Shown here: piece after piece, positions 1-64,000 of the stretch
How positions within the stretch are numbered: the first letter of the stretch is position 1
Layout: every line of letters starts with the position of its first letter
DNA from: an uncultured Verrucomicrobia subdivision 3 bacterium
GTDB taxonomy: Bacteria > Verrucomicrobiota > Verrucomicrobiia > Limisphaerales > UBA11358
NCBI GenBank assembly: GCA_903922735.1
Contig: CAIXUZ010000072.1
Coordinates: 1 to 64,000, forward strand
Direction of reading: 5' to 3'
DNA length: 64,000 nt
Position numbers and translations under genes: made by a program
The notes under the pieces: model-generated
What the model was told of the DNA's origin: nothing
What the model saw: the letters and a program-made list of their open reading frames with translations, nothing else
Databases searched by the model: none

Positions 1-1
1 C

Positions 2-2377
2 ATGGACTACCGCCTGCGCCATCACACCGGCGAGTTCCGCTGGATTCAGGATGATGGCACACCGCGCCACGACCGCCGGGGAAATTTCATTGGCTACATC
101 GGCCATTGCATTGACATCACCGCGCGCAAGCAGGCGGAGGATTCGCTGCGGGAGAGCGAAGCGCGGATGCGGGATATCGTCTTCAGCATGGCCGACTGGG
201 TGTGGGAGACGGACGAGAACGGCCGATACACCTACAGTTCGCAGAAAGGGAAGGACTGGTTCGGGCGCGTTCTGGGGAAAACCCCGTTCGATTTCATGCC
301 GCCGGACGAAGCCAAGAGGATTATTCCGATATTCACCGAACTCGCCGCCGGCAAGTCGCCCATCATTGATCTGGAGAAGTGGGCCATCCGGAAGGATGGC
401 ACCCTGGCCTGCCTCATCACCAACGGGGTGCCCATCCTGGACCCGGCCGGAAAGCTCAGGGGCTACCGGGGCGTGGACAAGGACATCACCGCAGCCAAAC
501 AAGCTGATGAGGCCGTGCGCACCAGCGAGGAACGCCTCCGCAATCTGTTCGAACAGGCCGGTGACGGTATCTTCATCATCGATGATAAAAATAAATATCT
601 TAGCGTTAATAAACGCGGATTGGAAATGTTCGGCTACAGCCTGGACGAATTCTTGAAAATGGGGGTCGGTGATGTGATTACGCCGCAGGAACGCCCCCGG
701 CTTAATATTGAACCCCAGCAGATGATGACCGGAAAACCCCATCTGGCGGAATGGGTTCACGTGCGAAAAAACGGCGAGCAGTTTCCGGCCGAGGTAAGCG
801 CGCGCAGGTTAAGCGACAATACCTACATGGCCATCGTTCGCGATGTCACCGAACGCAAGCAGATTGAGGAAAGCCAACGGCGGCTGGCGACGGCCGTGGA
901 ACAATCCGGTGAAGCAATTGTCATCACCGACACCGAGGGCAAGATTCTCTATGCCAACCCGGCGTTTGAAAAAAGCTCCGGCTATACGCGGGCGGAGGCG
1001 ATGGGCCAGAATCCCCGCATCCTCAAGAGCGGCAAGCAGGATGGCGCGTTTTACCGCGAGCTGTGGAAAACCATCCACGGCGGCCAAGTCTGGACCGGCC
1101 ACTTCATCAACCAGCGCAAGGACGGCACCTTATTTGAAGAGGAAGCCACCATCTCGCCCATCCGGGATGCGGCGGGTAAAATCATCAACTATGTCGCCGT
1201 CAAACGCGATGTGACGCATGAGGTGGCACTGGAAGGGCAGTTGCGCCAGTCGCAAAAGATGGAGGCCATAGGCACGCTGGCCGGGGGCATCGCGCATGAT
1301 TTCAACAACATCCTCAATGTCATCTTCGGTTATTGCAATCTGTTGCAGTTGGATCTGGCAGGGAAGCGTGACGAACTGGAGAAGGTTGGGGAGATACTCA
1401 AGGCGGGCGAGCGGGCGAAGGAATTGGTGCAGCAGATTTTGACCTTCAGCCGGCGCCAGGAACAGGAGCGCCTGGTCATCCATCTCAACACCGTCATCAA
1501 GGAAACGATAAAACTGCTGCGGGCCTCGCTGCCGGCGAACCTTGAGATCGAGATGGAACTGGCGGCGGAAGCGCCGATGGTGCTGGCGGATGCGACGCAG
1601 ATATACCAGGTGATCATGAATCTGGGCGCGAATGCGCTGCACGCGATGGAGAAGCAGGCTACCGGCCGGCTGACCATCGCCTTGGATGCGTTTGAGCCGG
1701 ATGCGGCGCTTCTCAAGAGGCTTCCTGAATTACGGGCGATCCAGTATGCGCGGCTGACCATCAGCGATACCGGATGCGGGATGGATGCCAAGACCTTGGC
1801 GCGCATCTACGATCCGTTTTTCACGACCAAGCCGGTGGGCAAGGGCACGGGGCTGGGGCTGGCGGTGGTCCATGGCATCGTCGAGGCGCATGAGGGAGTG
1901 ATCGCGGTGGAGAGCCAGCCGGGGCAGGGGACGATCTTCCGGATCTATTTACCGGCGCAGATACCGGACATGTTTTTGGCGGGGATACCGGAAAATTTGA
2001 TTCCCTGCGGTCAGGGGCAGAGGATATTGATGGTGGATGACGAAGTGGCGCTGGTGGGGATGTATCAGAAGCTGCTCAAGGCGCTGAAATATGAGGGCAC
2101 GATTGTGACCGATCCGGAGGAGGCCATCAGTTTGGTGCGGAAGCATCCGGAACAATATGAACTGGTGATCACGGATTTGACGATGCCGGGGAAAAGCGGG
2201 CTGGAAGTGGCGCGCCAAATCCGGGCGATCCGCGAGGACCTGCCGGTGATCCTGGCGACGGGCTTTCATGGGACGGTGACCGATCAGCAGTTGCAGGCTG
2301 CGGGCATCTGCGAGGTGGTGGAGAAACCCATATCGATGGCAGCCCTGGCCATGGTGCTGCGGGGGATGCTGGGGTAA
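2..2377 (+). CDS. Multi-PAS hybrid sensor histidine kinase (5' end outside window)
   Basis: Membrane-independent part of a two-component sensor kinase that would autophosphorylate and pass phosphate to its own receiver. The first 44 residues are only the tail (PAC part) of a PAS domain, so the true start lies upstream of the window and the ATG at position 2 is not a credible start. Three more PAS domains follow (about 45-165, 170-285, 290-410). The H box contains AGGIAHDFNN with the phosphoacceptor histidine at about residue 432. The HATPase part shows an N box near 540, DTGCGMD near 588 and GKGTGLGL. A C-terminal receiver begins near 675 (VDDE) with the phosphoacceptor Asp at about 725 (VITDLTMPG). 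The signal sensed cannot be read from sequence, and no partner regulator is adjacent. Confidence 0.93.
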   Translation: MDYRLRHHTGEFRWIQDDGTPRHDRRGNFIGYIGHCIDITARKQAEDSLRESEARMRDIVFSMADWVWETDENGRYTYSSQKGKDWFGRVLGKTPFDFMPPDEAKRIIPIFTELAAGKSPIIDLEKWAIRKDGTLACLITNGVPILDPAGKLRGYRGVDKDITAAKQADEAVRTSEERLRNLFEQAGDGIFIIDDKNKYLSVNKRGLEMFGYSLDEFLKMGVGDVITPQERPRLNIEPQQMMTGKPHLAEWVHVRKNGEQFPAEVSARRLSDNTYMAIVRDVTERKQIEESQRRLATAVEQSGEAIVITDTEGKILYANPAFEKSSGYTRAEAMGQNPRILKSGKQDGAFYRELWKTIHGGQVWTGHFINQRKDGTLFEEEATISPIRDAAGKIINYVAVKRDVTHEVALEGQLRQSQKMEAIGTLAGGIAHDFNNILNVIFGYCNLLQLDLAGKRDELEKVGEILKAGERAKELVQQILTFSRRQEQERLVIHLNTVIKETIKLLRASLPANLEIEMELAAEAPMVLADATQIYQVIMNLGANALHAMEKQATGRLTIALDAFEPDAALLKRLPELRAIQYARLTISDTGCGMDAKTLARIYDPFFTTKPVGKGTGLGLAVVHGIVEAHEGVIAVESQPGQGTIFRIYLPAQIPDMFLAGIPENLIPCGQGQRILMVDDEVALVGMYQKLLKALKYEGTIVTDPEEAISLVRKHPEQYELVITDLTMPGKSGLEVARQIRAIREDLPVILATGFHGTVTDQQLQAAGICEVVEKPISMAALAMVLRGMLG

Positions 2378-3147
2378 TCGTGAGAAACTTGAGACGGTTT
2401 TAACAACAAAGACGCCAAGGGCGCCAAAGGGGCAGACCACGGGACTACGGACCACAGATTACGGACTACGGACTACGAGACTACGGACTACGAGACTACG
2501 GACTACGAGACTACGAGACTACGGACTACGAGACTACGGACTACGAGACTACGAGACTACGGACTACGAGACTACGGACTACGAGACTACGGACTACGGA
2601 CTACGAGACTACGGACTACGAGACTACGGACTACGAGACTACGGACTACGGGAACTTCGGGATCTGCCCGCAGATGGCGCAGATTAAAAAATCGGCGGGC
2701 AACGCCGAGGGATAAACTCAATAAGGAAAGCAGGAAATCAGGAAGACAACATCCGACTTCCAACTTCCAGTGGCGGTGCTCTGCCGGGTCGCCACTGCGG
2801 TGACGCCGGCGACCGGGTTTTGAAATTGTAGCTTGGAGCGGGGAGCGCTACTAAAACCTGAAATTTTGGAGCCGAAACTTAAAATAAGTTCTGCGGTGGG
2901 ACTCGTTGTGCGTATCAACACAACGAAAACAAGACTTCAGGGCGGTCACAAGGCACCGCAAACCCACAAAACGAATGATTCCCATGGGCTAAGTTTATTT
3001 GCTGGATAATTATCAGACTCGCTCCATCTAAATTGATTTTTATTCAATAAATAATGGCAAAAAATACGAACCATGGTATTTTTTTCGACTTTAGAGTCCA
3101 ATAAGTGGGCAGATAATGGACACATATAAGGCATGTTTGAGAAATAA
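2378..3147. other. Long non-coding gap after the sensor kinase
   Basis: This 770-base gap opens with a CGCCAAG-type motif (about 2409-2430) and continues into the ACTACGG/ACTACGAG tract listed separately. The remainder (2655-3147) becomes more AT-rich toward the next gene. I see no convincing gene in it: the short open frames have no start-site support and resemble no family I recognise. It may carry the promoter of the downstream exported protein, but no clear -35/-10 pair stands out. Confidence 0.6.
2443..2652. repeat. Tandem tract of 7- and 8-bp units (ACTACGG / ACTACGAG)
   Basis: About 27 head-to-tail units are built from two words, ACTACGG (7 bp) and ACTACGAG (8 bp), mostly alternating to give a 15-bp period, with occasional doubling of one word. 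One early unit is degenerate (ACCACAG). The tract is almost free of substitutions, which suggests recent expansion by slippage or unequal recombination. It follows a CGCCAAG-rich motif at 2409-2430 that also recurs at 23864-23939. Confidence 0.95.
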
Positions 3148-5085
3148 GTGATAAAATCAGTGAAATCAACCATTCGAATATTCCGGATTCTTTGGCTGCG
3201 CTATCATCCGCTTTTTTTAGTTAGGGCGATGGTAATATTCAGCTTCTGTCTGGGAGTCGGAACCTTGCCGGCGGCAATTTCCGAACGTGGAGCGGCAACG
3301 ACGACCACTGGTGGCAACGACGCTACCACACTTGCCATCAATGTGCCGACAGGGGTCGTGGCGGGGGATGTGATGATGGCAAGCATCCTGGAATACGACA
3401 ATGCCACCGGACAGCCCACTTGTGCTGGCTGGACTTTGATTAAGACCAATATTCTGGCCGGAACCAAGACGGGGCGGGGCGCGGTTTTGTATAAGGTGTC
3501 CACTGGATCCGAGCCGGCAAGTTATACGTTCACCTTGACCGGAGCTCCGGTTCAATCGCTTGGCAGCATGATCGCATTTTCCGGAGTGGATACTGCGGGC
3601 GGTTATAAGCCGGACGGCGCGACGGGCGGACCTTTGGATGTCACCCCCGTGGCCTTTTTGATTTCAAGCACCAGCACCGCGATGGCTGTGGGGGCGACCG
3701 CCATCACGACGGCTACCGCCAATGCAGCTGTAGTCATGTTCGGGATGGGGGCTGGCCCCGCCAGCGCGAGCACTTGGTCGGGTTGGACGACAACGTCGCC
3801 CGGCGCATTGACGGAGTTATATGATCAGCAGGCGGGGTCCGGGGTTGAAAAAGGCGTCACCCTCGGCGCGGCGTGGGCGACGAAAGCAACTGCCGGAACA
3901 ACGGGAGCGGGGGCCGCAACCCTGACGGCCGGCTGCAAAAATGCGGGGATTTTGATCGCGTTGAAACCGGCGATCATCGGAACCACGACCACAGTGGCCA
4001 CTTCCGGCAGCCCATCAACTTATGGTGCGGCCGTGACTTTCACCGCCACAATCTCCCCGGCGAGCGGTTCGACGGTTCCCACGGGGTCGGTTCAATTTAA
4101 GACCAATGGTGCGGCCTTCGGCTCGCCCGTCACGGTCACCGCTGGCATCAGCCCGAATGGGACGGCGTCCATCAGCATCGCCAGCCTGCCGGCCTCCGGT
4201 TCCCCGCACACGATTACCGCGGAATATGCCGCCACCGGCACTTTTGCTAGCAGCACCAACAGTATCAGTCAGATTGTGAGCAAGGCGGGTACGGACGTCG
4301 CGCTGAGTTCGTCGAGCCAGACCAACGGCTACCGGGCAAATGTGACTTTTGCGGCGACCTTACCAGCGACCGCCTCGGGCACTATCCAGTTCAAGACCAA
4401 CGGCGTGGCGCTATGCGTGAGCAACCTCGTGGGTGGTATCTCGCATAGTCTTTCTGTCACCAATCTGCCGCGCGGGACGAACCTGATCACCGCCGAATAT
4501 GCCGGCGACAGCAATTATCTCGGCAGCACCAATTCCATGAACCAGATGGTGACCAATCATCCGCCGACCATTGCCGAGGTCTACTATGTGCGGACGGCCG
4601 GCTTGCGATTGCGGATGTTCTGGTCGGAATTGGCGACGAACTGGAGCGATGCGGATCATGATGTGGTCACGAATACGGGCGTCAATCTGACGACCACCAA
4701 CGGCGTGTTGCTGGCGACGAACAGCCTGCAGCTTCTTTATCCGAACACGGCTCCCAATGTGAATGACCGGTTCAGCTACACCGTCACGGATAGCTATGGC
4801 GGCACTAATATTGGCTATGTGAACATCGTGGTGAACCCCTTTGTAAGCGGCCAGCAGATCACTAATTCGCCGAGCGCTCCCAATTCCGTGACTTACTTTG
4901 GCCATCCCGGCTACACGTATCTATTGCAGCGCACAACCAATCTGTTTACCGGGGCAGGCTGGGTCAGCATCCGGACGAATACCATCAGCGGCACCGGCCG
5001 GACCAATGTGGTGGACGACTTCAGCGATCTGGGCGCCATCCCATCGCAGGCCTATTATAGGGTAGGGTGGAAGCCGGCGTATTAA
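3148..5085 (+). CDS. Exported protein with bacterial Ig-like repeats
   Basis: Unrecognised large exported protein, 645 codons from the GTG at 3148. An in-frame ATG at 3229 would begin directly with a signal peptide (MVIFSFCLGVGTLPAA) and is a plausible alternative start. Residues about 30-275 form a Thr/Ala/Gly-rich beta-type domain. Two Ig-like (Big_3-type) repeats follow, at about 280-375 and 378-465, each ending in ITAEYA.....S.NS, and then a cadherin-like segment with DxDHD and YTVTD motifs. There is no LPXTG or PEP-CTERM tail. It probably acts at or outside the cell surface, possibly in adhesion. It is a single transcription unit closed by the hairpin at 5106-5137. Confidence 0.85.
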   Translation: MIKSVKSTIRIFRILWLRYHPLFLVRAMVIFSFCLGVGTLPAAISERGAATTTTGGNDATTLAINVPTGVVAGDVMMASILEYDNATGQPTCAGWTLIKTNILAGTKTGRGAVLYKVSTGSEPASYTFTLTGAPVQSLGSMIAFSGVDTAGGYKPDGATGGPLDVTPVAFLISSTSTAMAVGATAITTATANAAVVMFGMGAGPASASTWSGWTTTSPGALTELYDQQAGSGVEKGVTLGAAWATKATAGTTGAGAATLTAGCKNAGILIALKPAIIGTTTTVATSGSPSTYGAAVTFTATISPASGSTVPTGSVQFKTNGAAFGSPVTVTAGISPNGTASISIASLPASGSPHTITAEYAATGTFASSTNSISQIVSKAGTDVALSSSSQTNGYRANVTFAATLPATASGTIQFKTNGVALCVSNLVGGISHSLSVTNLPRGTNLITAEYAGDSNYLGSTNSMNQMVTNHPPTIAEVYYVRTAGLRLRMFWSELATNWSDADHDVVTNTGVNLTTTNGVLLATNSLQLLYPNTAPNVNDRFSYTVTDSYGGTNIGYVNIVVNPFVSGQQITNSPSAPNSVTYFGHPGYTYLLQRTTNLFTGAGWVSIRTNTISGTGRTNVVDDFSDLGAIPSQAYYRVGWKPAY

Positions 5086-5105
5086 GACCGAAGTCTGGAG
5101 ACTTG

Positions 5106-5137
5106 AAACCGGCGATGGCGGCAGCCATCGCCGGTTT
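5106..5137 (+). terminator. Rho-independent terminator
   Basis: A perfect 14-bp stem (5106-5119 with 5124-5137) with a GGCA loop, ending in TTTT, lies 20 bases after the stop of the Ig-repeat protein. The A-run on the 5' side would also let it work on the opposite strand. Confidence 0.9.
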
Positions 5138-5182
5138 TCCTTTCGTGTGTTTCGAGTATTTCGTGGTTAATCTTTTTGCGAT

Positions 5183-6100
5183 ATGTCCGGCGATTACCAA
5201 CTCGTGCAACTTGCGAATGGAGAAAAAACATTATTCTCCGCCAGCTACGGCGAGAAGATGCATCCCGGCCTCGGCCCGCAGGCGGAAGCGGAACTGCTCT
5301 ATATCCGGCAATTGAAAATCTGCGAGCGGATGCAGGGCGGAGCCGGGGAGTTTGTCATCTGGGATGTCGGCCTGGGCGGTGCGGCCAATGCCATTGCGCT
5401 ACTAAAGGCCACCCGAAACATTCCAGGCCAACTTCGGCTGGTGAGCTTTGATAACACCATTGAACCGCTGGAGTTTGCATTGCAAAATGCCGCTGTGCTG
5501 GGGTATGCCGCCGGCCACGAAGATCCGCTCTCCGAACTAATCCAACATCGGCGGGCAGTATTTCAAAATGGAAAGCTTTCCGTGAACTGGGAATTCCACC
5601 TCGGCGATTTTCCGGCGCTACTCAAAGAAAGTAGCCGCCGACGTGAGTCGACTCCATCTCTCATCGAATCCAGTTTGAGCCAGCTTACGCTGGCTGCTAC
5701 AAAAATTTCGCCGCCGCACGCCATTTTCTACGACGCTTTTTCACCGGCAAAAAATCCCGCGATGTGGACGTTGCCGGTGTTTGAAAACTTGTTCCGCGCG
5801 CTCGACCCCGCGCGTCCTTGCGCGCTGACGACCTATTCGCGCAGCACGCTCCTGCGGACGACGCTGCTGCTCGCCGGATTTTTTGTTGGCGTTGGCCATG
5901 CCACTGGCATGAAGGAAGAAACTACGATTGCTGCGAACTCGTCGGATTTGATCGCTGAGCCGCTGAACCAGCGCTGGTTGGAACGCGCTCGCCGTTCGCA
6001 CAGCGCGGAACCGATGATGGAACCGGTTTACCGCATCGCACCCATGAGCGAAGAATTTTGGGGAAAGCTGCAGGCGCACCCGCAGTTTGCCGCTAAATAA
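5183..6100 (+). CDS. mnmD: tRNA 5-methylaminomethyl-2-thiouridine methyltransferase, MnmD type
   Basis: Predicted SAM-dependent methyltransferase for the last step of mnm5(s2)U34 synthesis in tRNA. It corresponds to the N-terminal half of E. coli MnmC and lacks the FAD oxidase half. Residues about 55-75 carry the SAM loop (WDVGLGGAANAIAL), and the family signature DAFSPAKNPAMW is near residues 184-195. The ATG at 5183 fits a family that starts close to such an LxNGxxT segment. Codons about 150-173 are encoded by a REP-like palindromic element (listed separately), giving an Arg/Ser-rich insert just before the signature without breaking the frame. Stand-alone MnmD proteins are known in bacteria, so the missing oxidase half is not a truncation. 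Confidence 0.85.
   Translation: MSGDYQLVQLANGEKTLFSASYGEKMHPGLGPQAEAELLYIRQLKICERMQGGAGEFVIWDVGLGGAANAIALLKATRNIPGQLRLVSFDNTIEPLEFALQNAAVLGYAAGHEDPLSELIQHRRAVFQNGKLSVNWEFHLGDFPALLKESSRRRESTPSLIESSLSQLTLAATKISPPHAIFYDAFSPAKNPAMWTLPVFENLFRALDPARPCALTTYSRSTLLRTTLLLAGFFVGVGHATGMKEETTIAANSSDLIAEPLNQRWLERARRSHSAEPMMEPVYRIAPMSEEFWGKLQAHPQFAAK
5631..5700. repeat. GTAG/CTAC-bounded paired hairpins (REP/BIME-like) inside mnmD
   Basis: The 70-bp segment starts with GTAG and ends with CTAC. It contains a small hairpin on the left (CGACgtgaGTCG) and a 7-bp hairpin on the right (AGCCAGC ttac GCTGGCT). A GTAG tetranucleotide beside a hairpin, paired with an inverted copy, is the layout of REP/BIME elements mobilised by RAYT (TnpA-REP) proteins. 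Here it lies inside an open coding frame. Confidence 0.6.
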
Positions 6101-6164
6101 ATTATTCTCCGAATCGATTGCGTTTTGAACTTTCACCTGGACGGATATTTTCTACACTGGCTTT

Positions 6165-7136
6165 ATGAACGTCTTTGTCACCGGCGGCGCCGGTTATATC
6201 GGGTCGGTTTGCACGGAAGAGCTGCTCAATGCCGGGCATCAGGTTACGGTCTATGACAATCTCACGGAAGGCCACCGCTCGGCGGTGGACCCGCGCGCGA
6301 AATTCATTTTTGCCAGGCCGGAGGAGGAGGGGGACATCCTCGCCGCCGTCAAATCGGTGCAGCCGGAAGCCATCCTCCATTTCGCCGCGTTCGCGCAGGT
6401 CGGCGAGTCCATGACGGATCCCAAGAAGTATTTCCACAACAATTTCGTCAACGCCCTCAAACTCGCGGATGCCGCCGTGGAGTGCGGCGTGAAGAAATTC
6501 GTCTTCAGTTCGACGTGCGCCACCTATGGTCCGCCGGACAAGATTCCGATGACCGAGGACTTGCCGCAGCGCCCCATCAACCCCTACGGCGAGTCCAAGC
6601 TGATGTTCGAAAAGGCGCTAATCTGGTATCAGCAGATTTACGGGCTCGAGTTCATCGCCTTCCGCTATTTCAACGCCGCCGGCGCGAGCGAAAAGTTCGG
6701 CGAGCATCATCGCATCGAGACGCACCTCATCCCGAACGTGCTGTTCGTGGCGCAGGGCAGGAAGTCGCATGTCGAGATTTTTGGCACGGATTATCCGACG
6801 CCGGATGGCACCTGCATCCGCGATTACATTCACATCAAGGATCTGGCTCAGGCGCATATCCTCGGCCTCGCGCCGGGCAAGAACGGCTTTTTCAACCTCG
6901 GCAACGGCGACGGCTATTCGGTGAAGCAGGTGATCGAGACGTGCGAAAAAATCACCGGCCAAAAAATCCCGGTGATTGAAAAGCCACGCCGCGCCGGAGA
7001 TCCGCCGCGGCTCGTGGCCGCTGCGACCAAGGCGCACACCGTGCTCGGCTGGAAGCCGCAGTATCCCAAGCTGGAAGACATTGTGAAAACCGCCTGGGCG
7101 TGGCATGTCAAGCACCCGGCGGGCTATGCGGACTGA
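6165..7136 (+). CDS. galE: UDP-glucose 4-epimerase
   Basis: Interconverts UDP-galactose and UDP-glucose in the cytoplasm (Leloir pathway, supply of sugars for surface polysaccharides). The N-terminal NAD-binding motif TGGAGYIG is at residues 6-13. The catalytic Tyr and Lys lie in YGESK (Tyr141, Lys145). RYFNAAGA and the C-terminal GWKP segment are typical of GalE. Its 323 residues match the family's usual length of 320-340. It starts at ATG 6165, 64 bases after mnmD, so co-transcription with mnmD is possible. Confidence 0.95.
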   Translation: MNVFVTGGAGYIGSVCTEELLNAGHQVTVYDNLTEGHRSAVDPRAKFIFARPEEEGDILAAVKSVQPEAILHFAAFAQVGESMTDPKKYFHNNFVNALKLADAAVECGVKKFVFSSTCATYGPPDKIPMTEDLPQRPINPYGESKLMFEKALIWYQQIYGLEFIAFRYFNAAGASEKFGEHHRIETHLIPNVLFVAQGRKSHVEIFGTDYPTPDGTCIRDYIHIKDLAQAHILGLAPGKNGFFNLGNGDGYSVKQVIETCEKITGQKIPVIEKPRRAGDPPRLVAAATKAHTVLGWKPQYPKLEDIVKTAWAWHVKHPAGYAD

Positions 7137-7314
7137 TATCGTCGGAATGTTCCTCTCAACGTCTTTGCTCAGGTTGACTTTTTGAGTCAACCCACAACCG
7201 GAGTGGTAGAATAGAAAACCCGCGAGATTTCACACTCCTGCGGGCAATGTGTTTGTCGGCATAAGTTGGCATACTTCCTTGCTGTTTTGTCTCGTTGGCA
7301 TCTAATATTTTGAA

Positions 7315-8913
7315 ATGACTCCCTCGCAATCCGAGTGTTTTAATTTCTCCACCGACATCGTTGATGCGTGGGCGAAAACCAGCCCCGATGCATTGAGCCT
7401 GTGGTGCGTGGACGCCGTGAGCGGCCGGGAGGAAAAATTCACCTTCCAGCAACTTTCAGCTTTGAGCCAGCAGGCTGCCAATTTTTTTGAGGCCAGCGGA
7501 TTGAAGCGTGGCGACCGCGTCCTGCTGATGCTGCCCCGCATCTGGCCCTGGTGGGTGTCCATGCTCGGCTTGATCCGGCTCGGGGCCATCCCCGTTCCCG
7601 CCACCCTGCAAATGACCCGCGATGACGTCACTTATCGCCTGCTGACGGCGGGCATCCATGCCGTAATCACCAGCACCGTTGGCGTTGATAAAATCCATGA
7701 CTTTGACGGATTGCGGTTCCTGGTGGGCCCAACGGCTGCTTTGACCGGTTGGCTCGATTTCGATTCCGGCATCCGGTCTGCCCGCCCGACGCATCAAGCC
7801 CGACCCACGCGCAAGGACGATCCGGGCATCATATTTTTCACCAGCGCCACCACGGGCGCTCCCAAGATGGTGCTGCACACCCAGGCGAGCTACGGCATGG
7901 GGCACCGTCTGACGGGTGAATTTTTGCTGGATTGCCGGCCCGGGGAAGTGCACTGGAATATTTCGGATCTGGGTTGGGGCAAGGCGGCGTGGTCGAGTTT
8001 CTACGGACCCTGGCAGATGGGGGCGTGTGTGTTCGCGCTCAATTTCAATAAATTTGACCCCGTGGAAATCTTGAATGTCCTCGCCCGCTATCCGATCGCC
8101 ACGTGGTGCGTGCCGACCACGGCGCTGCGGGTGATGGTGCGGCAGGACTTGTCAAAATGGAAATTCCCCGCGCTGCGCCATTGCGTGACCGCAGGCGAAC
8201 CGCTGAATCCCGAGGTGTTCAAAATCTGGCAGGCGACCACGGGCCTGGAATTTCATGAGGGCTATGGCCAGACTGAAACCGTGGTGCTGGTGGGTAATTT
8301 TAAAGGCCAGCCGGTGCGGCCGGGATCCATGGGCCGGGCGACTCCCGGCATCACGTTGGCGGTGGTGGACGGCGAATTGCGGGAATTGCCCGACGGCGTT
8401 GAAGGCGAAATCGCCGTGCGCATCAAGCCCGTCCGGCCACCCGGACTTTTTCGTGAATATTTGGGCTGTCCCGAGGCGATGGCGGAACATTTTCGCGGCG
8501 ACTGGTATCTGACCGGCGACCGGGCCGTCCGCGATGGCGATGGGTATTTTTGGTTTGTGGGCCGCAAGGACGATATGATTAAAAGCTCGGGTTATCGCAT
8601 TGGACCGTTTGAAGTGGAAAGCGCCCTGCTGGAGCATCCGGCCGTTCTGGATGTGGCGGTGGTGGGCAAGCCCGATGAAATTCGCGGCCAGATTGTGAAG
8701 GCATTTGTGGTGCTCAACCCTCAATTTACCCCCGGCGACCAATTGTGCCGCGAACTGCAGCAGCACTGCAAAAACACGACCGCCCCCTTCAAATATCCAA
8801 GGGAAATCGAGTTCCTGTCGGCGCTCCCCAAAACCATCAGCGACAAAACTCGCCGGTTCATGCTGAAAGAAGCCGCGGGAAAGCCTGGTTTATTGACCCA
8901 TAACGGCTGTTGA
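7315..8913 (+). CDS. AMP-forming acyl-CoA synthetase (ACSM / medium-chain type)
   Basis: Activates a carboxylic acid to acyl-AMP and then acyl-CoA. It belongs to the ANL superfamily and reads most like medium-chain acyl-CoA or acetyl-CoA synthetase relatives. Visible motifs are the phosphate loop TSATTGAPK near residue 176, YGQTE near 316, TGDR near 400 and GRKDDMIKSSGYRIGPFEVE in the hinge region. The C-terminal lysine motif reads PKTISDKTRR, with Asp where most members have Gly before the catalytic Lys. It has 532 residues and an ATG start. It stands alone between galE and a convergent minus-strand cluster, so the substrate cannot be inferred from neighbours. Confidence 0.9.
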   Translation: MTPSQSECFNFSTDIVDAWAKTSPDALSLWCVDAVSGREEKFTFQQLSALSQQAANFFEASGLKRGDRVLLMLPRIWPWWVSMLGLIRLGAIPVPATLQMTRDDVTYRLLTAGIHAVITSTVGVDKIHDFDGLRFLVGPTAALTGWLDFDSGIRSARPTHQARPTRKDDPGIIFFTSATTGAPKMVLHTQASYGMGHRLTGEFLLDCRPGEVHWNISDLGWGKAAWSSFYGPWQMGACVFALNFNKFDPVEILNVLARYPIATWCVPTTALRVMVRQDLSKWKFPALRHCVTAGEPLNPEVFKIWQATTGLEFHEGYGQTETVVLVGNFKGQPVRPGSMGRATPGITLAVVDGELRELPDGVEGEIAVRIKPVRPPGLFREYLGCPEAMAEHFRGDWYLTGDRAVRDGDGYFWFVGRKDDMIKSSGYRIGPFEVESALLEHPAVLDVAVVGKPDEIRGQIVKAFVVLNPQFTPGDQLCRELQQHCKNTTAPFKYPREIEFLSALPKTISDKTRRFMLKEAAGKPGLLTHNGC

Positions 8914-9044
8914 TGGTCAAAGCCAACCCCGCCGGTTCACCTCGACGGCGCGTCCGGAGTGTCACGCTCTGCTGCTGCGTATTGCCTGCGGGCGCAGCCG
9001 CCATCTGCATGCTCGCCAATACTGCACAGGGATGAGAATGGTTT

Positions 9045-10025
9045 TCAGCGAATTGAGGTTGGTTGCCGCACCACCAGCACGGGACAATGTGCGTGACGGA
9101 CGATGCGCTCGGCGGTGCTGCCCAGCCAGGCGTGTTTCAATCCGGTATGGCTGTGCGTGGTCAGCACAATCATGTCTGCGCCCAGCGTCTCCGCCGCCTG
9201 ACAAATTCCTTGAAACGGTTTGCCGACGCGGGTCACGGCAGAAATGCTTGCCGCGGTAGTTTTACGCAACTCTCCGGCCAGACGTTCCAAGTCGTCCCCA
9301 GCCTGTTTTATCAGGGGCACTATCGTGTGGCTCAGGAGTTCACGTCCCCAAAGATAGTCAACGGGGAACTTTTCCTCGACGTAGAGCAGCACGATTTCAG
9401 CCTTGAATTGGGTGGCTAAAAATACGGCCCAGGGCAGGGCGTCTTTCGAGATGTCCGAGAAATCAATCGGGACGAGGACTTTTTTAATCTTTAAAGGAGA
9501 GGCTTTGTTCGGCCGCTTGGGTGAAGAGCGGGCGGGGACGGTGAGCACCGGACAGGGAGCATGGCGCACGACGCGCTCCGCCGTGCTGCCCAACAGCAAA
9601 TGTTCCACTCCCATGTAACCGTGGGTGGCGATGACAATCAAGTCAGCCTGGTTTTCGCCGGCCTCGGTGGTGATTTCGTGGAAGGATTTACCCATGCGGA
9701 CGAGGCAGGTGACCTGCTTGTCGTCTCCCGCTTCCTGCTGCGCGAACTTCGCCAGCTCCTTGCGCGCCCATGCGACTACTTCAGAATCACTTTGGGCCAG
9801 AACCACTGATTCCATGCCTCCCATGGGTGGGTTCGGTTCGATGACATGCAATAAAACTAGTGAAGAATCGAATTTCAATCGCAGCTTCATCGCATACCGC
9901 GTGCCCGCCAGAGACTGGCTGGAAAAGTCCGTCGGGGCTATAATCTTTTGGATATCTGGGGACGTCGTTGAGGTCACGGCTTTACGGCAGGCCGTTCCAG
10001 ATACTTTTACATTTTTAATTTTCAT
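9045..10025 (-). CDS. Tandem universal stress protein (two UspA domains)
   Basis: Cytoplasmic stress protein with two UspA domains. The first has IIAPTDFSS near residue 25 and the nucleotide-binding GYMGVEHLLLGSTAERV near 140. The second starts IKKVLVPIDFS near 182 and ends with HSHTGLKHAWLGSTAERI. Both keep the G-x2-G-x9-GS type ATP-binding pattern, or nearly so. I chose the ATG at 10025 because a GAGAGGA ribosome site precedes it; the open frame extends 20 codons further upstream. It is the last gene of a minus-strand run with an ExoD-family protein, a CBM48 protein and an HPF-like protein, a set that looks like a dormancy or envelope-stress group. Confidence 0.92.
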   Translation of the reverse strand: MKIKNVKVSGTACRKAVTSTTSPDIQKIIAPTDFSSQSLAGTRYAMKLRLKFDSSLVLLHVIEPNPPMGGMESVVLAQSDSEVVAWARKELAKFAQQEAGDDKQVTCLVRMGKSFHEITTEAGENQADLIVIATHGYMGVEHLLLGSTAERVVRHAPCPVLTVPARSSPKRPNKASPLKIKKVLVPIDFSDISKDALPWAVFLATQFKAEIVLLYVEEKFPVDYLWGRELLSHTIVPLIKQAGDDLERLAGELRKTTAASISAVTRVGKPFQGICQAAETLGADMIVLTTHSHTGLKHAWLGSTAERIVRHAHCPVLVVRQPTSIR

Positions 10026-10116
10026 AACATTTCCTCTCCGGTTTTGATCTGCGGTTGGAACCCGGTCTGACCAGGCCGGAGACATTCCGTGATTGATTGA
10101 ATTTCAACGGTTGGTT

Positions 10117-10848
10117 TCATAATCCGAAAATCATCCGCCAAAGGTTAACGAGGAGATGCACGCCGCCAAAGGCGAGCAGACCGAAATAGGCCAGGGTCAC
10201 GGTGAACATGGCGCAGCCGGCCAAAAAGAACAACCCGTCCCGTTCCATCGCCCCGGCGGCCAGTAACACTACGGTCAGGGCGGGGAAGCTGTTGGTCAGC
10301 GGAATCGGCAGCGGCAGCAGCAGCAACAATCCGGACAGCATGATCAACATGCCGGCGATGCGCCGATAAATCCATTGCTCGTGCAGGAAATCCAGTCGCG
10401 GGCGCAGCAGGAATTCCAGCCAGCGCACCACCCGACTAGCCGTTGCCAGCAACCGCGCGATAAACCAGGCGGGCAATTCCCGCTGCAAGAGTTTTTCCGG
10501 CAGCCAAGGCCGTTGCCCCAAGGCCAGCCTTGCGCCGCTGGCCAAAACCACTAAACCAAACACCGTCGAGATTCCCGGCAGCGGGACGGGGGTTAGAAAC
10601 GGCAACCCGATGAGCAGCAACAAAAGATTGAAGCCCCGGCCTTGCGTGGCGGTCAGAATTTCGGAGAGTCGCGCCGGGTGGTCGGCGAAGTGGTGCGCCA
10701 AATCCCGGAGATTCTGGGAAAAGCGGGACGGAACCGTAAACGCCACCGGCAAAGGTGTCAGCAATGCCAGGTTGGCGGGCGGCGGCAACCGTTCAGTGTG
10801 GATGGTGGGCATGATTTTGAGGCCGGCTGGATCGGCTGTTTCAATCAT
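10117..10848 (-). CDS. ExoD-family integral membrane protein
   Basis: Member of the ExoD family (named for a Rhizobium gene affecting exopolysaccharide production and alkali tolerance; its biochemical role is unknown). The protein has 243 residues with about four hydrophobic segments. The characteristic GLPFLTPVPLPGISTVFG stretch is near residues 80-97, and a second LLLLPLPIPLTNSFPAL motif near 180 repeats the pattern. The ATG at 10848 overlaps the end of the upstream 89-residue gene by 8 bases, which suggests translational coupling. A second ATG at 10812 is possible. Confidence 0.87.
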   Translation of the reverse strand: MIETADPAGLKIMPTIHTERLPPPANLALLTPLPVAFTVPSRFSQNLRDLAHHFADHPARLSEILTATQGRGFNLLLLLIGLPFLTPVPLPGISTVFGLVVLASGARLALGQRPWLPEKLLQRELPAWFIARLLATASRVVRWLEFLLRPRLDFLHEQWIYRRIAGMLIMLSGLLLLLPLPIPLTNSFPALTVVLLAAGAMERDGLFFLAGCAMFTVTLAYFGLLAFGGVHLLVNLWRMIFGL

Positions 10849-11110
10849 TCAACCCGCCATGCGACCACCCGCCATGAAACCTTGAAATTGTTAGTTTCAA
10901 CGGGGCGTTGGCCCGGGCGGACAAGTCCGTGATGAATTTGACGGAGCGCTGGCGTGCCGCGCGAACTTGCCGGCGCGTGGCCCGCACGGGCGGGGTCATG
11001 ACTCGCTGCGTCATTTCAATGGCACGACCTGGGATTGACCCCGCCAACGCCAGGGCGTCGGCAGGCAAGTCGGCCAGCGATTTCAGGATGAATTTAGTTT
11101 TTGTTTTCAT
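10841..11110 (-). CDS. Small basic protein of unknown function
   Basis: An 89-residue open frame rich in Arg and Lys (MKTKTKFILKSLADLPADAL at its start), with no membrane segment and no motif I recognise. It is supported as a gene by the ATG start, by the 8-base overlap with the ExoD-family start, and by its place in a same-strand run of small stress-type genes. The weakly amphipathic Ala/Arg composition could suit a nucleic-acid or membrane-surface protein, but that is a guess. Confidence 0.5.
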   Translation of the reverse strand: MKTKTKFILKSLADLPADALALAGSIPGRAIEMTQRVMTPPVRATRRQVRAARQRSVKFITDLSARANAPLKLTISRFHGGWSHGGLND

Positions 11111-11227
11111 GATTTGATATTTCTTATTTGGTTTTGAAATGTATCTCCCCGCTTGCGGCGTGATTTTCCGGCCAATTCCTGATCAAATCGCGCATAGACA
11201 TATGCTAAAACTCATGGCCCTCGCCAA

Positions 11228-11557
11228 TCAGGTATAACCCGACCTAAAAGACAGACAATCGGTTTTCAGAACCGAATTCACTCCGCCAAACGGGTTGGGA
11301 ACGGTTTCGGTGGCGCGCGGGTCCGGCATCCACACGCCGTCCACCACCAACCGGTATTCGTAAATGCCGGGAGGCAGGGTCAACTCCTTGGACCAGCGCC
11401 CATTGCCAAGTGGAATCATCGGGGTGACGACAGGCCGCCAATCATTGAAAGTTCCACCGATGCAAACTTGCATCGCCGCTTGGTGGACAAATTCCACCCG
11501 CACCTTTCGCAGGGTAGATCCACTCATTTCAGTATTGGCCGTTAGATGTTTTTTCAT
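11228..11557 (-). CDS. CBM48 / AMPK-type glycogen-binding domain protein
   Basis: A 109-residue protein that is essentially one carbohydrate-binding module of the CBM48/AMPK-beta type. It shows F.GTFNDWRP (about 35-42), MIPLGNGRWSKELTLPPG and YEYRLVVDGVWMPDP, followed by N.FGG.NSVL, which are the standard strands and ligand-side aromatic residues of the family. There is no catalytic domain, so it is probably an adaptor that binds alpha-glucans such as glycogen. It starts at ATG 11557, 13 bases downstream of the HPF-like gene on the minus strand, probably in the same transcript. Confidence 0.85.
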   Translation of the reverse strand: MKKHLTANTEMSGSTLRKVRVEFVHQAAMQVCIGGTFNDWRPVVTPMIPLGNGRWSKELTLPPGIYEYRLVVDGVWMPDPRATETVPNPFGGVNSVLKTDCLSFRSGYT

Positions 11558-11570
11558 AGGTTGGGGTAGT

Positions 11571-11936
11571 TCACATGCCGCTGTTACGTTGGCCGGCCAT
11601 TTTGCGGCAGAGCCCCCGGTCCTTAAGCCGGAGTTGTTGCCGGGCCGTTCGCATTTGGAACTGCTTCGCTAGGTTCCCGGCCAGCTTGCGCCACGCCGCC
11701 AGGAGCGTGTGGTCGCTGGCCACTGCATGCACGTCCGGTCCCGGTACCGCGAGGTGCGCGAAGACGCGATACGCGGGCGAGCCGTCGCGCTGCTGTTCCA
11801 AAACCACATTGGCCGTGGAGATGGGGATCAGGCGGCGGAGCGGGTTCAAGCTTTGCTCAATGAGTGAGTCCATGCCGCCGCTGTTCCGCATTCCGCGAAT
11901 CAGAATTTTCAAGTTCATAATTTTGTTTTTTTGCAT
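11571..11936 (-). CDS. HPF/RaiA-like ribosome hibernation factor (S30AE domain)
   Basis: Short HPF-type protein that would bind the small ribosomal subunit and stall translation in stationary phase. The domain covers about residues 8-105: ILIRGMRN at its start, a central ANVVLEQQ....AYRVFAHLAV strand pair, then a helix (LLAAWRKLAGNLAKQ). There is no long-form C-terminal dimerisation domain. The ATG at 11936 is used here; ATG 11918 gives the more typical start MNLKILIRG. Its company of a universal stress protein and a glycogen-binding protein supports a role in dormancy. Confidence 0.75.
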   Translation of the reverse strand: MQKNKIMNLKILIRGMRNSGGMDSLIEQSLNPLRRLIPISTANVVLEQQRDGSPAYRVFAHLAVPGPDVHAVASDHTLLAAWRKLAGNLAKQFQMRTARQQLRLKDRGLCRKMAGQRNSGM

Positions 11937-12070
11937 AATTTATTTCTTTCTTTGGTTGAGGTTTGGTGGAATCAAACAGGCATGAAAACAAGCCCGTCAG
12001 GGATTAGATTGGTGCGAGCATCCGTTGCTGCCGCTCAACCCGCCATCGGCGGTGGCCGCAATTCAGCTGC

Positions 12071-12457
12071 TCACGCGAGGAAGGAAGGGGCGCGTGGAGA
12101 ATCAGCCGTGCGCCATACAAATTGCCACCGTTGCTGAAGCAAAAAAACTTCGCCCGCCAGCGGAATGAGCGGGGCGAAACTGCGTTGCCGAATTTGCTTC
12201 AGGGGGGAAACTGCGGCAAAGCTTCGGAATGCAACCTGAACCCGTTCAATTCCATTCCGGCGCAATTCACAGCGGGCGTTTTGATCAAGAGCAGAACACG
12301 AATGTTCGGTCAAGGGGGACGGGTCCTCGGTGGAAGCGCAGGGGATGCAGCCGTTGTTCAGCGATGCGGACGCCAAGGATTCCAAGGGGCCATGCACGAG
12401 CGTCACCAGCCAGAACGCGGTCAGCAACGAGGCAATAAATTTGTGAATCCGGCCCAT
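12071..12457 (-). CDS. Small exported protein with cysteines, downstream of czcA
   Basis: Unrecognised family. Starting at ATG 12457 the protein has 128 residues and begins with a signal-peptide-like segment (SLLTAFWLVTLVHGP). It then has HGPLESLA....CIPC and further cysteines near residues 47-57, and ends with QRWQFVWRT...PRAPS. The open frame runs 19 codons further upstream. It is clearly related to the protein at 18816-19205 (same H..LES segment, same WQF..RT....RAPS tail). The two copies bracket the metal efflux genes, so a periplasmic metal-handling role is a reasonable inference, not shown. Confidence 0.6.
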   Translation of the reverse strand: MGRIHKFIASLLTAFWLVTLVHGPLESLASASLNNGCIPCASTEDPSPLTEHSCSALDQNARCELRRNGIERVQVAFRSFAAVSPLKQIRQRSFAPLIPLAGEVFLLQQRWQFVWRTADSPRAPSFLA

Positions 12458-12585
12458 GCTCAATTGGACGCGCTCTTTCACAATTGGTTCAATAATACTT
12501 TGCCGGCCGCCCATTTAAATTCGATGTCAGCTGTTGGCGGTAGTTTGCCGTAGTCAGTTATTAGTATTTTTCGGCCGCTCCAAGG

Positions 12586-15500
12586 TCAGCGTAATGGTTG
12601 GCAATCGCTTCCTGATGGAATATTTATCGGCTTGCCTTTGAACAGCGTATAGAGTGCCGGCAGCACCAGCAGCGTGAGCAGCGTGTTGGTGAAGATGCCG
12701 CCGATGACCACCGTGGCGAGTGGACGCTGCACTTCTCCACCGACCCCCACATTCACCGCCATCGGGATGAAGCCCACCGCCGCCACCAGCGCGGTCATCA
12801 GCACCGGACGCAGCCGCACCCGGCAACCTTCGCGGACGGCCAGTTCCAGTGGAGTGCCGTCATCGAGTCGGTGTTTGATGAACGTCACCAGCACTAGGCC
12901 GTTCAAGATCGCCACGCCGCTCAAGGCGATGAAGCCGATGGCCGAACTCACCGTGAACGGCAGGCCGCGCAGCCATAAGGCCAGCACGCCGCCCACCAGT
13001 CCGAGCGGAATGCCCGAGGCCACAATGAGTACTTCCCGCAACGTTTTCAGGCTTAAGAACAGCAGCACGAAGATCAACGCCAGCGCCATCGGCACCACAA
13101 ACATCAGCTTGTGGTTGGCGCGTTCCATGTTCTCAAACTGGCCCCCCCATTCGATGGTGTAGCCGTCGGGCAGCTTCACCTTGGCCAGGATTTTCTCGCG
13201 TCCTTCGGCCACGAAACTTTTCACGTCGCGCCCGTGGACATTGCATTGCACGGTGATCCGCCGCCGCCCCCATTCGCGGTTGATGGTGGAGGGACCTTCC
13301 ATTTCCGTGATCGTCGCCACTTGATTCAGTGGCAGGATGGTGCCCGAGGTCGTGGGAATGAGCGTGTTGGCCAGCGCGTCCGGGTCGGTTCGCTGCCGGT
13401 CCGGCAGCCGCACCACGAGCGGAAAGTGCCGCTGGCCTTCGCGTACCGCGCCCACCCGCCGCGAGCCGACCGCTTCAACGACATTCAGCACGCTGCGCGC
13501 CGGTACGCCCGCGCGGGACATGGCCGACGGGTTCACGCGCACTTGTAGGAAAGTCTGGCCGGTCAACTGCTCCACCGACGCTTCGCTCGCGCCGCGGATT
13601 CCGCCGAGCACCGCCTGCACTTCGCCGCCGAGCCGGCGCAATTCGTTCAGGTCGTCTCCGTAGATTTTGATGCCGATGTCGCCCCGGATGCCGGCGATGA
13701 GTTCGTTGAACCGCATTTCGATGGGCTGGCTGAACGCGGGTTTCAATCCGGGCACCTGAGTCAAAACGGTGCGCATTTTCTCGGTCAATTCGGCCTGGGT
13801 GCGGGCCTGTTTCCATTGGCCGCGCGGCTTGAGCGCCAGAAAGAAATCGCTCAACTCCACCCCCATGGGATCAGTGGCGACTTCCGCCGTGCCGAGCCGG
13901 GTCCAGATGTGCTCGATTTCATCGGGAAATTCCGCCAGCAGCGCCCGCTCGATCCGGTCGTTTTGCGACATTGCCTCATCCACCGAAATACCCGCGAGTC
14001 GTACGGTGGTGCCGACGATGGCGCCTTCGCCCAGCTTAGGCAGAAATTCGCCACCCATTCGCGAGGCGAGCAGCGCCGCGCCGGCGAACAACCCCAGCGC
14101 GCCCAGCAGCGTGGCCTTGCGAAAGCGCAGGGCGAACTCCAGCGCCGGTTCGTAAAGCCGGTGCGCCCACCGCACTAGCCACGGCTCGGTCTCTTTCACC
14201 TGTTTGGGCAGAAACAGTGACGCCAGCACCGGCGTCAGGGTCAGCGCCAGGATGAGCGAGCCGAGCAGCGCGAAAATCAGCGTGAGCGCCATCGGCTTGA
14301 ACATTTTACCTTCGATGCCTTCCAGCGTGAGAATGGGCAGGAACACCATCATGATGATGCCCACGCCAAAAGCCACCGGGCGGGCGACTTCCTTCGCTGC
14401 CTCCGACAAAACCTCTTCCCTCTCTTTCGCTGTCAGCGTCCGGTTCAGCTGCTGCTGCTGCCGCCCCGCCAGCCGGCGCATGGCGTTTTCCATCATTACC
14501 ACCGCGCCGTCCACGATGAGGCCGAAGTCAATCGCGCCCAGGCTCAACAGGCTTGCCGCCACGCCGGCCTGCAGCATGAAATTGCCGGCGAACAGCATCG
14601 AAAGCGGAATCGCCACCGCCACGATCAGGCCGGCGCGCACATTGCCGAGGAAGGCGAACAGGATGGCGATGACCAGCAGCGCCCCCGCCAGCAGGTTGTG
14701 CTGCACCGTGCGAATCACATTGTCCACCAGTTCGGTCCGGTCGTAGAGGACCTCCAGCTTCACGTCCGGCGGCAGGAATTTCTGGATCTCGGTGAGTTTC
14801 GCCTTGAGGGCGCGGGTCACCACGGCGCTGTTTTCGCCCATGAGCATGAAGCCCAGGCCCAGCACGGCTTCGCCGCGCCCATCGGCGGTCACCGCCCCGC
14901 GCCGGATTTCGTGGTCTTCCCTGACCGTCGCTACGTCGCCGACCCGCACCGGCGTGCCATCCTGCGATTTGATGACGATGCCGGCGATCTCTGCGATATT
15001 GGTCGTCAGGCCGACGCCGTGGACGAGCAGCGATTCGCCGCTGCGCACGATTTGTCCGCCGCCGACATTCTGGTTGTTGGCCTGCAGCGCCTCGACGAGT
15101 TCCTCAAACGTGAGCCGGTATTTGATGAGGCGGCCGGTTTCGACTACCACATGGAATTGTTTCTCAAAGCCGCCCCAGGTGTTCACCTCGGCGACGCCCG
15201 GCACCTTGCGGAGCTCGGGTTTGATCACCCAATCCTGAAGCGTGCGCAGCTCCGTCGGCGTGCGGTTGCTGTCGGTGGAGCGCACGACGTAATGGAACAC
15301 CTCGCCGAGGCCGGTGGCGATGGGGCCGAGCTGAGGACGCGGCAGGCCGTCCGGCAATTCCACTGTCTGGAGCCGCTCGGTGATAAGCTGCCGCGCCTTG
15401 AAAATATCAATGTTGTCGTTGAACGTGGCGACCACCTGCGACAGGCCGAACTTGGAGACCGACCGGACGTTTTGCAGGCCGGGCAGACCGCTGATGGCCA

Positions 15501-15711
15501 GTTCCACCGGCGCGGTGATTTGTGCCTCGGTTTCCTGCGGGTTCAAGGCCGCCGCCGTGGTGTTGATCTGCACCTGCACCGGCGTGGTGTCCGGAAAGGC
15601 GTCAATCGGCAACACGCTCAGGCTGCGCCCGCCGATGACGACGAGCCCCGCCGCCAGCACGCAGACGAGCAGGCGGTTCTTGAGCGAGAACTGGATGAGT
15701 AAATTCAGCAT
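12586..15711 (-). CDS. czcA: Heavy-metal efflux RND transporter (CzcA/CusA family)
   Basis: Inner-membrane proton-driven pump of a tripartite metal efflux system. Its 1041 residues match HME-RND proteins. The N-terminus (FSLKNRLLVCVLAAGLVVIGG) is the first membrane helix, followed by the conserved PIDAFPDTTPVQVQI. The fourth-helix signature DFGLIVDGAVVMMEN is near residues 395-409; one Asp there is typical of divalent-cation (Zn/Co/Cd) exporters, but the exact metal is not certain. It is downstream of czcC, czcB and a zinc-ribbon gene on the same strand and should work with them. Confidence 0.95.
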   Translation of the reverse strand: MLNLLIQFSLKNRLLVCVLAAGLVVIGGRSLSVLPIDAFPDTTPVQVQINTTAAALNPQETEAQITAPVELAISGLPGLQNVRSVSKFGLSQVVATFNDNIDIFKARQLITERLQTVELPDGLPRPQLGPIATGLGEVFHYVVRSTDSNRTPTELRTLQDWVIKPELRKVPGVAEVNTWGGFEKQFHVVVETGRLIKYRLTFEELVEALQANNQNVGGGQIVRSGESLLVHGVGLTTNIAEIAGIVIKSQDGTPVRVGDVATVREDHEIRRGAVTADGRGEAVLGLGFMLMGENSAVVTRALKAKLTEIQKFLPPDVKLEVLYDRTELVDNVIRTVQHNLLAGALLVIAILFAFLGNVRAGLIVAVAIPLSMLFAGNFMLQAGVAASLLSLGAIDFGLIVDGAVVMMENAMRRLAGRQQQQLNRTLTAKEREEVLSEAAKEVARPVAFGVGIIMMVFLPILTLEGIEGKMFKPMALTLIFALLGSLILALTLTPVLASLFLPKQVKETEPWLVRWAHRLYEPALEFALRFRKATLLGALGLFAGAALLASRMGGEFLPKLGEGAIVGTTVRLAGISVDEAMSQNDRIERALLAEFPDEIEHIWTRLGTAEVATDPMGVELSDFFLALKPRGQWKQARTQAELTEKMRTVLTQVPGLKPAFSQPIEMRFNELIAGIRGDIGIKIYGDDLNELRRLGGEVQAVLGGIRGASEASVEQLTGQTFLQVRVNPSAMSRAGVPARSVLNVVEAVGSRRVGAVREGQRHFPLVVRLPDRQRTDPDALANTLIPTTSGTILPLNQVATITEMEGPSTINREWGRRRITVQCNVHGRDVKSFVAEGREKILAKVKLPDGYTIEWGGQFENMERANHKLMFVVPMALALIFVLLFLSLKTLREVLIVASGIPLGLVGGVLALWLRGLPFTVSSAIGFIALSGVAILNGLVLVTFIKHRLDDGTPLELAVREGCRVRLRPVLMTALVAAVGFIPMAVNVGVGGEVQRPLATVVIGGIFTNTLLTLLVLPALYTLFKGKPINIPSGSDCQPLR

Positions 15712-15774
15712 GGTAAACAGGTGATAATCCTGCCCGCGCTGCGGATTTTCGGTCCGGCAGCGCGAGCCGTCGGC

Positions 15775-16083
15775 TCAGCGCTGGCGCAGTACTTTGACGA
15801 ATGATTTGAACAGGCCGCTTTCGCTGGCCAGAATCGTTTCCAGTTCATTCGCGTCCAGCCATAGCCCGCGGCAGCTTGGGCATACATCAATCTCCACCGG
15901 GCCGTAATGGTCGGTGGTCAGTTGGTGGCCGCATTTGGGGCAGCGCATCCAGTGCAGTTCCTTCTGCCGGAGTTTTTCCGCCTCGGCCATGGATTTCTGC
16001 TCGGCTTCAAGCTTTTGCAGCCGGCGGTTCAGTTCTTGTTCCAATATATGTTGGTCTTCGATTTTGCTTGGTTTCATGGGCAT
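15775..16083 (-). CDS. Zinc-ribbon (TFIIB-type) protein with N-terminal coiled coil
   Basis: A 102-residue cytoplasmic protein. Residues about 8-42 are a charged helix likely to form a coiled coil (EQELNRRLQKLEAEQKSMA). They are followed by CPKCGHQL and CPSCRGLWLDANELETIL, which is the zf-TFIIB zinc-ribbon pattern with its trailing helix. Small proteins of this type often sit among metal or envelope genes without known function. It lies between czcB and czcA, with gaps of 51 and 63 bases, so it is probably part of the efflux operon; a metal-sensing or assembly role is possible. Confidence 0.82.
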   Translation of the reverse strand: MPMKPSKIEDQHILEQELNRRLQKLEAEQKSMAEAEKLRQKELHWMRCPKCGHQLTTDHYGPVEIDVCPSCRGLWLDANELETILASESGLFKSFVKVLRQR

Positions 16084-16134
16084 ATTTTTATGGTTGGTTT
16101 TGGTGCGAAACTTCAGGGAAATTTCTAAAAAACT

Positions 16135-17403
16135 TCAGTCGTCGGCGCAGCCCGCGCCCAGACTGGACATCAACATCGCCGACTTGAGCGCGAAGGTATG
16201 GCTTACGGCGATTGTTTCCTCCGGCTTTAGTCCCGCCCGCACTTCCTGCCGCCCGCCGGACTGCGCGCCGAGCTGCACCGACCGCACGTCGAACAAATCC
16301 TGGCCCTGTTTCACGAACACGAACGGCCGGCCTTCGATGCGCTGGATCGCGGCCGGTGGCACCAGCGTCGCGCCTTCCGTCTCGCGGGTGAGAATCCGCG
16401 TGGTGACAAACATCTTGTCCTTGAGCACGCGGTCGGGATTGGCAAATTCCGCCCGGGCGCGAACCATCCGGGTGCGCTCATCCACCGCCGGGCCGATCCA
16501 CGTGAGCTTGCCGCTGAAGATTTTCTCCGGCAGTGAATCCGCGCGCAGTTCCACCGTCTGGCCCGTTTTTGCCTGCGCCAGCGCGGCTTCCGGCACTTGC
16601 AGCATCGCCCACATGGTTGAGCGATCCGCTACCGTGAAGAGCGATTGACCGGTGTTCACCAGCGCCCCGCGCACAGCGTTGCGCTCGACGATTTCACCGG
16701 CGAACGGCGCGCGGACTTCCATCAGCACCTGCTCCTGCGGTTTCAAGCTGAGTCCGTCAATCTGTTCCTCGGTGAAACCCAGCGTGCGCAGCTGCTGGCA
16801 CGCCGAGCGGTGCGTTGCTTCCGCTTCCTGCAAATCCTTTTCCGACGTCACCCGGCCGGCGCGCAGCTTGCGCTCGCGCTCCAGCGTCTGGTGCGAGAGC
16901 ACCGCCCTGGCCACGGCTTCCGCGATGGCCGCCGACCAGATTTTGGCCACCGTTTGATTTTCGGCGACGCTGCTGCCCAGGTCCGCGTCTACCGTTTGCA
17001 AAATGCCGCCCACGGGCGCGGCGATTTGCGCCAGCCGGTTCTGGTTGAAACTCACTTCGGCCACGCACTCAATGCCCTCGGCCATCGCCCCCGTTTCCGG
17101 CACGGCGGTCTGGACGCCGGCCAGGGCGGCCGAATTGGTGGATGGCAGCCGCACTTTCAGGCTCTCCCCGGGTTGGAGTTTGTCCGCGAGATGCGGCTGG
17201 CAGACGGCGCATTTGGCTTCCGGCACATTATGCTCGGCGCACATCGCCACGCCGTCCTTGGTGACGATATGAGCCGTGGCCCCGCCGCCGTGGCCGTGGT
17301 CGTCAGCGGCGGTCTGGCCTTCCGGTTTCTTGCAGCCAGTCAGCAGTGCGGCAGCGACGATAGCAGCCACAGTAACGAAGGGAAAGAGGGTTTGATTCTT
17401 CAT
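16135..17403 (-). CDS. czcB: Efflux RND periplasmic adaptor (CzcB family), lipoprotein
   Basis: Membrane-fusion protein linking the RND pump to the outer-membrane channel. It has a lipoprotein signal with lipobox LLTGC (Cys24) and then a His-rich stretch (DDHGHGGGATAH). Next comes a small metal-binding motif, C-x2-H-x7-C-x2-C (from the Cys of VAMCAEHNV), which resembles the heavy-metal-binding domain found at the start of some CzcB/CusB proteins. A helical hairpin is near 150-220 and beta-barrel segments follow. The length of 422 residues is normal for the family. It starts at ATG 17403, 10 bases after the czcC stop. Confidence 0.93.
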   Translation of the reverse strand: MKNQTLFPFVTVAAIVAAALLTGCKKPEGQTAADDHGHGGGATAHIVTKDGVAMCAEHNVPEAKCAVCQPHLADKLQPGESLKVRLPSTNSAALAGVQTAVPETGAMAEGIECVAEVSFNQNRLAQIAAPVGGILQTVDADLGSSVAENQTVAKIWSAAIAEAVARAVLSHQTLERERKLRAGRVTSEKDLQEAEATHRSACQQLRTLGFTEEQIDGLSLKPQEQVLMEVRAPFAGEIVERNAVRGALVNTGQSLFTVADRSTMWAMLQVPEAALAQAKTGQTVELRADSLPEKIFSGKLTWIGPAVDERTRMVRARAEFANPDRVLKDKMFVTTRILTRETEGATLVPPAAIQRIEGRPFVFVKQGQDLFDVRSVQLGAQSGGRQEVRAGLKPEETIAVSHTFALKSAMLMSSLGAGCADD

Positions 17404-17413
17404 GGTCGGATTC

Positions 17414-18712
17414 TTAGTTGGATGTTGACGTTTGATAAGTTTGCGGCTGGATCAGCGCTTCCAGTTCCGCCTGGGCAAGGTTCATTTCGAGCAGCTTGCC
17501 CTGGTAGGCCAGCCTGGCTTCAGCCGTCGTTCGCTGCGTATCCACGAGATCAATGAAGCCGAACTTGCCCTGCTCAAATCCGGTCTGCACCAACTGAAGC
17601 GCTTCGGCGGATTTGGGCAGAATCCGGTCGCGATAACGGGCCACCTGGCTGGCGGCGGTGCGGTAGCGTTTCAGGGCGCCCGCCCATTCGCGTTCCAACT
17701 GCTGCCGCACCGATTGCTGTTCGGCCTCAGCCACGCTGAGGTTGGCCTGGGTTTCCTGTCGCCGGCCCTTGCCGGTGTCAAACAGCGGCAACGGCAGCGA
17801 AAAGCCGAGCTGGATGATGGACTCATCGGTTGCGCCGATGCGTCCGCCGGCGAGCCCCACTTTCACGTCGGGATAAGCCTCGAGCCGCGCCCGGCGACTG
17901 GCGAGTTGGGCACGCTCCAGATTTGCCTGCGCGGCTTTTAAGCTGGGATGAGTTGCGAGCAATGGTCCGGCGTTGCCTTCCAGAAATCTGGCTTCGGTCG
18001 TTTCGGCCAGTGCGCCTTCCAGCTTGCGATTGTTCAATTCCGGCCGGCCCAGGAGCAGGGCAAAGTTTTGCCGGGCGGCGGCCAGTTCGCGCTGGAAGCT
18101 GGATAATTCCGTCCGCGCCTGTTCCAACTGCACTTCGGCCCGCAACTGTTCCTGATACGCGGCGGCTCCGGCGTCCACCCGCTTTTGCGCCGTGGCGGCG
18201 GACGATTCCGCCACCGTCGCCAGTTGTGCGGAAACCTCGACCAGTCGTTCGGAGGCCAGCACCCGAAAAAATCCCGCCTTCACGTCGCGGATGATTTCCG
18301 TCCGGCGTAACGCCAGTTCCGCCGCCGAAAATTTTTCGCCCGCGCCGCCGATCTGCCGGTCCAGCGACTTTTTTCCGGGGAATGGCAACGTCTGCGCGAT
18401 GCCGATGGTCTGCTTGGCGTCCGAGAAACCACGTCCGCCGTTCACCGGCCAGTCTTCCGCATTCAATTCCAATTCAGGATTGGACCATTGTTTCGCTTGG
18501 TAAGCCCGCCCGGCAGCCGCGTCCACGCGGGCGTCCGCAGCGCGGAGTTCCGGATTGTTTGCCAGCGCCAGCCGGATAGAAATGTCGAGGGTCAGCGTGT
18601 TTGTGATATAAATCGCGGTGGGGGTCTCCTGACTTGCAGCGGGAAACGCCATTGTGTTTCCCAGCGCCACCGCCAGGCAAAGCGTCCAACTGTAATTTTT
18701 TTTTCGCTTCAT
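17414..18712 (-). CDS. czcC: Outer membrane efflux channel (CzcC / TolC-like)
   Basis: Outer-membrane component of the tripartite metal exporter. It starts at ATG 18712 with a signal peptide (NYSWTLCLAVALGNTMAFPA), and the open frame reaches a TTG at 18736. The two typical OEP repeats are visible: LANNPELRAADARVDAAAGR near residue 45 and HPSLKAAQANLERAQLASRR near 245. Each is followed by long helical stretches, and the family segment GFEQGKFGFIDLVDTQRT is near 385. Length is about 432 residues. It is first in the order czcC-czcB-zinc ribbon-czcA. Confidence 0.93.
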   Translation of the reverse strand: MKRKKNYSWTLCLAVALGNTMAFPAASQETPTAIYITNTLTLDISIRLALANNPELRAADARVDAAAGRAYQAKQWSNPELELNAEDWPVNGGRGFSDAKQTIGIAQTLPFPGKKSLDRQIGGAGEKFSAAELALRRTEIIRDVKAGFFRVLASERLVEVSAQLATVAESSAATAQKRVDAGAAAYQEQLRAEVQLEQARTELSSFQRELAAARQNFALLLGRPELNNRKLEGALAETTEARFLEGNAGPLLATHPSLKAAQANLERAQLASRRARLEAYPDVKVGLAGGRIGATDESIIQLGFSLPLPLFDTGKGRRQETQANLSVAEAEQQSVRQQLEREWAGALKRYRTAASQVARYRDRILPKSAEALQLVQTGFEQGKFGFIDLVDTQRTTAEARLAYQGKLLEMNLAQAELEALIQPQTYQTSTSN

Positions 18713-18815
18713 AATCGATTCAAACGGACATATCAAAACGGGTCAATACGGGATGACAAAAAATTCACGGCGTGAAATCACACCGGATTCAGAGGGATGT
18801 CCCGGATGGGACTAT

Positions 18816-19205
18816 TTACGAAGCGAGAGACGGAGCACGGGCGGGGAGCACTGTGCGGAAAGTAAACTGCCAGGTCTGGAGCAAATGCGGCGGAGCCGCC
18901 GTGAGCAAGCCCAGGCTGGCTTCGGCGGGCAACGCGGCGCCCGGCGGCGGCGAGGGCAGGAAAAGAACCGGCTGCAAAACCGGTGATGGAATCATCAGGC
19001 GAAGTTGCGCGCTATTGTATTGGGACTTTTCCAAGGCAAAGCAGCCGCAGTCGCCGCAATCCTTGCCGGGGTCGCACCCCGGCTGGTCATCAACCGCGCA
19101 CTGAAAAAAATCAAGTCCGGGAAGGGATTCGAGATGGCAATGCGCGGAGGCGGGCAGCCAGAGGAACGCTGCCAGGGTAAACACGATGTTTCGGAAATGC
19201 CGCAC
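18816..19205 (-). CDS. Small exported cysteine-rich protein, upstream of czcC
   Basis: Unrecognised family, paralogous to the protein at 12071-12457. The GTG at 19205 gives 129 residues with a clear signal peptide (RNIVFTLAAFLWLPASA); the frame also opens from a TTG at 19241. The mature part begins HCHLESLPGLDFFQC and holds a Cys-rich block (C-x4-C-x5-C-x2-C-x-C) suited to metal binding. It ends with QTWQFTFRT...ARAPS, the same tail as the partner. It sits just before czcC on the same strand and opposite a His-rich permease, so periplasmic metal binding is inferred from context only. Confidence 0.6.
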   Translation of the reverse strand: MRHFRNIVFTLAAFLWLPASAHCHLESLPGLDFFQCAVDDQPGCDPGKDCGDCGCFALEKSQYNSAQLRLMIPSPVLQPVLFLPSPPPGAALPAEASLGLLTAAPPHLLQTWQFTFRTVLPARAPSLAS

Positions 19206-19371
19206 GCCTCTATAGATACTGTCAGATGAGAAAATGTTCAATCTAATCTGCGAGGGCGCGTTTAAGGCGAGGGCAGGAACTAAATATCTATTCTGTCCAG
19301 GTATTCTGTTTGAATTGGCAATAGATGGTTGTATTCTGTCAGCCGCCGTTTGGCCGGAAAGGTCTCAATAT
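19206..19371. promoter_or_regulatory. Divergent control region with three TATTCTGT copies
   Basis: Lies between the minus-strand metal efflux genes and the plus-strand His-rich permease. It contains three direct copies of TATTCTGT at 19289-19296, 19302-19309 and 19332-19339 (spacings 13 and 30). This concentration between two probable metal genes suggests a regulator-binding site, but no regulator gene is nearby and no clear promoter elements can be assigned. Confidence 0.4.
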
Positions 19372-20079
19372 ATGAGAAAGTCGCCGGACGGAATGTTTAT
19401 GATCGCCCTATTAACCGGCTTGCTGGCAGGACTCATCCATGTGTGGACAGGGCCAGATCATCTCACGGCCATCGCGCCGCTGGCCGTGCGGCGGCCAACT
19501 CAATCATGGTTGCCCGGCGCCCGCTGGGGCATCGGACATTCGGCGGGCGTGGCGGTGGTGGGACTGCTCTCGCTGTGGCTGCGGGAGTTGATACCGGTGG
19601 AATGGCTGTCGACCTGGGGCGAACGACTGGTGGGGGTGATGCTCTTTGGCATCGGCCTATGGGCGCTGCATCAGGCCTTCAAAAATAAAATCCACGCGCA
19701 CGAACACGAACACGACGGCGACCGGCATCTGCACTTTCACGTCCATCATCACCACGTCCACCCACTGAGGCAAATCCTGCCGCACAAGCACACGCATGCG
19801 GCGTTTGGCATCGGCACGTTGCATGGTCTGGCGGGCAGTTCGCATTTCCTCGGTGTGCTGCCGGCGCTGGCGTTTGCGACCAGGACGCAGGCGGTCATTT
19901 ACATCGCGGCGTTCGGCGCGGGGACGATCGCGGCGATGGCGCTGTTTTCGTGGGGAATAGGACGGATGGCGTCGCGGTTTGCCGGTCGCGGACAAAATAT
20001 TTATCGCGGCCTGATGACGACGTGCGGCGTGGCGGCACTGGGCGTGGGCGTGTTCTGGCTGGCGACGAGTTTTCGCTGA
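19372..20079 (+). CDS. His-rich NicO/UreH-type metal permease
   Basis: Predicted inner-membrane transporter related to NicO/UreH and RcnA nickel-cobalt permeases. The signature [20 protein letters not shown] appears at about residues 20-40, and a second half-repeat has [13 protein letters not shown]. Between them, residues about 105-130 form a strongly histidine-rich cytoplasmic or periplasmic loop (11 or more His) that would bind divalent metal. There are about six membrane segments. The start is uncertain: ATG 19372 is chosen, ATG 19393 is equally good, and the frame is open upstream to 19234. Being divergent from the czc genes, it probably shares their control and moves nickel, cobalt or a similar ion. 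Confidence 0.82.
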
Positions 20080-20126
20080 ATCGAAATTTTCTTGCCAAAG
20101 CCGGCGTCACGCAGGCATTTTCTGAC

Positions 20127-21692
20127 ATGGCAGCGACGCGCAATTCCAATCTCGACGACACGTTCTATCAAAAGGCGGACACCTTCTTCGCTGCGAACAG
20201 CAAAATCGGGCTGACCTACGACGACATCACGCTGGCGACGCTGTATTCGGAAATCCTCCCGCGCAACACCCAGCTCGACACGCGGCTCGCCGACAGCCTG
20301 CAACTGAACATTCCCGCCATCTCCGCGGACATGGACACGGTCACCGAATCGCGCATGGCCATCGCCATGGCGTTGAACGGCGGCCTGGGTCTCATCCATT
20401 ACAACATGCCGGAGCGCCAACAACTTTCCGAAGTCAGCCGCGTGAAGTATCACGTCCAGGGGCTGATTCAAGATCCCATCAAGATCGCGCCCGACCAGCT
20501 CATCGGCGACGTGCTTAAGCTGATTGAGGAAAAGAAATTCGGGTTCAGCACCTTTCCGGTCGTGGATGACAAGGGCAAGCTGCTTGGCCTGCTTTCCGGC
20601 CATGTCGTCAAACCGCGTTACGCCGCCAAGAAAGTCATTGAGGCCCTCACGCCCCGCAAACAGGTTCAGACCATCACCAAAAAAGAGCTGGGCAAGGATC
20701 CCATCGCCCGCGCTGATAAATTTTTTACCGAACACATGGGCATCCACAAATTGCTCGTCGTGGACGACGACGACCAGATGCTCGGCCTCATTACCATGAG
20801 CGATGTGGAGCGAATCACGCTGGAACGCAAGGCGCAGTTCAAGCCGGCCCGCGACGCGCAGTTCCGCCTCGTCTGCGGCGCGGCCGTCAGCGCCACGCGC
20901 AATGCCTTTGGTGAACTGGACCGCGAACGCATCCTCACCCACGTCGGCGGACTGGTTGAGCGCGGCGTGGATGTCGTCGCTGTCTCCACGGCGCATGGCC
21001 ATAGCAAGGGCGTGGGCGACACCGTGAAAGTTTTGCGCGATGCGTTTCCGAAACTGCCCATCATCGCCGGCAACGTCACCAGCGCGTCCGCCGTGGAGTA
21101 TCTCGCCGATTGCGGCGCGGATGTCATCAAGGTGGGGCAGGGGCCGGGTTCCATCTGCACGACGCGCATCGTGGCGGGCGTGGGTATTCCGCAGATGACG
21201 GCCCTCTACATCTGCTCGCGCGCGGCGGCGAAGAAGAAAGTTTCCATCCTCGCCGATGGCGGCATCACCAAGTCCGGCGATATCGTGAAGGCGCTGACGC
21301 TGGCGCAGGGCGTGATCTGCGGCGGCATCTTTGCCGGCTGCACCGAGGCGCCGGGCGACGTCGTAGAGATCAGCGGCAAGATGTACAAACATTATCGCGG
21401 CATGGGCAGCATGGCGGCGATGAAATCCGGCAGCGCGGCGCGCTACGGCCATGAAAAGGCCGACACCACGCGCAAGGTGGCGGCGGAAGGCATCGAGGCG
21501 CTCAAGGAAGCCTGCGGTTCCGTGGACCGCGTGCTGGCCCAGCTCATCGGCGGCATCCAAAGCGGCATGGGCTATCTCGGTACGGCAAATCTGGAACAGC
21601 TTCGGGAGAAGGCCCGCTACATCCGGGTCAGCCCCGCCGGCCAGCGCGAAGCCGCGCCGCATGACGTGGTGGAATTGAAGACGGGGAGTTAG
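20127..21692 (+). CDS. guaB: IMP dehydrogenase
   Basis: Converts IMP to XMP with NAD+, the committed step of GMP synthesis. From ATG 20127 the protein has 521 residues, slightly longer than usual because of an N-terminal extension. The substrate loop GPGSICTTR holds the catalytic Cys344. Two CBS domains lie at about 110-235 (QDPIKIAP...[18 protein letters not shown] and [20 protein letters not shown]). DADGGI-type phosphate binding reads [12 protein letters not shown], and the flap [15 protein letters not shown] follows. The open frame upstream of 20127 overlaps the permease gene and is not used. Confidence 0.95.
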
Positions 21693-21703
21693 GCATTGGT
21701 CAT

Positions 21704-21928
21704 TTAAAACTCCACCGGCGTGTTGAGCTTGCCGCATTGGGTGCAGCGGGAACGGTCCACATCGGCGTCGTCGGTATAGACATTGCCGCATTTCTGGCAG
21801 CGGAAGATGCGGTCCTCGGGATGGGCCGGTCCGAATTTCCGGCGACGCAGTTCGGAGAAAATACCCACCGCACACAATGCCCCCAGCGCCAGCGCCACAT
21901 AAAACATCAGTAAATGGTCGATGCTCAT
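21704..21928 (-). CDS. Small membrane-anchored zinc-ribbon protein
   Basis: A 74-residue protein: one membrane helix (LLMFYVALALGALCAVGIF, about 6-24), a short charged linker, then a zinc-ribbon with CQKCGNVY and CTQCGKLN. Its ATG overlaps the stop of the TonB-like gene by 4 bases (ATGA), so it is the last gene of the ExbB-ExbD-TonB unit. It may help assemble or sense something in that complex, but the family is not one I can name. Confidence 0.75.
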   Translation of the reverse strand: MSIDHLLMFYVALALGALCAVGIFSELRRRKFGPAHPEDRIFRCQKCGNVYTDDADVDRSRCTQCGKLNTPVEF

Positions 21929-22659
21929 GGCGTCCTGGCCGGCACGGTGTGCCAGTTAAAAAGAAATTCTCCCAAGGTCGATCCCGATCCCGGTGCAAAC
22001 CGCGCGGTTTTGGCCAGCGCCAGCGCTTTTTGATCTGCCGTCGCGTAGTCGCTCGATTCCAGCAGCACCACGGAGACAACATTGCCATCGGCGTCCACGA
22101 GCGCCTGTACGCGGCTTGTCTTGAGGACATCGTTCCAGGTCAGCGTGGGCACGATGATTTGATTCAGCATCCGGCGCTGGGCAAGTCCGCCACTGAGTTG
22201 CAGGGTGGAATTTTGCCGCAATAAAGATCCAAAGGTTTCCGCCGATTCGGCCGGCGCTGGTTCGGGTTTGTAATCCGGGTTCAGGCCGCTGAAAAGATTG
22301 GTGCGCATGAAAGTGTTAAACGCCATGCCTAAATTTTCAATGACCGGCGGCAGAAACTGCGGCGCCTCCGACCAGTGAAACGTTGGGGGCTGGGCGGCGA
22401 CCGGTCGCAGCCAGGCGGCGGGCAGAAAATCGTTCAAGTGCGGCAGGGTGAACAGGGTGGGATCCGTCAGCGCCACCAGCTCACGGTTGCCGTCGATCAG
22501 ATGAAATTGCGGAACGCGGGTGACGGCTCGCGGTCCGGCGTCAGACCTGGCACTAAATAAAAAAATAAACGCCACGTGGGCACCCAGCGTGAGCGCAATG
22601 AAAAACAGCCAACGTCGGGCGCTCCAGCCGGTGACCAGTGGTTGGGGTTCCACCTTCAT
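21925..22659 (-). CDS. TonB-like energy-transducing protein
   Basis: Probable periplasmic link of an ExbBD-driven system. There is a single N-terminal membrane helix (WLFFIALTLGAHVAFIFLF, about 18-36). The middle region is Pro-rich but lacks long Pro-Lys repeats. The C-terminal region (about 165-240) fits a TonB C-terminal fold: VDADGNVVSVVLLESSDYATADQKALALAKTARF. It overlaps exbD and the zinc-ribbon gene by 4 bases each. No TonB-dependent receptor is adjacent, so the cargo is unknown. The similarity of the C-terminal domain is fair, not strong. Confidence 0.72.
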   Translation of the reverse strand: MKVEPQPLVTGWSARRWLFFIALTLGAHVAFIFLFSARSDAGPRAVTRVPQFHLIDGNRELVALTDPTLFTLPHLNDFLPAAWLRPVAAQPPTFHWSEAPQFLPPVIENLGMAFNTFMRTNLFSGLNPDYKPEPAPAESAETFGSLLRQNSTLQLSGGLAQRRMLNQIIVPTLTWNDVLKTSRVQALVDADGNVVSVVLLESSDYATADQKALALAKTARFAPGSGSTLGEFLFNWHTVPARTP

Positions 22660-23093
22660 GGCTGGGCGGGTGCCGGCAGCGGGCTGGGAAGCGTGGCCAG
22701 CAGCAGATTGGTAATGCCGATTTCCGGCTGCCGCGCCAGCAGAGCCAGATGAGCGAGCTGCTCGTAACGAACGGCCTTGTCCGCATGAATGATGAGCGTA
22801 AGCGGTTGCCGCGTGCCCCTGGCAATCGCGGCCAGGGTGGTTTTTAAAACCGATTCGGAAATGATTTGATTTTCATAATACAAACGCCCCTGGCCATCCA
22901 CGGCCATGGCGACCGTCGGTTTATCCACGCCCGGCAGGTCATTGGCGGATGGCGGCTGCAAACTCATCCGCAGGCCAGGCACCGGCAGCAGCGCGCCGAG
23001 CAGCAAAAAAATCAGCAGCGCAAAAAAAACGGCGGCGAACGGCGCGACGTCGAACTGGCTGCGCAGAATTTTTGAATTGCGCGGAAATTTCAT
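22656..23093 (-). CDS. exbD: ExbD/TolR family protein
   Basis: Proton-channel partner of ExbB. It has an N-terminal cytoplasmic tail, one membrane helix (PFAAVFFALLIFLLLGALL, about 18-36) and a periplasmic domain with LIIHADKAVRYEQLAHL, the typical ExbD strand and helix. The usual essential Asp at the start of the helix corresponds to the FDVAP motif near residue 15. Length is 145 residues, normal for the family. The gene is 93 bases after exbB and overlaps the TonB-like gene by 4 bases. Confidence 0.87.
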   Translation of the reverse strand: MKFPRNSKILRSQFDVAPFAAVFFALLIFLLLGALLPVPGLRMSLQPPSANDLPGVDKPTVAMAVDGQGRLYYENQIISESVLKTTLAAIARGTRQPLTLIIHADKAVRYEQLAHLALLARQPEIGITNLLLATLPSPLPAPAQP

Positions 23094-23186
23094 AACGACG
23101 CGATGCGAATTCCACGCATGGGAACGAATTGATCCGGTGAAATCAGGCGGACCATTTGAGTTGATGAAAAATTGGGCGCGGCGCGT

Positions 23187-23813
23187 CTATTTGCCATGGC
23201 CGTTGGTGTTTTCCGTGACAATGTTGACGATTTCGGCGGCGGCGCGTTCCATGTCGAGAACGATCTTATTCACGCGGCTGACGAGGTAGTTATAACCGGC
23301 ATGAGCGGGAATCGCCACGGCCATGCCGCCGGCGGCGCAGATCAGGGCTTTCCAGACGCCATGCGACAACAATTCGATATGCGCATACAAGCCGGCCTGC
23401 TCCAACTGACCGAACACATCAATGAATCCGACAATCGTGCCGAACAATCCCAGCAGGGGAGCAATTTGTGCAATGGTGGCGAGCAGATTCAATTTTTCCT
23501 CCAGCCGCGGAACTTCAACGAGTCCCGCTTCTTCAACCGATTCGCGAACGCGTTCGCGACCGAGTTCCCGGTTCAAGATCGCGGCCTTCACGAGCCGCGC
23601 GACCGGACCGGGGGTGGCGTCGCAGATGGAAATAGCCTCGACGACATTGCCGCGCTTGATGACGGTGCGGACGCCGTTCATAAACTCGGCGGAGTTGATC
23701 TGCGAGCGGTGGCAATATAAAGCCCGCTCCACGAAAACAATGGCGGCGGCGGCGGCGGCGATCAGGATGAGCCAGATGACCGGCCCGCCATTGGCTAAAA
23801 GTGTCGGCAACAT
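23187..23813 (-). CDS. exbB: ExbB/TolQ/MotA family proton channel
   Basis: Inner-membrane proton channel that energises TonB- or Tol-type systems. Three membrane helices are visible: near residues 9-29, LLATIAQIAPLLGLFGTIVGFIDVF near 110-135, and WKALICAAGGMAVAIPAHAGYNYL near 155-178. The conserved APLLGLFGTVxG and AL.....G..VAIPA.. patterns match the family. At 208 residues it is of normal length. It is first in the order exbB-exbD-tonB-zinc ribbon, divergent from the dUTPase gene. Confidence 0.92.
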   Translation of the reverse strand: MLPTLLANGGPVIWLILIAAAAAAIVFVERALYCHRSQINSAEFMNGVRTVIKRGNVVEAISICDATPGPVARLVKAAILNRELGRERVRESVEEAGLVEVPRLEEKLNLLATIAQIAPLLGLFGTIVGFIDVFGQLEQAGLYAHIELLSHGVWKALICAAGGMAVAIPAHAGYNYLVSRVNKIVLDMERAAAEIVNIVTENTNGHGK

Positions 23814-23863
23814 GCGCTTGTTATACGGTTCGCGGCGATAAGTTCAAAGCGGAAAAGTTGGAA

Positions 23864-23939
23864 AACCGCCAAGCCGCCAAGCGCGCCAAGTTTTCAAAAG
23901 GCAAAAATTTGTCTTGGCGTCCTTGGCGGCTTGGCGGTT
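23864..23939. repeat. Long inverted repeat of the CGCCAAG type
   Basis: Left arm 23864-23890 and right arm 23913-23939 are complementary over 18 perfect base pairs, three mismatches, and 6 more pairs, with a 22-base A/T-rich loop. Each arm is built from CCGCCAAG words. It lies between the divergent exbB and dUTPase genes, ending 11 bases before the dUTPase ATG. A related CGCCAAG motif occurs at 2409-2430. Confidence 0.9.
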
Positions 23940-23949
23940 AAACTGGCGC

Positions 23950-24330
23950 ATGGAAAAACCTGACCAGCTACGCGAACTCTTCCGGATGCAGAAATCCCTC
24001 AACGAACGCATTGGCGTCCAGACCGACGGCATGAGCGAGGAGGAAAAAACCAAATGGCTGCTCAACTACACCCGCGCCATGCAGCAGGAAATGGCCGAAC
24101 TCACCGACAGCGTGCCGTGGAAATGGTGGGCCAAGTATCAGAAGTTCGACGAGCAGAACGCCCGCGTCGAGGTGGTGGACCTGTTTCACTTTCTCATCAG
24201 CATGGCGCAGGTGCTCGGTATGAGCGCGGATGACGTTTTCGCCGCCTACGTCAAAAAGAACGCCGTGAACTTCCAACGCCAGGATAGCGGCTATGTGAAG
24301 AAGGACGAGAACGACTCGAAACATATTTGA
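23950..24330 (+). CDS. Dimeric dUTPase (all-alpha NTP pyrophosphohydrolase)
   Basis: Would hydrolyse dUTP to dUMP, keeping uracil out of DNA and feeding dTMP synthesis. It belongs to the all-alpha dimeric dUTPase/MazG-like group, not the trimeric Dut family. From ATG 23950 it has 126 residues. Metal-binding acidic pairs are visible in QQEMAELTDSVPWKWW (about 43-58) and VEVVDLFHFLISMAQVLGM (about 73-91), the two E-x2-E/D type motifs of the fold. The upstream open frame into the inverted repeat is not used. It is followed directly by an unknown membrane protein. Confidence 0.88.
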   Translation: MEKPDQLRELFRMQKSLNERIGVQTDGMSEEEKTKWLLNYTRAMQQEMAELTDSVPWKWWAKYQKFDEQNARVEVVDLFHFLISMAQVLGMSADDVFAAYVKKNAVNFQRQDSGYVKKDENDSKHI

Positions 24331-25835
24331 ATTCGCGTGTGGCTGGATTGAACTTTCAACTTGGCTCAGGCAAGGTGGAATCCAAGGCGGGTTCACTCGC
24401 CAGCCGGGTGGTGCTGTTCCTGTTTGGCACGCCGTTCGCCGCGTTTGGGCTTTTCGCCGTCTGGGGCGGAATCAAAAAGTTTCACGACACGGGTTCGAAG
24501 GAGGGGATTTTCATCGCTTTGTTCGGCCTCGTCTTTGCGAGTGTCGGCTTTGGTCAGATGTATGCCGCCACCACAGCGGAACGTCGCCGTCGGGCCGCCG
24601 AGGAAAAATGGCGGGCGCAGACAGATGGTGGCAGCAAACCATGGCTGGCGCGGGCGGATTGGGCGGCGGGCCGGATCAAGTATTCAAACAATGCCCTGAA
24701 TGTGGCCCTGGGAATCAGCGCGGCGGCCTTTTGCGGCATGGGCGGGATATTCACCTTTCCGATGCTGCCGGAGGAATTGCGCAAGGGAAACCACAAGGCG
24801 CTCCTGGTGCTGATTTTTCCACTGGCGGGCATTGTGTTGCTAGCGGCCTTTGTTCGCGGGATGTTGGCGCAGCGGCGCTACGGGGACTGTTTTTTTGAGC
24901 TGGCGTCCATCCCCGGCGCGGTCGGCGGCACGCTGGAGGGCATGATCCAGACCGGCGCGCGGTTGACGCCGGAACATGCCCTGCACCTGAATCTCTCGTG
25001 TATCCGGCGCGTCGTTTCCGGCTCCGGCAATAACCGCAGCACGCGGGAAAGCATTCTCTGGCAGGACGGAAAAGTTTTCCGTCCGAACGCCGGTTGGCCC
25101 GAACTCAAGCCGGGCCGCAGCGCCATCCCGGTCTATTTCAAAATTCCCGCCGGCCACCCGGAATGTTTTGCGCGCGGCAACGAAGCTGTCCTCTGGCGGC
25201 TGGAGGCGAAAGCGAATATGGCCGGCCCCGATTTTTCCGTGACGTTTGAAGTGCCGGTTTTTAAAGTCGCGGGCGTTGATGCCGGGCAAACAACCGAAGC
25301 CGACCCAACGGCCGCGTGGCAAATGCCGGTGGAGGAAATCCGCCGCGATGAGCGTTCAAGAATCCAGATCAGTGACGGCCCGAGAGGCCGGGAGTTTTAC
25401 TTTCCTGCCGCGAGAAACATCGGGACGACACTTTATCTGACGTTGATGTTTCTAATCTGTACCGCGTTCACGCTGGCTACCTATTTCCTATTCAAATCAT
25501 TGTTTTTTGAAATCGTTTTCACGGCGCTTGATGTTTTAATATTTTTTGCTGTGCTCGATCGCTGGTTCAAATCCAGCCGCGTTAACGTTGATCCCACGGG
25601 CGTCTATGCTCGAAAAAGCTGGTTGATTTTTAGCCGCTCCAAAAACTTTACGATCAGCGACATCCGCAGCATTGAGCTCAAACTAGCTTTTAACGTCGGC
25701 AGCCATGCGTTTTATTCCCTGCAGTTAGTCTTGCCCTCCGGCAAAACAGCCGTCATTGCTACTGACCTCCCCGATAAACTGGAAGCCGAATGGCTCGTGC
25801 GGGAAATGACCAAGGCGCTGGGGCGCCACGTTTAA
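24327..25835 (+). CDS. Polytopic membrane protein of unknown function
   Basis: I do not recognise the family. The 502-residue frame starts at a TTG overlapping the dUTPase stop; a GTG at 24339 is an alternative. It has two N-terminal membrane helices (about 28-48 and 62-80), two more near 128-150 and 158-180, then a soluble region of about 180 residues with beta-rich segments (VYFKIPAGHPECF, VTFEVPVFKVAG). A final pair of helices is near 365-405, followed by a short C-terminal beta domain (TDLPDKLEAEWLVREM). The arrangement of helices, a soluble beta domain and more helices suggests an envelope protein. Its position between dUTPase and hpt looks like simple adjacency. Confidence 0.72.
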   Translation: MNSRVAGLNFQLGSGKVESKAGSLASRVVLFLFGTPFAAFGLFAVWGGIKKFHDTGSKEGIFIALFGLVFASVGFGQMYAATTAERRRRAAEEKWRAQTDGGSKPWLARADWAAGRIKYSNNALNVALGISAAAFCGMGGIFTFPMLPEELRKGNHKALLVLIFPLAGIVLLAAFVRGMLAQRRYGDCFFELASIPGAVGGTLEGMIQTGARLTPEHALHLNLSCIRRVVSGSGNNRSTRESILWQDGKVFRPNAGWPELKPGRSAIPVYFKIPAGHPECFARGNEAVLWRLEAKANMAGPDFSVTFEVPVFKVAGVDAGQTTEADPTAAWQMPVEEIRRDERSRIQISDGPRGREFYFPAARNIGTTLYLTLMFLICTAFTLATYFLFKSLFFEIVFTALDVLIFFAVLDRWFKSSRVNVDPTGVYARKSWLIFSRSKNFTISDIRSIELKLAFNVGSHAFYSLQLVLPSGKTAVIATDLPDKLEAEWLVREMTKALGRHV

Positions 25836-25841
25836 ATAATC

Positions 25842-26453
25842 GTGAAATTACATATCAAAACCGGAAATTCAAAACTCAAAGCCCGCGCCGTTCCACCGCG
25901 ATGGCGCAAGGATGTCGAGCGCATCCTCATCACCGATGCGCAACTCGCACGGCGCGTGAAAACCCTGGCGCGGGAGATTGAACGCGATTTTCGGGGGCGT
26001 GAAATGGTGGTGGTGTCGCTGCTGTCCGGCACCGTGATGTTCCTGGCGGATTTGATCCGGCATCTGAACCTGCCGCTGCGCCTCGATTTCATCGGCGTTT
26101 CCAGCTATGGCAGCGGCACGGAATCCGGCAACCTGGTTTTCACCAAGGAACTGCGCCTCGATGTGCGCGGGCGCGACGTGCTGCTGGTGGATGACATCCT
26201 CGACACCGGCAAAACCATGAGTCGGGTCCTGCCGAAAATCCGCGCGCTCCAGCCGCGCCGCATCAAGACCTGCGTGCTGCTCGACAAGCCGGCGCGCCGC
26301 GTGGAAAACATTCACGCCGATTACATCGGCTTTGCCATCCCTGATTTTTTTGTGGTCGGCTACGGCCTTGATTTTGCCGAGCGCTACCGCAACCTGCCAT
26401 TTGTCGCCGTATTGCATCCGTGCATTTATCAGGCCGCCGCGAAGCCGGCCTGA
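25842..26453 (+). CDS. hpt: Hypoxanthine phosphoribosyltransferase
   Basis: Salvages hypoxanthine or guanine to IMP or GMP using PRPP. The PRPP-binding loop VLLVDDILDTGKTM is near residues 113-126. The N-terminal flexible loop region has SSYGSGTESG (about 87-96), and the C-terminal KPARR....DYIGF..PDFFVVGYGLD is typical of HPRT. It has 203 residues and starts at GTG 25842, six bases after the preceding stop. It works with the nucleoside transporter that follows 16 bases downstream, giving a purine salvage pair. Confidence 0.93.
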   Translation: MKLHIKTGNSKLKARAVPPRWRKDVERILITDAQLARRVKTLAREIERDFRGREMVVVSLLSGTVMFLADLIRHLNLPLRLDFIGVSSYGSGTESGNLVFTKELRLDVRGRDVLLVDDILDTGKTMSRVLPKIRALQPRRIKTCVLLDKPARRVENIHADYIGFAIPDFFVVGYGLDFAERYRNLPFVAVLHPCIYQAAAKPA

Positions 26454-26469
26454 AAAACCAATTGGAAAT

Positions 26470-27738
26470 ATGGAACTCAAATTCATCAGTCTGCTTGGCT
26501 GGCCCGCGATGCTGCTGCTGGCGTGGGCGGTTTCCTATAACCGCAGGAAATTCCCCTGGCGCACGGTCATCTGGGGGCTGGGCCTGCAATTCACGCTGGC
26601 GCTGCTCATCCTGAAAACGCCGTGGGGCGGCAAGCTGTTTGAATTCGCCGGCAAAGTCATTCAGAAGCTGATCCAGTTCTCCGGCGAGGGAACCAAGTTC
26701 GTTTTCGGCCCGCTCGCCGACGGGAATCTGCTGGCGGAAAAATTCGGGCCGGGCAACTCGGTGATCTTTGCCATTCTCGTCACCGGCACCGTGGTCATTG
26801 TGGCGGCGCTGTCATCACTGTTTTATCACTGGGGGATTTTGCAGCGCGTGGTCCGTGCGGTCGCGTGGGTCATGCGCAAGATCATGGGCACCAGCGGCAG
26901 CGAGACGCTTTCCGCCGTCGCGAACATTTTCATGGGGCAGACCGAGGCGCCGCTGGTCATCCGGCCTTACGTCCCGCGCATGACCAAGAGCGAAATCATG
27001 ACCATCATGGTCTGCGGCATGGCGCACATCGCCGGCGGCGTCGCGGCGGTTTATGCCGCCATGGGCATGAAAGCCGGCTATCCGAACACCGCCGGGCATC
27101 TGCTCACCGCCTCCGTGCTGAACTGTCCCGCCGCGCTGCTCATCGCCAAGATCATGCTGCCGGAAACCGAGCGAAGCGAAACCGCGGCCGGCGCGCCCGC
27201 CATGACGCCGCGCACCACGGCCAATTCCATTGACGCCATCTGCCGCGGGGCGGGGGACGGGTTTTTCCTGTCGCTGAACATCTGCGCCATGCTCATCGCG
27301 TTCATCGCCATCATCGCGCTGGCGAATTTCGCCTTTGGCTTCGCGCAGGTTCATTGCGGCGTGAACTCGCCGGTGACGCTGCAAAACATTTTTGGCTGGC
27401 TCAACGCGCCCTTCGCCTGGCTCATGGGCGTGCCCGCGCACGACACGGTGGCGGTCGGGCAGATTCTGGGCGAGCGCATCGTGCTGAATGAATTTGTCGG
27501 CTACCTCGACTTGACAGCGAATGCGAAGACGCTCGCGCTGGACCCGCGCAGTTTCACGATTGCCACCTATGCGCTGTGCGGGTTTGCGAATTTCTCCAGC
27601 ATCGCGATTCAAGTTGGCGGCATCGGCTCGCTCGCGCCGGAACGCCGCAGTGAAATGGCCAAGATCGGTTTTCGCGCCATGATCGGCGGATTGCTGGCGG
27701 CCTACATGACGGCGAGCCTCGCAGGCTTTTTATTGTAA
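26470..27738 (+). CDS. nupC: Concentrative nucleoside transporter (NupC/CNT family)
   Basis: Inner-membrane symporter for uptake of nucleosides. From ATG 26470 the protein has 422 residues, normal for the family. CNT signatures are present: GQTEAPLVIRPYVPRMTKSE near residues 157-176, SVLNCPAALLIAKIMLPETE near 215-234, and GFANFSSIAIQVGGIGSL close to the C-terminus. About ten membrane segments are visible. It follows hpt by 16 bases, so the two are probably co-transcribed for purine salvage. Confidence 0.94.
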   Translation: MELKFISLLGWPAMLLLAWAVSYNRRKFPWRTVIWGLGLQFTLALLILKTPWGGKLFEFAGKVIQKLIQFSGEGTKFVFGPLADGNLLAEKFGPGNSVIFAILVTGTVVIVAALSSLFYHWGILQRVVRAVAWVMRKIMGTSGSETLSAVANIFMGQTEAPLVIRPYVPRMTKSEIMTIMVCGMAHIAGGVAAVYAAMGMKAGYPNTAGHLLTASVLNCPAALLIAKIMLPETERSETAAGAPAMTPRTTANSIDAICRGAGDGFFLSLNICAMLIAFIAIIALANFAFGFAQVHCGVNSPVTLQNIFGWLNAPFAWLMGVPAHDTVAVGQILGERIVLNEFVGYLDLTANAKTLALDPRSFTIATYALCGFANFSSIAIQVGGIGSLAPERRSEMAKIGFRAMIGGLLAAYMTASLAGFLL

Positions 27739-28101
27739 CATCGAACAACAAAATACCATGATTGGGCTTGCCAAAATTCCGGGCGGCACGCCGCTTTACC
27801 AACTGAAGATCCCGTTGCAAAGGTTCAAGGCCTGACGGACAACGCTCCAGCGGGCTACCCGTGTGCGGGGCGCCGATGATTGATCCGTTAGCGCGCGAAT
27901 ATACAACGCTTTCAGCCTTGGTCGCCGGCCAGAATCGCTTCGGAAAAACCGGTCGTTTTCCGGTCGTTTTCCGGTCTGCACCCAGACCGATTTTGCGAGA
28001 GGGTTCAAGCGCCATAAGATTCGCGGACCATTTATGGTGTATATTCATGCTTGCTGGCGGAATGTGGCAGCGATGAGTGGCGGTGCGTTTTGGGCGCAGG
28101 G
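27739..28101. other. Non-coding gap between nupC and an HTH gene
   Basis: A 363-base stretch between two convergent genes. It holds a short tandem of CCGGTCGTTTT (27949-27959 and 27960-27970, with a partial third copy) running into a 7-bp hairpin (27972-27989). That hairpin lacks a T-run and is weak as a terminator. No coding frame here is convincing. Confidence 0.5.
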
Positions 28102-28512
28102 TCACGGTTTCCATTCCTGGACCCGTCTGATGTATTCCTCGTTGGGGATGTCCTTGACCGGAACAACAAACGGCAGGTCGCCGGTTTCCCGCTCAATCTC
28201 GAGGCGCAGCGTACGGGACAGGGCGAATAGTCCCTGGGTAGAGAGCGTGGCGAGATCGCGCTTGCGGAGTTCGGCCTCGATGCGGGCCAGTTTTTCGGCG
28301 AGGCCGGAGGCGCGGGTCTGGCGCGGGCCGAGGAGGCGGTTGAGGAGGTCATCCATCTCGATGGCGAGCTGGTTCTGGATTTCGAAGCGGAGCTGTCGGC
28401 TCCATTCGATGAGGGTGCTGCGGGACACTCCCAATTCGGAGGAGATACGGACGAGACTCCAGCCCTGGGCGCGGCGCTCGACAAATTTCTGACGAATTTC
28501 AGGCGTATGCAT
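28102..28512 (-). CDS. Helix-turn-helix protein, orphan
   Basis: From ATG 28512 the protein has 136 residues. The N-terminal part has a homeodomain-like/resolvase-type HTH (WSLVRISSELGVSRSTLIEWSRQ, about residues 17-39, quoted in part). A long charged helix follows that may be a coiled coil (LAEKLARIEAELRKRDL), and an LRLEIERET segment near residue 108. It resembles the small HTH proteins related to transposase or terminase small subunits, but no transposase or phage gene is adjacent. Its target is unknown. The frame extends 28 codons upstream without a better start. Confidence 0.7.
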   Translation of the reverse strand: MHTPEIRQKFVERRAQGWSLVRISSELGVSRSTLIEWSRQLRFEIQNQLAIEMDDLLNRLLGPRQTRASGLAEKLARIEAELRKRDLATLSTQGLFALSRTLRLEIERETGDLPFVVPVKDIPNEEYIRRVQEWKP

Positions 28513-28596
28513 GGTTGTGATGCGGGTTAGGTGATTCGCAACGCGCCGTCCGATTTTGGGCGGTGACACGCGTGGCGGTCGAGTGGATTTTAGCAC

Positions 28597-28988
28597 GGTT
28601 TTTGGAGGAGGTGGCGGGCAGTTGAAAGAGGCTCACGCAAACAGATGACAGGAGATGAAACAAAATGAAAGCAGATGCAAGCAGATGAACAAAATAAACG
28701 GAAAAAATATTTGACAGGGATTGGCGGCCAGCGCGGAGCGGCGCAACAAGGGCGACGGACACCTCAAGGCCGGGCCGGGGCCGGATTGGCCAGCTCTGCC
28801 GGAATTGGAATTAACTGACGATTTCCTTCAACCGAGCGGTTAATGCTGACAACTCGCTTTAGCCATCGGCGGTGAGATTAGCAATCCGGTCGCGTGAAGA
28901 AAAAGGTTCGTGTTTTGGCGCTTATTTGGGACTCGCGGAACTCGTCCCTCCGAAGCCGTGTTTCATCCGTGTGAATCTGTGGTTGAAT
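28597..28988. other. Non-coding gap upstream of the HTH gene
   Basis: This 392-base stretch separates the HTH gene start region from the end of the aldo/keto reductase gene. It contains three CAGATG words within A-rich sequence (28642, 28672, 28682). I see no gene, RNA or terminator in it. Confidence 0.45.
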
Positions 28989-30170
28989 TCAACTCTTGCT
29001 CAAGCGCTCCACGGGCTTCTCGAAAAACATCCGGTGCGCCTCTTCGAGAATCGCGGGGATGCGGTCGGCGAACGGGCTGTTTTTTAACGCGCTGCGCAAA
29101 TCAAGTTCGAGCGCTTTCGCGGCGTTCTCGCCGGGAAACCAGTGTTCGGCCTGGCCGAGCAAATTGTATCGCATTTTGCTCCACGCGGTGAGTTCCAGGG
29201 GTTTGCCGTAAGTCCAGAGCCGCAAAATTTCGGTGAGGTTGATCTGGCCGGGAACGTCCACGTAATTCGGCAATCCCTCAAACCAGCGGGCGCACCAGTC
29301 CGCACCGAGAACTTTTTCCATCTCCGCGCGCCAGCGTTTTTCGATGGGCGCGATGGTCGCGGGAATGTGGTCGTAAAATTTCAGCGCGGCGACGTGCTCG
29401 TCGAAATCCGCCGGCTTGGCCACGCCGCAGCTCAAGGTGTGAACTTCCGTCCGGGCGAGGCAGTAAAGGTCATTGAACTGCATTGGCGTGAGCGGCGCGG
29501 AGAGAGATTTAATTTTTTCGCCCGGCTCCTGAAGCTTGCCGCCTTTGTCGTTGGGGCTGATGATGAACACGCCCAGGTCCAGCCGGTTCGCGGCGGCGAC
29601 GGCGGGCCAGTTCAGGTCGTTTACGAAATACCAGTGGAGGTTGACGTAGTCGAATTCACCGCTGTTGACGGCTTCAAGGATGATATCCGTGGTGGCGTGC
29701 GTGGAGAAGCCGATGTGTTGGCAGCGACCATCCTTTTGCAACTGCCGGGCAGCGTCGAGGCAGCCGCCTTTTTTCAATGACCAGTCGAGCAACTCGCGGT
29801 TGTTGATGCCGTGCAGGGAGAGCAAGTCCACATGATCAAGCTTCAGGTAATTCATCGAAGTCTCGAAGGTTTTCAGAAACTCGGCGGCGCTGGCCTGCGG
29901 TGCGGCTTTCGTCTGCACGATCATTTTGTCGCGAGGAATCTTGGGCAAGACTTCGCCGAGCTGCATTTCCGAGGTGCCGTAGCCGCGGGCGGTCTCGATG
30001 TGGTTGATGCCGAGTTCGAGCGCGCGGTGGATGCAGGCTTCCAGATTTTCCTGGTTGGCGCGGGGGATGTCCGACGGCGGCACATCCTGCCATTTGTGCT
30101 GATAGCGCATTCCGCCGCAGGAAATGACGGGCATCTGGAGGTTGGTGCGGCCAAAGCGACGATACTTCAT
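28989..30170 (-). CDS. Aldo/keto reductase family protein
   Basis: NADPH-type oxidoreductase of the AKR superfamily, 393 residues from ATG 30170 (the frame extends upstream without support). The barrel is visible: [20 protein letters not shown] at the start, then [15 protein letters not shown] with the catalytic Asp position replaced by Glu (IETARGYG), a Lys in IVQTKAA, and HGINNRE at the catalytic His position. A C-terminal extension of about 100 residues includes [12 protein letters not shown] and may be a family-specific lid. It lacks the C-terminal ferredoxin-like cysteines of some AKR relatives. The substrate is unknown. It is divergent from the M6 protease gene. Confidence 0.85.
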
Positions 30171-30407
30171 GGCGCGAAAAGTAAATTGTGATGGCTTGCA
30201 GCGCAAGCGGCAGGATTCAGGGCAATGATAAAACAGCGGCTCGCGAGGAAGCTCGCCCCCCACCGATTTATGCGACGGTGGCGGTGCATTTATTGAAGTG
30301 AGGTCGCTGTTTTAGAGAAAATTATTGACGGTCACGCGTTGGTTTGATGAATTTAAGCCGCCGAATCGATTGAATTGCCTTTTGCCTCATCAGAAAACAA
30401 TCAACCC

Positions 30408-33400
30408 ATGAAAACAACAGCAGGTCGTGTCCAGCCAAATAACCTATGCCGCTTGCTGCCATTGCTGGCCGCCTGCCTTATCGCGTGGCCTTTTGATTCC
30501 GTCAGGGCGGTTCCCGCCTCGCCGGAGCCAGTGGAGGTAACGCAACCGGATGGGACAAAAATCCGGCTGCGCCTGCGGGGCGACGAATATTTCTCGTGGC
30601 ACGAGACCACCAACGGTTATGTGGTGGTCAAGGACGCCGGGGATGGATTTTGGAAATTTGCGCGGCCCGTGTCCGGCTTGGTGGAATTTCGGGCGGTTGC
30701 CGGGGCGCGAGTGGACAGGACAGATCCGGCGGGATTGGGGCTGAAGAAGCATGAATTGCCCGAGACGGCGAAGTTGCGGGCGCATGTTCAGGAGCGGCGG
30801 GAAGCCGTCCATGGAAAACGCGGTGGAACATCCGCGCCGAAGACGGGCATCAGCAGCACGCCATCCGTGCAGTCAAGCGAGCCGCCGCCGGAGGAGCAGT
30901 TGCCGGACGCGCCGCCCCAGCGGGTTCCAGTGGCCGGGGGCAGCGTGTCGGTCAGGAACATCGTGATTCTGGCCTGCTTCTCGAATCACTGGGATTCCGC
31001 GAACGGCACTGTTTTGTCGGCCTATGGGCGGGTGGCGACCAATGAATATGTGAGCCTCTACAATCAAACCGGCTACACCACGGATGGCGCGGCCGGGTCG
31101 GTGAAGGACTATTACAACGAAGTTTCCTACGGCAAACTAACGATTCAGTCCGTCATTACGGCGTGGGTCCAGCTGCCGCGCGAAGAAGCCTACTACCACG
31201 ACAACCAGGGCGTGATGGCGGCGGATGCCATTGCGGCGGCGGCGGCGGCGGGATTTGATTTTTCGCAAGGCGATACGGACGGCGACGGCTGGGTGGACTG
31301 CCTGGACATCATTCACTCGGGTTACGGCGAAGAGGCGGGTGGCGGACTTCATCCTGACTGGGTCTGGTCGGTAAAAGGAAGCTTGAGCAGCCTGACGACG
31401 ATGAATGGCGTGAAGATGAAGCCTTATCACACCGAGCCGGCGTTGCGCGGGGCTTCGGGCAGCGGCATCATTCGCATCGGCGTCATCTGCCATGAAACCG
31501 GGCATTTCTTCGGCCTGCCCGACCTCTACGACACCAGCTACCTGACCGACGGCTTGGGCAATTGGTGCATCATGTCCGGCGGATCATGGAACGGGTCGAG
31601 CGGGAGCAGTCCGGCGCATTTCAGCGCGTGGTGCAAGGTCTTTCTCGGGTTTGCCCAGCCGATGCTCATCCATTCCAAAAACGGCGTTGCCCTGCCGCGC
31701 GTCGAAAATAACGCCGGGGTGGGAATGTTGCGTGATGGAATGGTCAACGGCGAATATTTCATGGTCGAGAACCGCGCGAAGACCGGATTTGACAACACGG
31801 CGCAAATCTATCCGGGGCTGCTCGTGTATCACATCGCCGGTGAAAGTCCCGGCAATAATTCCAGTTCACATCCCCACCCGCTGGTGCGAATCGAGGAGGC
31901 CGACGGCGATGCCTCGCTTGGTTTTACCCAGTTGTCCGGTTCCGAGGCGGGCGACGTGTGGACGAGCACCAGCGGATTGACGGGCGGATGGCGTGACCAG
32001 ACCGGCAACACCAACACCAGCGCCATGCTTTATCAGACCAACACGTTGCCGTATCAGACCAACCTCTTTTATGACCGTCCGGACAACCCAATCCGCTACA
32101 CCTACAACCGGCTGACGAATTTTTCCGCCGCCGCCAGCAACATGACTTTTAACGCCCAGACCCTGAAAACGGACGCGCCCACGCAAAACGCGTTGCCCCC
32201 CAACTACACCGTCGCCTGGGCGGCGGCCTCCGAAGCGACCAAGTATGAAATCCAAGAGGGCGCCAGAGTCACGCTCACCAGCCTCACCGACGGCGCGGAG
32301 GATGCTGATACAACTTTCGAGACCTGGCAACTTGGCGGCGGCGTGCAGCGGATCACCACCAACGGCTATGCCGGCACCTGTTCCTACGCGATGTTGATCG
32401 GAAAAGCCTCCGTGCATGCGCTGACGCTGCGCAAGCCGTTTATGGCTGGAACCGGCACCCTGATTTCCTTCCGCTTCAAGTCGCACATCTCCGCCGGCAA
32501 CGGGTATCTCAAGGTTCAGATTTCCAAAGATGCAGGCGTGACGTGGAACACGCTTCTCACCACCAATGGTTATGTTGATTCGTGGGCTTTGCAGACGAAC
32601 AATTATGCCGCGCTCAACGCCAAGGGCATCAGCGCGGGCGATTCCTGCATCATCCGTTTCCTCGCAGACATTGAGAGCGGCAGCGGCTGGTCGTCTTATC
32701 CGGCGTTCGGTTTTGCCCTGGACGACATCTCCATCGCGGGCGTGGAGATGGACGGTTACGGCAACTGGACCACGCTGAACAGCAACGTCACGACAAATTA
32801 TTATCCCGTCGCCGGCAAAACGAACAGCATCTACGCCTACCGCATCCAAGCCTATGCCAATGGAGCGTGGCAGGGTTACGGAGCCACAGGCGAAACCACG
32901 GTGGGGGCAAACCACGCGCCGACCTTCATCAGCAACCCAGTCGCAGGAAACGACGCGAACATCGGCAAAGCCTACTCTGCAACACTTGCCAGCCTGGGGA
33001 CAGATCTCGATTCCAACGACGTGCTGACCTACTCGAAGATCAGCGGCCCGGCGTGGCTGACAGTCGCCACAAATGGCACGCTTTCCGGGACACCCGTCCC
33101 GACTGATCTGGGCACGAACACCTTCACCGTGCGCATGACCGACCTGGTCGGCGCTTACGCCGAGGCGCAACTCATCATCTTTGTGAACCCGCCGAGCACG
33201 CCATTGAGTTCAGGCCTGGTGGCGTATCTGCCATTCGACGCCGACTTCCGTGATTATTCCGGCCTGCACAACGATCCCGGCTTGAGCAATGTGAATGTGC
33301 GCGCCGCCGGCTACCTCGGCGGGAAAGCTTATGTGCTGACCAATGGCGGCTATTTAAGCTTCGGTCTCGCCCCCAATCTTCATTTCAACGACGACTCGGC

Positions 33401-34403
33401 GGGCAACACCAACAGCTTCAGCATTTCGTTCTGGGCGAAAATTCCACCCGGCAGCTATTCAGGGGAGCCGCCTTACATTGCAAACAAGGACTGGTTGCTT
33501 GATGGAACCGGTTGGACGTTGGCCAGTGGTCCAGGAACTAGTAGTCAGGGCTTCTTTCAGATGAACTTTGATGAGGATTTGGCCAACCCCCGCAACTACG
33601 ATGCAACGAGTACGGCTCTGACCAATGGTTGGCACCATTACTTGGTGGTATTTCAGCGTAATGGCACGCGCACCTGCTACACTTACATTGACGGCTCGCA
33701 GGCCGACAGCCAGGCGATGTATGCCACTGACTCAGCCATTGACTTAGCTAATTTGCCTTTGAACATCGGCCAGGACGGCACCGGCGCGGGCACGCGCGGG
33801 CGTTGGACCAACGCACTGATGGACGACTTCGGCTTCTGGCGTCGCGCTCTGACGGCGGCGGAAGTGACCGCAATTTATTCCGCCGGCACGAACGGCTACA
33901 GCCTGACCTATGCGGAAGCCGCACCGGTCATCACCAACCAGCCGACGGACACCGTTGTGGCACCCGGAAGCCCGCTAAATTTGAACATTGGCGCACTCAG
34001 CGCCGTGCGCCCTGCCTATCAGTGGCGCTTCAATGGCGCGGCCCTTGCAAACGCGACGAATGCGGCTTACACGATTGCGAGCGTGGCCCAGACGAATTTC
34101 GGCAACTATGACGTGGTGGTGACAAACCTCTACGGCACAACGTTCAGCCGGCTGGCGGCAGTGGCTTCGCCGGTGTCCATCACCCCGACGAACATCCTAG
34201 CCACCGTCAGCGGCAACAGTCTCATTCTAAGCTGGCCCGGCGATCATACGGGCTGGACCTTGCAGACACAGACCAACTCGCCGTCGACCGGCCTCGGCAC
34301 GAACTGGGTGGATGTGCCGGGTTCAAGTTCGGTCAATCGGGTCACCAACGTCACCCAGCCGGTAAACGGTTCGGTGTTCTACCGTTTGAAATACAAGCCA
34401 TAA
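30408..34403 (+). CDS. Secreted M6-family metalloprotease with Ig and LamG domains
   Basis: Exported zinc protease of the immune inhibitor A (M6) class. It starts at ATG 30408 with a signal peptide (LCRLLPLLAACLIAWPFDSV). An M6-type propeptide follows (VTQPDGTKIRLRLRGDEYF and a FW.WHETTNGYVV-like stretch, residues about 35-85). The catalytic domain has the zinc motif HETGHFFGLPDLYD with His362, Glu363 and His366. Further domains are a jelly-roll region (about 620-790), a putative Ig domain (about 830-925), a LamG/concanavalin-like domain ending DDFGFWRRALTAAEV (about 935-1165) and an Ig-like domain (PVITNQPTD, about 1175-1255). Total length is 1331 residues. It is probably used to digest extracellular protein. 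Confidence 0.92.
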   Translation: MKTTAGRVQPNNLCRLLPLLAACLIAWPFDSVRAVPASPEPVEVTQPDGTKIRLRLRGDEYFSWHETTNGYVVVKDAGDGFWKFARPVSGLVEFRAVAGARVDRTDPAGLGLKKHELPETAKLRAHVQERREAVHGKRGGTSAPKTGISSTPSVQSSEPPPEEQLPDAPPQRVPVAGGSVSVRNIVILACFSNHWDSANGTVLSAYGRVATNEYVSLYNQTGYTTDGAAGSVKDYYNEVSYGKLTIQSVITAWVQLPREEAYYHDNQGVMAADAIAAAAAAGFDFSQGDTDGDGWVDCLDIIHSGYGEEAGGGLHPDWVWSVKGSLSSLTTMNGVKMKPYHTEPALRGASGSGIIRIGVICHETGHFFGLPDLYDTSYLTDGLGNWCIMSGGSWNGSSGSSPAHFSAWCKVFLGFAQPMLIHSKNGVALPRVENNAGVGMLRDGMVNGEYFMVENRAKTGFDNTAQIYPGLLVYHIAGESPGNNSSSHPHPLVRIEEADGDASLGFTQLSGSEAGDVWTSTSGLTGGWRDQTGNTNTSAMLYQTNTLPYQTNLFYDRPDNPIRYTYNRLTNFSAAASNMTFNAQTLKTDAPTQNALPPNYTVAWAAASEATKYEIQEGARVTLTSLTDGAEDADTTFETWQLGGGVQRITTNGYAGTCSYAMLIGKASVHALTLRKPFMAGTGTLISFRFKSHISAGNGYLKVQISKDAGVTWNTLLTTNGYVDSWALQTNNYAALNAKGISAGDSCIIRFLADIESGSGWSSYPAFGFALDDISIAGVEMDGYGNWTTLNSNVTTNYYPVAGKTNSIYAYRIQAYANGAWQGYGATGETTVGANHAPTFISNPVAGNDANIGKAYSATLASLGTDLDSNDVLTYSKISGPAWLTVATNGTLSGTPVPTDLGTNTFTVRMTDLVGAYAEAQLIIFVNPPSTPLSSGLVAYLPFDADFRDYSGLHNDPGLSNVNVRAAGYLGGKAYVLTNGGYLSFGLAPNLHFNDDSAGNTNSFSISFWAKIPPGSYSGEPPYIANKDWLLDGTGWTLASGPGTSSQGFFQMNFDEDLANPRNYDATSTALTNGWHHYLVVFQRNGTRTCYTYIDGSQADSQAMYATDSAIDLANLPLNIGQDGTGAGTRGRWTNALMDDFGFWRRALTAAEVTAIYSAGTNGYSLTYAEAAPVITNQPTDTVVAPGSPLNLNIGALSAVRPAYQWRFNGAALANATNAAYTIASVAQTNFGNYDVVVTNLYGTTFSRLAAVASPVSITPTNILATVSGNSLILSWPGDHTGWTLQTQTNSPSTGLGTNWVDVPGSSSVNRVTNVTQPVNGSVFYRLKYKP

Positions 34404-34543
34404 GCTGCCTGGCAAAGATTCCGAAGCCGGTTTCTGAAAAAGGTTCCGGCCTTAATTGCCCCGCCTGCCGTCGTAGTCGTTCCGATTGCCTTGCGCGGCG
34501 GGGAAAATTTGTTATCGTCACGGCCTTCGATTTGTAAATTTTT

Positions 34544-35782
34544 ATGGCATACCTCAACGACAATTATCTCAAGCTCAAAGCGGGCTATCTGTTTCCCGAA
34601 ATCGGCCGGCGCGTAAAGGTGTTCTGCGACGCGAATCCCGAAGCCGCCCGGCGGCTCATCCGCTGCGGCATCGGCGATGTGACCGAGCCGCTGCCATCCG
34701 CCGCCATCGCCGCGATGCACCAGGCCGTGGACGAAATGGCGGCGCGCGAGACGTTCAAGGGCTACGGTCCGGAGCAGGGCTACGACTGGCTGCGTCATGC
34801 CATCGCGCAAAATGATTTCCGTGACCGGGGCATCGACGTGGCCGATGATGAAATTTTCATCAGCGACGGCTCGAAGTGCGATTGCGGCAACATTCTCGAC
34901 ATCCTTGGCAGCAAAAACAAAATCGCCATCAGCGATCCGGTTTATCCCGTCTATGTGGATACGAACGTGATGGCTGGACACACCGGCGAAGCCAATGAAG
35001 CCGGCGCTTATGCCAAGCTCGTTTATCTGCCGTGCAAGCCGGGCAACGGTTTCATTCCCGAACCGCCGAAGAAGCATGTGGATGTGATTTATCTCTGCTC
35101 GCCGAACAATCCGACCGGGGCCGCCGCCACGCGCGAGCAGCTTGAAGCGTGGGTAAAATATGCGCTGGAGCACAAGTCGGTCATTCTCTTCGACGCGGCT
35201 TACGAGGCTTACATCACCGAGGCGGGCGTGCCGCACTCCATTTACGAAATTCCCGGCGCCCGCGAGTGCGCGATTGAGTTTCGCAGCTGCTCCAAGAACG
35301 GCGGCTTCACTGGCGTGCGCTGCGCTTACACGGTCGTTCCCAAATCGCTCAACGCGCAGACGAAGAACGGCGAGTGCAAGCCGCTGCATCCGCTGTGGAA
35401 CCGCCGCTCGACGACGAAATTCAACGGCGTCAGCTACATTGTCCAGCGGGCGGCGGAAGCGCTGTATTCGCCGGAAGGCAAAACGCAGGTTGCGGAACTC
35501 ATCAAGCATTATCTTGGTAACGCTGAAGTTCTCCGCAAGGGCGCGAAGAAAGCCGGCTTGAAGGTTTTTGGCGGCGTCAATGCGCCTTACATCTGGGTGC
35601 GCACGCCCAAAAGCGTCACCAGTTGGCAGGCGTTCGACAAGATTTTAAACGACGCGAATGTGGTCATCACGCCTGGCTCCGGCTTTGGTTCGAAGGGCGA
35701 GGGTTATTTCCGCATCAGCGCGTTCAACAGCCGTGCCAATGCCGAGGAAGTCGCGCGGCGCTTGCAGGAATTGAAATGGTGA
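34544..35782 (+). CDS. dapL: LL-diaminopimelate aminotransferase
   Basis: PLP enzyme converting tetrahydrodipicolinate directly to LL-diaminopimelate, the one-step lysine/peptidoglycan route found in Chlamydiae, Verrucomicrobia, plants and others. Diagnostic parts are [14 protein letters not shown] at the N-terminus, [34 protein letters not shown] and the PLP lysine in [15 protein letters not shown] (Lys251). The 412 residues match the family. It starts at ATG 34544. The next gene's ATG at 35776 overlaps its end by 7 bases, suggesting coupled translation with an exported protein of unknown function. Confidence 0.95.
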
Positions 35783-36690
35783 AGCGTTTCGCTGTCATCG
35801 GTGTTTTCCTGCTGGCGGCATTGCCGGTGTCCGCCGCGCCGCCCGATGGCGATGCGCAGATTCGCGGTGGGGCAGGGGATTCCACAATTATTATCACGAC
35901 CAAGCGACGACTGGCGGGGGCGATTCATTCGCTGAAGTGGAACGGCAAAGAGTTCATCAATTCCGCCGATCACGGACGCCAATTGCAATCGGCGTCATCG
36001 TTTGACAACACGCCGACGGCCAACGCGGAAACCTTCAATCCCACCGAAGCCGGTTCGCGTCGCGACGGGGCAGGGAATAATTCCACCAGTCATCTGATTG
36101 AGTTGGTTGCGAGCGGGAATCATCTCCACACGAAAACGCAAATGGCATTCTGGCTCGCGCCGGGCGAGCGTTCGGAAGGTCAACTGGCGCGAAACGTCAA
36201 CACGCTTTCCGATTATCTGCTGACGAAGGATGTGACCATTGGGTTCGGGCGCTGGCCGCAAGCCTTGGATTATCGGGTCACATTTTCGGTTCCGGCCAGC
36301 GCCCACAATATTTATGCGCAGTTTGAGGCGCTCACGGGATATATGCCACCGGAGTTTGACCATTTCTGGGAATTCAACCCCAAAAACCAGAAGCTCCAAC
36401 CCTTGGATTACGGGCCGGGAGAAATAAGGAATCCTGTGGTGCTCGCCACGGCCGACGGCAAATATGCGATGGGAATTTATTCACTGAATGAAAAACCGCC
36501 GGACACCAGCGGACCCGGCTATGGCCGCTGGTATTTTGAGCGGGCGCGGGTGGCCAAGTGGAACTGCGTCTTTCGCGTTCGCAAGCCAAACGGCATTCCC
36601 GGGGGCGAATACGGTTGCCGGATGCTGGTCCCGGTGGGCACGCTGGCCCAGGTTGAAGCGATGCTGCGCGACTGGCGGGAGTTGAAGTAA
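35776..36690 (+). CDS. Exported protein of unknown function, coupled to dapL
   Basis: From ATG 35776 the 304-residue protein starts with a signal peptide ([20 protein letters not shown]) and has no further membrane segment. Beta-rich segments such as [24 protein letters not shown] and [13 protein letters not shown] recall galactose-mutarotase-like or glycosidase-type beta-sandwich proteins, but I cannot place the family firmly. It overlaps the dapL stop by 7 bases, though the functional link is unclear. Confidence 0.75.
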
Positions 36691-36770
36691 ATGAATTTCA
36701 GCATTGCCGGCAGGAACATTTTTGCTATCCTGACCGCTCGTTTTTAACCGGAACCTTTAAAAAATAATTT

Positions 36771-36926
36771 ATGTCACAGCATCGCAGTCTCCGCGCCGCG
36801 TCCGCCCTTGGCGGCAAACGCAATGTCCTCAAACGCTTCGAGCGCACGGCGCTCCTGGAAAAGCGCGGCCAGCGCAAAACCGGCGATAAGATCACCGGTC
36901 TGCGCAAGACCAAGCCGGAAGCCTGA
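36771..36926 (+). CDS. Small basic protein of the Chlamydiae/Verrucomicrobia type
   Basis: A 51-residue protein, MSQHRSLRAASALGGKRNVL at its start, very rich in Arg and Lys, ending KTGDKITGLRKTKPEA. It matches my memory of the short conserved basic protein family (TIGR04137) found in Chlamydiae and Verrucomicrobia, which was suggested to be ribosome-associated because of its composition. ATG start and TGA stop; no ribosome site is obvious. The gene is short and easily missed. Family assignment should be confirmed against that profile. It supports the phylum placement of the window. Confidence 0.85.
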   Translation: MSQHRSLRAASALGGKRNVLKRFERTALLEKRGQRKTGDKITGLRKTKPEA

Positions 36927-36929
36927 TCA

Positions 36930-37013
36930 TTTGCGATTTGCGATCTTCGATTTGCGATTCGACTGTTCGCAGGGCGGGGTTTTAATCGTAAATCGGCAAT
37001 CGTAAATCGTAAA
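36930..37013. repeat. Large imperfect hairpin next to the rsuA-type start
   Basis: Left arm 36930-36959 and right arm 36984-37013 (30 bases each) can pair at 27 positions, three of them G-U, with a 24-base loop. Both arms are made of repeated GATTTGCGA/TCGTAAATC words. It begins 3 bases after the small basic protein stop and ends 4 bases before the GTG of the next gene. There is no T-run, so it is not a standard terminator; it would lie in the leader of the downstream mRNA. Confidence 0.85.
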
Positions 37014-37017
37014 GCTT

Positions 37018-37728
37018 GTGGTTCGCTTGCAAAAATTTCTCGCCGATGCCGGTGTGGCTTCCCGCCGGGCCGGCGAGCAGTTCATTTTGGAAGGGCGCGT
37101 CGCCGTCAACGGTCAGGTCGTCCGGCTGCTGGGTTCCAAGATCGATCCCGCCCATGACAAGGTGGCGGTGGATGGCAAATTTGTCCGGGCCAAAAAGCTG
37201 GTATATATCGCCCTGAACAAACCGGTCCGCTGTGTTTGTTCGCGGAAAGATGAACTGAACCGGCCCACCATTTATGAATTGCTGCCGCGCGAATGGGATT
37301 CCGTCCAGTCGGTCGGGCGGCTGGACTACAACACCGAAGGATTGATTTTTCTGACGAATGATGGACAATTCGCCCTGCGCCTGACGCATCCGCGCTACGG
37401 CATCCGCAAAAAATACCTGGCGAGTGTCGAGGGCGACGTGACGCAGGCGATGCTGGCGCTTTTCCGGAGCGGCATTTTTCACGAAGGTGAAAGACTGAAA
37501 GCGCTCGCCACAAAAATGATTTCGCACACCCGCGCCAAAAGCGTGGTGGAACTGGAACTGGGCGAAGGCAAGAATCGCGAAGTGCGGCGCTTGTTTGAAT
37601 CGCAGGGGTTGCTGGTGAAAAAATTGCAGCGGACGCAGATCGGGAAGATCCGGCTCGGCGAGTTGAAGCCGGGCAAATGGCGGACGCTGAACGAGACGGA
37701 AATCAAAACTTTGACTTCAGATTTATGA
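37018..37728 (+). CDS. RsuA/RluB-family pseudouridine synthase
   Basis: Isomerises a uridine in ribosomal RNA. An S4 RNA-binding domain occupies residues 1-60 (LQKFLADAGVASRRAGEQFI). The catalytic motif GRLDYNTEGLIFLTNDG holds the essential Asp103, and GEGKNREVRRLFESQG is near 180. Its 236 residues match RluB/RsuA/RluE-type enzymes; which rRNA position it modifies cannot be decided here. It starts at GTG 37018, immediately after the hairpin at 36930-37013. Its stop overlaps the ATG of the SH3 protein (ATGA). Confidence 0.92.
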   Translation: MVRLQKFLADAGVASRRAGEQFILEGRVAVNGQVVRLLGSKIDPAHDKVAVDGKFVRAKKLVYIALNKPVRCVCSRKDELNRPTIYELLPREWDSVQSVGRLDYNTEGLIFLTNDGQFALRLTHPRYGIRKKYLASVEGDVTQAMLALFRSGIFHEGERLKALATKMISHTRAKSVVELELGEGKNREVRRLFESQGLLVKKLQRTQIGKIRLGELKPGKWRTLNETEIKTLTSDL

Positions 37729-38897
37729 AAACGAACTGCTGGTTGGTTTTAGGAACGATGCTGGCCACGGCTGCCGTGGCGCAGGTGAACACGAACAAAT
37801 TGCCGGAAATTCCCCCGCCGGCGACCGCGGTGACCTTGACGGCACCTGTCGTCGCGCCGCTGGAAATCAAAACCAACGCGCCAGTGAAAAAAGCGGTGGC
37901 GGCCAAGTCTAAACCCAGGAAAAAAGTGGCGGCCAAAGCGCCTGCCGCTGCGCTTGAAAAAAAATCCGCCTTCCAGCCGATCACGCTGGTGCCCGGTCCG
38001 GCGACCGTCGCGGTGGATAATCTAAATTTGCGCGGTCAGGCTGGTTTGAAGGGTGAAGTCATCGGGCATGTGAAAAAAGGTGACCCGGTAACTGTGGTCT
38101 GCGAAATCAACCTCGATAAGCCTAAAACCGGCGAGCCAGCGCAGTGGGCCAAGATCCAGTTGCCATCCGGCATGAAAGTCTGGGTGAATTCCAAGTTCAT
38201 CGACGCCACGAACAAGACGGTTTCCGTTAAAAAACTGAACCTGCGCGGCGGCCCGGGCGAAAATTTCAGCGTGCTCGGCATTTTGGAGAAAGGCGCGACC
38301 ATCACCGAAGTTGTCAGCAAGGGTGACTGGACGCAGATTGAAGCGCCGACGAATGCCTTCGCGTTTGTGACGGCCAGCTACTTGAAACAGGAAGCGCCCG
38401 TGGCTCCCGTCGTGGCACCCGTGGTTCAGCCCCTGCCGGCAACCACTAATGCCGTAGCCGAGCCGCAGCCGATTGTGGCGACCCCGCCGGTCACTCCGGC
38501 GGTTGATACCAATGTTCCTGCGCCGGCACCAACGGTTGCGCCAGTGATTCCGGTGATGCCGGCTCCAGCAGTGTTGGAAACCAACCTCCCACCGCCGCCT
38601 CCGCGCGTGGTCACGCACGAAGGATTTGTGCGTTCATCGGCCAGTCTGGTCGCGCCGACCTATTTCGAGCTTTACGACCCGGCGACCGGCACCGCGATTA
38701 ACTACCTCTACACGACCACGACCAATTTGAACGTTTCCCGCTACAATGGGTTGCATATCGTTGTGACCGGCGAGGAAGGCATGGACAAGCGCTGGAAGGA
38801 CACGCCGGTGCTGACCATCCAGAAAATCTACGTGCTGTCCACCAACCGTCCCGTTGTCACCCATCTCACCACTCCCCGTGGCGCCAAATCTCATTGA
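37725..38897 (+). CDS. Exported protein with two bacterial SH3 domains
   Basis: A 390-residue protein from ATG 37725, with a signal peptide (WLVLGTMLATAAVAQ). A Lys/Ala-rich linker is followed by SH3_3-type domains at about 88-150 (VDNLNLRGQAGLKGEVIGHV) and 165-225 (VKKLNLRGGPGENFSVLGIL). Next comes a long Pro/Ala/Val-rich stretch (about 230-305) that could span the periplasm or cell wall. A C-terminal domain (about 305-385) has VVTGEEGMDKRW. SH3_3 domains often bind peptidoglycan, so a wall-associated role is inferred. Its ATG overlaps the upstream stop by 4 bases, and its end overlaps the folD start. Confidence 0.87.
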   Translation: MKTNCWLVLGTMLATAAVAQVNTNKLPEIPPPATAVTLTAPVVAPLEIKTNAPVKKAVAAKSKPRKKVAAKAPAAALEKKSAFQPITLVPGPATVAVDNLNLRGQAGLKGEVIGHVKKGDPVTVVCEINLDKPKTGEPAQWAKIQLPSGMKVWVNSKFIDATNKTVSVKKLNLRGGPGENFSVLGILEKGATITEVVSKGDWTQIEAPTNAFAFVTASYLKQEAPVAPVVAPVVQPLPATTNAVAEPQPIVATPPVTPAVDTNVPAPAPTVAPVIPVMPAPAVLETNLPPPPPRVVTHEGFVRSSASLVAPTYFELYDPATGTAINYLYTTTTNLNVSRYNGLHIVVTGEEGMDKRWKDTPVLTIQKIYVLSTNRPVVTHLTTPRGAKSH

Positions 38898-39774
38898 CGG
38901 ACGCGCCATCGCCGCGCAGATCCAGCGTGAGCTGGCTGCGCGGGTGGCGGCTTTGAAGCAGCGTGACATCGTTCCCGGGCTGGCCTTTATCCGCGTCGGC
39001 GAAGATGCGGCGTCCAAAGTCTATGTCGGCCGCAAGGAAAAAGCCTGTGCTGAGCTCGGCATCATTTCGGAAACCCACATTTTGCCGGATAAAACTTCCG
39101 AGCCGGAACTGCTGGGTTTGATTGGAAAATTAAATGCCGCCCCGCACCTTCACGGCATTCTCGTTCAGGCACCGCTGCCGAAACATATTCGCGAATCGGT
39201 GGTTTTCTCCACCGTGTCGCCGGCGAAAGACGTGGACGGCTTTCATCCGGTCAACGTCGGCAAACTGATGCTGGGCGACGAAAGCGGCTTCAAGCCCTGC
39301 ACGCCCGCCGGGGTCGTGGAACTGCTCCTCCGTTCGGGCGTGAAGACGGAAGGCGCGGAAGTGGTGGTGCTGGGGCGTGGCAATATTGTCGGCAAGCCCA
39401 TGGCGGCGATGCTCTGCCAGAAGGGCCGGGCGGCCAACAGCACCGTGACCATCTGCCATTCCGCCACCCGCGACATCCAAGCGCATTGCCGGCGGGCGGA
39501 TATCATTGTGGCGGCGATGGGCGTGGCCGAATTTGTGAAGGCGGACATGGTCAAGCCCGGAGCCGTGGTGATGGATGTGGGCGTGAACCGCGTTCCCGAT
39601 CCCACCACGAAGACCGGCACGAAACTGGTCGGCGACGTCGCGTTTGCGGAAGTGCAGCCGATTGCCGGAAAAATCACCCCGAATCCCGGCGGTGTTGGAC
39701 CCATGACGATTGCCATGCTGCTGCAAAACACGGTGCGCGCGGCGGAAATATTTTTAAACACCAATACCCAATAA
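38878..39774 (+). CDS. folD: Bifunctional methylenetetrahydrofolate dehydrogenase/cyclohydrolase
   Basis: Converts 5,10-methylene-THF to 10-formyl-THF in the cytoplasm (NADP-dependent). The start GTG 38878 (LIDGRAIAAQIQ) matches the usual family N-terminus and overlaps the SH3 gene by 20 bases; a TTG at 38854 is possible. Motifs include GEDAASKVYVGRKEKACAEL (with the catalytic Lys), HGILVQAPLP, PAKDVDGFHPVNVGKL, PCTPAGV, GRGNIVGKPMAAML and TPNPGGVGPMT. About 298 residues, normal length. It follows in the same transcript as the rsuA-type and SH3 genes. Confidence 0.95.
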   Translation: MAPNLIDGRAIAAQIQRELAARVAALKQRDIVPGLAFIRVGEDAASKVYVGRKEKACAELGIISETHILPDKTSEPELLGLIGKLNAAPHLHGILVQAPLPKHIRESVVFSTVSPAKDVDGFHPVNVGKLMLGDESGFKPCTPAGVVELLLRSGVKTEGAEVVVLGRGNIVGKPMAAMLCQKGRAANSTVTICHSATRDIQAHCRRADIIVAAMGVAEFVKADMVKPGAVVMDVGVNRVPDPTTKTGTKLVGDVAFAEVQPIAGKITPNPGGVGPMTIAMLLQNTVRAAEIFLNTNTQ

Positions 39775-39780
39775 TTATTA

Positions 39781-40212
39781 ATGAACGCCACCCGAATTCT
39801 CCCCGACCTCCAATGCTCGCTCCTTTGCGAAGAAGTGCGCCAGGAAGTGAACGGCAATCTCTTCATCATCGGCGTTGTCAATGTCCTGCGCGTGCCGCAA
39901 ATACCCATCGTCGCCGGGCGCATTTGCATTTTTAACCGGTGGGCCGCCGGCATCGGCCAGTTCAATGAAAACGTCCGCCTCGTCGCCCCGGACCAGACCA
40001 CGGTCATCAGCAAGGGAGAAATGAAATTTGAACTCCGCGATCCGGCGATGAGCGCAACCAACGTCATGTTTTTCGGCAATGTGAAATTTGAAACCGCCGG
40101 CACGTATTATATCGAAGTCCTGGTGGATGACGTCATGAAGCTGCGCTATCCGGTGCCGGTCATCCATACGCCAATGCCAAATCAACCCGCGGCCGAATCA
40201 GCACAATCATAA
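39781..40212 (+). CDS. Conserved hypothetical protein (beta-sandwich-like, DUF6941-type)
   Basis: A 143-residue cytoplasmic protein with no signal peptide or membrane helix. Beta-strand-like segments (GNLFIIGVVNVLRVPQIPIV, GTYYIEVLVDDVMKLRYPVP) and a conserved-looking N-terminus (LPDLQCSLLCEEVRQE) resemble the small DUF6941-type proteins, but I am not certain of the family. It starts at ATG 39781, six bases after folD, and ends before the terminator at 40228-40253, so it is probably the last gene of that transcript. Confidence 0.7.
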   Translation: MNATRILPDLQCSLLCEEVRQEVNGNLFIIGVVNVLRVPQIPIVAGRICIFNRWAAGIGQFNENVRLVAPDQTTVISKGEMKFELRDPAMSATNVMFFGNVKFETAGTYYIEVLVDDVMKLRYPVPVIHTPMPNQPAAESAQS

Positions 40213-40227
40213 TTTAAAATTTTGTCG

Positions 40228-40253
40228 CCCCTCATCCGTCAACGGGTGAGGGG
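40228..40253 (+). terminator. Rho-independent terminator
   Basis: A 12-bp stem (40228-40239 with 40242-40253, one G-U pair) with a 2-base loop, followed by TTCTGCTTTT. It ends the folD transcript and sits just before the cbb3 cluster. Confidence 0.75.
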
Positions 40254-40295
40254 TTCTGCTTTTAAACCTTATCGGTCTTTGGCTAGACTACGGCC

Positions 40296-41105
40296 ATGAG
40301 CGCTTTCAGCGAACCGGCTTTTGCCTGGGAACCCGTCACGCCACGGGGCGTGGCGGCGTTTGCCCGGGCTTCGTTGGAGCGGCTCTTGGTGGTGCAGGCG
40401 ATTTTTGCCCTGATCGCCACGGCCTCCGTTGTGTGGTTTTTGTCTGACGGCGTATTTCCCGTCATCAGCGACGCCATCCGCCATTTGCCGGATCAGGGCG
40501 AAATCCGCGCCGGCAAGCTGAACTGGCGCGCGGATTCGCCGCAGTTGCTCGCCGAGGGAAAAATTATCGCCATCAGTGTGGATCTGGAACACAGCGGAGG
40601 GCTCCGGTCGCCGTCGGATTTTCAATTGGAGTTCGGCCGGGCTTCCCTGCGGGTGTTTTCACTGATGGGAGAATTCGAATGGAATTACCCCCCCGGTTTC
40701 ATCATCGCTGCCAACCAGCGGGATGCGCGGCCCGCGTGGGGCGCGTGGTCGCCAGACCTTCTGGCGTTGGTGGCCATCGGCATGTTTTTCGGTTTGCTGC
40801 TGGTTTGGGCGGTGCTGGCCACGATCTATTGCTTGCCCGTCTGGATCATCGGCTTCTTTTGCAATCGCGACCTGGATTTTTTTAACAGTTGGAAACTCGC
40901 GGGGGCCGCCCTCTTGCCGGGCGCGCTGATCATTTCGGGCGCGTTGGTTTTTTACGGGTTGGGCGCGTGCGACCTGGTGCAATTCGGCTTTGCGCTTGCC
41001 GCGCACCTCGTCATCGGCTGGCTTTACCTGTTTATCAGCCCTATGTTTCTGAAACGCGCCTTGCCGGCGCCCCGGCCGAATCCATTTCAGCAACCGGGAT
41101 CATGA
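40296..41105 (+). CDS. Membrane protein of unknown function, first in the cco operon
   Basis: A 269-residue protein with an N-terminal membrane helix (VVQAIFALIATASVVWFL, about 32-50) and a central extramembrane region of about 90 residues. A cluster of three or four C-terminal helices follows (LLALVAIGMFFGLLLVWAVL, GAALLPGALIISGALVFYGL, VIGWLYLFISPMFL). I do not recognise the family. Its stop overlaps the ATG of ccoI by 4 bases, so it is translated with the cbb3 assembly genes and may take part in oxidase biogenesis. Confidence 0.7.
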   Translation: MSAFSEPAFAWEPVTPRGVAAFARASLERLLVVQAIFALIATASVVWFLSDGVFPVISDAIRHLPDQGEIRAGKLNWRADSPQLLAEGKIIAISVDLEHSGGLRSPSDFQLEFGRASLRVFSLMGEFEWNYPPGFIIAANQRDARPAWGAWSPDLLALVAIGMFFGLLLVWAVLATIYCLPVWIIGFFCNRDLDFFNSWKLAGAALLPGALIISGALVFYGLGACDLVQFGFALAAHLVIGWLYLFISPMFLKRALPAPRPNPFQQPGS

Positions 41106-43630
41106 GCTCATTTATCCGCCAGGACAAAACCGAAGACCGGCGTTCATCCGGCGGATGCTATCATTGTGGTGAGCCCTGCCCGGATGACCGCTTCGTCATG
41201 GCGGGGAAAGTTTTTTGCTGCTTCGGCTGCCAGACCGTGTTCGATTTGCTCAAAGCAAACGGGCTGGAACAATTTTACGAACTGAACGCTTCCCCCGGCT
41301 TGCGCGTCCGCGCTGCTGACTCTGCGGCCCGATGGGCTTTTCTCGACGACCCGGCGGTGCAGGCGAAGCTCTTTGATTTTGCGGACCATGCCCGGGCCAA
41401 GGTCACGCTGCATCTGCCGGCAATCCATTGCGTCGCCTGCGTCTGGCTGCTGGAGAATCTGTTCAAGCTGCATGCCGGCGTTGGCCGCTCGCTGGTGAAT
41501 TTCTCCCGCCGTGAGGTGGCGATCACGTTTGTGCCGGATAAAATCAAATTCAGCGAACTGGCGGCGCTGCTGGCTTCCATCGGCTATGAGCCGCTGCTCA
41601 CTTTGAGCGAGACCGAAAAGGCCGGGTCATCGCCGTTAAGCCAAAGAACCTGGCTGCAAATCGGTCTGGCCGGCTTCGGTTTCGCCAACATTATGCTGAT
41701 GTCGCTGCCGTATTACCTTGGGCTCGACAGCTTCAGCGGTCCGTGGTTCAAGGTCATCTCGGGCTGGCTTGGCCTTGCGCTTGCGTTGCCGGTGGTAACC
41801 TATAGTGCCGCGGACTTCTGGCGCGCAGCGTGGCTGGGGGTTCGCCAACGGATTTTGACCATGGAAGTTCCGATTGCCATGGGCCTGGCGGCGATTTATG
41901 GCGTTAGCATCCTGGAGGTTCTTTCCCATCGCGGCCCCGGCTACTGCGACTCGCTGTGCGGCCTGATTTTCTTTTTGCTGTGCGGCCGGTTGTTCCAGCG
42001 CCGGACTTATGACCGCCTGACCTTTGACCGCGATTACAAGGGGTTTTTCCCGCTCGCGGTCGTGCGCAAAACCGTGGCGAGCGAGACCAGTGTCGCCATT
42101 TCCAGCCTGCAAACCGGCGACCGGATAATTCTGCGCCACGGTGAATTGCTGCCGGCCGATGCCAAACTGATTTCTGGGAGCGCGTGCATCGATTACAGCT
42201 TTGTCACCGGCGAGGCCGAACCGGTTGCCTGTGCAATAAGCCAGCATCTTTACGCTGGCGGGCGGCAGGTCGGCGGCATGATTGAAGTCGAAACGGTAAA
42301 GCCGGTGGCGCAAAGCTACCTGGCTTCACTTTGGAATAACGAGGCCTTTCGCAAAAATCGTGACCGCGACCTGGATTCGCTGACGAACCGTTACAGCAAA
42401 CGGTTCACGCGACTGGTCATCAGCGTGGCGGCGGGGGCGGCGGTTTTTTGGCTGTTTAAGGATTCGACGAATTCGTTAAAAGCCTTCACTTCGGTTTTAA
42501 TCGTCGCGTGTCCGTGTGCGCTGGCGTTGGCGGCTCCGCTCACGCACGGCACCGCGCAGCGGATTCTGGCGCGGCTTAAGATTTTTCTGAAAAACGCGCT
42601 AGTCGTCGAGCACCTGGCGGAGGTGGACACCATCGTCCTCGACAAGACCGGGACACTGACGACGGCGGACGGGGGCGGGGTGAGTTTTCAAAACGCGGAA
42701 ACAGCACTGACGGTTGAGGAAAACCGCTGGATTGCTTCGCTCGCCCGGCATTCGGCGCATCCGAATTCCCTGCGCATTGCCCGGGCGCTGGGCGCGGCCG
42801 TGTTGCCGGTGTCCCGTTTCCAGGAGACGCCGGGTTGCGGCCTTGAAGGTGAAATTGCCGGACACCAAATTGTGCTCGGCTCGCCCGTGTGGGTTGGCGC
42901 GGCAGCGCGCGGGAACGCCCGCCCCGCCGGCTTCAATTCTGGCAGCGCGGTCTGCGTGGCGATTGACGGGGTTTGGCGCGGCGAATTCCGGCTGGAGAAT
43001 CCGCTGCGGCCGGAAGTGGCGCGGCTCATTTCGCAGTTGGGCGACCGGTTTGAACTGGCGCTGCTGAGCGGCGACAACGAGCGCGAGGCGGCGCGGTTCC
43101 GGCAGGTTTTCGGGGAAAACGCGGTGTTGAAGTTTAACCAGAGCCCGGCGGACAAATTGAATTTCATCCGTGATCTCCAGCGGCGCGGGCGCAAGGTGAT
43201 GATGGTGGGGGACGGCTTGAACGACGCGGGCGCGTTAAAACAAGCGGACGTCGGCGTGGCGGTCGTCGAGCAAATCGGCGTTTTTTCCCCGGCGAGCGAT
43301 GTGATTCTGGATGCGGCCGAATTGCCGCGGCTGGCCCGGGTGCTGGAGTTTTCGCGGCGCGCAGCAGTCGTGGTGCGCGTCGGATTTGTGATCTCAGCGC
43401 TTTATAACATCGTCGGCGTGAGCATTGCGGCGGCGGGACTGCTGGCCCCGATGGTGTGTGCGATTTTGATGCCGGTGAGTACGGCGACGGTCGTGGCGTT
43501 TTCATGCGGTCTGACGGCATGGCTGGGAACGAAGTTGAGGAATGATAAGTTGCCGGTTGCCGGTTCAACCCGCGCCAGCCTTCAACCTGCAACCTTCAAC
43601 CAGCCACCCCTTGCCAAGGAGGCGGTATGA
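41102..43630 (+). CDS. ccoI: Copper-translocating P-type ATPase for cbb3 oxidase
   Basis: P1B-type ATPase of the CcoI/FixI/CtpA group that delivers copper for the CcoN binuclear centre. It starts at ATG 41102 and has 842 residues. The N-terminus has a cysteine-rich metal-binding region (CYHCGEPC and CCFGCQT) typical of FixI-like pumps, then an HMA-like domain with IHCVACVWLLENL. Membrane Cys-Pro-Cys is in ACPCALALAAP (Cys470, Cys472), phosphorylation is at Asp514 of DKTGTLT, and the hinge is GDGLNDAGAL. ATGA overlaps on both sides link it to the upstream unknown gene and to ccoS. Confidence 0.93.
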   Translation: MSSFIRQDKTEDRRSSGGCYHCGEPCPDDRFVMAGKVFCCFGCQTVFDLLKANGLEQFYELNASPGLRVRAADSAARWAFLDDPAVQAKLFDFADHARAKVTLHLPAIHCVACVWLLENLFKLHAGVGRSLVNFSRREVAITFVPDKIKFSELAALLASIGYEPLLTLSETEKAGSSPLSQRTWLQIGLAGFGFANIMLMSLPYYLGLDSFSGPWFKVISGWLGLALALPVVTYSAADFWRAAWLGVRQRILTMEVPIAMGLAAIYGVSILEVLSHRGPGYCDSLCGLIFFLLCGRLFQRRTYDRLTFDRDYKGFFPLAVVRKTVASETSVAISSLQTGDRIILRHGELLPADAKLISGSACIDYSFVTGEAEPVACAISQHLYAGGRQVGGMIEVETVKPVAQSYLASLWNNEAFRKNRDRDLDSLTNRYSKRFTRLVISVAAGAAVFWLFKDSTNSLKAFTSVLIVACPCALALAAPLTHGTAQRILARLKIFLKNALVVEHLAEVDTIVLDKTGTLTTADGGGVSFQNAETALTVEENRWIASLARHSAHPNSLRIARALGAAVLPVSRFQETPGCGLEGEIAGHQIVLGSPVWVGAAARGNARPAGFNSGSAVCVAIDGVWRGEFRLENPLRPEVARLISQLGDRFELALLSGDNEREAARFRQVFGENAVLKFNQSPADKLNFIRDLQRRGRKVMMVGDGLNDAGALKQADVGVAVVEQIGVFSPASDVILDAAELPRLARVLEFSRRAAVVVRVGFVISALYNIVGVSIAAAGLLAPMVCAILMPVSTATVVAFSCGLTAWLGTKLRNDKLPVAGSTRASLQPATFNQPPLAKEAV

Positions 43631-43803
43631 GTGTGGTCATCATTTTAATTCTCGCAAGCCTGGCGGTGGCCCTGCTATTTTTGGTCGGCTTTATCTGGGC
43701 CGTGCGCAGCGGTCAATATGAGGACACCTTGACGCCTTCGATGCGGGTGCTGGCGGAAGACCCGGCGGAAAAAGTTTCGGAAACTGAATCGAAAAACAAA
43801 TGA
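43627..43803 (+). CDS. ccoS: cbb3 oxidase maturation protein CcoS
   Basis: A 58-residue single-pass membrane protein needed for cofactor insertion into cbb3 oxidase. The helix VVIILILASLAVALLFLVGF is followed by the family signature WAVRSGQYEDTLTPSMRVL. It starts at ATG 43627 and overlaps the ccoI stop by 4 bases; its own stop overlaps the ATG of ccoNO (ATGA), so it is tightly coupled to both. Confidence 0.93.
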   Translation: MSVVIILILASLAVALLFLVGFIWAVRSGQYEDTLTPSMRVLAEDPAEKVSETESKNK

Positions 43804-45941
43804 ATACAAACGTGGAATCCTTCAAATACGACAATCGCATTGTGCGTGCCTTTGGCATCGTCACGGTGCTCTGGGGCATCGTTGGCATGCTGGCGGGCTT
43901 GCTGGCCGCGGTGCAGCTTTATCTGCCCGAAGCCAATCTGAACCTCCAGTTCATCACGTTTGGCCGCCTCCGGCCGCTGCACACCAATGCTGTGATCTTC
44001 GCCTTCATCGGCAACGGGATGTTCATGGGCATCTACTACTCGCTCCAGCGGCTGTGCAAGGCGCGGATGTTCAGTGATTTTTTGAGCTGGTTCAATTTCT
44101 GGGGCTGGCAGCTCATCATCGTGGCGGCGGCCGTGACGCTGCCGCTCGGCCTGACCACGAGCAAGGAATATGCGGAACTCGAATGGCCGATCGACATCAC
44201 CATCGCGGTCGTGTGGGTGGCGTTCTCGGTGAACCTGTTCGGCACCATCGCCAAGCGCCGCGAAAAGCATATGTATGTGGCGATCTGGTTTTACATCGCC
44301 ACCGCCGTGACGATCGCCGTGCTGCACATCACGAACTCGATGGAAATGCCGGCCGGCTGGTTTAAAAGCTATTCGATGTATGCCGGCGTGCAGGATGCGC
44401 TGGTGCAATGGTGGTATGGCCATAACGCCGTCGCCTTCTTCCTGACCACGCCGTATCTCGGCCTGATGTATTATTTCCTGCCGAAAGCGGCGGGGCGGCC
44501 GGTGTTTTCGTATCGGCTCTCCATTATTCATTTCTGGGCGCTGGTGTTTCTTTACATCTGGGCCGGTCCGCATCATTTGCTGTATTCCGCGCTGCCGGAT
44601 TGGGCGCAATCGCTCGGGATGGTCTTCTCGTTGATGCTGATCGCTCCGAGCTGGGGCGGCATGTTGAACGGTTTGCTCACCCTGCGCGGCGCGTGGGACA
44701 AGGTGCGGCAGGATCCCATGTTGAAATTCATGGTCGTCGCGATCACGGCTTACGGCATGAGCACGCTGGAAGGGCCGGTGCTTTCGATCAAAACGGTCAA
44801 CTCGCTGTCGCACTACACCGACTGGACCATCGCCCATGTTCACACCGGCGCGCTCGGCTGGAACGGGTTCCTGACGTTCTCCATGCTGTATTGGCTCTGG
44901 CCCCGCCTTTACAACACCAAGCTTTGGTCCACGAAGCTGGCGAATTACCATTTCTGGATCGCGCTGCTCGGCATGATGTTTTACATCATCCCGATTTACG
45001 TCGCGGGCATCACCGAAGGCCTGATGTGGAAGCAGTTCACCAAGGACGGGTTCCTCCAATATCCCAACTTCCTCGAAACGATTGTGCAGGTCGTCCCAAT
45101 GTTCAAGCTGCGCGCGATTGGCGGCACGCTCTACCTCGTGGGCACGTTCATGATGGCCTACAACCTGTACCAGACCGCGAAGGCGGGCGTGTTTGAGCCG
45201 GACACGGAGGCGCAGGCCGCGCCGATGGAAAAAGCTCCCGTCGCCCCCGGCAAAACCGCCTTCCACCGGATGCTCGAAGGCAAGCCGCTGTTCTTCACCG
45301 TGCTCGCGGCTGTCGCGGTGCTCATCGGCGGCCTGGTGGAACTGATCCCGATGTTCCTCATCAAGGAAAACGTTCCCACCATTACCAGTGTGAAGCCTTA
45401 CTCCCCGCTGGAAGTGCTGGGCCGCGACCTCTACATCCGCGAAGGCTGCCTCGGCTGCCATTCGCAGATGATCCGTCCGTTCCGCTCCGAAACCGAGCGC
45501 TACGGCGAATACTCCAAGGCCGGCGAATTTGTCTATGACCATCCGTTCCTCTGGGGCTCCGAGCGCAAAGGCCCGGATCTCGCCCGCGAAGGCGGCAAGT
45601 ATCCCGACGCCTGGCACTACAACCACATGGACGACCCGCGTTCGACGTCGCCCGGTTCCATCATGCCGCGCTATTCCTGGCTGCTCACCCAGAAGCTCGA
45701 TGAAGCCTCCATCCCCGCCCGGCTCGGCGCCCTGCGCAAGGTGGGCGTGCCGTATCCCCCCGGCTTCGAAAACGGCCCGGCGCAGAAAGACCTCCAGGCG
45801 CAGGCCGCCAGGATCGTTGCCAATTTGAAAGCCGGCTCGGTCAAGGCGGAGCCGGACCGGGAAATCATCGCCCTCATCGCCTATATGCAGCGGCTCGGCA
45901 CCGACATCAAGTCCGCGCCCGTCGCCGCCAACCCCAAATAA
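43800..45941 (+). CDS. ccoNO: cbb3 oxidase fused subunits I and II (CcoN-CcoO)
   Basis: One 713-residue protein carrying the catalytic subunit (about 1-470) and the mono-heme cytochrome c subunit (about 490-700), which are separate genes in most bacteria. CcoN ligands: His61 (LHTNAV), CuB His208 (WYGHNAV), His258 and His259 (GPHHLL), and haem His346/His348 (HVHTG). The CcoO part has one membrane helix (FFTVLAAVAVLIGGLVELIPMF, quoted in part here) and the haem motif CLGCH at 550-554, with QMIRPFRSE. The terminal electron acceptor is O2 under low oxygen. ATGA overlaps ccoS; ccoQ follows 13 bases later. Confidence 0.95.
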   Translation: MNTNVESFKYDNRIVRAFGIVTVLWGIVGMLAGLLAAVQLYLPEANLNLQFITFGRLRPLHTNAVIFAFIGNGMFMGIYYSLQRLCKARMFSDFLSWFNFWGWQLIIVAAAVTLPLGLTTSKEYAELEWPIDITIAVVWVAFSVNLFGTIAKRREKHMYVAIWFYIATAVTIAVLHITNSMEMPAGWFKSYSMYAGVQDALVQWWYGHNAVAFFLTTPYLGLMYYFLPKAAGRPVFSYRLSIIHFWALVFLYIWAGPHHLLYSALPDWAQSLGMVFSLMLIAPSWGGMLNGLLTLRGAWDKVRQDPMLKFMVVAITAYGMSTLEGPVLSIKTVNSLSHYTDWTIAHVHTGALGWNGFLTFSMLYWLWPRLYNTKLWSTKLANYHFWIALLGMMFYIIPIYVAGITEGLMWKQFTKDGFLQYPNFLETIVQVVPMFKLRAIGGTLYLVGTFMMAYNLYQTAKAGVFEPDTEAQAAPMEKAPVAPGKTAFHRMLEGKPLFFTVLAAVAVLIGGLVELIPMFLIKENVPTITSVKPYSPLEVLGRDLYIREGCLGCHSQMIRPFRSETERYGEYSKAGEFVYDHPFLWGSERKGPDLAREGGKYPDAWHYNHMDDPRSTSPGSIMPRYSWLLTQKLDEASIPARLGALRKVGVPYPPGFENGPAQKDLQAQAARIVANLKAGSVKAEPDREIIALIAYMQRLGTDIKSAPVAANPK

Positions 45942-45954
45942 CCGGAGCCCACCC

Positions 45955-46152
45955 ATGATTAAAAACATTCTTTGCAGCATAGATGGCATCGGCCTGTACG
46001 GCGTCATCTCCATCTGCATCTTCTTCGGCTTTTTCACCGGGATGCTGCTCTGGGCCTCCGCGTTGAAGAAAAATTATCTGAACCGCATGGCGGAACTGCC
46101 GCTCGACAGCGGCGAACTCCCGAAACCGGCCAACCCCGAAATCAAACGCTAA
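45955..46152 (+). CDS. ccoQ: cbb3 oxidase subunit CcoQ-like
   Basis: A 65-residue protein with one membrane helix (LYGVISICIFFGFFTGMLL, about 14-32) and a Lys/Arg then Pro-rich tail, as in CcoQ. It starts at ATG 45955, between ccoNO and ccoP, the standard place. Sequence conservation in this family is low, so the call rests mainly on size, topology and position. Confidence 0.85.
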   Translation: MIKNILCSIDGIGLYGVISICIFFGFFTGMLLWASALKKNYLNRMAELPLDSGELPKPANPEIKR

Positions 46153-46157
46153 ATCCT

Positions 46158-46751
46158 ATGAGCAACGATCCAAAAGAACCCTTGCTGCTGGACCACGATT
46201 ATGACGGCATCCAGGAACTCGACAACCAGCTCCCGCGCTGGTGGGTGTGGTTGTTTTACATCACCATCATCTTCTCGGCGGTGTATCTGGTCTATTATCA
46301 CGTCACCCGCACCGGCCAGTTGCAGGCGGCGGAATATGCCAGTGAGATGAAGGCCGGCGAACAGATCAAAAGCGGCGCCATGGGCAAATTCGAATCCTCC
46401 ATCGCCGCGCTGCAGCCTTCCAAGGATGCGGCGGTGCTGGAAACCGGGCGACAGAGCTACGTCAAATACTGCGCCCCGTGCCATCGGGTGGATGGCGGCG
46501 GCCTGGTCGGCCCCAACCTCACCGACGATTATTTCATCCACGGCGGCACCTATGCCGACAGCGTGAAAGTCATCTGGGACGGCGTGCCCGCCAAGGGCAT
46601 GATCACCTGGAAAACCGTCTTGAAGCCGGAAGAAATCCAGGCCGTGGCCAGCTACATCTACACCCTGCGCGGAGCCAAGCTCGCCTCGCCCGGCAAGCCG
46701 CCGGAAAACCAGCAGCCCGCCAAACCGGCCGGCCCGAGCGCGTTTGAATGA
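46158..46751 (+). CDS. ccoP: cbb3 oxidase subunit III (CcoP), single-haem form
   Basis: Membrane-anchored cytochrome c subunit passing electrons to the oxidase. It starts at ATG 46158. The typical CcoP N-terminus is clear: DHDYDGIQELDNQLPRWW followed by the membrane helix VWLFYITIIFSAVYLVYYHV. There is only one haem motif, CAPCH (Cys105, Cys108, His109), and the protein has 197 residues. Most CcoP proteins are near 300 residues with two CXXCH motifs. The axial Met is probably in GMITW. It ends the first part of the cco operon. Confidence 0.95.
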   Translation: MSNDPKEPLLLDHDYDGIQELDNQLPRWWVWLFYITIIFSAVYLVYYHVTRTGQLQAAEYASEMKAGEQIKSGAMGKFESSIAALQPSKDAAVLETGRQSYVKYCAPCHRVDGGGLVGPNLTDDYFIHGGTYADSVKVIWDGVPAKGMITWKTVLKPEEIQAVASYIYTLRGAKLASPGKPPENQQPAKPAGPSAFE

Positions 46752-46798
46752 AGTTGAGTGAAGCGTCCCTGTAATAAACGAACGCGCCGGTGTTGACA

Positions 46799-46852
46799 CT
46801 GTAGCGTCGAGGCTGTGCCTCGAGGGGTTGAGCCGCAGGCTCAACGCTACAG
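46799..46852. repeat. BIME-like element: two hairpins between inverted CTGTAGCGT ends
   Basis: A 54-bp element with terminal inverted repeats CTGTAGCGT / ACGCTACAG. Inside are two hairpins, TCGAGGC tgt GCCTCGA and TTGAGCC gca GGCTCAA. Each hairpin is next to a GTAG (or its complement CTAC), the tetranucleotide typical of REP elements. It lies 47 bases after the ccoP stop and may also act as a terminator-like structure. Confidence 0.85.
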
Positions 46853-47022
46853 CATCGGAAGGTGTGGCCAGTTTGTTTTCCAGAAGCGGGAACATAAAGC
46901 CCGCTCCCGTAGGAGACGACGTAAGGAGTCTCAAATTTAAACCCGACCACCTCATCGGGCAGTGGGATATTTCGCGCGAAGAGCGCGAAGGCGGCAGATG
47001 GGTCCCGTCCGGTCATTTTTGG

Positions 47023-47190
47023 CTTGGGGAAAATGAAATTTCCCTTGGGAAAAAACATTTTTCCCTTGGGGAAAGAAAAAAACCCCTTGGGGAAAACCTT
47101 TTTCCCCTTGGGAAAAGAGAAAATCCCCTTGGGAAAAGACATTTTTCCCTTGGGGAAAGAGAGATTCCCCTTGGGGAAAATCATTTTCCC
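47023..47190. repeat. Array A: eight exact 21-bp units (CTTGGG boxes)
   Basis: CTTGGG recurs at 47023, 47044, 47065, 47086, 47107, 47128, 47149 and 47170, always 21 bases apart. Each unit starts CTTGGGRAA, has a variable middle of about 9 bases and ends TTCC or TCCC. Read in frame the units give heptads of the pattern L-G-[EK]-x-x-x-[SP]. Several frames on both strands are open through the array, so openness is no evidence of coding. Twenty-one bases is two helical turns, so the boxes face the same side of the DNA. Confidence 0.97.
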
Positions 47191-47252
47191 CAAGCTCCCA
47201 ACGGGCGTTTTTGAGGCAAAAACCGCAAAAACCAGCAATTTTGCCCTTTTCA

Positions 47253-47280
47253 CCCCCGGAAATGGTCAAAAAGCGACAGT
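47253..47280 (+). repeat. 28-bp core motif, copy A
   Basis: The 28 bases contain AATGGTCAAAAAGCGACAGT and start with CCCCCGGA. They match 57971-57998 on the minus strand at 27 of 28 positions. It lies 62 bases past the end of array A. In one frame it encodes NGQKATV in both copies. Confidence 0.95.
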
Positions 47281-47347
47281 TTTAGCCGGAACAAGCTGCG
47301 GGACCGATTTAGACCGAGGGAACCCCGAGGCAGAAACGGGGGGAAAA

Positions 47348-47442
47348 GCGGCGGAGGGCCGCCGCACTCCAAAACGCTGGCGCGTGGACCGGCGATTCCC
47401 GAACGGCGCGAAGCGTCTTGGAGTGCGCTAGCCCTCTAGCGC
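47348..47442. repeat. Palindromic cluster after core A
   Basis: Three nested or adjacent hairpins are present. The first is GCGGCGG aggg CCGCCGC (47348-47365). The second is a wide inverted repeat CGCACTCCAAAACGCT at 47363-47378 with its near-complement at 47412-47427 (one G-U). The third is GCGCTA ... TAGCGC at 47425-47442. It resembles the REP-type palindromes elsewhere in the window, although no GTAG flank is obvious here. Confidence 0.8.
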
Positions 47443-47578
47443 TTTGGCTGGGCGGTGGCGAACTTAAGGGCAACGACTGGGTTTGGCTGGCGCTAATAAG
47501 CTGGACAAATGATGTTTGCGGCTCTAAACCACTTCAACCCGTGCGACCATGATAGGCCGCAGAATTTCAATACAATAC

Positions 47579-47653
47579 TTGTTAGAAAACATGAGGGCAG
47601 AGAGTTTACCAGAGCGCTTCCGGCTCGCTCTCTGCTCTCATGTTTTCTTACAA
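47579..47653. repeat. 26-bp inverted repeat upstream of the PEP-CTERM gene
   Basis: Arms 47579-47604 and 47628-47653 match as inverted repeats at 24 of 26 positions (TTGTTAGAAAACATGAGG... and its counterpart), with a 23-base spacer. It is unlike the GC-rich palindromes nearby and sits in an AT-richer stretch about 150 bases before the PEP-CTERM gene. It could be the remnant of a small mobile element or a transcription terminator. Confidence 0.85.
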
Positions 47654-47808
47654 ATCGCTGCAAGCAACCGCCATCGCGCTTTCAGTTTTGACCGAGCCAT
47701 GAAATTTAAACATCATCATTGCAGCCTGCGTCAGGTCCCGGTGGCGGTGCCTGAGCTCTGACGTTAGGCCGCCTTTGCAGTTGAACGCCAAACCTAAACA
47801 CAAACCAC

Positions 47809-48411
47809 ATGAAAACAAAAATAGCCATACTTATAGTTATCGTAGGCATATTAACACTTTCGCGCCACGCTAACGCCCAAGGCGCGATTATTACTTGGAC
47901 TGGCAATTCAGGTTATCGCACCGTGATTTCCATGACCTACAATTCTCTGATGCCGTCTGTATTTGCTAGTGGCGCTCTTGTGTATCAAGGGCCGACCAAC
48001 CAAGGTATCACGTCGCTTGTTGTTAGCTTTTATAGTCCGTCATCTCCACTGCACCCGCTATATTCTATCACCGACGTTTCAAATAGTGTGGCATTATATG
48101 GCTTCCTAAACATAAGTTTTAATACGACAAACAGTTCACTTTACGGTCTTATTGATGTCGGTAAAGATACGTTTGGAGAAGGACTGCCAGGTTCCTCTGC
48201 GGGTGAGTATTATTTGCATGATACCACTACTTCACCGACGCTTGTTGATGCTTACTCTGGGCTTCAGCTAGATACAGGTGGCAGTTTTAATGTGACCATC
48301 GTGCCAGAGCCAGCGCCTTGCGAGCTTGTTGGGGTTGCTGGATTATTGTTTTTTGCTTTTAGATTACGAGGGCGGCATCCTATGAGGGTTCATCGGTCAA
48401 GCGTTAAGTGA
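47809..48411 (+). CDS. PEP-CTERM sorting-signal exported protein
   Basis: A 200-residue exported protein with a signal peptide (AILIVIVGILTLSRHANAQ) at the N-terminus. A C-terminal PEP-CTERM-type anchor follows: VPEPAPCELVGVAGLLFFAF, then basic residues (RLRGRHP). Proteins like this are processed by exosortase and linked to exopolysaccharide. The middle is Ser/Thr/Tyr-rich and beta-like, with no known domain. The tail is 15 or so residues longer than usual after the helix. Base composition is clearly more AT-rich than the flanking cco genes, hinting at later arrival. ATG start at 47809. Confidence 0.82.
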   Translation: MKTKIAILIVIVGILTLSRHANAQGAIITWTGNSGYRTVISMTYNSLMPSVFASGALVYQGPTNQGITSLVVSFYSPSSPLHPLYSITDVSNSVALYGFLNISFNTTNSSLYGLIDVGKDTFGEGLPGSSAGEYYLHDTTTSPTLVDAYSGLQLDTGGSFNVTIVPEPAPCELVGVAGLLFFAFRLRGRHPMRVHRSSVK

Positions 48412-48603
48412 AGGGTTTCATTTTTTCTTAAAAGTTTTTTGGTTTTATTCGGTCAGCGTCTCCGTCCGCGTGGCGTTGAAGTTTTACACCACAGCCGTTC
48501 GCCTTCGGTCATGGAGCGACCAGCCCAGCCATGCCGGTGCAGAGCGCAATGCCGTTTTATTCTTTCCACATTATCCAGCCGTCGGTGATACTATGGACCA
48601 ACC

Positions 48604-50049
48604 GTGATTCCCGAACCGAAAGACAAATCCGAATCCGCCGTCCGGAAGGTGGACTGGTCCAACTTTCGCGACCACATCGCCACCGCCGACCGCGAGGGGC
48701 GGCGCCAGTGGGTTTATCCGCGCCAGGTGGCGGGGAAGTTCTTCCGCTGGCGCACCTGGTTCAGCTGGCTGCTGCTGGCCATCATGTTCGCCGGGCCGTT
48801 TGTGACCATCCACGGCAACCCGCTGCTCCTGATGAACATTGTGGAGCGCAAGTTTGTGGTGCTGGGCCAGGTCTTCTGGCCGCAGGACATGATCATCTTT
48901 GCCATGGCGGTCCTGGTGTTTTTCACGGGCATCATCATTTTCACGGCGGCCTTCGGCCGGCTCTGGTGCGGCTGGGCCTGCCCGCAGACGGTGATGATGG
49001 AAATGGTCTTCCGCAAGATCGAGTATGCCATCGAGGGCGATGCGCCGCGCCAGCGGGAATTGAACCGGGGGCCGTGGAACGCGGACAAGGTTTTCAAGAA
49101 GTCCCTCAAGCATGTCCTGTTTTACGCGCTATCATTTCTCGTCGGCAACGTGCTGTTGAGCTATATCATCGGCTGGCAGCAGCTTTACCAGATCATCACC
49201 GACCCGCCGGCCCGGCATGTCACCGGCCTCTCGTTCATGATCGCGTTTTCGCTCTTGTTCTACGGCATCTTTGCGCGCTTTCGCGAGCAGGCCTGCACCT
49301 TTATCTGTCCGTATGGGCGGTTCCAATCCGTACTGCTGGATGAGAATTCCATCGTGGTAGCCTATGATCACAAGCGGGGCGAGAAGCGCGGTCCGCTGCG
49401 GCGCGATCAGAAGTTTGGCGAGCGCCGCTACGCGGGCTATGGCGATTGTGTGGCCTGCAACCAGTGTGTTTCCGTCTGCCCGACGGGCATCGACATCCGC
49501 AACGGCACGCAGATGGAATGTGTTCATTGCACCGCCTGCATGGATGCCTGCGACACGGTGATGGGCAAGGTGGGAAGCCCGCTGGGCTTGATCCGCTACG
49601 CCTCGCTCAATGGCATCGAGCGGGGCGAGCCGCTGCGCTTCACCCCGCGGCTGGCGGGCTATGGCGTGGTGCTGATGGTGCTGGCGGCGGTGCTGGCGGT
49701 GATGATTTTTTCCCGGGCCGATGTCGAGGCGACGCTGCTGCGGGCACCCGGCTCGATGTTTCAGCAGATGCCGGACGGGCACTTTAGCAACCTTTACACC
49801 GTTCGCGTCGTGAACAAGACCTCGCGGGAGCTGCCGGTGGAATTGCGCCTGGAAAACGCCGCCGGTTCCTTGCAGGTCATGGGCGGCAAACTTGTCGTGC
49901 TGCCGCAAAAGTTGCTGGAGAATTCCATCCTGGTGGAACTGGAGGCGTCGGCCATGAAATCCGGCACCACCCCGCTGGTCATCGGCGTTTATTCCGGCGG
50001 CAAACGATTGCAGACTTTGAAAACGGCTTTCATCGGACCGCGAAATTAA
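48604..50049 (+). CDS. ccoG: cbb3 oxidase accessory protein CcoG (FixG/RdxA), polyferredoxin
   Basis: Membrane iron-sulfur protein that reduces Cu(II) to Cu(I) during cbb3 assembly. The start is GTG 48604; length 481. Membrane helices are near 50-75, 95-115, 160-180, 200-215 and 350-370. The family motif RLWCGWACPQTVMME is near 120, CTFICPYGRFQSVL near 234, and two 4Fe-4S clusters are in CVACNQCVSVCPTG and CVHCTACMDAC. The C-terminal periplasmic Ig-like domain (about 380-480) is also typical. It precedes ccoH by 4 bases. Confidence 0.95.
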   Translation: MIPEPKDKSESAVRKVDWSNFRDHIATADREGRRQWVYPRQVAGKFFRWRTWFSWLLLAIMFAGPFVTIHGNPLLLMNIVERKFVVLGQVFWPQDMIIFAMAVLVFFTGIIIFTAAFGRLWCGWACPQTVMMEMVFRKIEYAIEGDAPRQRELNRGPWNADKVFKKSLKHVLFYALSFLVGNVLLSYIIGWQQLYQIITDPPARHVTGLSFMIAFSLLFYGIFARFREQACTFICPYGRFQSVLLDENSIVVAYDHKRGEKRGPLRRDQKFGERRYAGYGDCVACNQCVSVCPTGIDIRNGTQMECVHCTACMDACDTVMGKVGSPLGLIRYASLNGIERGEPLRFTPRLAGYGVVLMVLAAVLAVMIFSRADVEATLLRAPGSMFQQMPDGHFSNLYTVRVVNKTSRELPVELRLENAAGSLQVMGGKLVVLPQKLLENSILVELEASAMKSGTTPLVIGVYSGGKRLQTLKTAFIGPRN

Positions 50050-50053
50050 TGTG

Positions 50054-50509
50054 ATGAAAACTGACCGCAACTTCTGGCCGCTCGGTATTATTGCCGCCTT
50101 CGTTTTATTGTTTGTCGGCATTGCCGTGGTCATCACCATCGCCGCCACCCACCGCGACACGCTGGTCAGCGAGAATTACTACGAAAGCGAACTGAAATTT
50201 CAGGGGCAGATCGACAGCGCCGCCCGCGCCAAGAATGCCGGGGCGACGCTGGTGCATGAAGCGGCGGCCGGACGAATTGTGGTTTTCATACCGGTGGCGC
50301 AGCAGGCGGCAAACTTATCCGGGAACATAACGCTTTATCGCCCGTCGGCATCCGGGCTTGATACCCGGATTCTGCTGGCCCCCGGTTCGGATGGCGTTCA
50401 ATCGCTGAATGTTTCCAAACTCGCTCCGGGTCCGTGGCTGGCGCGGGTGGCCTGGAAATCCGGCGGCCAGGATTTTTACCTCGAAACCAAGTTCATCGTG
50501 GCCAGATAA
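50054..50509 (+). CDS. ccoH: cbb3 assembly protein CcoH (FixH family)
   Basis: Single-pass membrane protein (FWPLGIIAAFVLLFVGIAVV near residues 7-26) with a periplasmic FixH domain (residues about 40-150). The YYESELKFQGQIDSAARAKN stretch is diagnostic. It assists CcoN maturation and copper insertion. It has 151 residues from ATG 50054. It lies between ccoG and a SafE-type gene, the usual ccoGHIS order except that ccoI and ccoS are placed before ccoNO here. Confidence 0.93.
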   Translation: MKTDRNFWPLGIIAAFVLLFVGIAVVITIAATHRDTLVSENYYESELKFQGQIDSAARAKNAGATLVHEAAAGRIVVFIPVAQQAANLSGNITLYRPSASGLDTRILLAPGSDGVQSLNVSKLAPGPWLARVAWKSGGQDFYLETKFIVAR

Positions 50510-50510
50510 T

Positions 50511-51197
50511 ATGGACTTTGGCCTCGCCTTCGCCTTGGGAATTCTGGGCAGCCTTCATTGCGCCGCCATGTGCGGTCCGCTGCAGCTCGCGCTGCCGGTT
50601 CCGAATGGCGGCGGGGCAGGGCGGTTCATCGCCGGCCGGATCATTTACCAGCTCGGGCGGGTGGCCACGTACTGCCTGCTGGGTGTCCTTGCCGGACTGG
50701 TCGGCAAATCCATCTTGCTCGCCGGCCTGCAACGCTGGCTGTCCATCGCGCTCGGCGTGGCGGTGCTGGCCGGTTATTTCATTTCTAAAAAAATCGCCCT
50801 GTCCGCACCGGCGGTGCGCTTCGTGATGTGGTTGAAAGCCGCGATGTCGGCGCAGTTGCAGAAGCGCAACCTCTCGTCGCTCGCGTTATTGGGGATGTTG
50901 AACGGCCTGTTGCCGTGCGGTCTCGTCTATGTGGCGCTGGCCGGGGCTGCGGTTTGCAGCGCGGTCTGGTCCGCGATCGCTTACATGGCGGCGTTTGGCT
51001 TCGGCACCCTGCCGATGATGCTGGCCTTGAGCCTGTCGGGAAAAGTGTTTCCGCCGGCCCTCCGGCTGAAGCTGCGGGCGGCCATTCCCGCGGGGGTCTG
51101 CCTGCTCGCGGCGCTGCTGATTCTGCGCGGTTTGTCGCTGGGAATACCGTATCTCAGTCCGGATTTGGGTTCCGACGCCCACTGCTGCGCCCATTGA
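50511..51197 (+). CDS. SafE/TauE-like membrane protein of the cco cluster
   Basis: A 228-residue inner-membrane protein, start ATG 50511 (one base after the ccoH stop). GSLHCAAMCGPLQLALP at residues 12-28 and LLGMLNGLLPCGLVYVAL near 125-142 form the two half-repeats of the sulfite-exporter/DsbD-like membrane family, which occurs beside cbb3 genes and is linked to copper uptake for the oxidase. About six helices. The C-terminus HCCAH may bind metal. The link to copper is inferred from family and neighbours. Confidence 0.85.
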   Translation: MDFGLAFALGILGSLHCAAMCGPLQLALPVPNGGGAGRFIAGRIIYQLGRVATYCLLGVLAGLVGKSILLAGLQRWLSIALGVAVLAGYFISKKIALSAPAVRFVMWLKAAMSAQLQKRNLSSLALLGMLNGLLPCGLVYVALAGAAVCSAVWSAIAYMAAFGFGTLPMMLALSLSGKVFPPALRLKLRAAIPAGVCLLAALLILRGLSLGIPYLSPDLGSDAHCCAH

Positions 51198-51218
51198 TGC
51201 CGGCGGGAGAATGGCCGG

Positions 51219-51851
51219 TCATCCGTGGATGAAATAGCTCAGGTTTTCCAGTTCGATGGCGAGATTCACGTTGTTGACCATCACCTCTTCCGGCACCGCG
51301 AGCACAATCGGGGAAAAATTCAAAATTCCCATCACGCCCGCCTCGATAAGCTGGTTGGCGACCGCCTGCGCCACGGCGGCGGGCACGGACAGGATCGCCA
51401 TCCTGACTCCGTGCTGGCGGACAAATTCCGGCAGATGTTTCATGCCGAGCAGCGGCTGTTTCATGGCCTTGCCGCGCGGCCGGTTCGGCGCGGCGTCGAA
51501 GGCGGCGATGATTTCAAATCCTTCCTTCTCAAAGCCGCGATACGACAGCAGCGCCAGTCCGAGGTTGCCGACGCCGACGAGGATGACCGGCTGCAGGCTG
51601 GAGGTGCCGAGCTCATCGGAGATTTTCTGCGACAGTTCCGCCACGTCGTAGCCCAGCCCGCGCGTGCCGAAGGTACCGAGGCAGGCCAGATCCTTGCGGA
51701 GCTGCGTCGGCTTGACGCCGGCGGCCTTGGCCAGCGCCTCGCTGGAGACGGTGACGATGCCGTTCTCGCGCAGGCGGGCCAGACAGCGCAGATAGATCGA
51801 CAGGCGATAAATCGTTTTGCGCGGGATGGCGGGGCGTCCGGGTTTCTTCAT
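51219..51851 (-). CDS. rex: Redox-sensing transcriptional repressor Rex
   Basis: DNA-binding repressor that senses NADH/NAD+. From ATG 51851 it has 210 residues (a TTG start at 51857 is possible). The winged-helix N-terminus is clear (IYRLSIYLRCLARLRENGIV, LAKAAGVKPTQLRKDLACLG, GTFGTRGLGY), followed by a Rossmann fold with VGVGNLGLALL and AAFDAAP. It is convergent with the cco genes, which are natural Rex targets because they respond to respiratory state. I did not find a clear Rex operator (TTGTGAA-type palindrome) in front of them. Confidence 0.94.
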   Translation of the reverse strand: MKKPGRPAIPRKTIYRLSIYLRCLARLRENGIVTVSSEALAKAAGVKPTQLRKDLACLGTFGTRGLGYDVAELSQKISDELGTSSLQPVILVGVGNLGLALLSYRGFEKEGFEIIAAFDAAPNRPRGKAMKQPLLGMKHLPEFVRQHGVRMAILSVPAAVAQAVANQLIEAGVMGILNFSPIVLAVPEEVMVNNVNLAIELENLSYFIHG

Positions 51852-51914
51852 CGGCAAAAATTACGCTGGCGTTCCGTGGCTGGCAAGTGTTTGGACGGCA
51901 CCGGGCCTGTGTAT

Positions 51915-53144
51915 TTATTTGCGCCGGGTGTCAACCCCGCGGGCGGCGGGCAATCCCATGCCTCTTGCCGTCAGCTCATTTTTCTCGGCGGGGGATAAAT
52001 TACCCCCGGCCAGGGAGGTCGCGATCAAGAGGCTGATTTTGGGCTGCTGCAAGGCAGAATCGTAAAACAGTCCGAACCGGTTTTCCGGCGGCGCCTTCCG
52101 CGGTTCGTCCCATATTTCGTAGAACAGGACGGATTCCACGTTGGCCGCGTTTTGATTGACGATTTCCTTGAGATGTTTGTCCAGGGATTTGAAGCCGTCT
52201 TCCGTGACGTCATCGCCAACTTTGTTCAGGTAACTGGGGCCGGGATGCCGGTTGGCTCCGTTGGTGGTTCCGTTGTAAATCTCGCCCGCATTGAATTCGT
52301 TGATGGTGACGGGTTTGTTGAACCGGGCCAATTGTCCCAGCGATCCTCCGGGGCCGAACCAGGGATTCTGGTCGAGCGGCGGATGTTTCAGATGGGGATA
52401 AATATGGTAGCCCACCACATCGAAAAGAACCCCCTGCTGCTGCATGAAAGTTAAAAATCCCCAGTGGCGGCCCACGGTTCCCAAAATGATGCGGAGCGGG
52501 AGTCGGGATGAGATTCTAACCTCGTTGATGGCCTTGGACATTCCCCTCAATGACGCGGCTTGCAGCCGGCCTTCAGGAGTGTCGAAGTCGCCAGCCTTTT
52601 GTCCGCTGAAGTTGGTGATGCAGATATTGGGGTATAATGAGGTTTCATTTTGCAGCTCATAGTCCCGCACCAGGTCTTTGGTGGCATTGATTTGGGTCAG
52701 GGTCTGTTTGTAGGCTGATTGTTCCACCTCTTTCAAATCCGCGCCGACGTCCTGATTACGTTTTTGGCCGTGAGAAAAACTGACGAAGAAGGTGGCTTGA
52801 ACCGCGATGCCTTTCGCTTTGAGGGCGGTGACGGCATTCCTGAACCTGGCCAGGTAGCGGGGATCATTTCCCCAGAGATCCATGCGGACCGATCTGAAAT
52901 TGCGTTCCGCCAGCTTGTCGGCCAGCAATTTGGGATCGCTGCCGCCATCATGGATGTTCACTCCCCACAGCATCGTATTGGGGCCGGAGTTTGCCGGCAC
53001 CGGGATCAAAAAAATGAGCGCCAGCAATGCCAGCACCAGCCACGGTTTGCTTTTGCCGGCTTGCCAGCGGGGTTTTAGAAAAAGCATGGAATGGTTCGCG
53101 GCTGCCCGTTTCCCGGATGGATTGGCCAATGGTGAAGTCATCAT
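51915..53144 (-). CDS. Glycoside hydrolase-like (beta/alpha)8 exported protein
   Basis: A 409-residue protein anchored or exported by an N-terminal hydrophobic segment (KPWLVLALLALIFLIPVPAN, about 33-52). The start ATG 53144 is supported by GGAG five bases upstream. The barrel shows VNIHDGG near 62, the NE pair in YELQNETSLYP near 165 (possible acid/base) and VTINEFNAGEIY near 280 (possible nucleophile), as in clan GH-A glycosidases such as GH39 or GH53. The exact family and substrate are not assignable. It is transcribed away from ilvB. Confidence 0.75.
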   Translation of the reverse strand: MMTSPLANPSGKRAAANHSMLFLKPRWQAGKSKPWLVLALLALIFLIPVPANSGPNTMLWGVNIHDGGSDPKLLADKLAERNFRSVRMDLWGNDPRYLARFRNAVTALKAKGIAVQATFFVSFSHGQKRNQDVGADLKEVEQSAYKQTLTQINATKDLVRDYELQNETSLYPNICITNFSGQKAGDFDTPEGRLQAASLRGMSKAINEVRISSRLPLRIILGTVGRHWGFLTFMQQQGVLFDVVGYHIYPHLKHPPLDQNPWFGPGGSLGQLARFNKPVTINEFNAGEIYNGTTNGANRHPGPSYLNKVGDDVTEDGFKSLDKHLKEIVNQNAANVESVLFYEIWDEPRKAPPENRFGLFYDSALQQPKISLLIATSLAGGNLSPAEKNELTARGMGLPAARGVDTRRK

Positions 53145-53309
53145 TTTGCTCCAGTTCCGGTCAGGTGACGGCCGGGGAACTGCGAGGCGCTGATGTTTTA
53201 GTGGAATTCGATTTCAAAGTCCACATCGACTGGTGGATCATGTTAATGAATGTTAAAACGCGATTCTCAGGCTTGACGCCTTTGCGCTCACGGTTAAAAT
53301 GACTGCTCA

Positions 53310-53381
53310 ATGTTGAAAATCTGGTCACAAGCCGTTAAACTGGTCGTCGTTGTAGTCAGCGACGCCGTTGGTGCTTGTTGA
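53310..53381 (+). CDS. ilvB leader peptide (attenuator)
   Basis: A 23-codon frame, ATG 53310 to TGA 53379-53381, whose middle reads Lys-Leu-Val-Val-Val-Val-Val-Ser. Leu and Ile codons also occur among its first codons (MLKIW). A Val/Leu/Ile-rich leader just before a terminator and an acetolactate synthase gene is the classical design of ilv attenuation: ribosomes would stall at the Val run when charged valyl-tRNA is scarce. The ribosome site is weak. See the terminator at 53396-53429. Confidence 0.8.
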   Translation: MLKIWSQAVKLVVVVVSDAVGAC

Positions 53382-53395
53382 ACCGAAAATTTGAC

Positions 53396-53429
53396 AAAAA
53401 CCCACGGCTGGCAACGGCCGTGGGTTTTT
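53396..53429 (+). terminator. Attenuator terminator before ilvB
   Basis: Perfect 13-bp stem (53396-53408 with 53417-53429) with an 8-base loop, followed by a T-run, 37 bases upstream of the ilvB ATG. Its 5' arm CCCACGGC (53401-53408) can pair at 7 of 8 positions with GCCGTTGG at 53364-53371 in the leader frame, which would prevent terminator formation. That is the antiterminator expected if a ribosome stalls on the Val codons. Confidence 0.85.
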
Positions 53430-53466
53430 TAATCGCCTGCGCCGAGCCGCCACAACCAAACCTAGT

Positions 53467-55356
53467 ATGAGCAAAGCAACTGAATCCGCCCCCAAAAAGA
53501 AATCGTCCGCCGCCCGCGCAGAAGTCGGGAAGGCCATGTTCGGACGTGATATTCTCGTTGAAGCCCTTGAGCGCGAGGGCGTGGACGTCATTTTTGCCTA
53601 TCCCGGCGGCGCGAGCATGGAAATCCATCAGGCGCTGACCACGTCCAAAAAGATCCGCACCATTCTCCCGCGCCATGAGCAGGGCGGCAGTTTTGCGGCG
53701 GAAGGCTACGCCCGCGTGACCGGCAAGGCCGGCGTGTGCCTCACCACCAGCGGCCCCGGCGCGACGAACCTCGTCACCGCCATCGCCGACGCCTACATGG
53801 ATTCCACGCCGCTGGTCGCCATCACCGGCCAGGTGAATCTGAACATGATCGGCCGCAGCGCGTTTCAGGAAACGGACATGATCGGCCTGACGCTGCCCAT
53901 CGTGAAGCACAGCTATCTCGTCACCGATGTGAACGACTTGCCGCGCATCGTGAAAGAGGCTTTTTATATCGCGCAATCCGGGCGCCCGGGCCCGGTGGTC
54001 ATTGATATTCCCAAAAACATCCAGCAGGCGAAGACGCAGCCAGTCTGGCCGACCTTGGAGCAGATCAAGAAAGGTTTGCCGGGTTACAATCAGCCGGATT
54101 TGAAGGCGGATGAAGTGGCGTTGAACGAAATCATCGGCCTTATCGAAAAAGCGGAACGCCCCGTGATCTACTGCGGCGGCGGTATTGTTAGCAGCGGTGC
54201 GGCGGCCGAACTCAAAAAGTTTGCCGAAGCCACGAACATCCCGGTGACGACGACCCTGATGGGCATCGGCGGTTTTCCGGAGATGCATCCGCTTTCCCTG
54301 CGCTGGCTGGGCATGCACGGTTCCGCCACGGCTAATTGGGCGGTGAACGGCGAATACGAATACCGCAAAAAATTCACGGACCCGCTGGTGAAGCTCAAGG
54401 ACGGCGCGGATCTGCTGCTCGCGTTCGGCGTGCGCTTCGATGACCGCGTGACCGGCAAGTTTGAGGAATTCTGCAAAAACGGCACCATTGTTCATCTCGA
54501 CATTGACGCCTCGGAATTGAACAAGAACCGCAAGGCGAACCTCCCGATTATTGGAGACATCAAGGATGCGCTCACCCGCTTGAACAAGCTCGTCGCGAAG
54601 CGCCCGGCGCCGAAGAAGCACGCCGCGTGGCTGGCGCAGATTGATGAATGGAAGCAGAAAGCTCCGTTCGCCTACCGCATCACGCCCGAGATCGCCAACA
54701 GCGACCACATGGTTGACCACATGCAGGGCAAGGAGAGCGAAGTCATCCTCCAGCAGATGGTGGTTGAGGAGCTTTACCACGCCACGAAGGGTGACGCCTA
54801 TATCACCACCGGCGTGGGCCAGCACCAGATGTGGGCCGCGCAGTGGTATAAATACAAGTTTCCCCGCCAGCTCGTCACCAGCGGCGGCCTCGGCTCGATG
54901 GGCTACGGCCTGCCCGCCGCGCTCGGCGTGAAAGTCGCGCATCCCGACAAGCAGGTCGTGGATATTGACGGTGACGGCTCTTTCCTGATGAATATTCAGG
55001 AACTGGCCACCGCGCACGTTGAGAAGATCAACATCAAGGCCATCATCCTGAACAACCAGCACCTCGGCATGGTGGTGCAATGGGAGGATAATTTCTATCA
55101 GGGCAACCGCGGGCACACCTATCTCGGCGACCCGAAACATCGCCCGGAGATTTATCCCGACTACGTCCGCGTCTGCAATTCCTTCGGCGTGAAATGCGAG
55201 CGCGTGATGTTCAAGAAGGATTTGCGCGCCGCCATGCAGCGGATGCTGGACGCCGACGAACCTTACGTCCTCGACGTCGTGGTGCCCTACAGCACGCACG
55301 TCATTCCGTTCATTCCCGCCGGCCGCACGGTGGCGGATATGATTTGGAAGCCGTAA
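53467..55356 (+). CDS. ilvB: Acetolactate synthase large subunit
   Basis: TPP-dependent enzyme making acetolactate/acetohydroxybutyrate for valine, leucine and isoleucine. It has 629 residues, slightly longer than average, with a Lys/Ala-rich N-terminal extension of about 20. Motifs: VIFAYPGGASMEIHQAL, catalytic Glu in HEQGGSFAAEGYAR (near 71), TSGPGATNLVT, FAD-region VLGAFGVRFDDRVTG-like AFGVRFDDRVTGKF, and TPP motif GDGSFLMN near 502. No small regulatory subunit gene follows. Its expression is probably governed by the leader and terminator at 53310-53429. Confidence 0.94.
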   Translation: MSKATESAPKKKSSAARAEVGKAMFGRDILVEALEREGVDVIFAYPGGASMEIHQALTTSKKIRTILPRHEQGGSFAAEGYARVTGKAGVCLTTSGPGATNLVTAIADAYMDSTPLVAITGQVNLNMIGRSAFQETDMIGLTLPIVKHSYLVTDVNDLPRIVKEAFYIAQSGRPGPVVIDIPKNIQQAKTQPVWPTLEQIKKGLPGYNQPDLKADEVALNEIIGLIEKAERPVIYCGGGIVSSGAAAELKKFAEATNIPVTTTLMGIGGFPEMHPLSLRWLGMHGSATANWAVNGEYEYRKKFTDPLVKLKDGADLLLAFGVRFDDRVTGKFEEFCKNGTIVHLDIDASELNKNRKANLPIIGDIKDALTRLNKLVAKRPAPKKHAAWLAQIDEWKQKAPFAYRITPEIANSDHMVDHMQGKESEVILQQMVVEELYHATKGDAYITTGVGQHQMWAAQWYKYKFPRQLVTSGGLGSMGYGLPAALGVKVAHPDKQVVDIDGDGSFLMNIQELATAHVEKINIKAIILNNQHLGMVVQWEDNFYQGNRGHTYLGDPKHRPEIYPDYVRVCNSFGVKCERVMFKKDLRAAMQRMLDADEPYVLDVVVPYSTHVIPFIPAGRTVADMIWKP

Positions 55357-55376
55357 AAGATATAAACCGGTAAATA

Positions 55377-55403
55377 CCCTCTTCCCAATTTATGGGAAGA
55401 GGG
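55377..55403 (+). terminator. Rho-independent terminator after ilvB
   Basis: CCCTCTTCCC and GGGAAGAGGG form a 10-bp stem with a 7-base loop, followed by CTTTTGTTT. It lies 20 bases after the ilvB stop. Confidence 0.92.
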
Positions 55404-55485
55404 CTTTTGTTTAATCCGTTTCCTGTCGGCTGTAAATTTTTCGGCAAACACTTGTCCGGCGACTCGCATTTTGCCAGACTGCGGC

Positions 55486-56322
55486 ATGATTCACGATGCC
55501 ATCCGCCGCACTCCGCGTCCGCAGGACCTGGTCGGCATGTCCACGCAGGAACAGCGCGACACCTTTCACATCTCCGGCCTTTTTGTCCCCGGCGAACTCG
55601 TCGCGCATTTCACCGACCTCGACCGCCTGGTGGTCGGCGGCGTGATGCCGGCCGGCAAGCCCGTTGAGCTGCCGAACCACAAGGAAACCGGCCGCGCCTT
55701 TTTCCTCGAACGCCGCGAGCTCGGCGCCATCAATGTTGGCGGAGCGGGGAAGGTCATTGCTGACGGTCAGACCTTCGCGCTCGACAATAAGGACTGCGTT
55801 TATCTGCCCATGGGAACGAAGTCCGTTTCTTTCACGAGCGATGATGCGAAGCATCCCGCGAAGTTTTATCTCCTCTCCTGTCCCGCCCACGCGCCGCATC
55901 CGATGCGCCTGATGAAATCCTCCGAGGCCGCGCCGGTGAATCTTGGCGCCCAGGAAACCGCCAACAAGCGGACGATTTACAAATTCATCCATCAGGGCGG
56001 CATCCAAAGCTGCCAGCTGGTCATGGGCCTGACGGCCTTGGAGCCGGGCAGCGTCTGGAATTCCTTTCCGTCGCACACGCACTGGCGGCGCACGGAGATT
56101 TATTTTTACTTCGACCTCGGCGACAAGGTGCTCACGCATTTCTATGGCGAGCCGCAGGAGACGCGGCATTTGTTTCTGCACAACGACGAGGTGGCGCTGT
56201 CGCCGAACTGGTCCATGCACTTCGGCTGCGGCACCGGCAATTACAAATTCATCTGGGGCATGGCCGGCGAAAACCAGGTGTTCGACGACATGGACGCCGT
56301 GAAGCCGGCGGATTTGCGGTAA
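55486..56322 (+). CDS. kduI: 5-dehydro-4-deoxy-D-glucuronate isomerase
   Basis: Isomerises 4-deoxy-L-threo-5-hexosulose uronate to 3-deoxy-D-glycero-2,5-hexodiulosonate in the breakdown of pectin and other uronate polymers. It starts at ATG 55486 and has 278 residues. The cupin metal site is in SHTHWRRTEIYFYFDL (His197, His199, Glu204), with a further His in the C-terminal HFGCGTGNYKFIW region; GKPVELPNHKETGRAFFLERRE is a family segment. Its partner kduD follows 30 bases downstream, the usual pair. Confidence 0.94.
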   Translation: MIHDAIRRTPRPQDLVGMSTQEQRDTFHISGLFVPGELVAHFTDLDRLVVGGVMPAGKPVELPNHKETGRAFFLERRELGAINVGGAGKVIADGQTFALDNKDCVYLPMGTKSVSFTSDDAKHPAKFYLLSCPAHAPHPMRLMKSSEAAPVNLGAQETANKRTIYKFIHQGGIQSCQLVMGLTALEPGSVWNSFPSHTHWRRTEIYFYFDLGDKVLTHFYGEPQETRHLFLHNDEVALSPNWSMHFGCGTGNYKFIWGMAGENQVFDDMDAVKPADLR

Positions 56323-56352
56323 ACTTTAATTCACATCAGCTCAAAAATATTT

Positions 56353-57135
56353 ATGGAAACCAAACGATTCACCAATAAAGTGGCTATCATCACCGGCGCC
56401 AGCCGGGGCATCGGGCAGGGCATCGCACTGGCCTTCGCCCGCGAAGGCGCGCACGTCGTCAGCGTGGACATCGGCGACCAGACCGAGACCGGCAACAAGG
56501 CCAAGGCGCTCGGCGCGAAGTTCAACTGCTACACCGAGGACTTCGGCAAGCTCAACCAGAAAGCCGCCGCCGATCTCATCGCTAAAATCCTTGCCGACAC
56601 CGGCCGCGTGGACATCCTCGTGAACAACGCCGGCATCATCCGCCGTGCGCCCATCGTGGATCATCCCGAGGCCGACTGGAACGCGCTCCTGCAGATCAAT
56701 TTGTCCGCGCCGTTCTTTCTCACGCAGGCCGTGGCCAAGTGGTGGCTCACCGGCGGGCGCGAAAAATCCCCGGCGGATGCCCGGCTCAAGGTCGTCAACA
56801 TCGCCTCGATGCTGTCCTTTCAGGGCGGCATCTTTGTGCCCGGCTACACTGCCGCCAAGAGCGGCATCGCGGGCATCACCAAGGCGTTTGCCAACGAGCT
56901 GGCCAAGGAGCGCTGCAATTTCAACGCCATCGCCCCCGGCTACGTCGCCACCGAGAACACGCGCCCGCTCCGCGAGGACGAGAAGCGCAGCGAATCCATT
57001 CTGGCGCGCATCCCGGAAAACCGCTGGGCCGAACCGGCGGACATCGCGGAACCCATCCTGTTCCTCGCCTCCAAGGACGCCGACTACATGAACGGCACCA
57101 TCATGAACGTTGACGGCGGCTGGCTGGCGCGGTAA
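56353..57135 (+). CDS. kduD: 2-deoxy-D-gluconate 3-dehydrogenase / KDG 5-dehydrogenase (SDR)
   Basis: Short-chain dehydrogenase, the step after KduI. NAD-binding GASRGIGQGIAL is at residues 14-25, NNAGI near 91, the catalytic Tyr165 and Lys169 are in YTAAKSGIAG, and DGGW is near the C-terminus. Length 260, as expected. Its identity is given mostly by the adjacent kduI; on sequence alone another SDR with the same fold could fit. It ends before the terminator at 57157-57186. Confidence 0.9.
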   Translation: METKRFTNKVAIITGASRGIGQGIALAFAREGAHVVSVDIGDQTETGNKAKALGAKFNCYTEDFGKLNQKAAADLIAKILADTGRVDILVNNAGIIRRAPIVDHPEADWNALLQINLSAPFFLTQAVAKWWLTGGREKSPADARLKVVNIASMLSFQGGIFVPGYTAAKSGIAGITKAFANELAKERCNFNAIAPGYVATENTRPLREDEKRSESILARIPENRWAEPADIAEPILFLASKDADYMNGTIMNVDGGWLAR

Positions 57136-57156
57136 ACAATTCTTTCCGATAAGAAC

Positions 57157-57186
57157 GAACGGCGCGGAAGCAATTCCGCGCCGTTC
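57157..57186 (+). terminator. Rho-independent terminator after kduD
   Basis: A perfect 13-bp GC-rich stem (57157-57169 with 57174-57186) with a GCAA tetraloop, followed by TGTTTTGTT. It lies 21 bases after the kduD stop. Confidence 0.92.
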
Positions 57187-57231
57187 TGTTTTGTTGGAGA
57201 ATCCTGCTAGGCTTGGCAGCCGGTCTCCGGA

Positions 57232-57510
57232 TTAGGAGGCCACGTCGTTATATTTACTCTCGTGCTTCCTTCCCAAATAAAGGATGACGCCTTCACAACA
57301 CAAAAGAGCTACGAATACAACCCCGGTGAATGTGAACTGCTGCAAGGCGACGTGATTTGCAGCGAGCCTATCCTCTTGCTGCAAGGCGGCTATGCTTTCA
57401 GGTGAATGGTATTTTGCTAAAGCTTTCATCGCAGCCGCTCGCTCCGCCGCTCGATACGGTATCTTGGCGAGATTGACTGGCCGAAGCGTGAACTGCATCA
57501 CGAAAAACAA
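57232..57510 (-). CDS. Small single-pass membrane protein of unknown function
   Basis: A 92-residue frame with ATG 57510 and more AT-rich composition than its neighbours. Residues about 60-82 form a membrane helix (FTFTGVVFVALLCCEGVILY), preceded by a soluble basic and helical part. There is no recognisable family. Support is moderate: a single clean frame with a plausible helix, but no operon partner. An alternative ATG is at residue 5 (MQFTLRP). Confidence 0.45.
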   Translation of the reverse strand: MFFVMQFTLRPVNLAKIPYRAAERAAAMKALAKYHSPESIAALQQEDRLAANHVALQQFTFTGVVFVALLCCEGVILYLGRKHESKYNDVAS

Positions 57511-57712
57511 CTACACGACGATAACTAGGGCAAGCACGACTATAAGGCGCAATCTTTTCATGGCGTTGTAAGTGGCCTAGCCTCTAGCTAGTCAAACTTG
57601 TTTGCGGACTATCGTGGAACAATTGAAAACGCTAGGCCTGCGGGAAAAGGCTGGCAAGCCGAAAGCGGCGTTAAATTCATTTGGTTTTGCCGAGCGCCCG
57701 CCGCGTGGACCG

Positions 57713-57738
57713 GTAGGGCGGGCAGTCCGCTGCCCGCC
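57713..57738 (+). repeat. GTAG hairpin (REP-like)
   Basis: GTAG is followed directly by GGCGGGCAG tccg CTGCCCGCC, a 9-bp perfect stem with a 4-base loop. A GTAG next to a hairpin is the mark of one class of REP elements. A second small palindrome, GCGCC gta GGCGC, follows at about 57746-57758. Confidence 0.75.
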
Positions 57739-57766
57739 GTGTTCAGCGCCGTAGGCGCGACAGCAA

Positions 57767-57917
57767 GTAGCCCACGGCGTCAGCCGTGGGTTAATCGTCC
57801 GGGAACGATTCAAGCCCCGGATGGGGCGGCAGAAAACCAACGGCCAGCCCTGCTTTCGCCCCGTCCGGGGCTAAATGATTCCGCCAACCCAAACCCACGG
57901 CTGACGCCGTGGGCTAC
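57767..57917. repeat. BIME-like composite of inverted GTAG hairpins
   Basis: The left unit is GTAG + CCCACGG cgtcag CCGTGGG (57767-57790). The right unit is its inverted copy, CCCACGG ctgacg CCGTGGG + CTAC (57894-57917). Between them, AGCCCCGGATGGGGCG (57813-57828) and CGCCCCGTCCGGGGCT (57857-57872) form a 16-bp inverted repeat with one G-U. This symmetrical layout is that of a bacterial interspersed mosaic element. Confidence 0.9.
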
Positions 57918-57970
57918 TATCGTTCGCTGCTCCGCAGCTTTCCATTTCCATTACCCCGCCCACCCCGCCC

Positions 57971-57998
57971 ACTGTCGCTTTTTGACCATTTTCGGGGG
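57971..57998 (-). repeat. 28-bp core motif, copy B
   Basis: Reverse complement of this segment matches the core at 47253-47280 at 27 of 28 positions. On the minus strand it lies 71 bases past the end of array B, and the BIME at 57767-57917 follows 53 bases further on. Confidence 0.95.
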
Positions 57999-58069
57999 CT
58001 GGGAGGGGTTTTTCCGCGTTTTTGACACATTTTGAGCCATTTTTGCCGTTTCCGGTCACCAGATTGCCG

Positions 58070-58405
58070 GCAATGGTGGCGGGATTGCTGGCAATGGTGG
58101 CGGGATTGCTGGCAATGGTGGCGGGATTGCTGGCAATGGCGGCGGGACTGCTGGCAATGGTGGCGGGACTGCGAGCAATGGCGGCGGGACTGCCGTGTCT
58201 GGCGAGACGAACGGCGTGTCTGGCGGCAGGACTGGAGGATTTGGTGAGATTATTGGAGGGGCTGGTGGAATTCTTGGAGGAGCTAGCGGCGCGAACGGAG
58301 GGGCTGGTGAGAATATTGGAGGAGCCAGCGGAATTCTTGGAGGGGCTGGCGAGATTTACGGAGGATCTGGCGGCACGAGCGGAGGAGTTGGTGGAATTTA
58401 CGGAG
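58070..58405. repeat. Array B: sixteen exact 21-bp units in three subtypes
   Basis: Sixteen consecutive 21-bp units with no insertion or deletion. There are six of the GCAATGGTGGCGGGATTGCTG-type (quoted in part: GCAATGG at 58070, 58091, 58112, 58133, 58154 and 58175). Two begin TGTCTGGCG (58196, 58217). Eight have the pattern GRNYTGGYG...GGAG (58238-58405). In the rsmI frame the last eight read as heptads such as D-L-V-R-L-L-E and G-L-V-E-F-L-E. All forward frames are open through most of the array. The array reads continuously in frame into rsmI. Confidence 0.97.
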
Positions 58406-58495
58406 GAGCCGGTTGCCGCGCTTAAAAGTTGTTCTCCCTCAAACCCTCCACGGATTCCGGTTTATTTCACGCCGCATTTCTGTTTAAGTCAAGCC

Positions 58496-59200
58496 ATGGA
58501 CGCCGCCCCATTGCCGCCGCTCACGCCCAGCACGCTTTACCTCGTCGCCACGCCGATTGGCAATCTGGAGGACATCACGCTCCGCGCCCTGCGCGTCCTC
58601 CGCGAGTGCGACGTGGTCGCCGCCGAGGACACGCGCCGTTCCGGCCAGTTGCTCCGGCATTTTGAAATCTCCAAGCCGCTGTTGAGCTATTTCCAGTTCA
58701 ACGAGGCCAGGCGCAGCGAGGAAATCATCGAGCGTCTCCGGCGGGGCGAGAAAGTCGCGCTGGTCACGGACGCCGGCAGCCCCGGCATCAGCGATCCCGG
58801 GGAGCGCGTGGTGAAAACCGCCATCGCCGCCGGTTTCCGCGTGGAAGCCGTGGTCGGCGCCTGCGCGCTGGTCGGCGCGCTCACCGCGAGTGGCTTGCCG
58901 ACGGAGGAGTTTCATTTCGTCGGTTTTCTCCCGCATAAATCCGGCCAGCGGCGGAATCAACTGGAATCGCTCAAGACGGTTCCCGGCACGCTGGTGTTCT
59001 ACGAATCGCCGTATCGCATCGAGAAGTTGCTGGGCGAGCTGAACGAGGTTTATCCCGAACGCGACGTGGTGCTGGCGCGAGAGCTGACGAAGAAGTTTGA
59101 GGAATTTCTGCGTGGCAAACCGGCAGAGCTGCTCGCAATCGCGCAAAAGCGGAGTCTGAAAGGGGAGTTTGTGGTACTGGTGGCGCCGCCGGCGGTTTGA
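58496..59200 (+). CDS. rsmI: 16S rRNA (cytidine-2'-O)-methyltransferase
   Basis: Methylates the 2'-O of C1402 in 16S rRNA with SAM. From ATG 58496 the protein has 234 residues: LYLVATPIGNLEDITLRALR at the N-terminus, AAEDTRRSGQLLRHF, LVTDAGSPGISDPGERVV, YESPYRIEKLLGEL and LARELTKKFEEF are all family motifs, but the usual tail of about 40 residues is missing. The reading frame is open for 158 more codons upstream, through array B to a TTG at 58022. I treat that as a by-product of the 21-bp period, since ATG 58496 gives a normal N-terminus. Confidence 0.93.
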   Translation: MDAAPLPPLTPSTLYLVATPIGNLEDITLRALRVLRECDVVAAEDTRRSGQLLRHFEISKPLLSYFQFNEARRSEEIIERLRRGEKVALVTDAGSPGISDPGERVVKTAIAAGFRVEAVVGACALVGALTASGLPTEEFHFVGFLPHKSGQRRNQLESLKTVPGTLVFYESPYRIEKLLGELNEVYPERDVVLARELTKKFEEFLRGKPAELLAIAQKRSLKGEFVVLVAPPAV

Positions 59201-59207
59201 AGACGGT

Positions 59208-60017
59208 TTACGGCTTCAGCTTCGGGAAAAATTCTTCCGCGGTCCGGCAGGTCGCTGCGCTTAACTCATCAAGCGAACACAGTTTCACCTGCGCGACGGT
59301 TTCGGAGATTTCCTTCACGAACGCTGGCTCGCAGCGTTTGCCGCGATACGGCACCGGCGCGAGATACGGGCAATCCGTTTCCAGCATAAACCTGTCCAGC
59401 GGTGTGGCAGCCACGGCGTCGCGGATATTCTGGCCGTTCTTGAAGGTGACGATGCCGGTGTAGCTGACGAGCGAGCCGATCGCCAAAATCTGTTGCAGCC
59501 GTTCCACGCTTTCGCCGTAGCAATGAAATACGCCGCGCGTTTTGCCGGTGAAAGTTTTGAGCTGCGCCAGCGTATCGTCGAACGAAGCGCGCTGGTGGAT
59601 GATGCAGTTCAAATCAAGTTCGACGGCGACTTCGAGCTGCTGCTGGAATATTTCCGCCTGCCGGTTTTTGAAGTGGGTGTCGTCGGCCGCCGTGCCGCCG
59701 TTCGCGCCCGGCATGCGAAAATAATCAAGGCCGGTTTCGCCGATGGCGACGACTTTGGGATGCCGGGCAAGTTCGCGCAGGGCGGGGCGGAGGTCGGCGG
59801 GAGCTTCGAGCGCTTCGTTGGGATGCCAGCCGACCGCGGCGTAGATGGCCGGATGTTTTTCAGCGAGCGCCACCGCGCGGCGGCTGCTCTCGAGGCTGGT
59901 GCCGATGGAAATGATTTTGGCGATCCCGGCGGCCTGGGCGCGGGCGATGACTTCTGGAAAATCCTTTTCGTATTCCGGATAATCCAGATGCGCGTGGGTG
60001 TCGTAGAAGACGGGCAT
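59208..60017 (-). CDS. tatD: TatD-family metal-dependent hydrolase (DNase)
   Basis: TatD-type metal-dependent hydrolase with probable 3'-5' exonuclease activity. From ATG 60017 it has 269 residues. Metal ligands are in YDTHAHLDYPEY at the start, GETGLDYF near 95, a His in CIIHQRAS near 134, and FHCYGES near 160; the Asp in LETDCPYLAP near 212 completes the site. It ends 8 bases past the rsmI stop in convergent orientation. Its ATG lies 5 bases after the TIGR03790 gene, so the two are probably co-transcribed. Confidence 0.92.
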   Translation of the reverse strand: MPVFYDTHAHLDYPEYEKDFPEVIARAQAAGIAKIISIGTSLESSRRAVALAEKHPAIYAAVGWHPNEALEAPADLRPALRELARHPKVVAIGETGLDYFRMPGANGGTAADDTHFKNRQAEIFQQQLEVAVELDLNCIIHQRASFDDTLAQLKTFTGKTRGVFHCYGESVERLQQILAIGSLVSYTGIVTFKNGQNIRDAVAATPLDRFMLETDCPYLAPVPYRGKRCEPAFVKEISETVAQVKLCSLDELSAATCRTAEEFFPKLKP

Positions 60018-60021
60018 GGAA

Positions 60022-61638
60022 TCAGGGTTTTTTGGCGGCGAGCTTTTCTTCCAGCGATTTGATCTTGGCGGCGATGGAATCTTTTCCCGGATAATCAGGC
60101 TTCTCGGCGAGCAGTGCGTAGTAGTCTTCCAAAGCTTCGCTATCACGTTGCTGGGAAAGGAATTTATCCGCGAGTGTCAGCCGGAGGCGAACGCGTTGTT
60201 GGGGTGAGGGGTGAAGTTTTAACGCCGTCTGCCACGCGCTGATGGCGGAACCCGGCTTGCCGAGCGCTGCATAAAGCTGGCCGAGCTTTTCATTCAGAAC
60301 GGCACTGCGTTGCGTTTCGAGAATGGTTTGAAGAAATTGGGCCAGTTGCGGTTCGCGCATCCCGCGGGCGAGATCGAGGCAAATGAGCCGGTCAAACGAC
60401 CATTCGATGAGCGGATTTTTGGTCCGGGCCAGGTGGGCGTGCAGTTCCGGCAGGGATTTTTTCAGGAACGGCTGATACAGCGGATCGCCGATGACCGTGT
60501 TTTGCCAGGACAAGGCGAGTTGCGATGCCCACGCGGCTTCGCCGAACGTGAAGCCATTGCCCAGCGCCTGCAAAAAGAAGGCGATGTTCGGCGTGAACTG
60601 AAGATAGGGTTCATAGACGCAGCCCATCGTGCACGTCGCGCCTTTGGCGAGCAGCGGTCCGCACCAGTAACGGTCGCTACTGCGCAAGGTGGCGGCGCTG
60701 AACGAATGCAGGTGATAGGCAATTGCGCCAGGCATGAATTCCACCTGCGGCTGCGCAAACGGCCCGGACGCATGCCCGTCATACCAGCCGGCATAAATGG
60801 CGATATGGCTCATCGGAAACGAGGCTGGCAGCGTTGCGGCGTTGGTGTCGGTTTCAACTTCAAAACCGAGTTGCCGGCAGAGTTCCGCGCCGCCTAAAAT
60901 CCATTCGTCGCCCACATGATAATTGGTGTCCGCTTTGCTCAAGCCGCGGGCGTCAAAATACGCGCGGCCCCACAAGCCATCCCGTTCCGCGGCCAGCGCC
61001 TTGTCTACCAGCCTCAAAGCGATGTCCGCCGTCGGCCCATCCAGGCGCGAGACGAGCAGGATGCCGTTGGTGGGATTCATCAAGGCGTGGTTGGTGATGG
61101 CGTAAAACCGATTGGGCAGGGGGCCGGTCAGCGGCACCTTCATCTTGATGAGCGGCAGCCAGGCCAGTTCGGAGTCCACGGCCGCCTCGTTGTGATTGAA
61201 TTCTTTGCGGGGGTTGGCCTCGGGCGTTTCTTCCACCGCAGTGGACGGGGCGATTTTCAGCGGTACGCCGTAGCACAGGACCGCGTAGCGGATTTTTGAT
61301 TCGATCACGCGATGTTCCACCTGTGGCGGGCCGCCGTTGGTGGCCGGAGGGAAAGTCATGTTGCCGAACTTCCACAGCTTGGCCGCTGCGAGTTTTTCGG
61401 CCAGCGGTTTTTGCAGCGTATCCGTGAAGTCCTGGCGGGTCATCACCTCTTCGGTGGTCAGCGCCAATCCAAAAATCTGGCCGGCCGGCACCTGGCGCGC
61501 CACGGCATAATGCTCGGCGACGGCTTTCGATTCCGGCAGCATGGAATTATAAACCACCACGACTTCCTCGCCGCCGGCGTAAATCAGCAGCGGCAGGAGC
61601 CATAAAAATAGATTTCCCCAGCGGATGATTTTTTTCAT
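60022..61638 (-). CDS. TIGR03790-family exported protein
   Basis: A 538-residue protein with a signal peptide (RWGNLFLWLLPLLIYAG). I recognise the TIGR03790-type pattern: VVVVYNSMLPESKAVAEHYA at the start, IRYAVLCYGVPLKI in the middle, and GPLLAKGATCTMGCVYEPYL...F with GFTFGEAAW near 380. The family is known from Planctomycetes, Verrucomicrobia and Acidobacteria; its function is unknown to me. A C-terminal TPR-like region (about 420-535) is present. It lies between tatD and an MBL-fold gene, all on the minus strand with spacings of 1-4 bases. Confidence 0.87.
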   Translation of the reverse strand: MKKIIRWGNLFLWLLPLLIYAGGEEVVVVYNSMLPESKAVAEHYAVARQVPAGQIFGLALTTEEVMTRQDFTDTLQKPLAEKLAAAKLWKFGNMTFPPATNGGPPQVEHRVIESKIRYAVLCYGVPLKIAPSTAVEETPEANPRKEFNHNEAAVDSELAWLPLIKMKVPLTGPLPNRFYAITNHALMNPTNGILLVSRLDGPTADIALRLVDKALAAERDGLWGRAYFDARGLSKADTNYHVGDEWILGGAELCRQLGFEVETDTNAATLPASFPMSHIAIYAGWYDGHASGPFAQPQVEFMPGAIAYHLHSFSAATLRSSDRYWCGPLLAKGATCTMGCVYEPYLQFTPNIAFFLQALGNGFTFGEAAWASQLALSWQNTVIGDPLYQPFLKKSLPELHAHLARTKNPLIEWSFDRLICLDLARGMREPQLAQFLQTILETQRSAVLNEKLGQLYAALGKPGSAISAWQTALKLHPSPQQRVRLRLTLADKFLSQQRDSEALEDYYALLAEKPDYPGKDSIAAKIKSLEEKLAAKKP

Positions 61639-61639
61639 G

Positions 61640-62428
61640 TCAGGTGTTGGTCGTTACCTTCAATCCGTCCCAGGCCAGCGTCACCCCCGGTGGTAATTCC
61701 GCCTGCGACTTGTCGTGGTCGTAATCATGCGTCAGGTGGGTGAAATAGGTCCGCCCGGCGTCGATGCGTCGCGCCGCGGTCAGTGCTTCGTCCAGGCACA
61801 TGTGCGTCGGATGCGGTTTTTGGCGCAGCGCGTCCAGCACGGCGATTTCCACGCCGTGGATTTTTTCCATGGTGTCGTCGGGGATTTCCTTGCAGTCGCT
61901 CAAATAGGCGAGGCGCTTGATGCCGTTTTGCTCGAAAAGAAAACCGGTGGTGGTCATGCGTCCGTGCGGCAAATCGAATGGTGTGATACTCAGGTCGCCG
62001 ATTTCAAACGGTCCCGTGATGACCCGTTCTTCCGGCATGAAATAGCCCTTCGGCCACGGGCCCTGGTGAAACGCATAGACGAAGACACGGCGCAGGTGAA
62101 CCATCGTCTCCTCGCTCGCGTAAATCGGCAGGGTTGCCCCGCCGCGCAGATCGCAGAAGCGCCGGCAATCATCCATGCCGAGTATGTGGTCGGCATGCGC
62201 ATGGGTCACCAGCACGGCGTCGAGGCGGTTGATCTTTTCCCGCAGGCATTGGAGGCGAAATTCCGGCGGCGTGTCCACCACCAGCTTCACTTTGTCCGTG
62301 GCGATATAAATGGCCGGGCGGGTGCGCCAGTTTTTGGGGTTGGCGAGATAATCCGGCGGATAATCAACGCCAATCAGCGGCACGCCCTGCGATGTGCCGC
62401 TGCCCAGAAAAGTGAATTCAAACGCCAT
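61640..62428 (-). CDS. MBL-fold metallo-hydrolase (PhnP-like)
   Basis: Beta-lactamase-fold hydrolase of the RNase Z/PhnP type, probably a phosphodiesterase. The N-terminus [17 protein letters not shown] is typical, the metal motif is [13 protein letters not shown] near residue 75, and further ligands are in [16 protein letters not shown] and THLTHDYDH. It has 262 residues. It starts at ATG 62428 and is divergent from recN by about 60 bases. It is the first gene of a minus-strand run with the TIGR03790 protein and TatD. Confidence 0.9.
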
Positions 62429-62488
62429 GTGTGTTTTTTTCTTTTACCGAACGGTGTGAACCGCTCAAATATGCCGACGAATGTAGCC

Positions 62489-64000
62489 ATGTTAACGACG
62501 CTGCGCATTAAAAACCTTGCCCTGGTGAGCGACCTCACGCTGGAACTCCAGCCGGGTTGCAATGTCATCACGGGCGAAACCGGCGCGGGCAAATCCATTA
62601 TTCTCGGCGCGCTGAACCTTGTCCTCGGTGAACGCGCGGATCGCACCCTGATCCGGAGCGGCGAGGAAAGCTGCTCGGTTGAGGCGGTGTTTGATGTGCG
62701 GAAGCTTCGGACATCATTGAAAAGTTTTCTGGAAGAGAACGGCCTGGAGCCCTGCGAAGAAAACCAGCTCGTGCTCAAGCGCACTTTCACCAGCGCCGGA
62801 GCCAACCGCCAGTTTATCAACGGCTCGCCCACGACGCTCGCCACTCTTGCCGTTCTGGGCGAATCATTGGTTGATATGCATGGTCCGCATGATCACCAGT
62901 CGCTGCTGCATCCCGGTAAGCAATTGGCCATCCTCGATGCGTTCGGCCGCTTGGAACCGTTGCGCGAAGAGTTTGGTGGCCTGATTCGCCGCCGCGCCGC
63001 GCTTCTGGCTGAAAAGTCCGCGCTCATCGTGGATGAAAAAACTTACGCGCAGCAGCTGGATTTGCTGCGCTTTCAAGTCCAGGAGATTTCCACCGCCCGT
63101 TTGCAGGAAGGTGAGGATGCTGAAGTAGAGGTTGAATTTTTTCGCGCCAGCAACGCGGCGAAGCTGTTGCAATTGAGCCAGACTGCGCTCGAAGCCTTGA
63201 GCGAGAGTGAAAGTTCGCTGCTCACGCAATCCGGCGTGGTCGGGCGCGTGCTCGCGGAACTTCAGCGCGTGGATGCAAGCGCCGCCAGTCTGGTCGCAGC
63301 CCATGCGCAGGTCAGTGAGTCATTGCGCGAGCTGCAGTCCGCCGTTTCGCATTACGCCGACAAGGTGGATGTGGACCCGGCGCGGCTGGCGGAACTGGAG
63401 GAGCGGCTGAATCTGCTGCAAACGCTCAAGCGCAAATACGGAGCGACCATCGCGGCCGTCATCGCTTTCGGCGACGAGGCGAAGCAGAAACTGCAATCAC
63501 TGGAAAGCCGGGATGCGGAACTGGCCAGACTGAACGCCGCGCTGGAGAAGCTGAATTCGGAAATCTTGAGTGCAGGTAAAAAGCTTTCTGGTGCCCGCAA
63601 GAAAGTCATTCCGCTGTTGGCTAAAGCCGTTGGCAGGCAACTTGGCGATTTGGGATTTAAGCAGAGCCGGTTTGACGTGGTAATCAGTAATGTCGTTGAG
63701 GGGTCCGCTTCGGGCATGGATGAGATTGAATTTCAATTCGCCCCCAACCCCGGTGAGCCGGCCAAGGCGCTGCGGGCGATTGCTTCCAGCGGCGAAATGG
63801 CACGGGTGATGTTGGCGCTTAAAACGGTGTTGGCGGCGGAGGATGAGATTCCGGTTCTGGTTTTTGATGAGGTGGATGCCAACGTCGGCGGCGAAACCGC
63901 CAATGCCGTGGGTGATAAGATGAAGCAGATCGCCGCGAAACGTCAGGTGTTTTGCATCACGCATCTGCCCCAGGTCGCGGCGCCGGCGGACGCGCATTAT
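62489..64000 (+). CDS. recN: DNA repair protein RecN (3' end outside window)
   Basis: SMC-like ATPase for repair of double-strand breaks. The start ATG 62489 gives MLTTLRIKNLALVSDLTLEL, the usual RecN N-terminus; an in-frame ATG at 62471 is also possible. Walker A is GETGAGKS (residues 29-36). A long coiled-coil region follows (about 150-370), then the signature region (SSGEMARVMLALK), Walker B in VLVFDEVDANVGG, and VFCITHLPQVAAPAD at the window edge. The 504 visible residues lack only about the last 50. The frame is open to the end of the window, with no stop visible. Confidence 0.95.
   Translation, partial: MLTTLRIKNLALVSDLTLELQPGCNVITGETGAGKSIILGALNLVLGERADRTLIRSGEESCSVEAVFDVRKLRTSLKSFLEENGLEPCEENQLVLKRTFTSAGANRQFINGSPTTLATLAVLGESLVDMHGPHDHQSLLHPGKQLAILDAFGRLEPLREEFGGLIRRRAALLAEKSALIVDEKTYAQQLDLLRFQVQEISTARLQEGEDAEVEVEFFRASNAAKLLQLSQTALEALSESESSLLTQSGVVGRVLAELQRVDASAASLVAAHAQVSESLRELQSAVSHYADKVDVDPARLAELEERLNLLQTLKRKYGATIAAVIAFGDEAKQKLQSLESRDAELARLNAALEKLNSEILSAGKKLSGARKKVIPLLAKAVGRQLGDLGFKQSRFDVVISNVVEGSASGMDEIEFQFAPNPGEPAKALRAIASSGEMARVMLALKTVLAAEDEIPVLVFDEVDANVGGETANAVGDKMKQIAAKRQVFCITHLPQVAAPADAHY

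Follow-up and report, generated by a model that had tools for sequence, protein, structure and literature searches.

Two islands of tandem 21-bp repeats lie in the window (the whole 64,000-nucleotide stretch of DNA analysed here), each beside a short sequence that is nearly identical in both and each intergenic, a placement that rests on rough ORF calls, and they raise the question of whether they are copies of one element and what such an element might be. The first-pass annotation had proposed a composite repeated element with a conserved core, replaceable array units and flanking palindromes, possibly mobile or RNA-forming. The two islands are as it described them, and the family to which they belong proved larger than claimed. 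Island A, on the plus strand, consists of an array of 8.0 units of 21 bp as called by TRF (47023..47191), a leader (47192..47260) whose T-tracts lie on the minus strand and are, as a class, phased with the core, and the core itself (47261..47281, the 20-mer being 47261-47280), in which the 19-bp conserved unit occupies 47263-47281 on the plus strand (TGGTCAAAAAGCGACAGTT; reverse strand AACTGTCGCTTTTTGACCA). The array unit is of the palindromic TTTCCCCTTGGGGAAA type, with a palindromicity p of 0.03 against column permutation and 0.02 in a cruder test. Island B reads on the minus strand, with the core at 57971..57990 (AATGGTCAAAAAGCGACAGT on that strand), a leader (57991..58061) with plus-strand T-tracts about every 10 bp counted from the T5 of the core, and an array of about 16 units of 21 bp by TRF (58062..58409), the distal part of which has a 42-bp higher order. 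This array stops short of the gene starting at 58496 (rsmI; the names rsmI, ccoP, ccoG, hpnC, SDR and glnB were assigned by reading of sequences alone). The 28-mer common to the two islands differs at one base, as the first-pass annotation had counted (27 of 28 identical), and shuffled versions of the window are expected to contain the core 0.00 times. Island B is accompanied by a BIME (57745..57939) made of two inverted Acido-Lenti-1 (RF01687) matches, 57745-57790 on the minus and 57894-57939 on the plus strand, which start with GTAG as GTAG-type REPs do, and island A is adjoined by dispersed repeat sequence (47313..47548), of which 47313-47508 recurs in L063 (88.6% over 202 bp) and 47450-47548 in L081 (90.9% over 99 bp). 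We regard the BIME and the dispersed repeat as neighbours, as the status of constant part is not supported for either. A further tandem array of the window, at 2434-2653, has nested periods of 15, 30 and 38 bp (GACTACGGACTACGAGACTACG) and is unrelated to the 21-bp family.

We searched the whole genome (4.48 Mb, 82 contigs) for the core 20-mer with up to 3 mismatches and obtained 12 matches, 5 forward and 7 reverse, the reversed control giving 0. An array of 21- or 42-bp period lies 5' of the core strand at all 12, the opposite of a genome in which cores mostly stand without arrays, the outcome that the first-pass annotation had named as speaking against its proposal. An inner 17-mer, again with up to 3 mismatches, matched 25 times, namely at the same 12 sites (0-2 mismatches) and at 13 others with 3 mismatches, none of which has an array; as the reversed control gave 29 matches, these 13 are at chance level. 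With at most 1 mismatch, the 17-mer is present in 9/49 genomes of the family, the window's genome included. Among the 20 core loci of the eight relatives, 15 have an array on the expected side, with unrelated units, two have it on the other side (L047, L053) and three have none (L038, L043 and L045, the last just under the limit at 0.56). A conserved core with replaceable array units is thus borne out; the same order and orientation holds at every core of the own genome and at 15 of the relatives' 20, the two loci with the array on the other side departing from it, and arrays also occur without a recognisable core (below). What recurs is the array, the T-tract leader and the core; the elements that they make up form a genuine family, composite and apparently non-coding, of the minisatellite-bearing intergenic kind.

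Across the order, the core has a match in 23/293 genomes. Of the 21 loci fetched from its other families, 15 are arrayless, three (L248, L249 and L251, in three families) carry the array on the expected side, and in three more (L250, L265, L253) an array of 41- or 42-bp period lies on the opposite side. The arrays of L250 and of L238/L265/L307, in one genome of another family (G110), stand on the outer side of the core and have a period of 41 bp, about four turns. When the GTDB species set was scanned, 85 stretches had a core match, 80 of them listed with titles; among the 80 listed, 21 are Verrucomicrobiota by title, with an array on the expected side in 10 (8 of which are loci already counted in the family search) and on the other side in 2, and the 59 titled otherwise include 0 with an array, L158 lying too near a contig end for the test. 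Viral contigs gave 5 core matches, none with an array. The record L224 is titled Akkermansia muciniphila and is the same contig as that of G085 (L248), which is placed in the window's order, so the title may be wrong. In several genomes an arrayless core lies upstream of a P-II (glnB/glnK-like) gene (L169, L186, L191, L038/L089), at 235 bp in L191 and at 221 bp, in the opposite orientation, in L038/L089; this could be either a remnant element or a regulator's site. G247 holds ten copies of GGTCAAAAAGTGACAGT, including L263, L267 and eight other places, and L263 resembles, by eye, another kind of repeat that has inverted ends and may be a MITE.

To define the anatomy, we aligned 28 sequences core first, leaving out the near-duplicates L003 and L046 here as in the inverted-end and polarity tests. 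All share a 19-bp core, AACTGTCNCTTTTTGACCA, with a sharp outer edge: its positions carry 1.2-1.9 bits apart from N, whereas the 39 outside positions carry at most 0.43 bit. A conserved T (1.06 bits) follows 41 bp, or four turns, beyond the centre of the core T5. The leaders vary by type, and still their T-runs come back at intervals of 10.0-10.25 bp. In a 100-bp window, which may include array sequence, the T-runs of 27 loci gave z=13.3 at 10.25 bp; 30 pairs are spaced by 10 bp against 5.9 expected, and there are no pairs at 14, 16, 24, 26, 34 or 36 bp. With the core excluded, the same window gave z values of 9.3 at 10.0 bp and 7.9 at 10.25 bp for 20 loci. The phasing was upheld in windows of 55 and 62 bp, which keep clear of the arrays: T-runs of at least 4 in the first 62 bp after the core gave z=8.1 (10.0 bp) and 8.3 (10.25 bp) in 20 loci (7/27 dropped) and, when each leader type was represented by a single locus (14 loci, 13/27 dropped, types grouped by eye), z=7.3-7.4, this one-per-type z being about 6-7 overall. 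The leader T-runs are moreover in phase with the core T5 (R=0.85-0.86 versus 0.14-0.15 shuffled). A-runs show weak phasing (z of about 2-3.5) and G-runs z of at most 1.5. The classical cause of intrinsic curvature in DNA is the phasing of A/T tracts, and leaders with such T-tracts bear the signature of curved DNA and are expected to be intrinsically curved. The arrays, trimmed to 4-21 units, advance by exactly 21 bp in 215 of 217 steps (24 arrays; those with fewer than 6 units were dropped here and from the coding and conserved-position tests, and those with fewer than 8 or 10 from the polarity test). The register between the array units and the leader T-runs is suggestive only: the A/T-rich side of the units against the last leader T-run gave R=0.58 over 27 loci and R=0.50 (p=0.046) over 12 families, a stricter word gave p=0.074 by family, and the corresponding values against the core are 0.15 and 0.072. 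Loci in which fewer than 5 A/T words occur were dropped from this test (3/27 in one setting). Two other settings yielded p values of 0.025 and 0.18. The phased T-tracts and the exact 21-bp steps point to DNA geometry.

We propose that these loci are copies of a dispersed, non-autonomous, non-coding intergenic element of the Limisphaerales (Verrucomicrobiota) that serves as a curved, helically phased protein platform, a reading to which we give about an even chance. It starts from what the loci display in their anatomy, order and orientation, step, phasing, distribution, unrelated units and sites that differ between species. One end would be a fixed recognition site of 19 bp, followed directly by a leader of T-tracts phased with the site's own T5 and presumed to be intrinsically curved, and then by a tandem array whose units, some palindromic, each span exactly two helical turns (21 bp). 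The working form would be double-stranded DNA: the core would be bound by a putative protein, the leader would bend, and a putative multimeric DNA-binding protein would find its sites in the 21-bp repeats, all on the same helix face. Because the sites would be arranged in this way, spacing would be conserved, whereas the letters of the units would drift and undergo satellite-like homogenisation. The element would be a passenger that spreads through a trans-acting transposase, with RAYT/Y1 the leading suspect, and by segmental duplication. The evidence for geometry is strong and the reading as a passenger element is reasonable; the function as a protein platform is what we infer. That geometry is kept while the letters of the repeats are swapped suggests that the element works through DNA shape or phased protein binding.

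We then consider whether the arrays might be neutral minisatellites, functionless products of slippage, with the core marking an old repetitive element where arrays tend to arise. The patchy distribution is what such a process would give, as are units that are alike within a locus and unrelated between types, and the near-copies L001 and B, which differ in unit number. Some unit types recur across species and families, by eye CGTCGCAA in L044, L049 and L249 and palindromic GGNNGA...TCNNCC units in L050, L054 and L222, and the repertoire is therefore limited. We also looked for arrays away from cores. In 459 kb of the own genome (the window plus twenty stretches, 395 kb, without any of the 12 cores) period 21 accounts for 7 segments, of which 4 lie outside the window (L063 holds one and L071 three), whereas the other periods from 15 to 30 account for 4 segments in total, one each at 15, 18, 23 and 30. 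A core-like site with 4 mismatches, which is partly the core-like motif of the leader itself, lies within 400 bp of three of the 4 segments outside the window; the fourth has no such site. In 100 kb of G036 chosen to avoid known cores there are six arrays, five without a recognisable core; G048, G050 and G085 have one array each, those of G050 and G085 at known cores and that of G048 without a recognisable one, and the core-bearing G033, G005 and G043 showed no array in the 34-100 kb sampled. Five core-less relatives (400 kb) gave one weak 21-bp segment and one segment of period 42, which sits in a repeat of many periods (L284). Given the coreless arrays of the own genome, G036 and G048, the 21-bp array is a wider phenomenon of which the core marks a subset. 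Slippage leaves the preference for period 21, the same step among unrelated units, the phased T-tracts and the fixed end unexplained, and we consider the neutral reading unlikely.

Could the arrays instead act as RNA? They would then be transcribed into small hairpins or guide-like RNAs, in the manner of TIGR or CRISPR or as an sRNA sponge, and the core would serve in processing or regulation. TIGR repeats are likewise constant within a locus and variable across loci (PMC12045711). Units are palindromic at p≤0.05 against column permutation in 11/27 arrays and in 3/27 by a cruder consensus test, and conserved positions are clustered at p<0.05 in 10/24 arrays, with a conserved and a variable block in, for example, L044, L049 and L052. 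Pairing within units exceeds column shuffling at p<0.05 in only 5/27 arrays, however, and Rfam gave no match in the window and the scanned sources other than Acido-Lenti-1, so that the claim of an RNA-forming element is not supported. A CRISPR array was rejected on the 21-bp step and on the absence of leader-to-tail polarity in 17 arrays (p=0.59), and a TIGR-Tas system on the Nop-domain (Tas) protein, found in 0/7 core-bearing genomes in a search that included a positive control, two of these genomes being less than 76% complete. An RNA would, moreover, have no need of T-tracts phased at 10.25 bp. We regard this reading as improbable.

The islands might also be the transposase-binding end of a larger transposon (RAYT or other), the 21-bp repeats being transposase sites and an autonomous partner carrying the transposase; in Tn7-type ends, transposase sites do occur as repeats. 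As REP-like palindromes flank island B, we searched for Y1 transposase (RAYT) genes. An array lies within 1.3 kb of 6/13 fetched Y1 genes from core-bearing genomes (part of the 20 Y1 matches counted in five such genomes) versus 0/9 from core-less genomes, and by a rough estimate array density predicts about 1/13. In L077, L084 and L322 the Y1 gene is followed on the same strand by core and array in the order core'-leader-array, the distance between the start of the Y1 match and the core being 580-880 bp, and in L320 by the array alone. The Y1 types involved also occur without arrays, however (L318, L316, L325, L324/L312), and the link may only reflect REP-rich intergenic regions. Y1/RAYT genes are present in 44/48 genomes, the core-bearing G045 has no Y1 match, and RAYT copy number does not, by eye, separate core-bearing from core-less genomes. 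An inverted core beyond the array matched at 10.3/19 positions versus 10.3 in shuffles (24 loci), in a test that sought core-like ends only and in which the array may run past the scanned end in some loci, and direct cores or shared 8-mers beyond the array did not rise above background. Since the inverted core is missing there, the element has no ordinary pair of transposon ends, and this reading has in our view only a small chance of being right.

The passenger reading rests on the sites of the element, which differ between species. Island A lies in about 1.85 kb between ccoP and ccoG, genes that by eye are close together in five relatives, and 0/25 full-length ccoP orthologues of relatives have an array nearby. 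Likewise, 28 of 29 rsmI orthologues are without an array, and L152 has a coreless one further upstream. The gene order RAYT-hpnC-like is the same in L322 (G005), with BIME, core and array, and in L325 (G021), without them, the two differing by about 560 bp, BIME included. Together with the Y1 neighbourhoods, these comparisons make the case for a mobile element, as had been suggested, a circumstantial one. Some copies are segmental duplicates: L001 is a near-copy of locus B at another site (97% over 411 bp), and an SDR-like gene nearby is also duplicated. In L005 and L012 the adjoining genes are paralogous (88.8% over 815 bp), and the stretch from core into array matches at 73.9% over 199 bp. 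The paralogous genes beside the L005/L012 arrays, of about 250 aa (L079 7971-8717 and L084 13857-14671), stand next to arrays that have diverged. Palindromes, which the first-pass annotation took to be a regular part, do not look like a constant component. The BIME of island B is an Acido-Lenti-1 pair; such matches occur in 5/40 scanned sources, and stems of at least 9 bp (loop of at most 12) occur within 250 bp outside the core at 10/30 loci, a lower bound given a stringent test that misses the hairpins of locus A, and beyond the array at 6/30. A REP/BIME unit of the GTAG kind, a palindrome of 20-40 bp, was rejected on the non-palindromic core and the same 5/40.

Protein-coding heptapeptide repeats (21 bp being 7 codons), with core and leader as promoter and start region, are very improbable: at least one frame is open in 24/24 arrays, there are 71 open frames versus 53.4±4.9 in column-permuted units, and single arrays show a synonymous excess in the open frame (best z 3.0, L012), but dinucleotide-preserving shuffles of consensus units cut the excess to 128 versus 123.2±2.8 (P=0.047), so that stop depletion mostly follows from dinucleotide composition, the best synonymous z averages 0.66 in open versus 1.04 in closed frames, open frames are split between the strands, 31 on one and 40 on the other, neither the synonymous nor the open-frame test shows purifying selection on a reading frame, and no -10 box is seen by eye about 17 bp from TTGACC in the leaders, on which a sigma-70 promoter with the core TTGACC as -35 was also rejected.

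Returning to the curved protein platform, the wider claim would be that bacterial chromosomes hold a new class of element that passes on its geometry but not its letters, with a docking site, a bent leader and fast-turnover arrays of two-turn units. We put this forward tentatively, as possible but doubtful. Such an element might serve as a platform of the centromere or insulator kind that evolves together with a DNA-binding protein, and would be the bacterial equivalent of satellite DNA. Repeats in bacteria are as a rule identified from the sequence that their copies share, whereas here helical geometry and one 19-bp site are what is common across families and the array sequence is replaceable. 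This makes testable the idea of satellite-like DNA in bacteria that is read by shape or spacing, and the core, the 10.25-bp T-tracts and the 21-bp step together provide a search key for the protein partner and the mover.

In the open-licence literature searched we found nothing joining 21-bp tandem repeats with Verrucomicrobia, nor Limisphaerales tandem repeats or Planctomycetes intergenic 21-bp repeats. In iteron-type replication origins, helically phased tandem repeats measure about 19-22 bp, and bent or AT-rich DNA is often present; these repeats resemble the present arrays in length and register, whereas here there are many copies per chromosome and the units are unrelated. TIGR arrays are processed to 36-nt RNAs and lie next to a Tas gene, one class having palindromic stem-loops (PMC12045711); the pattern of repeats within and between loci is similar, and the seven genomes searched here differ in lacking the Nop domain. 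REPs are palindromes of 20-40 bp, most with a GTAG or CGTC end (PMC3733652). REP/BIME and REPIN-RAYT systems share with the present element intergenic repeats, palindromes and a RAYT neighbourhood, and BIMEs stand beside some copies, but the non-palindromic core, the T-tract leader and the long 21-bp arrays set it apart. Nearest in anatomy, on the best reading of the literature searched, is BrickBuilt of Porphyromonas gingivalis, an intergenic minisatellite-MITE which has 19 copies in one strain, with 23-nt repeats in strain-variable number beside a leader segment, a tail and terminal inverted repeats (PMC4596501). In the element described here the units differ between copies, the step is 21, the leader carries phased T-tracts and no inverted end was found, while both are dispersed intergenic elements with a leader and an array of repeats of about two helical turns.
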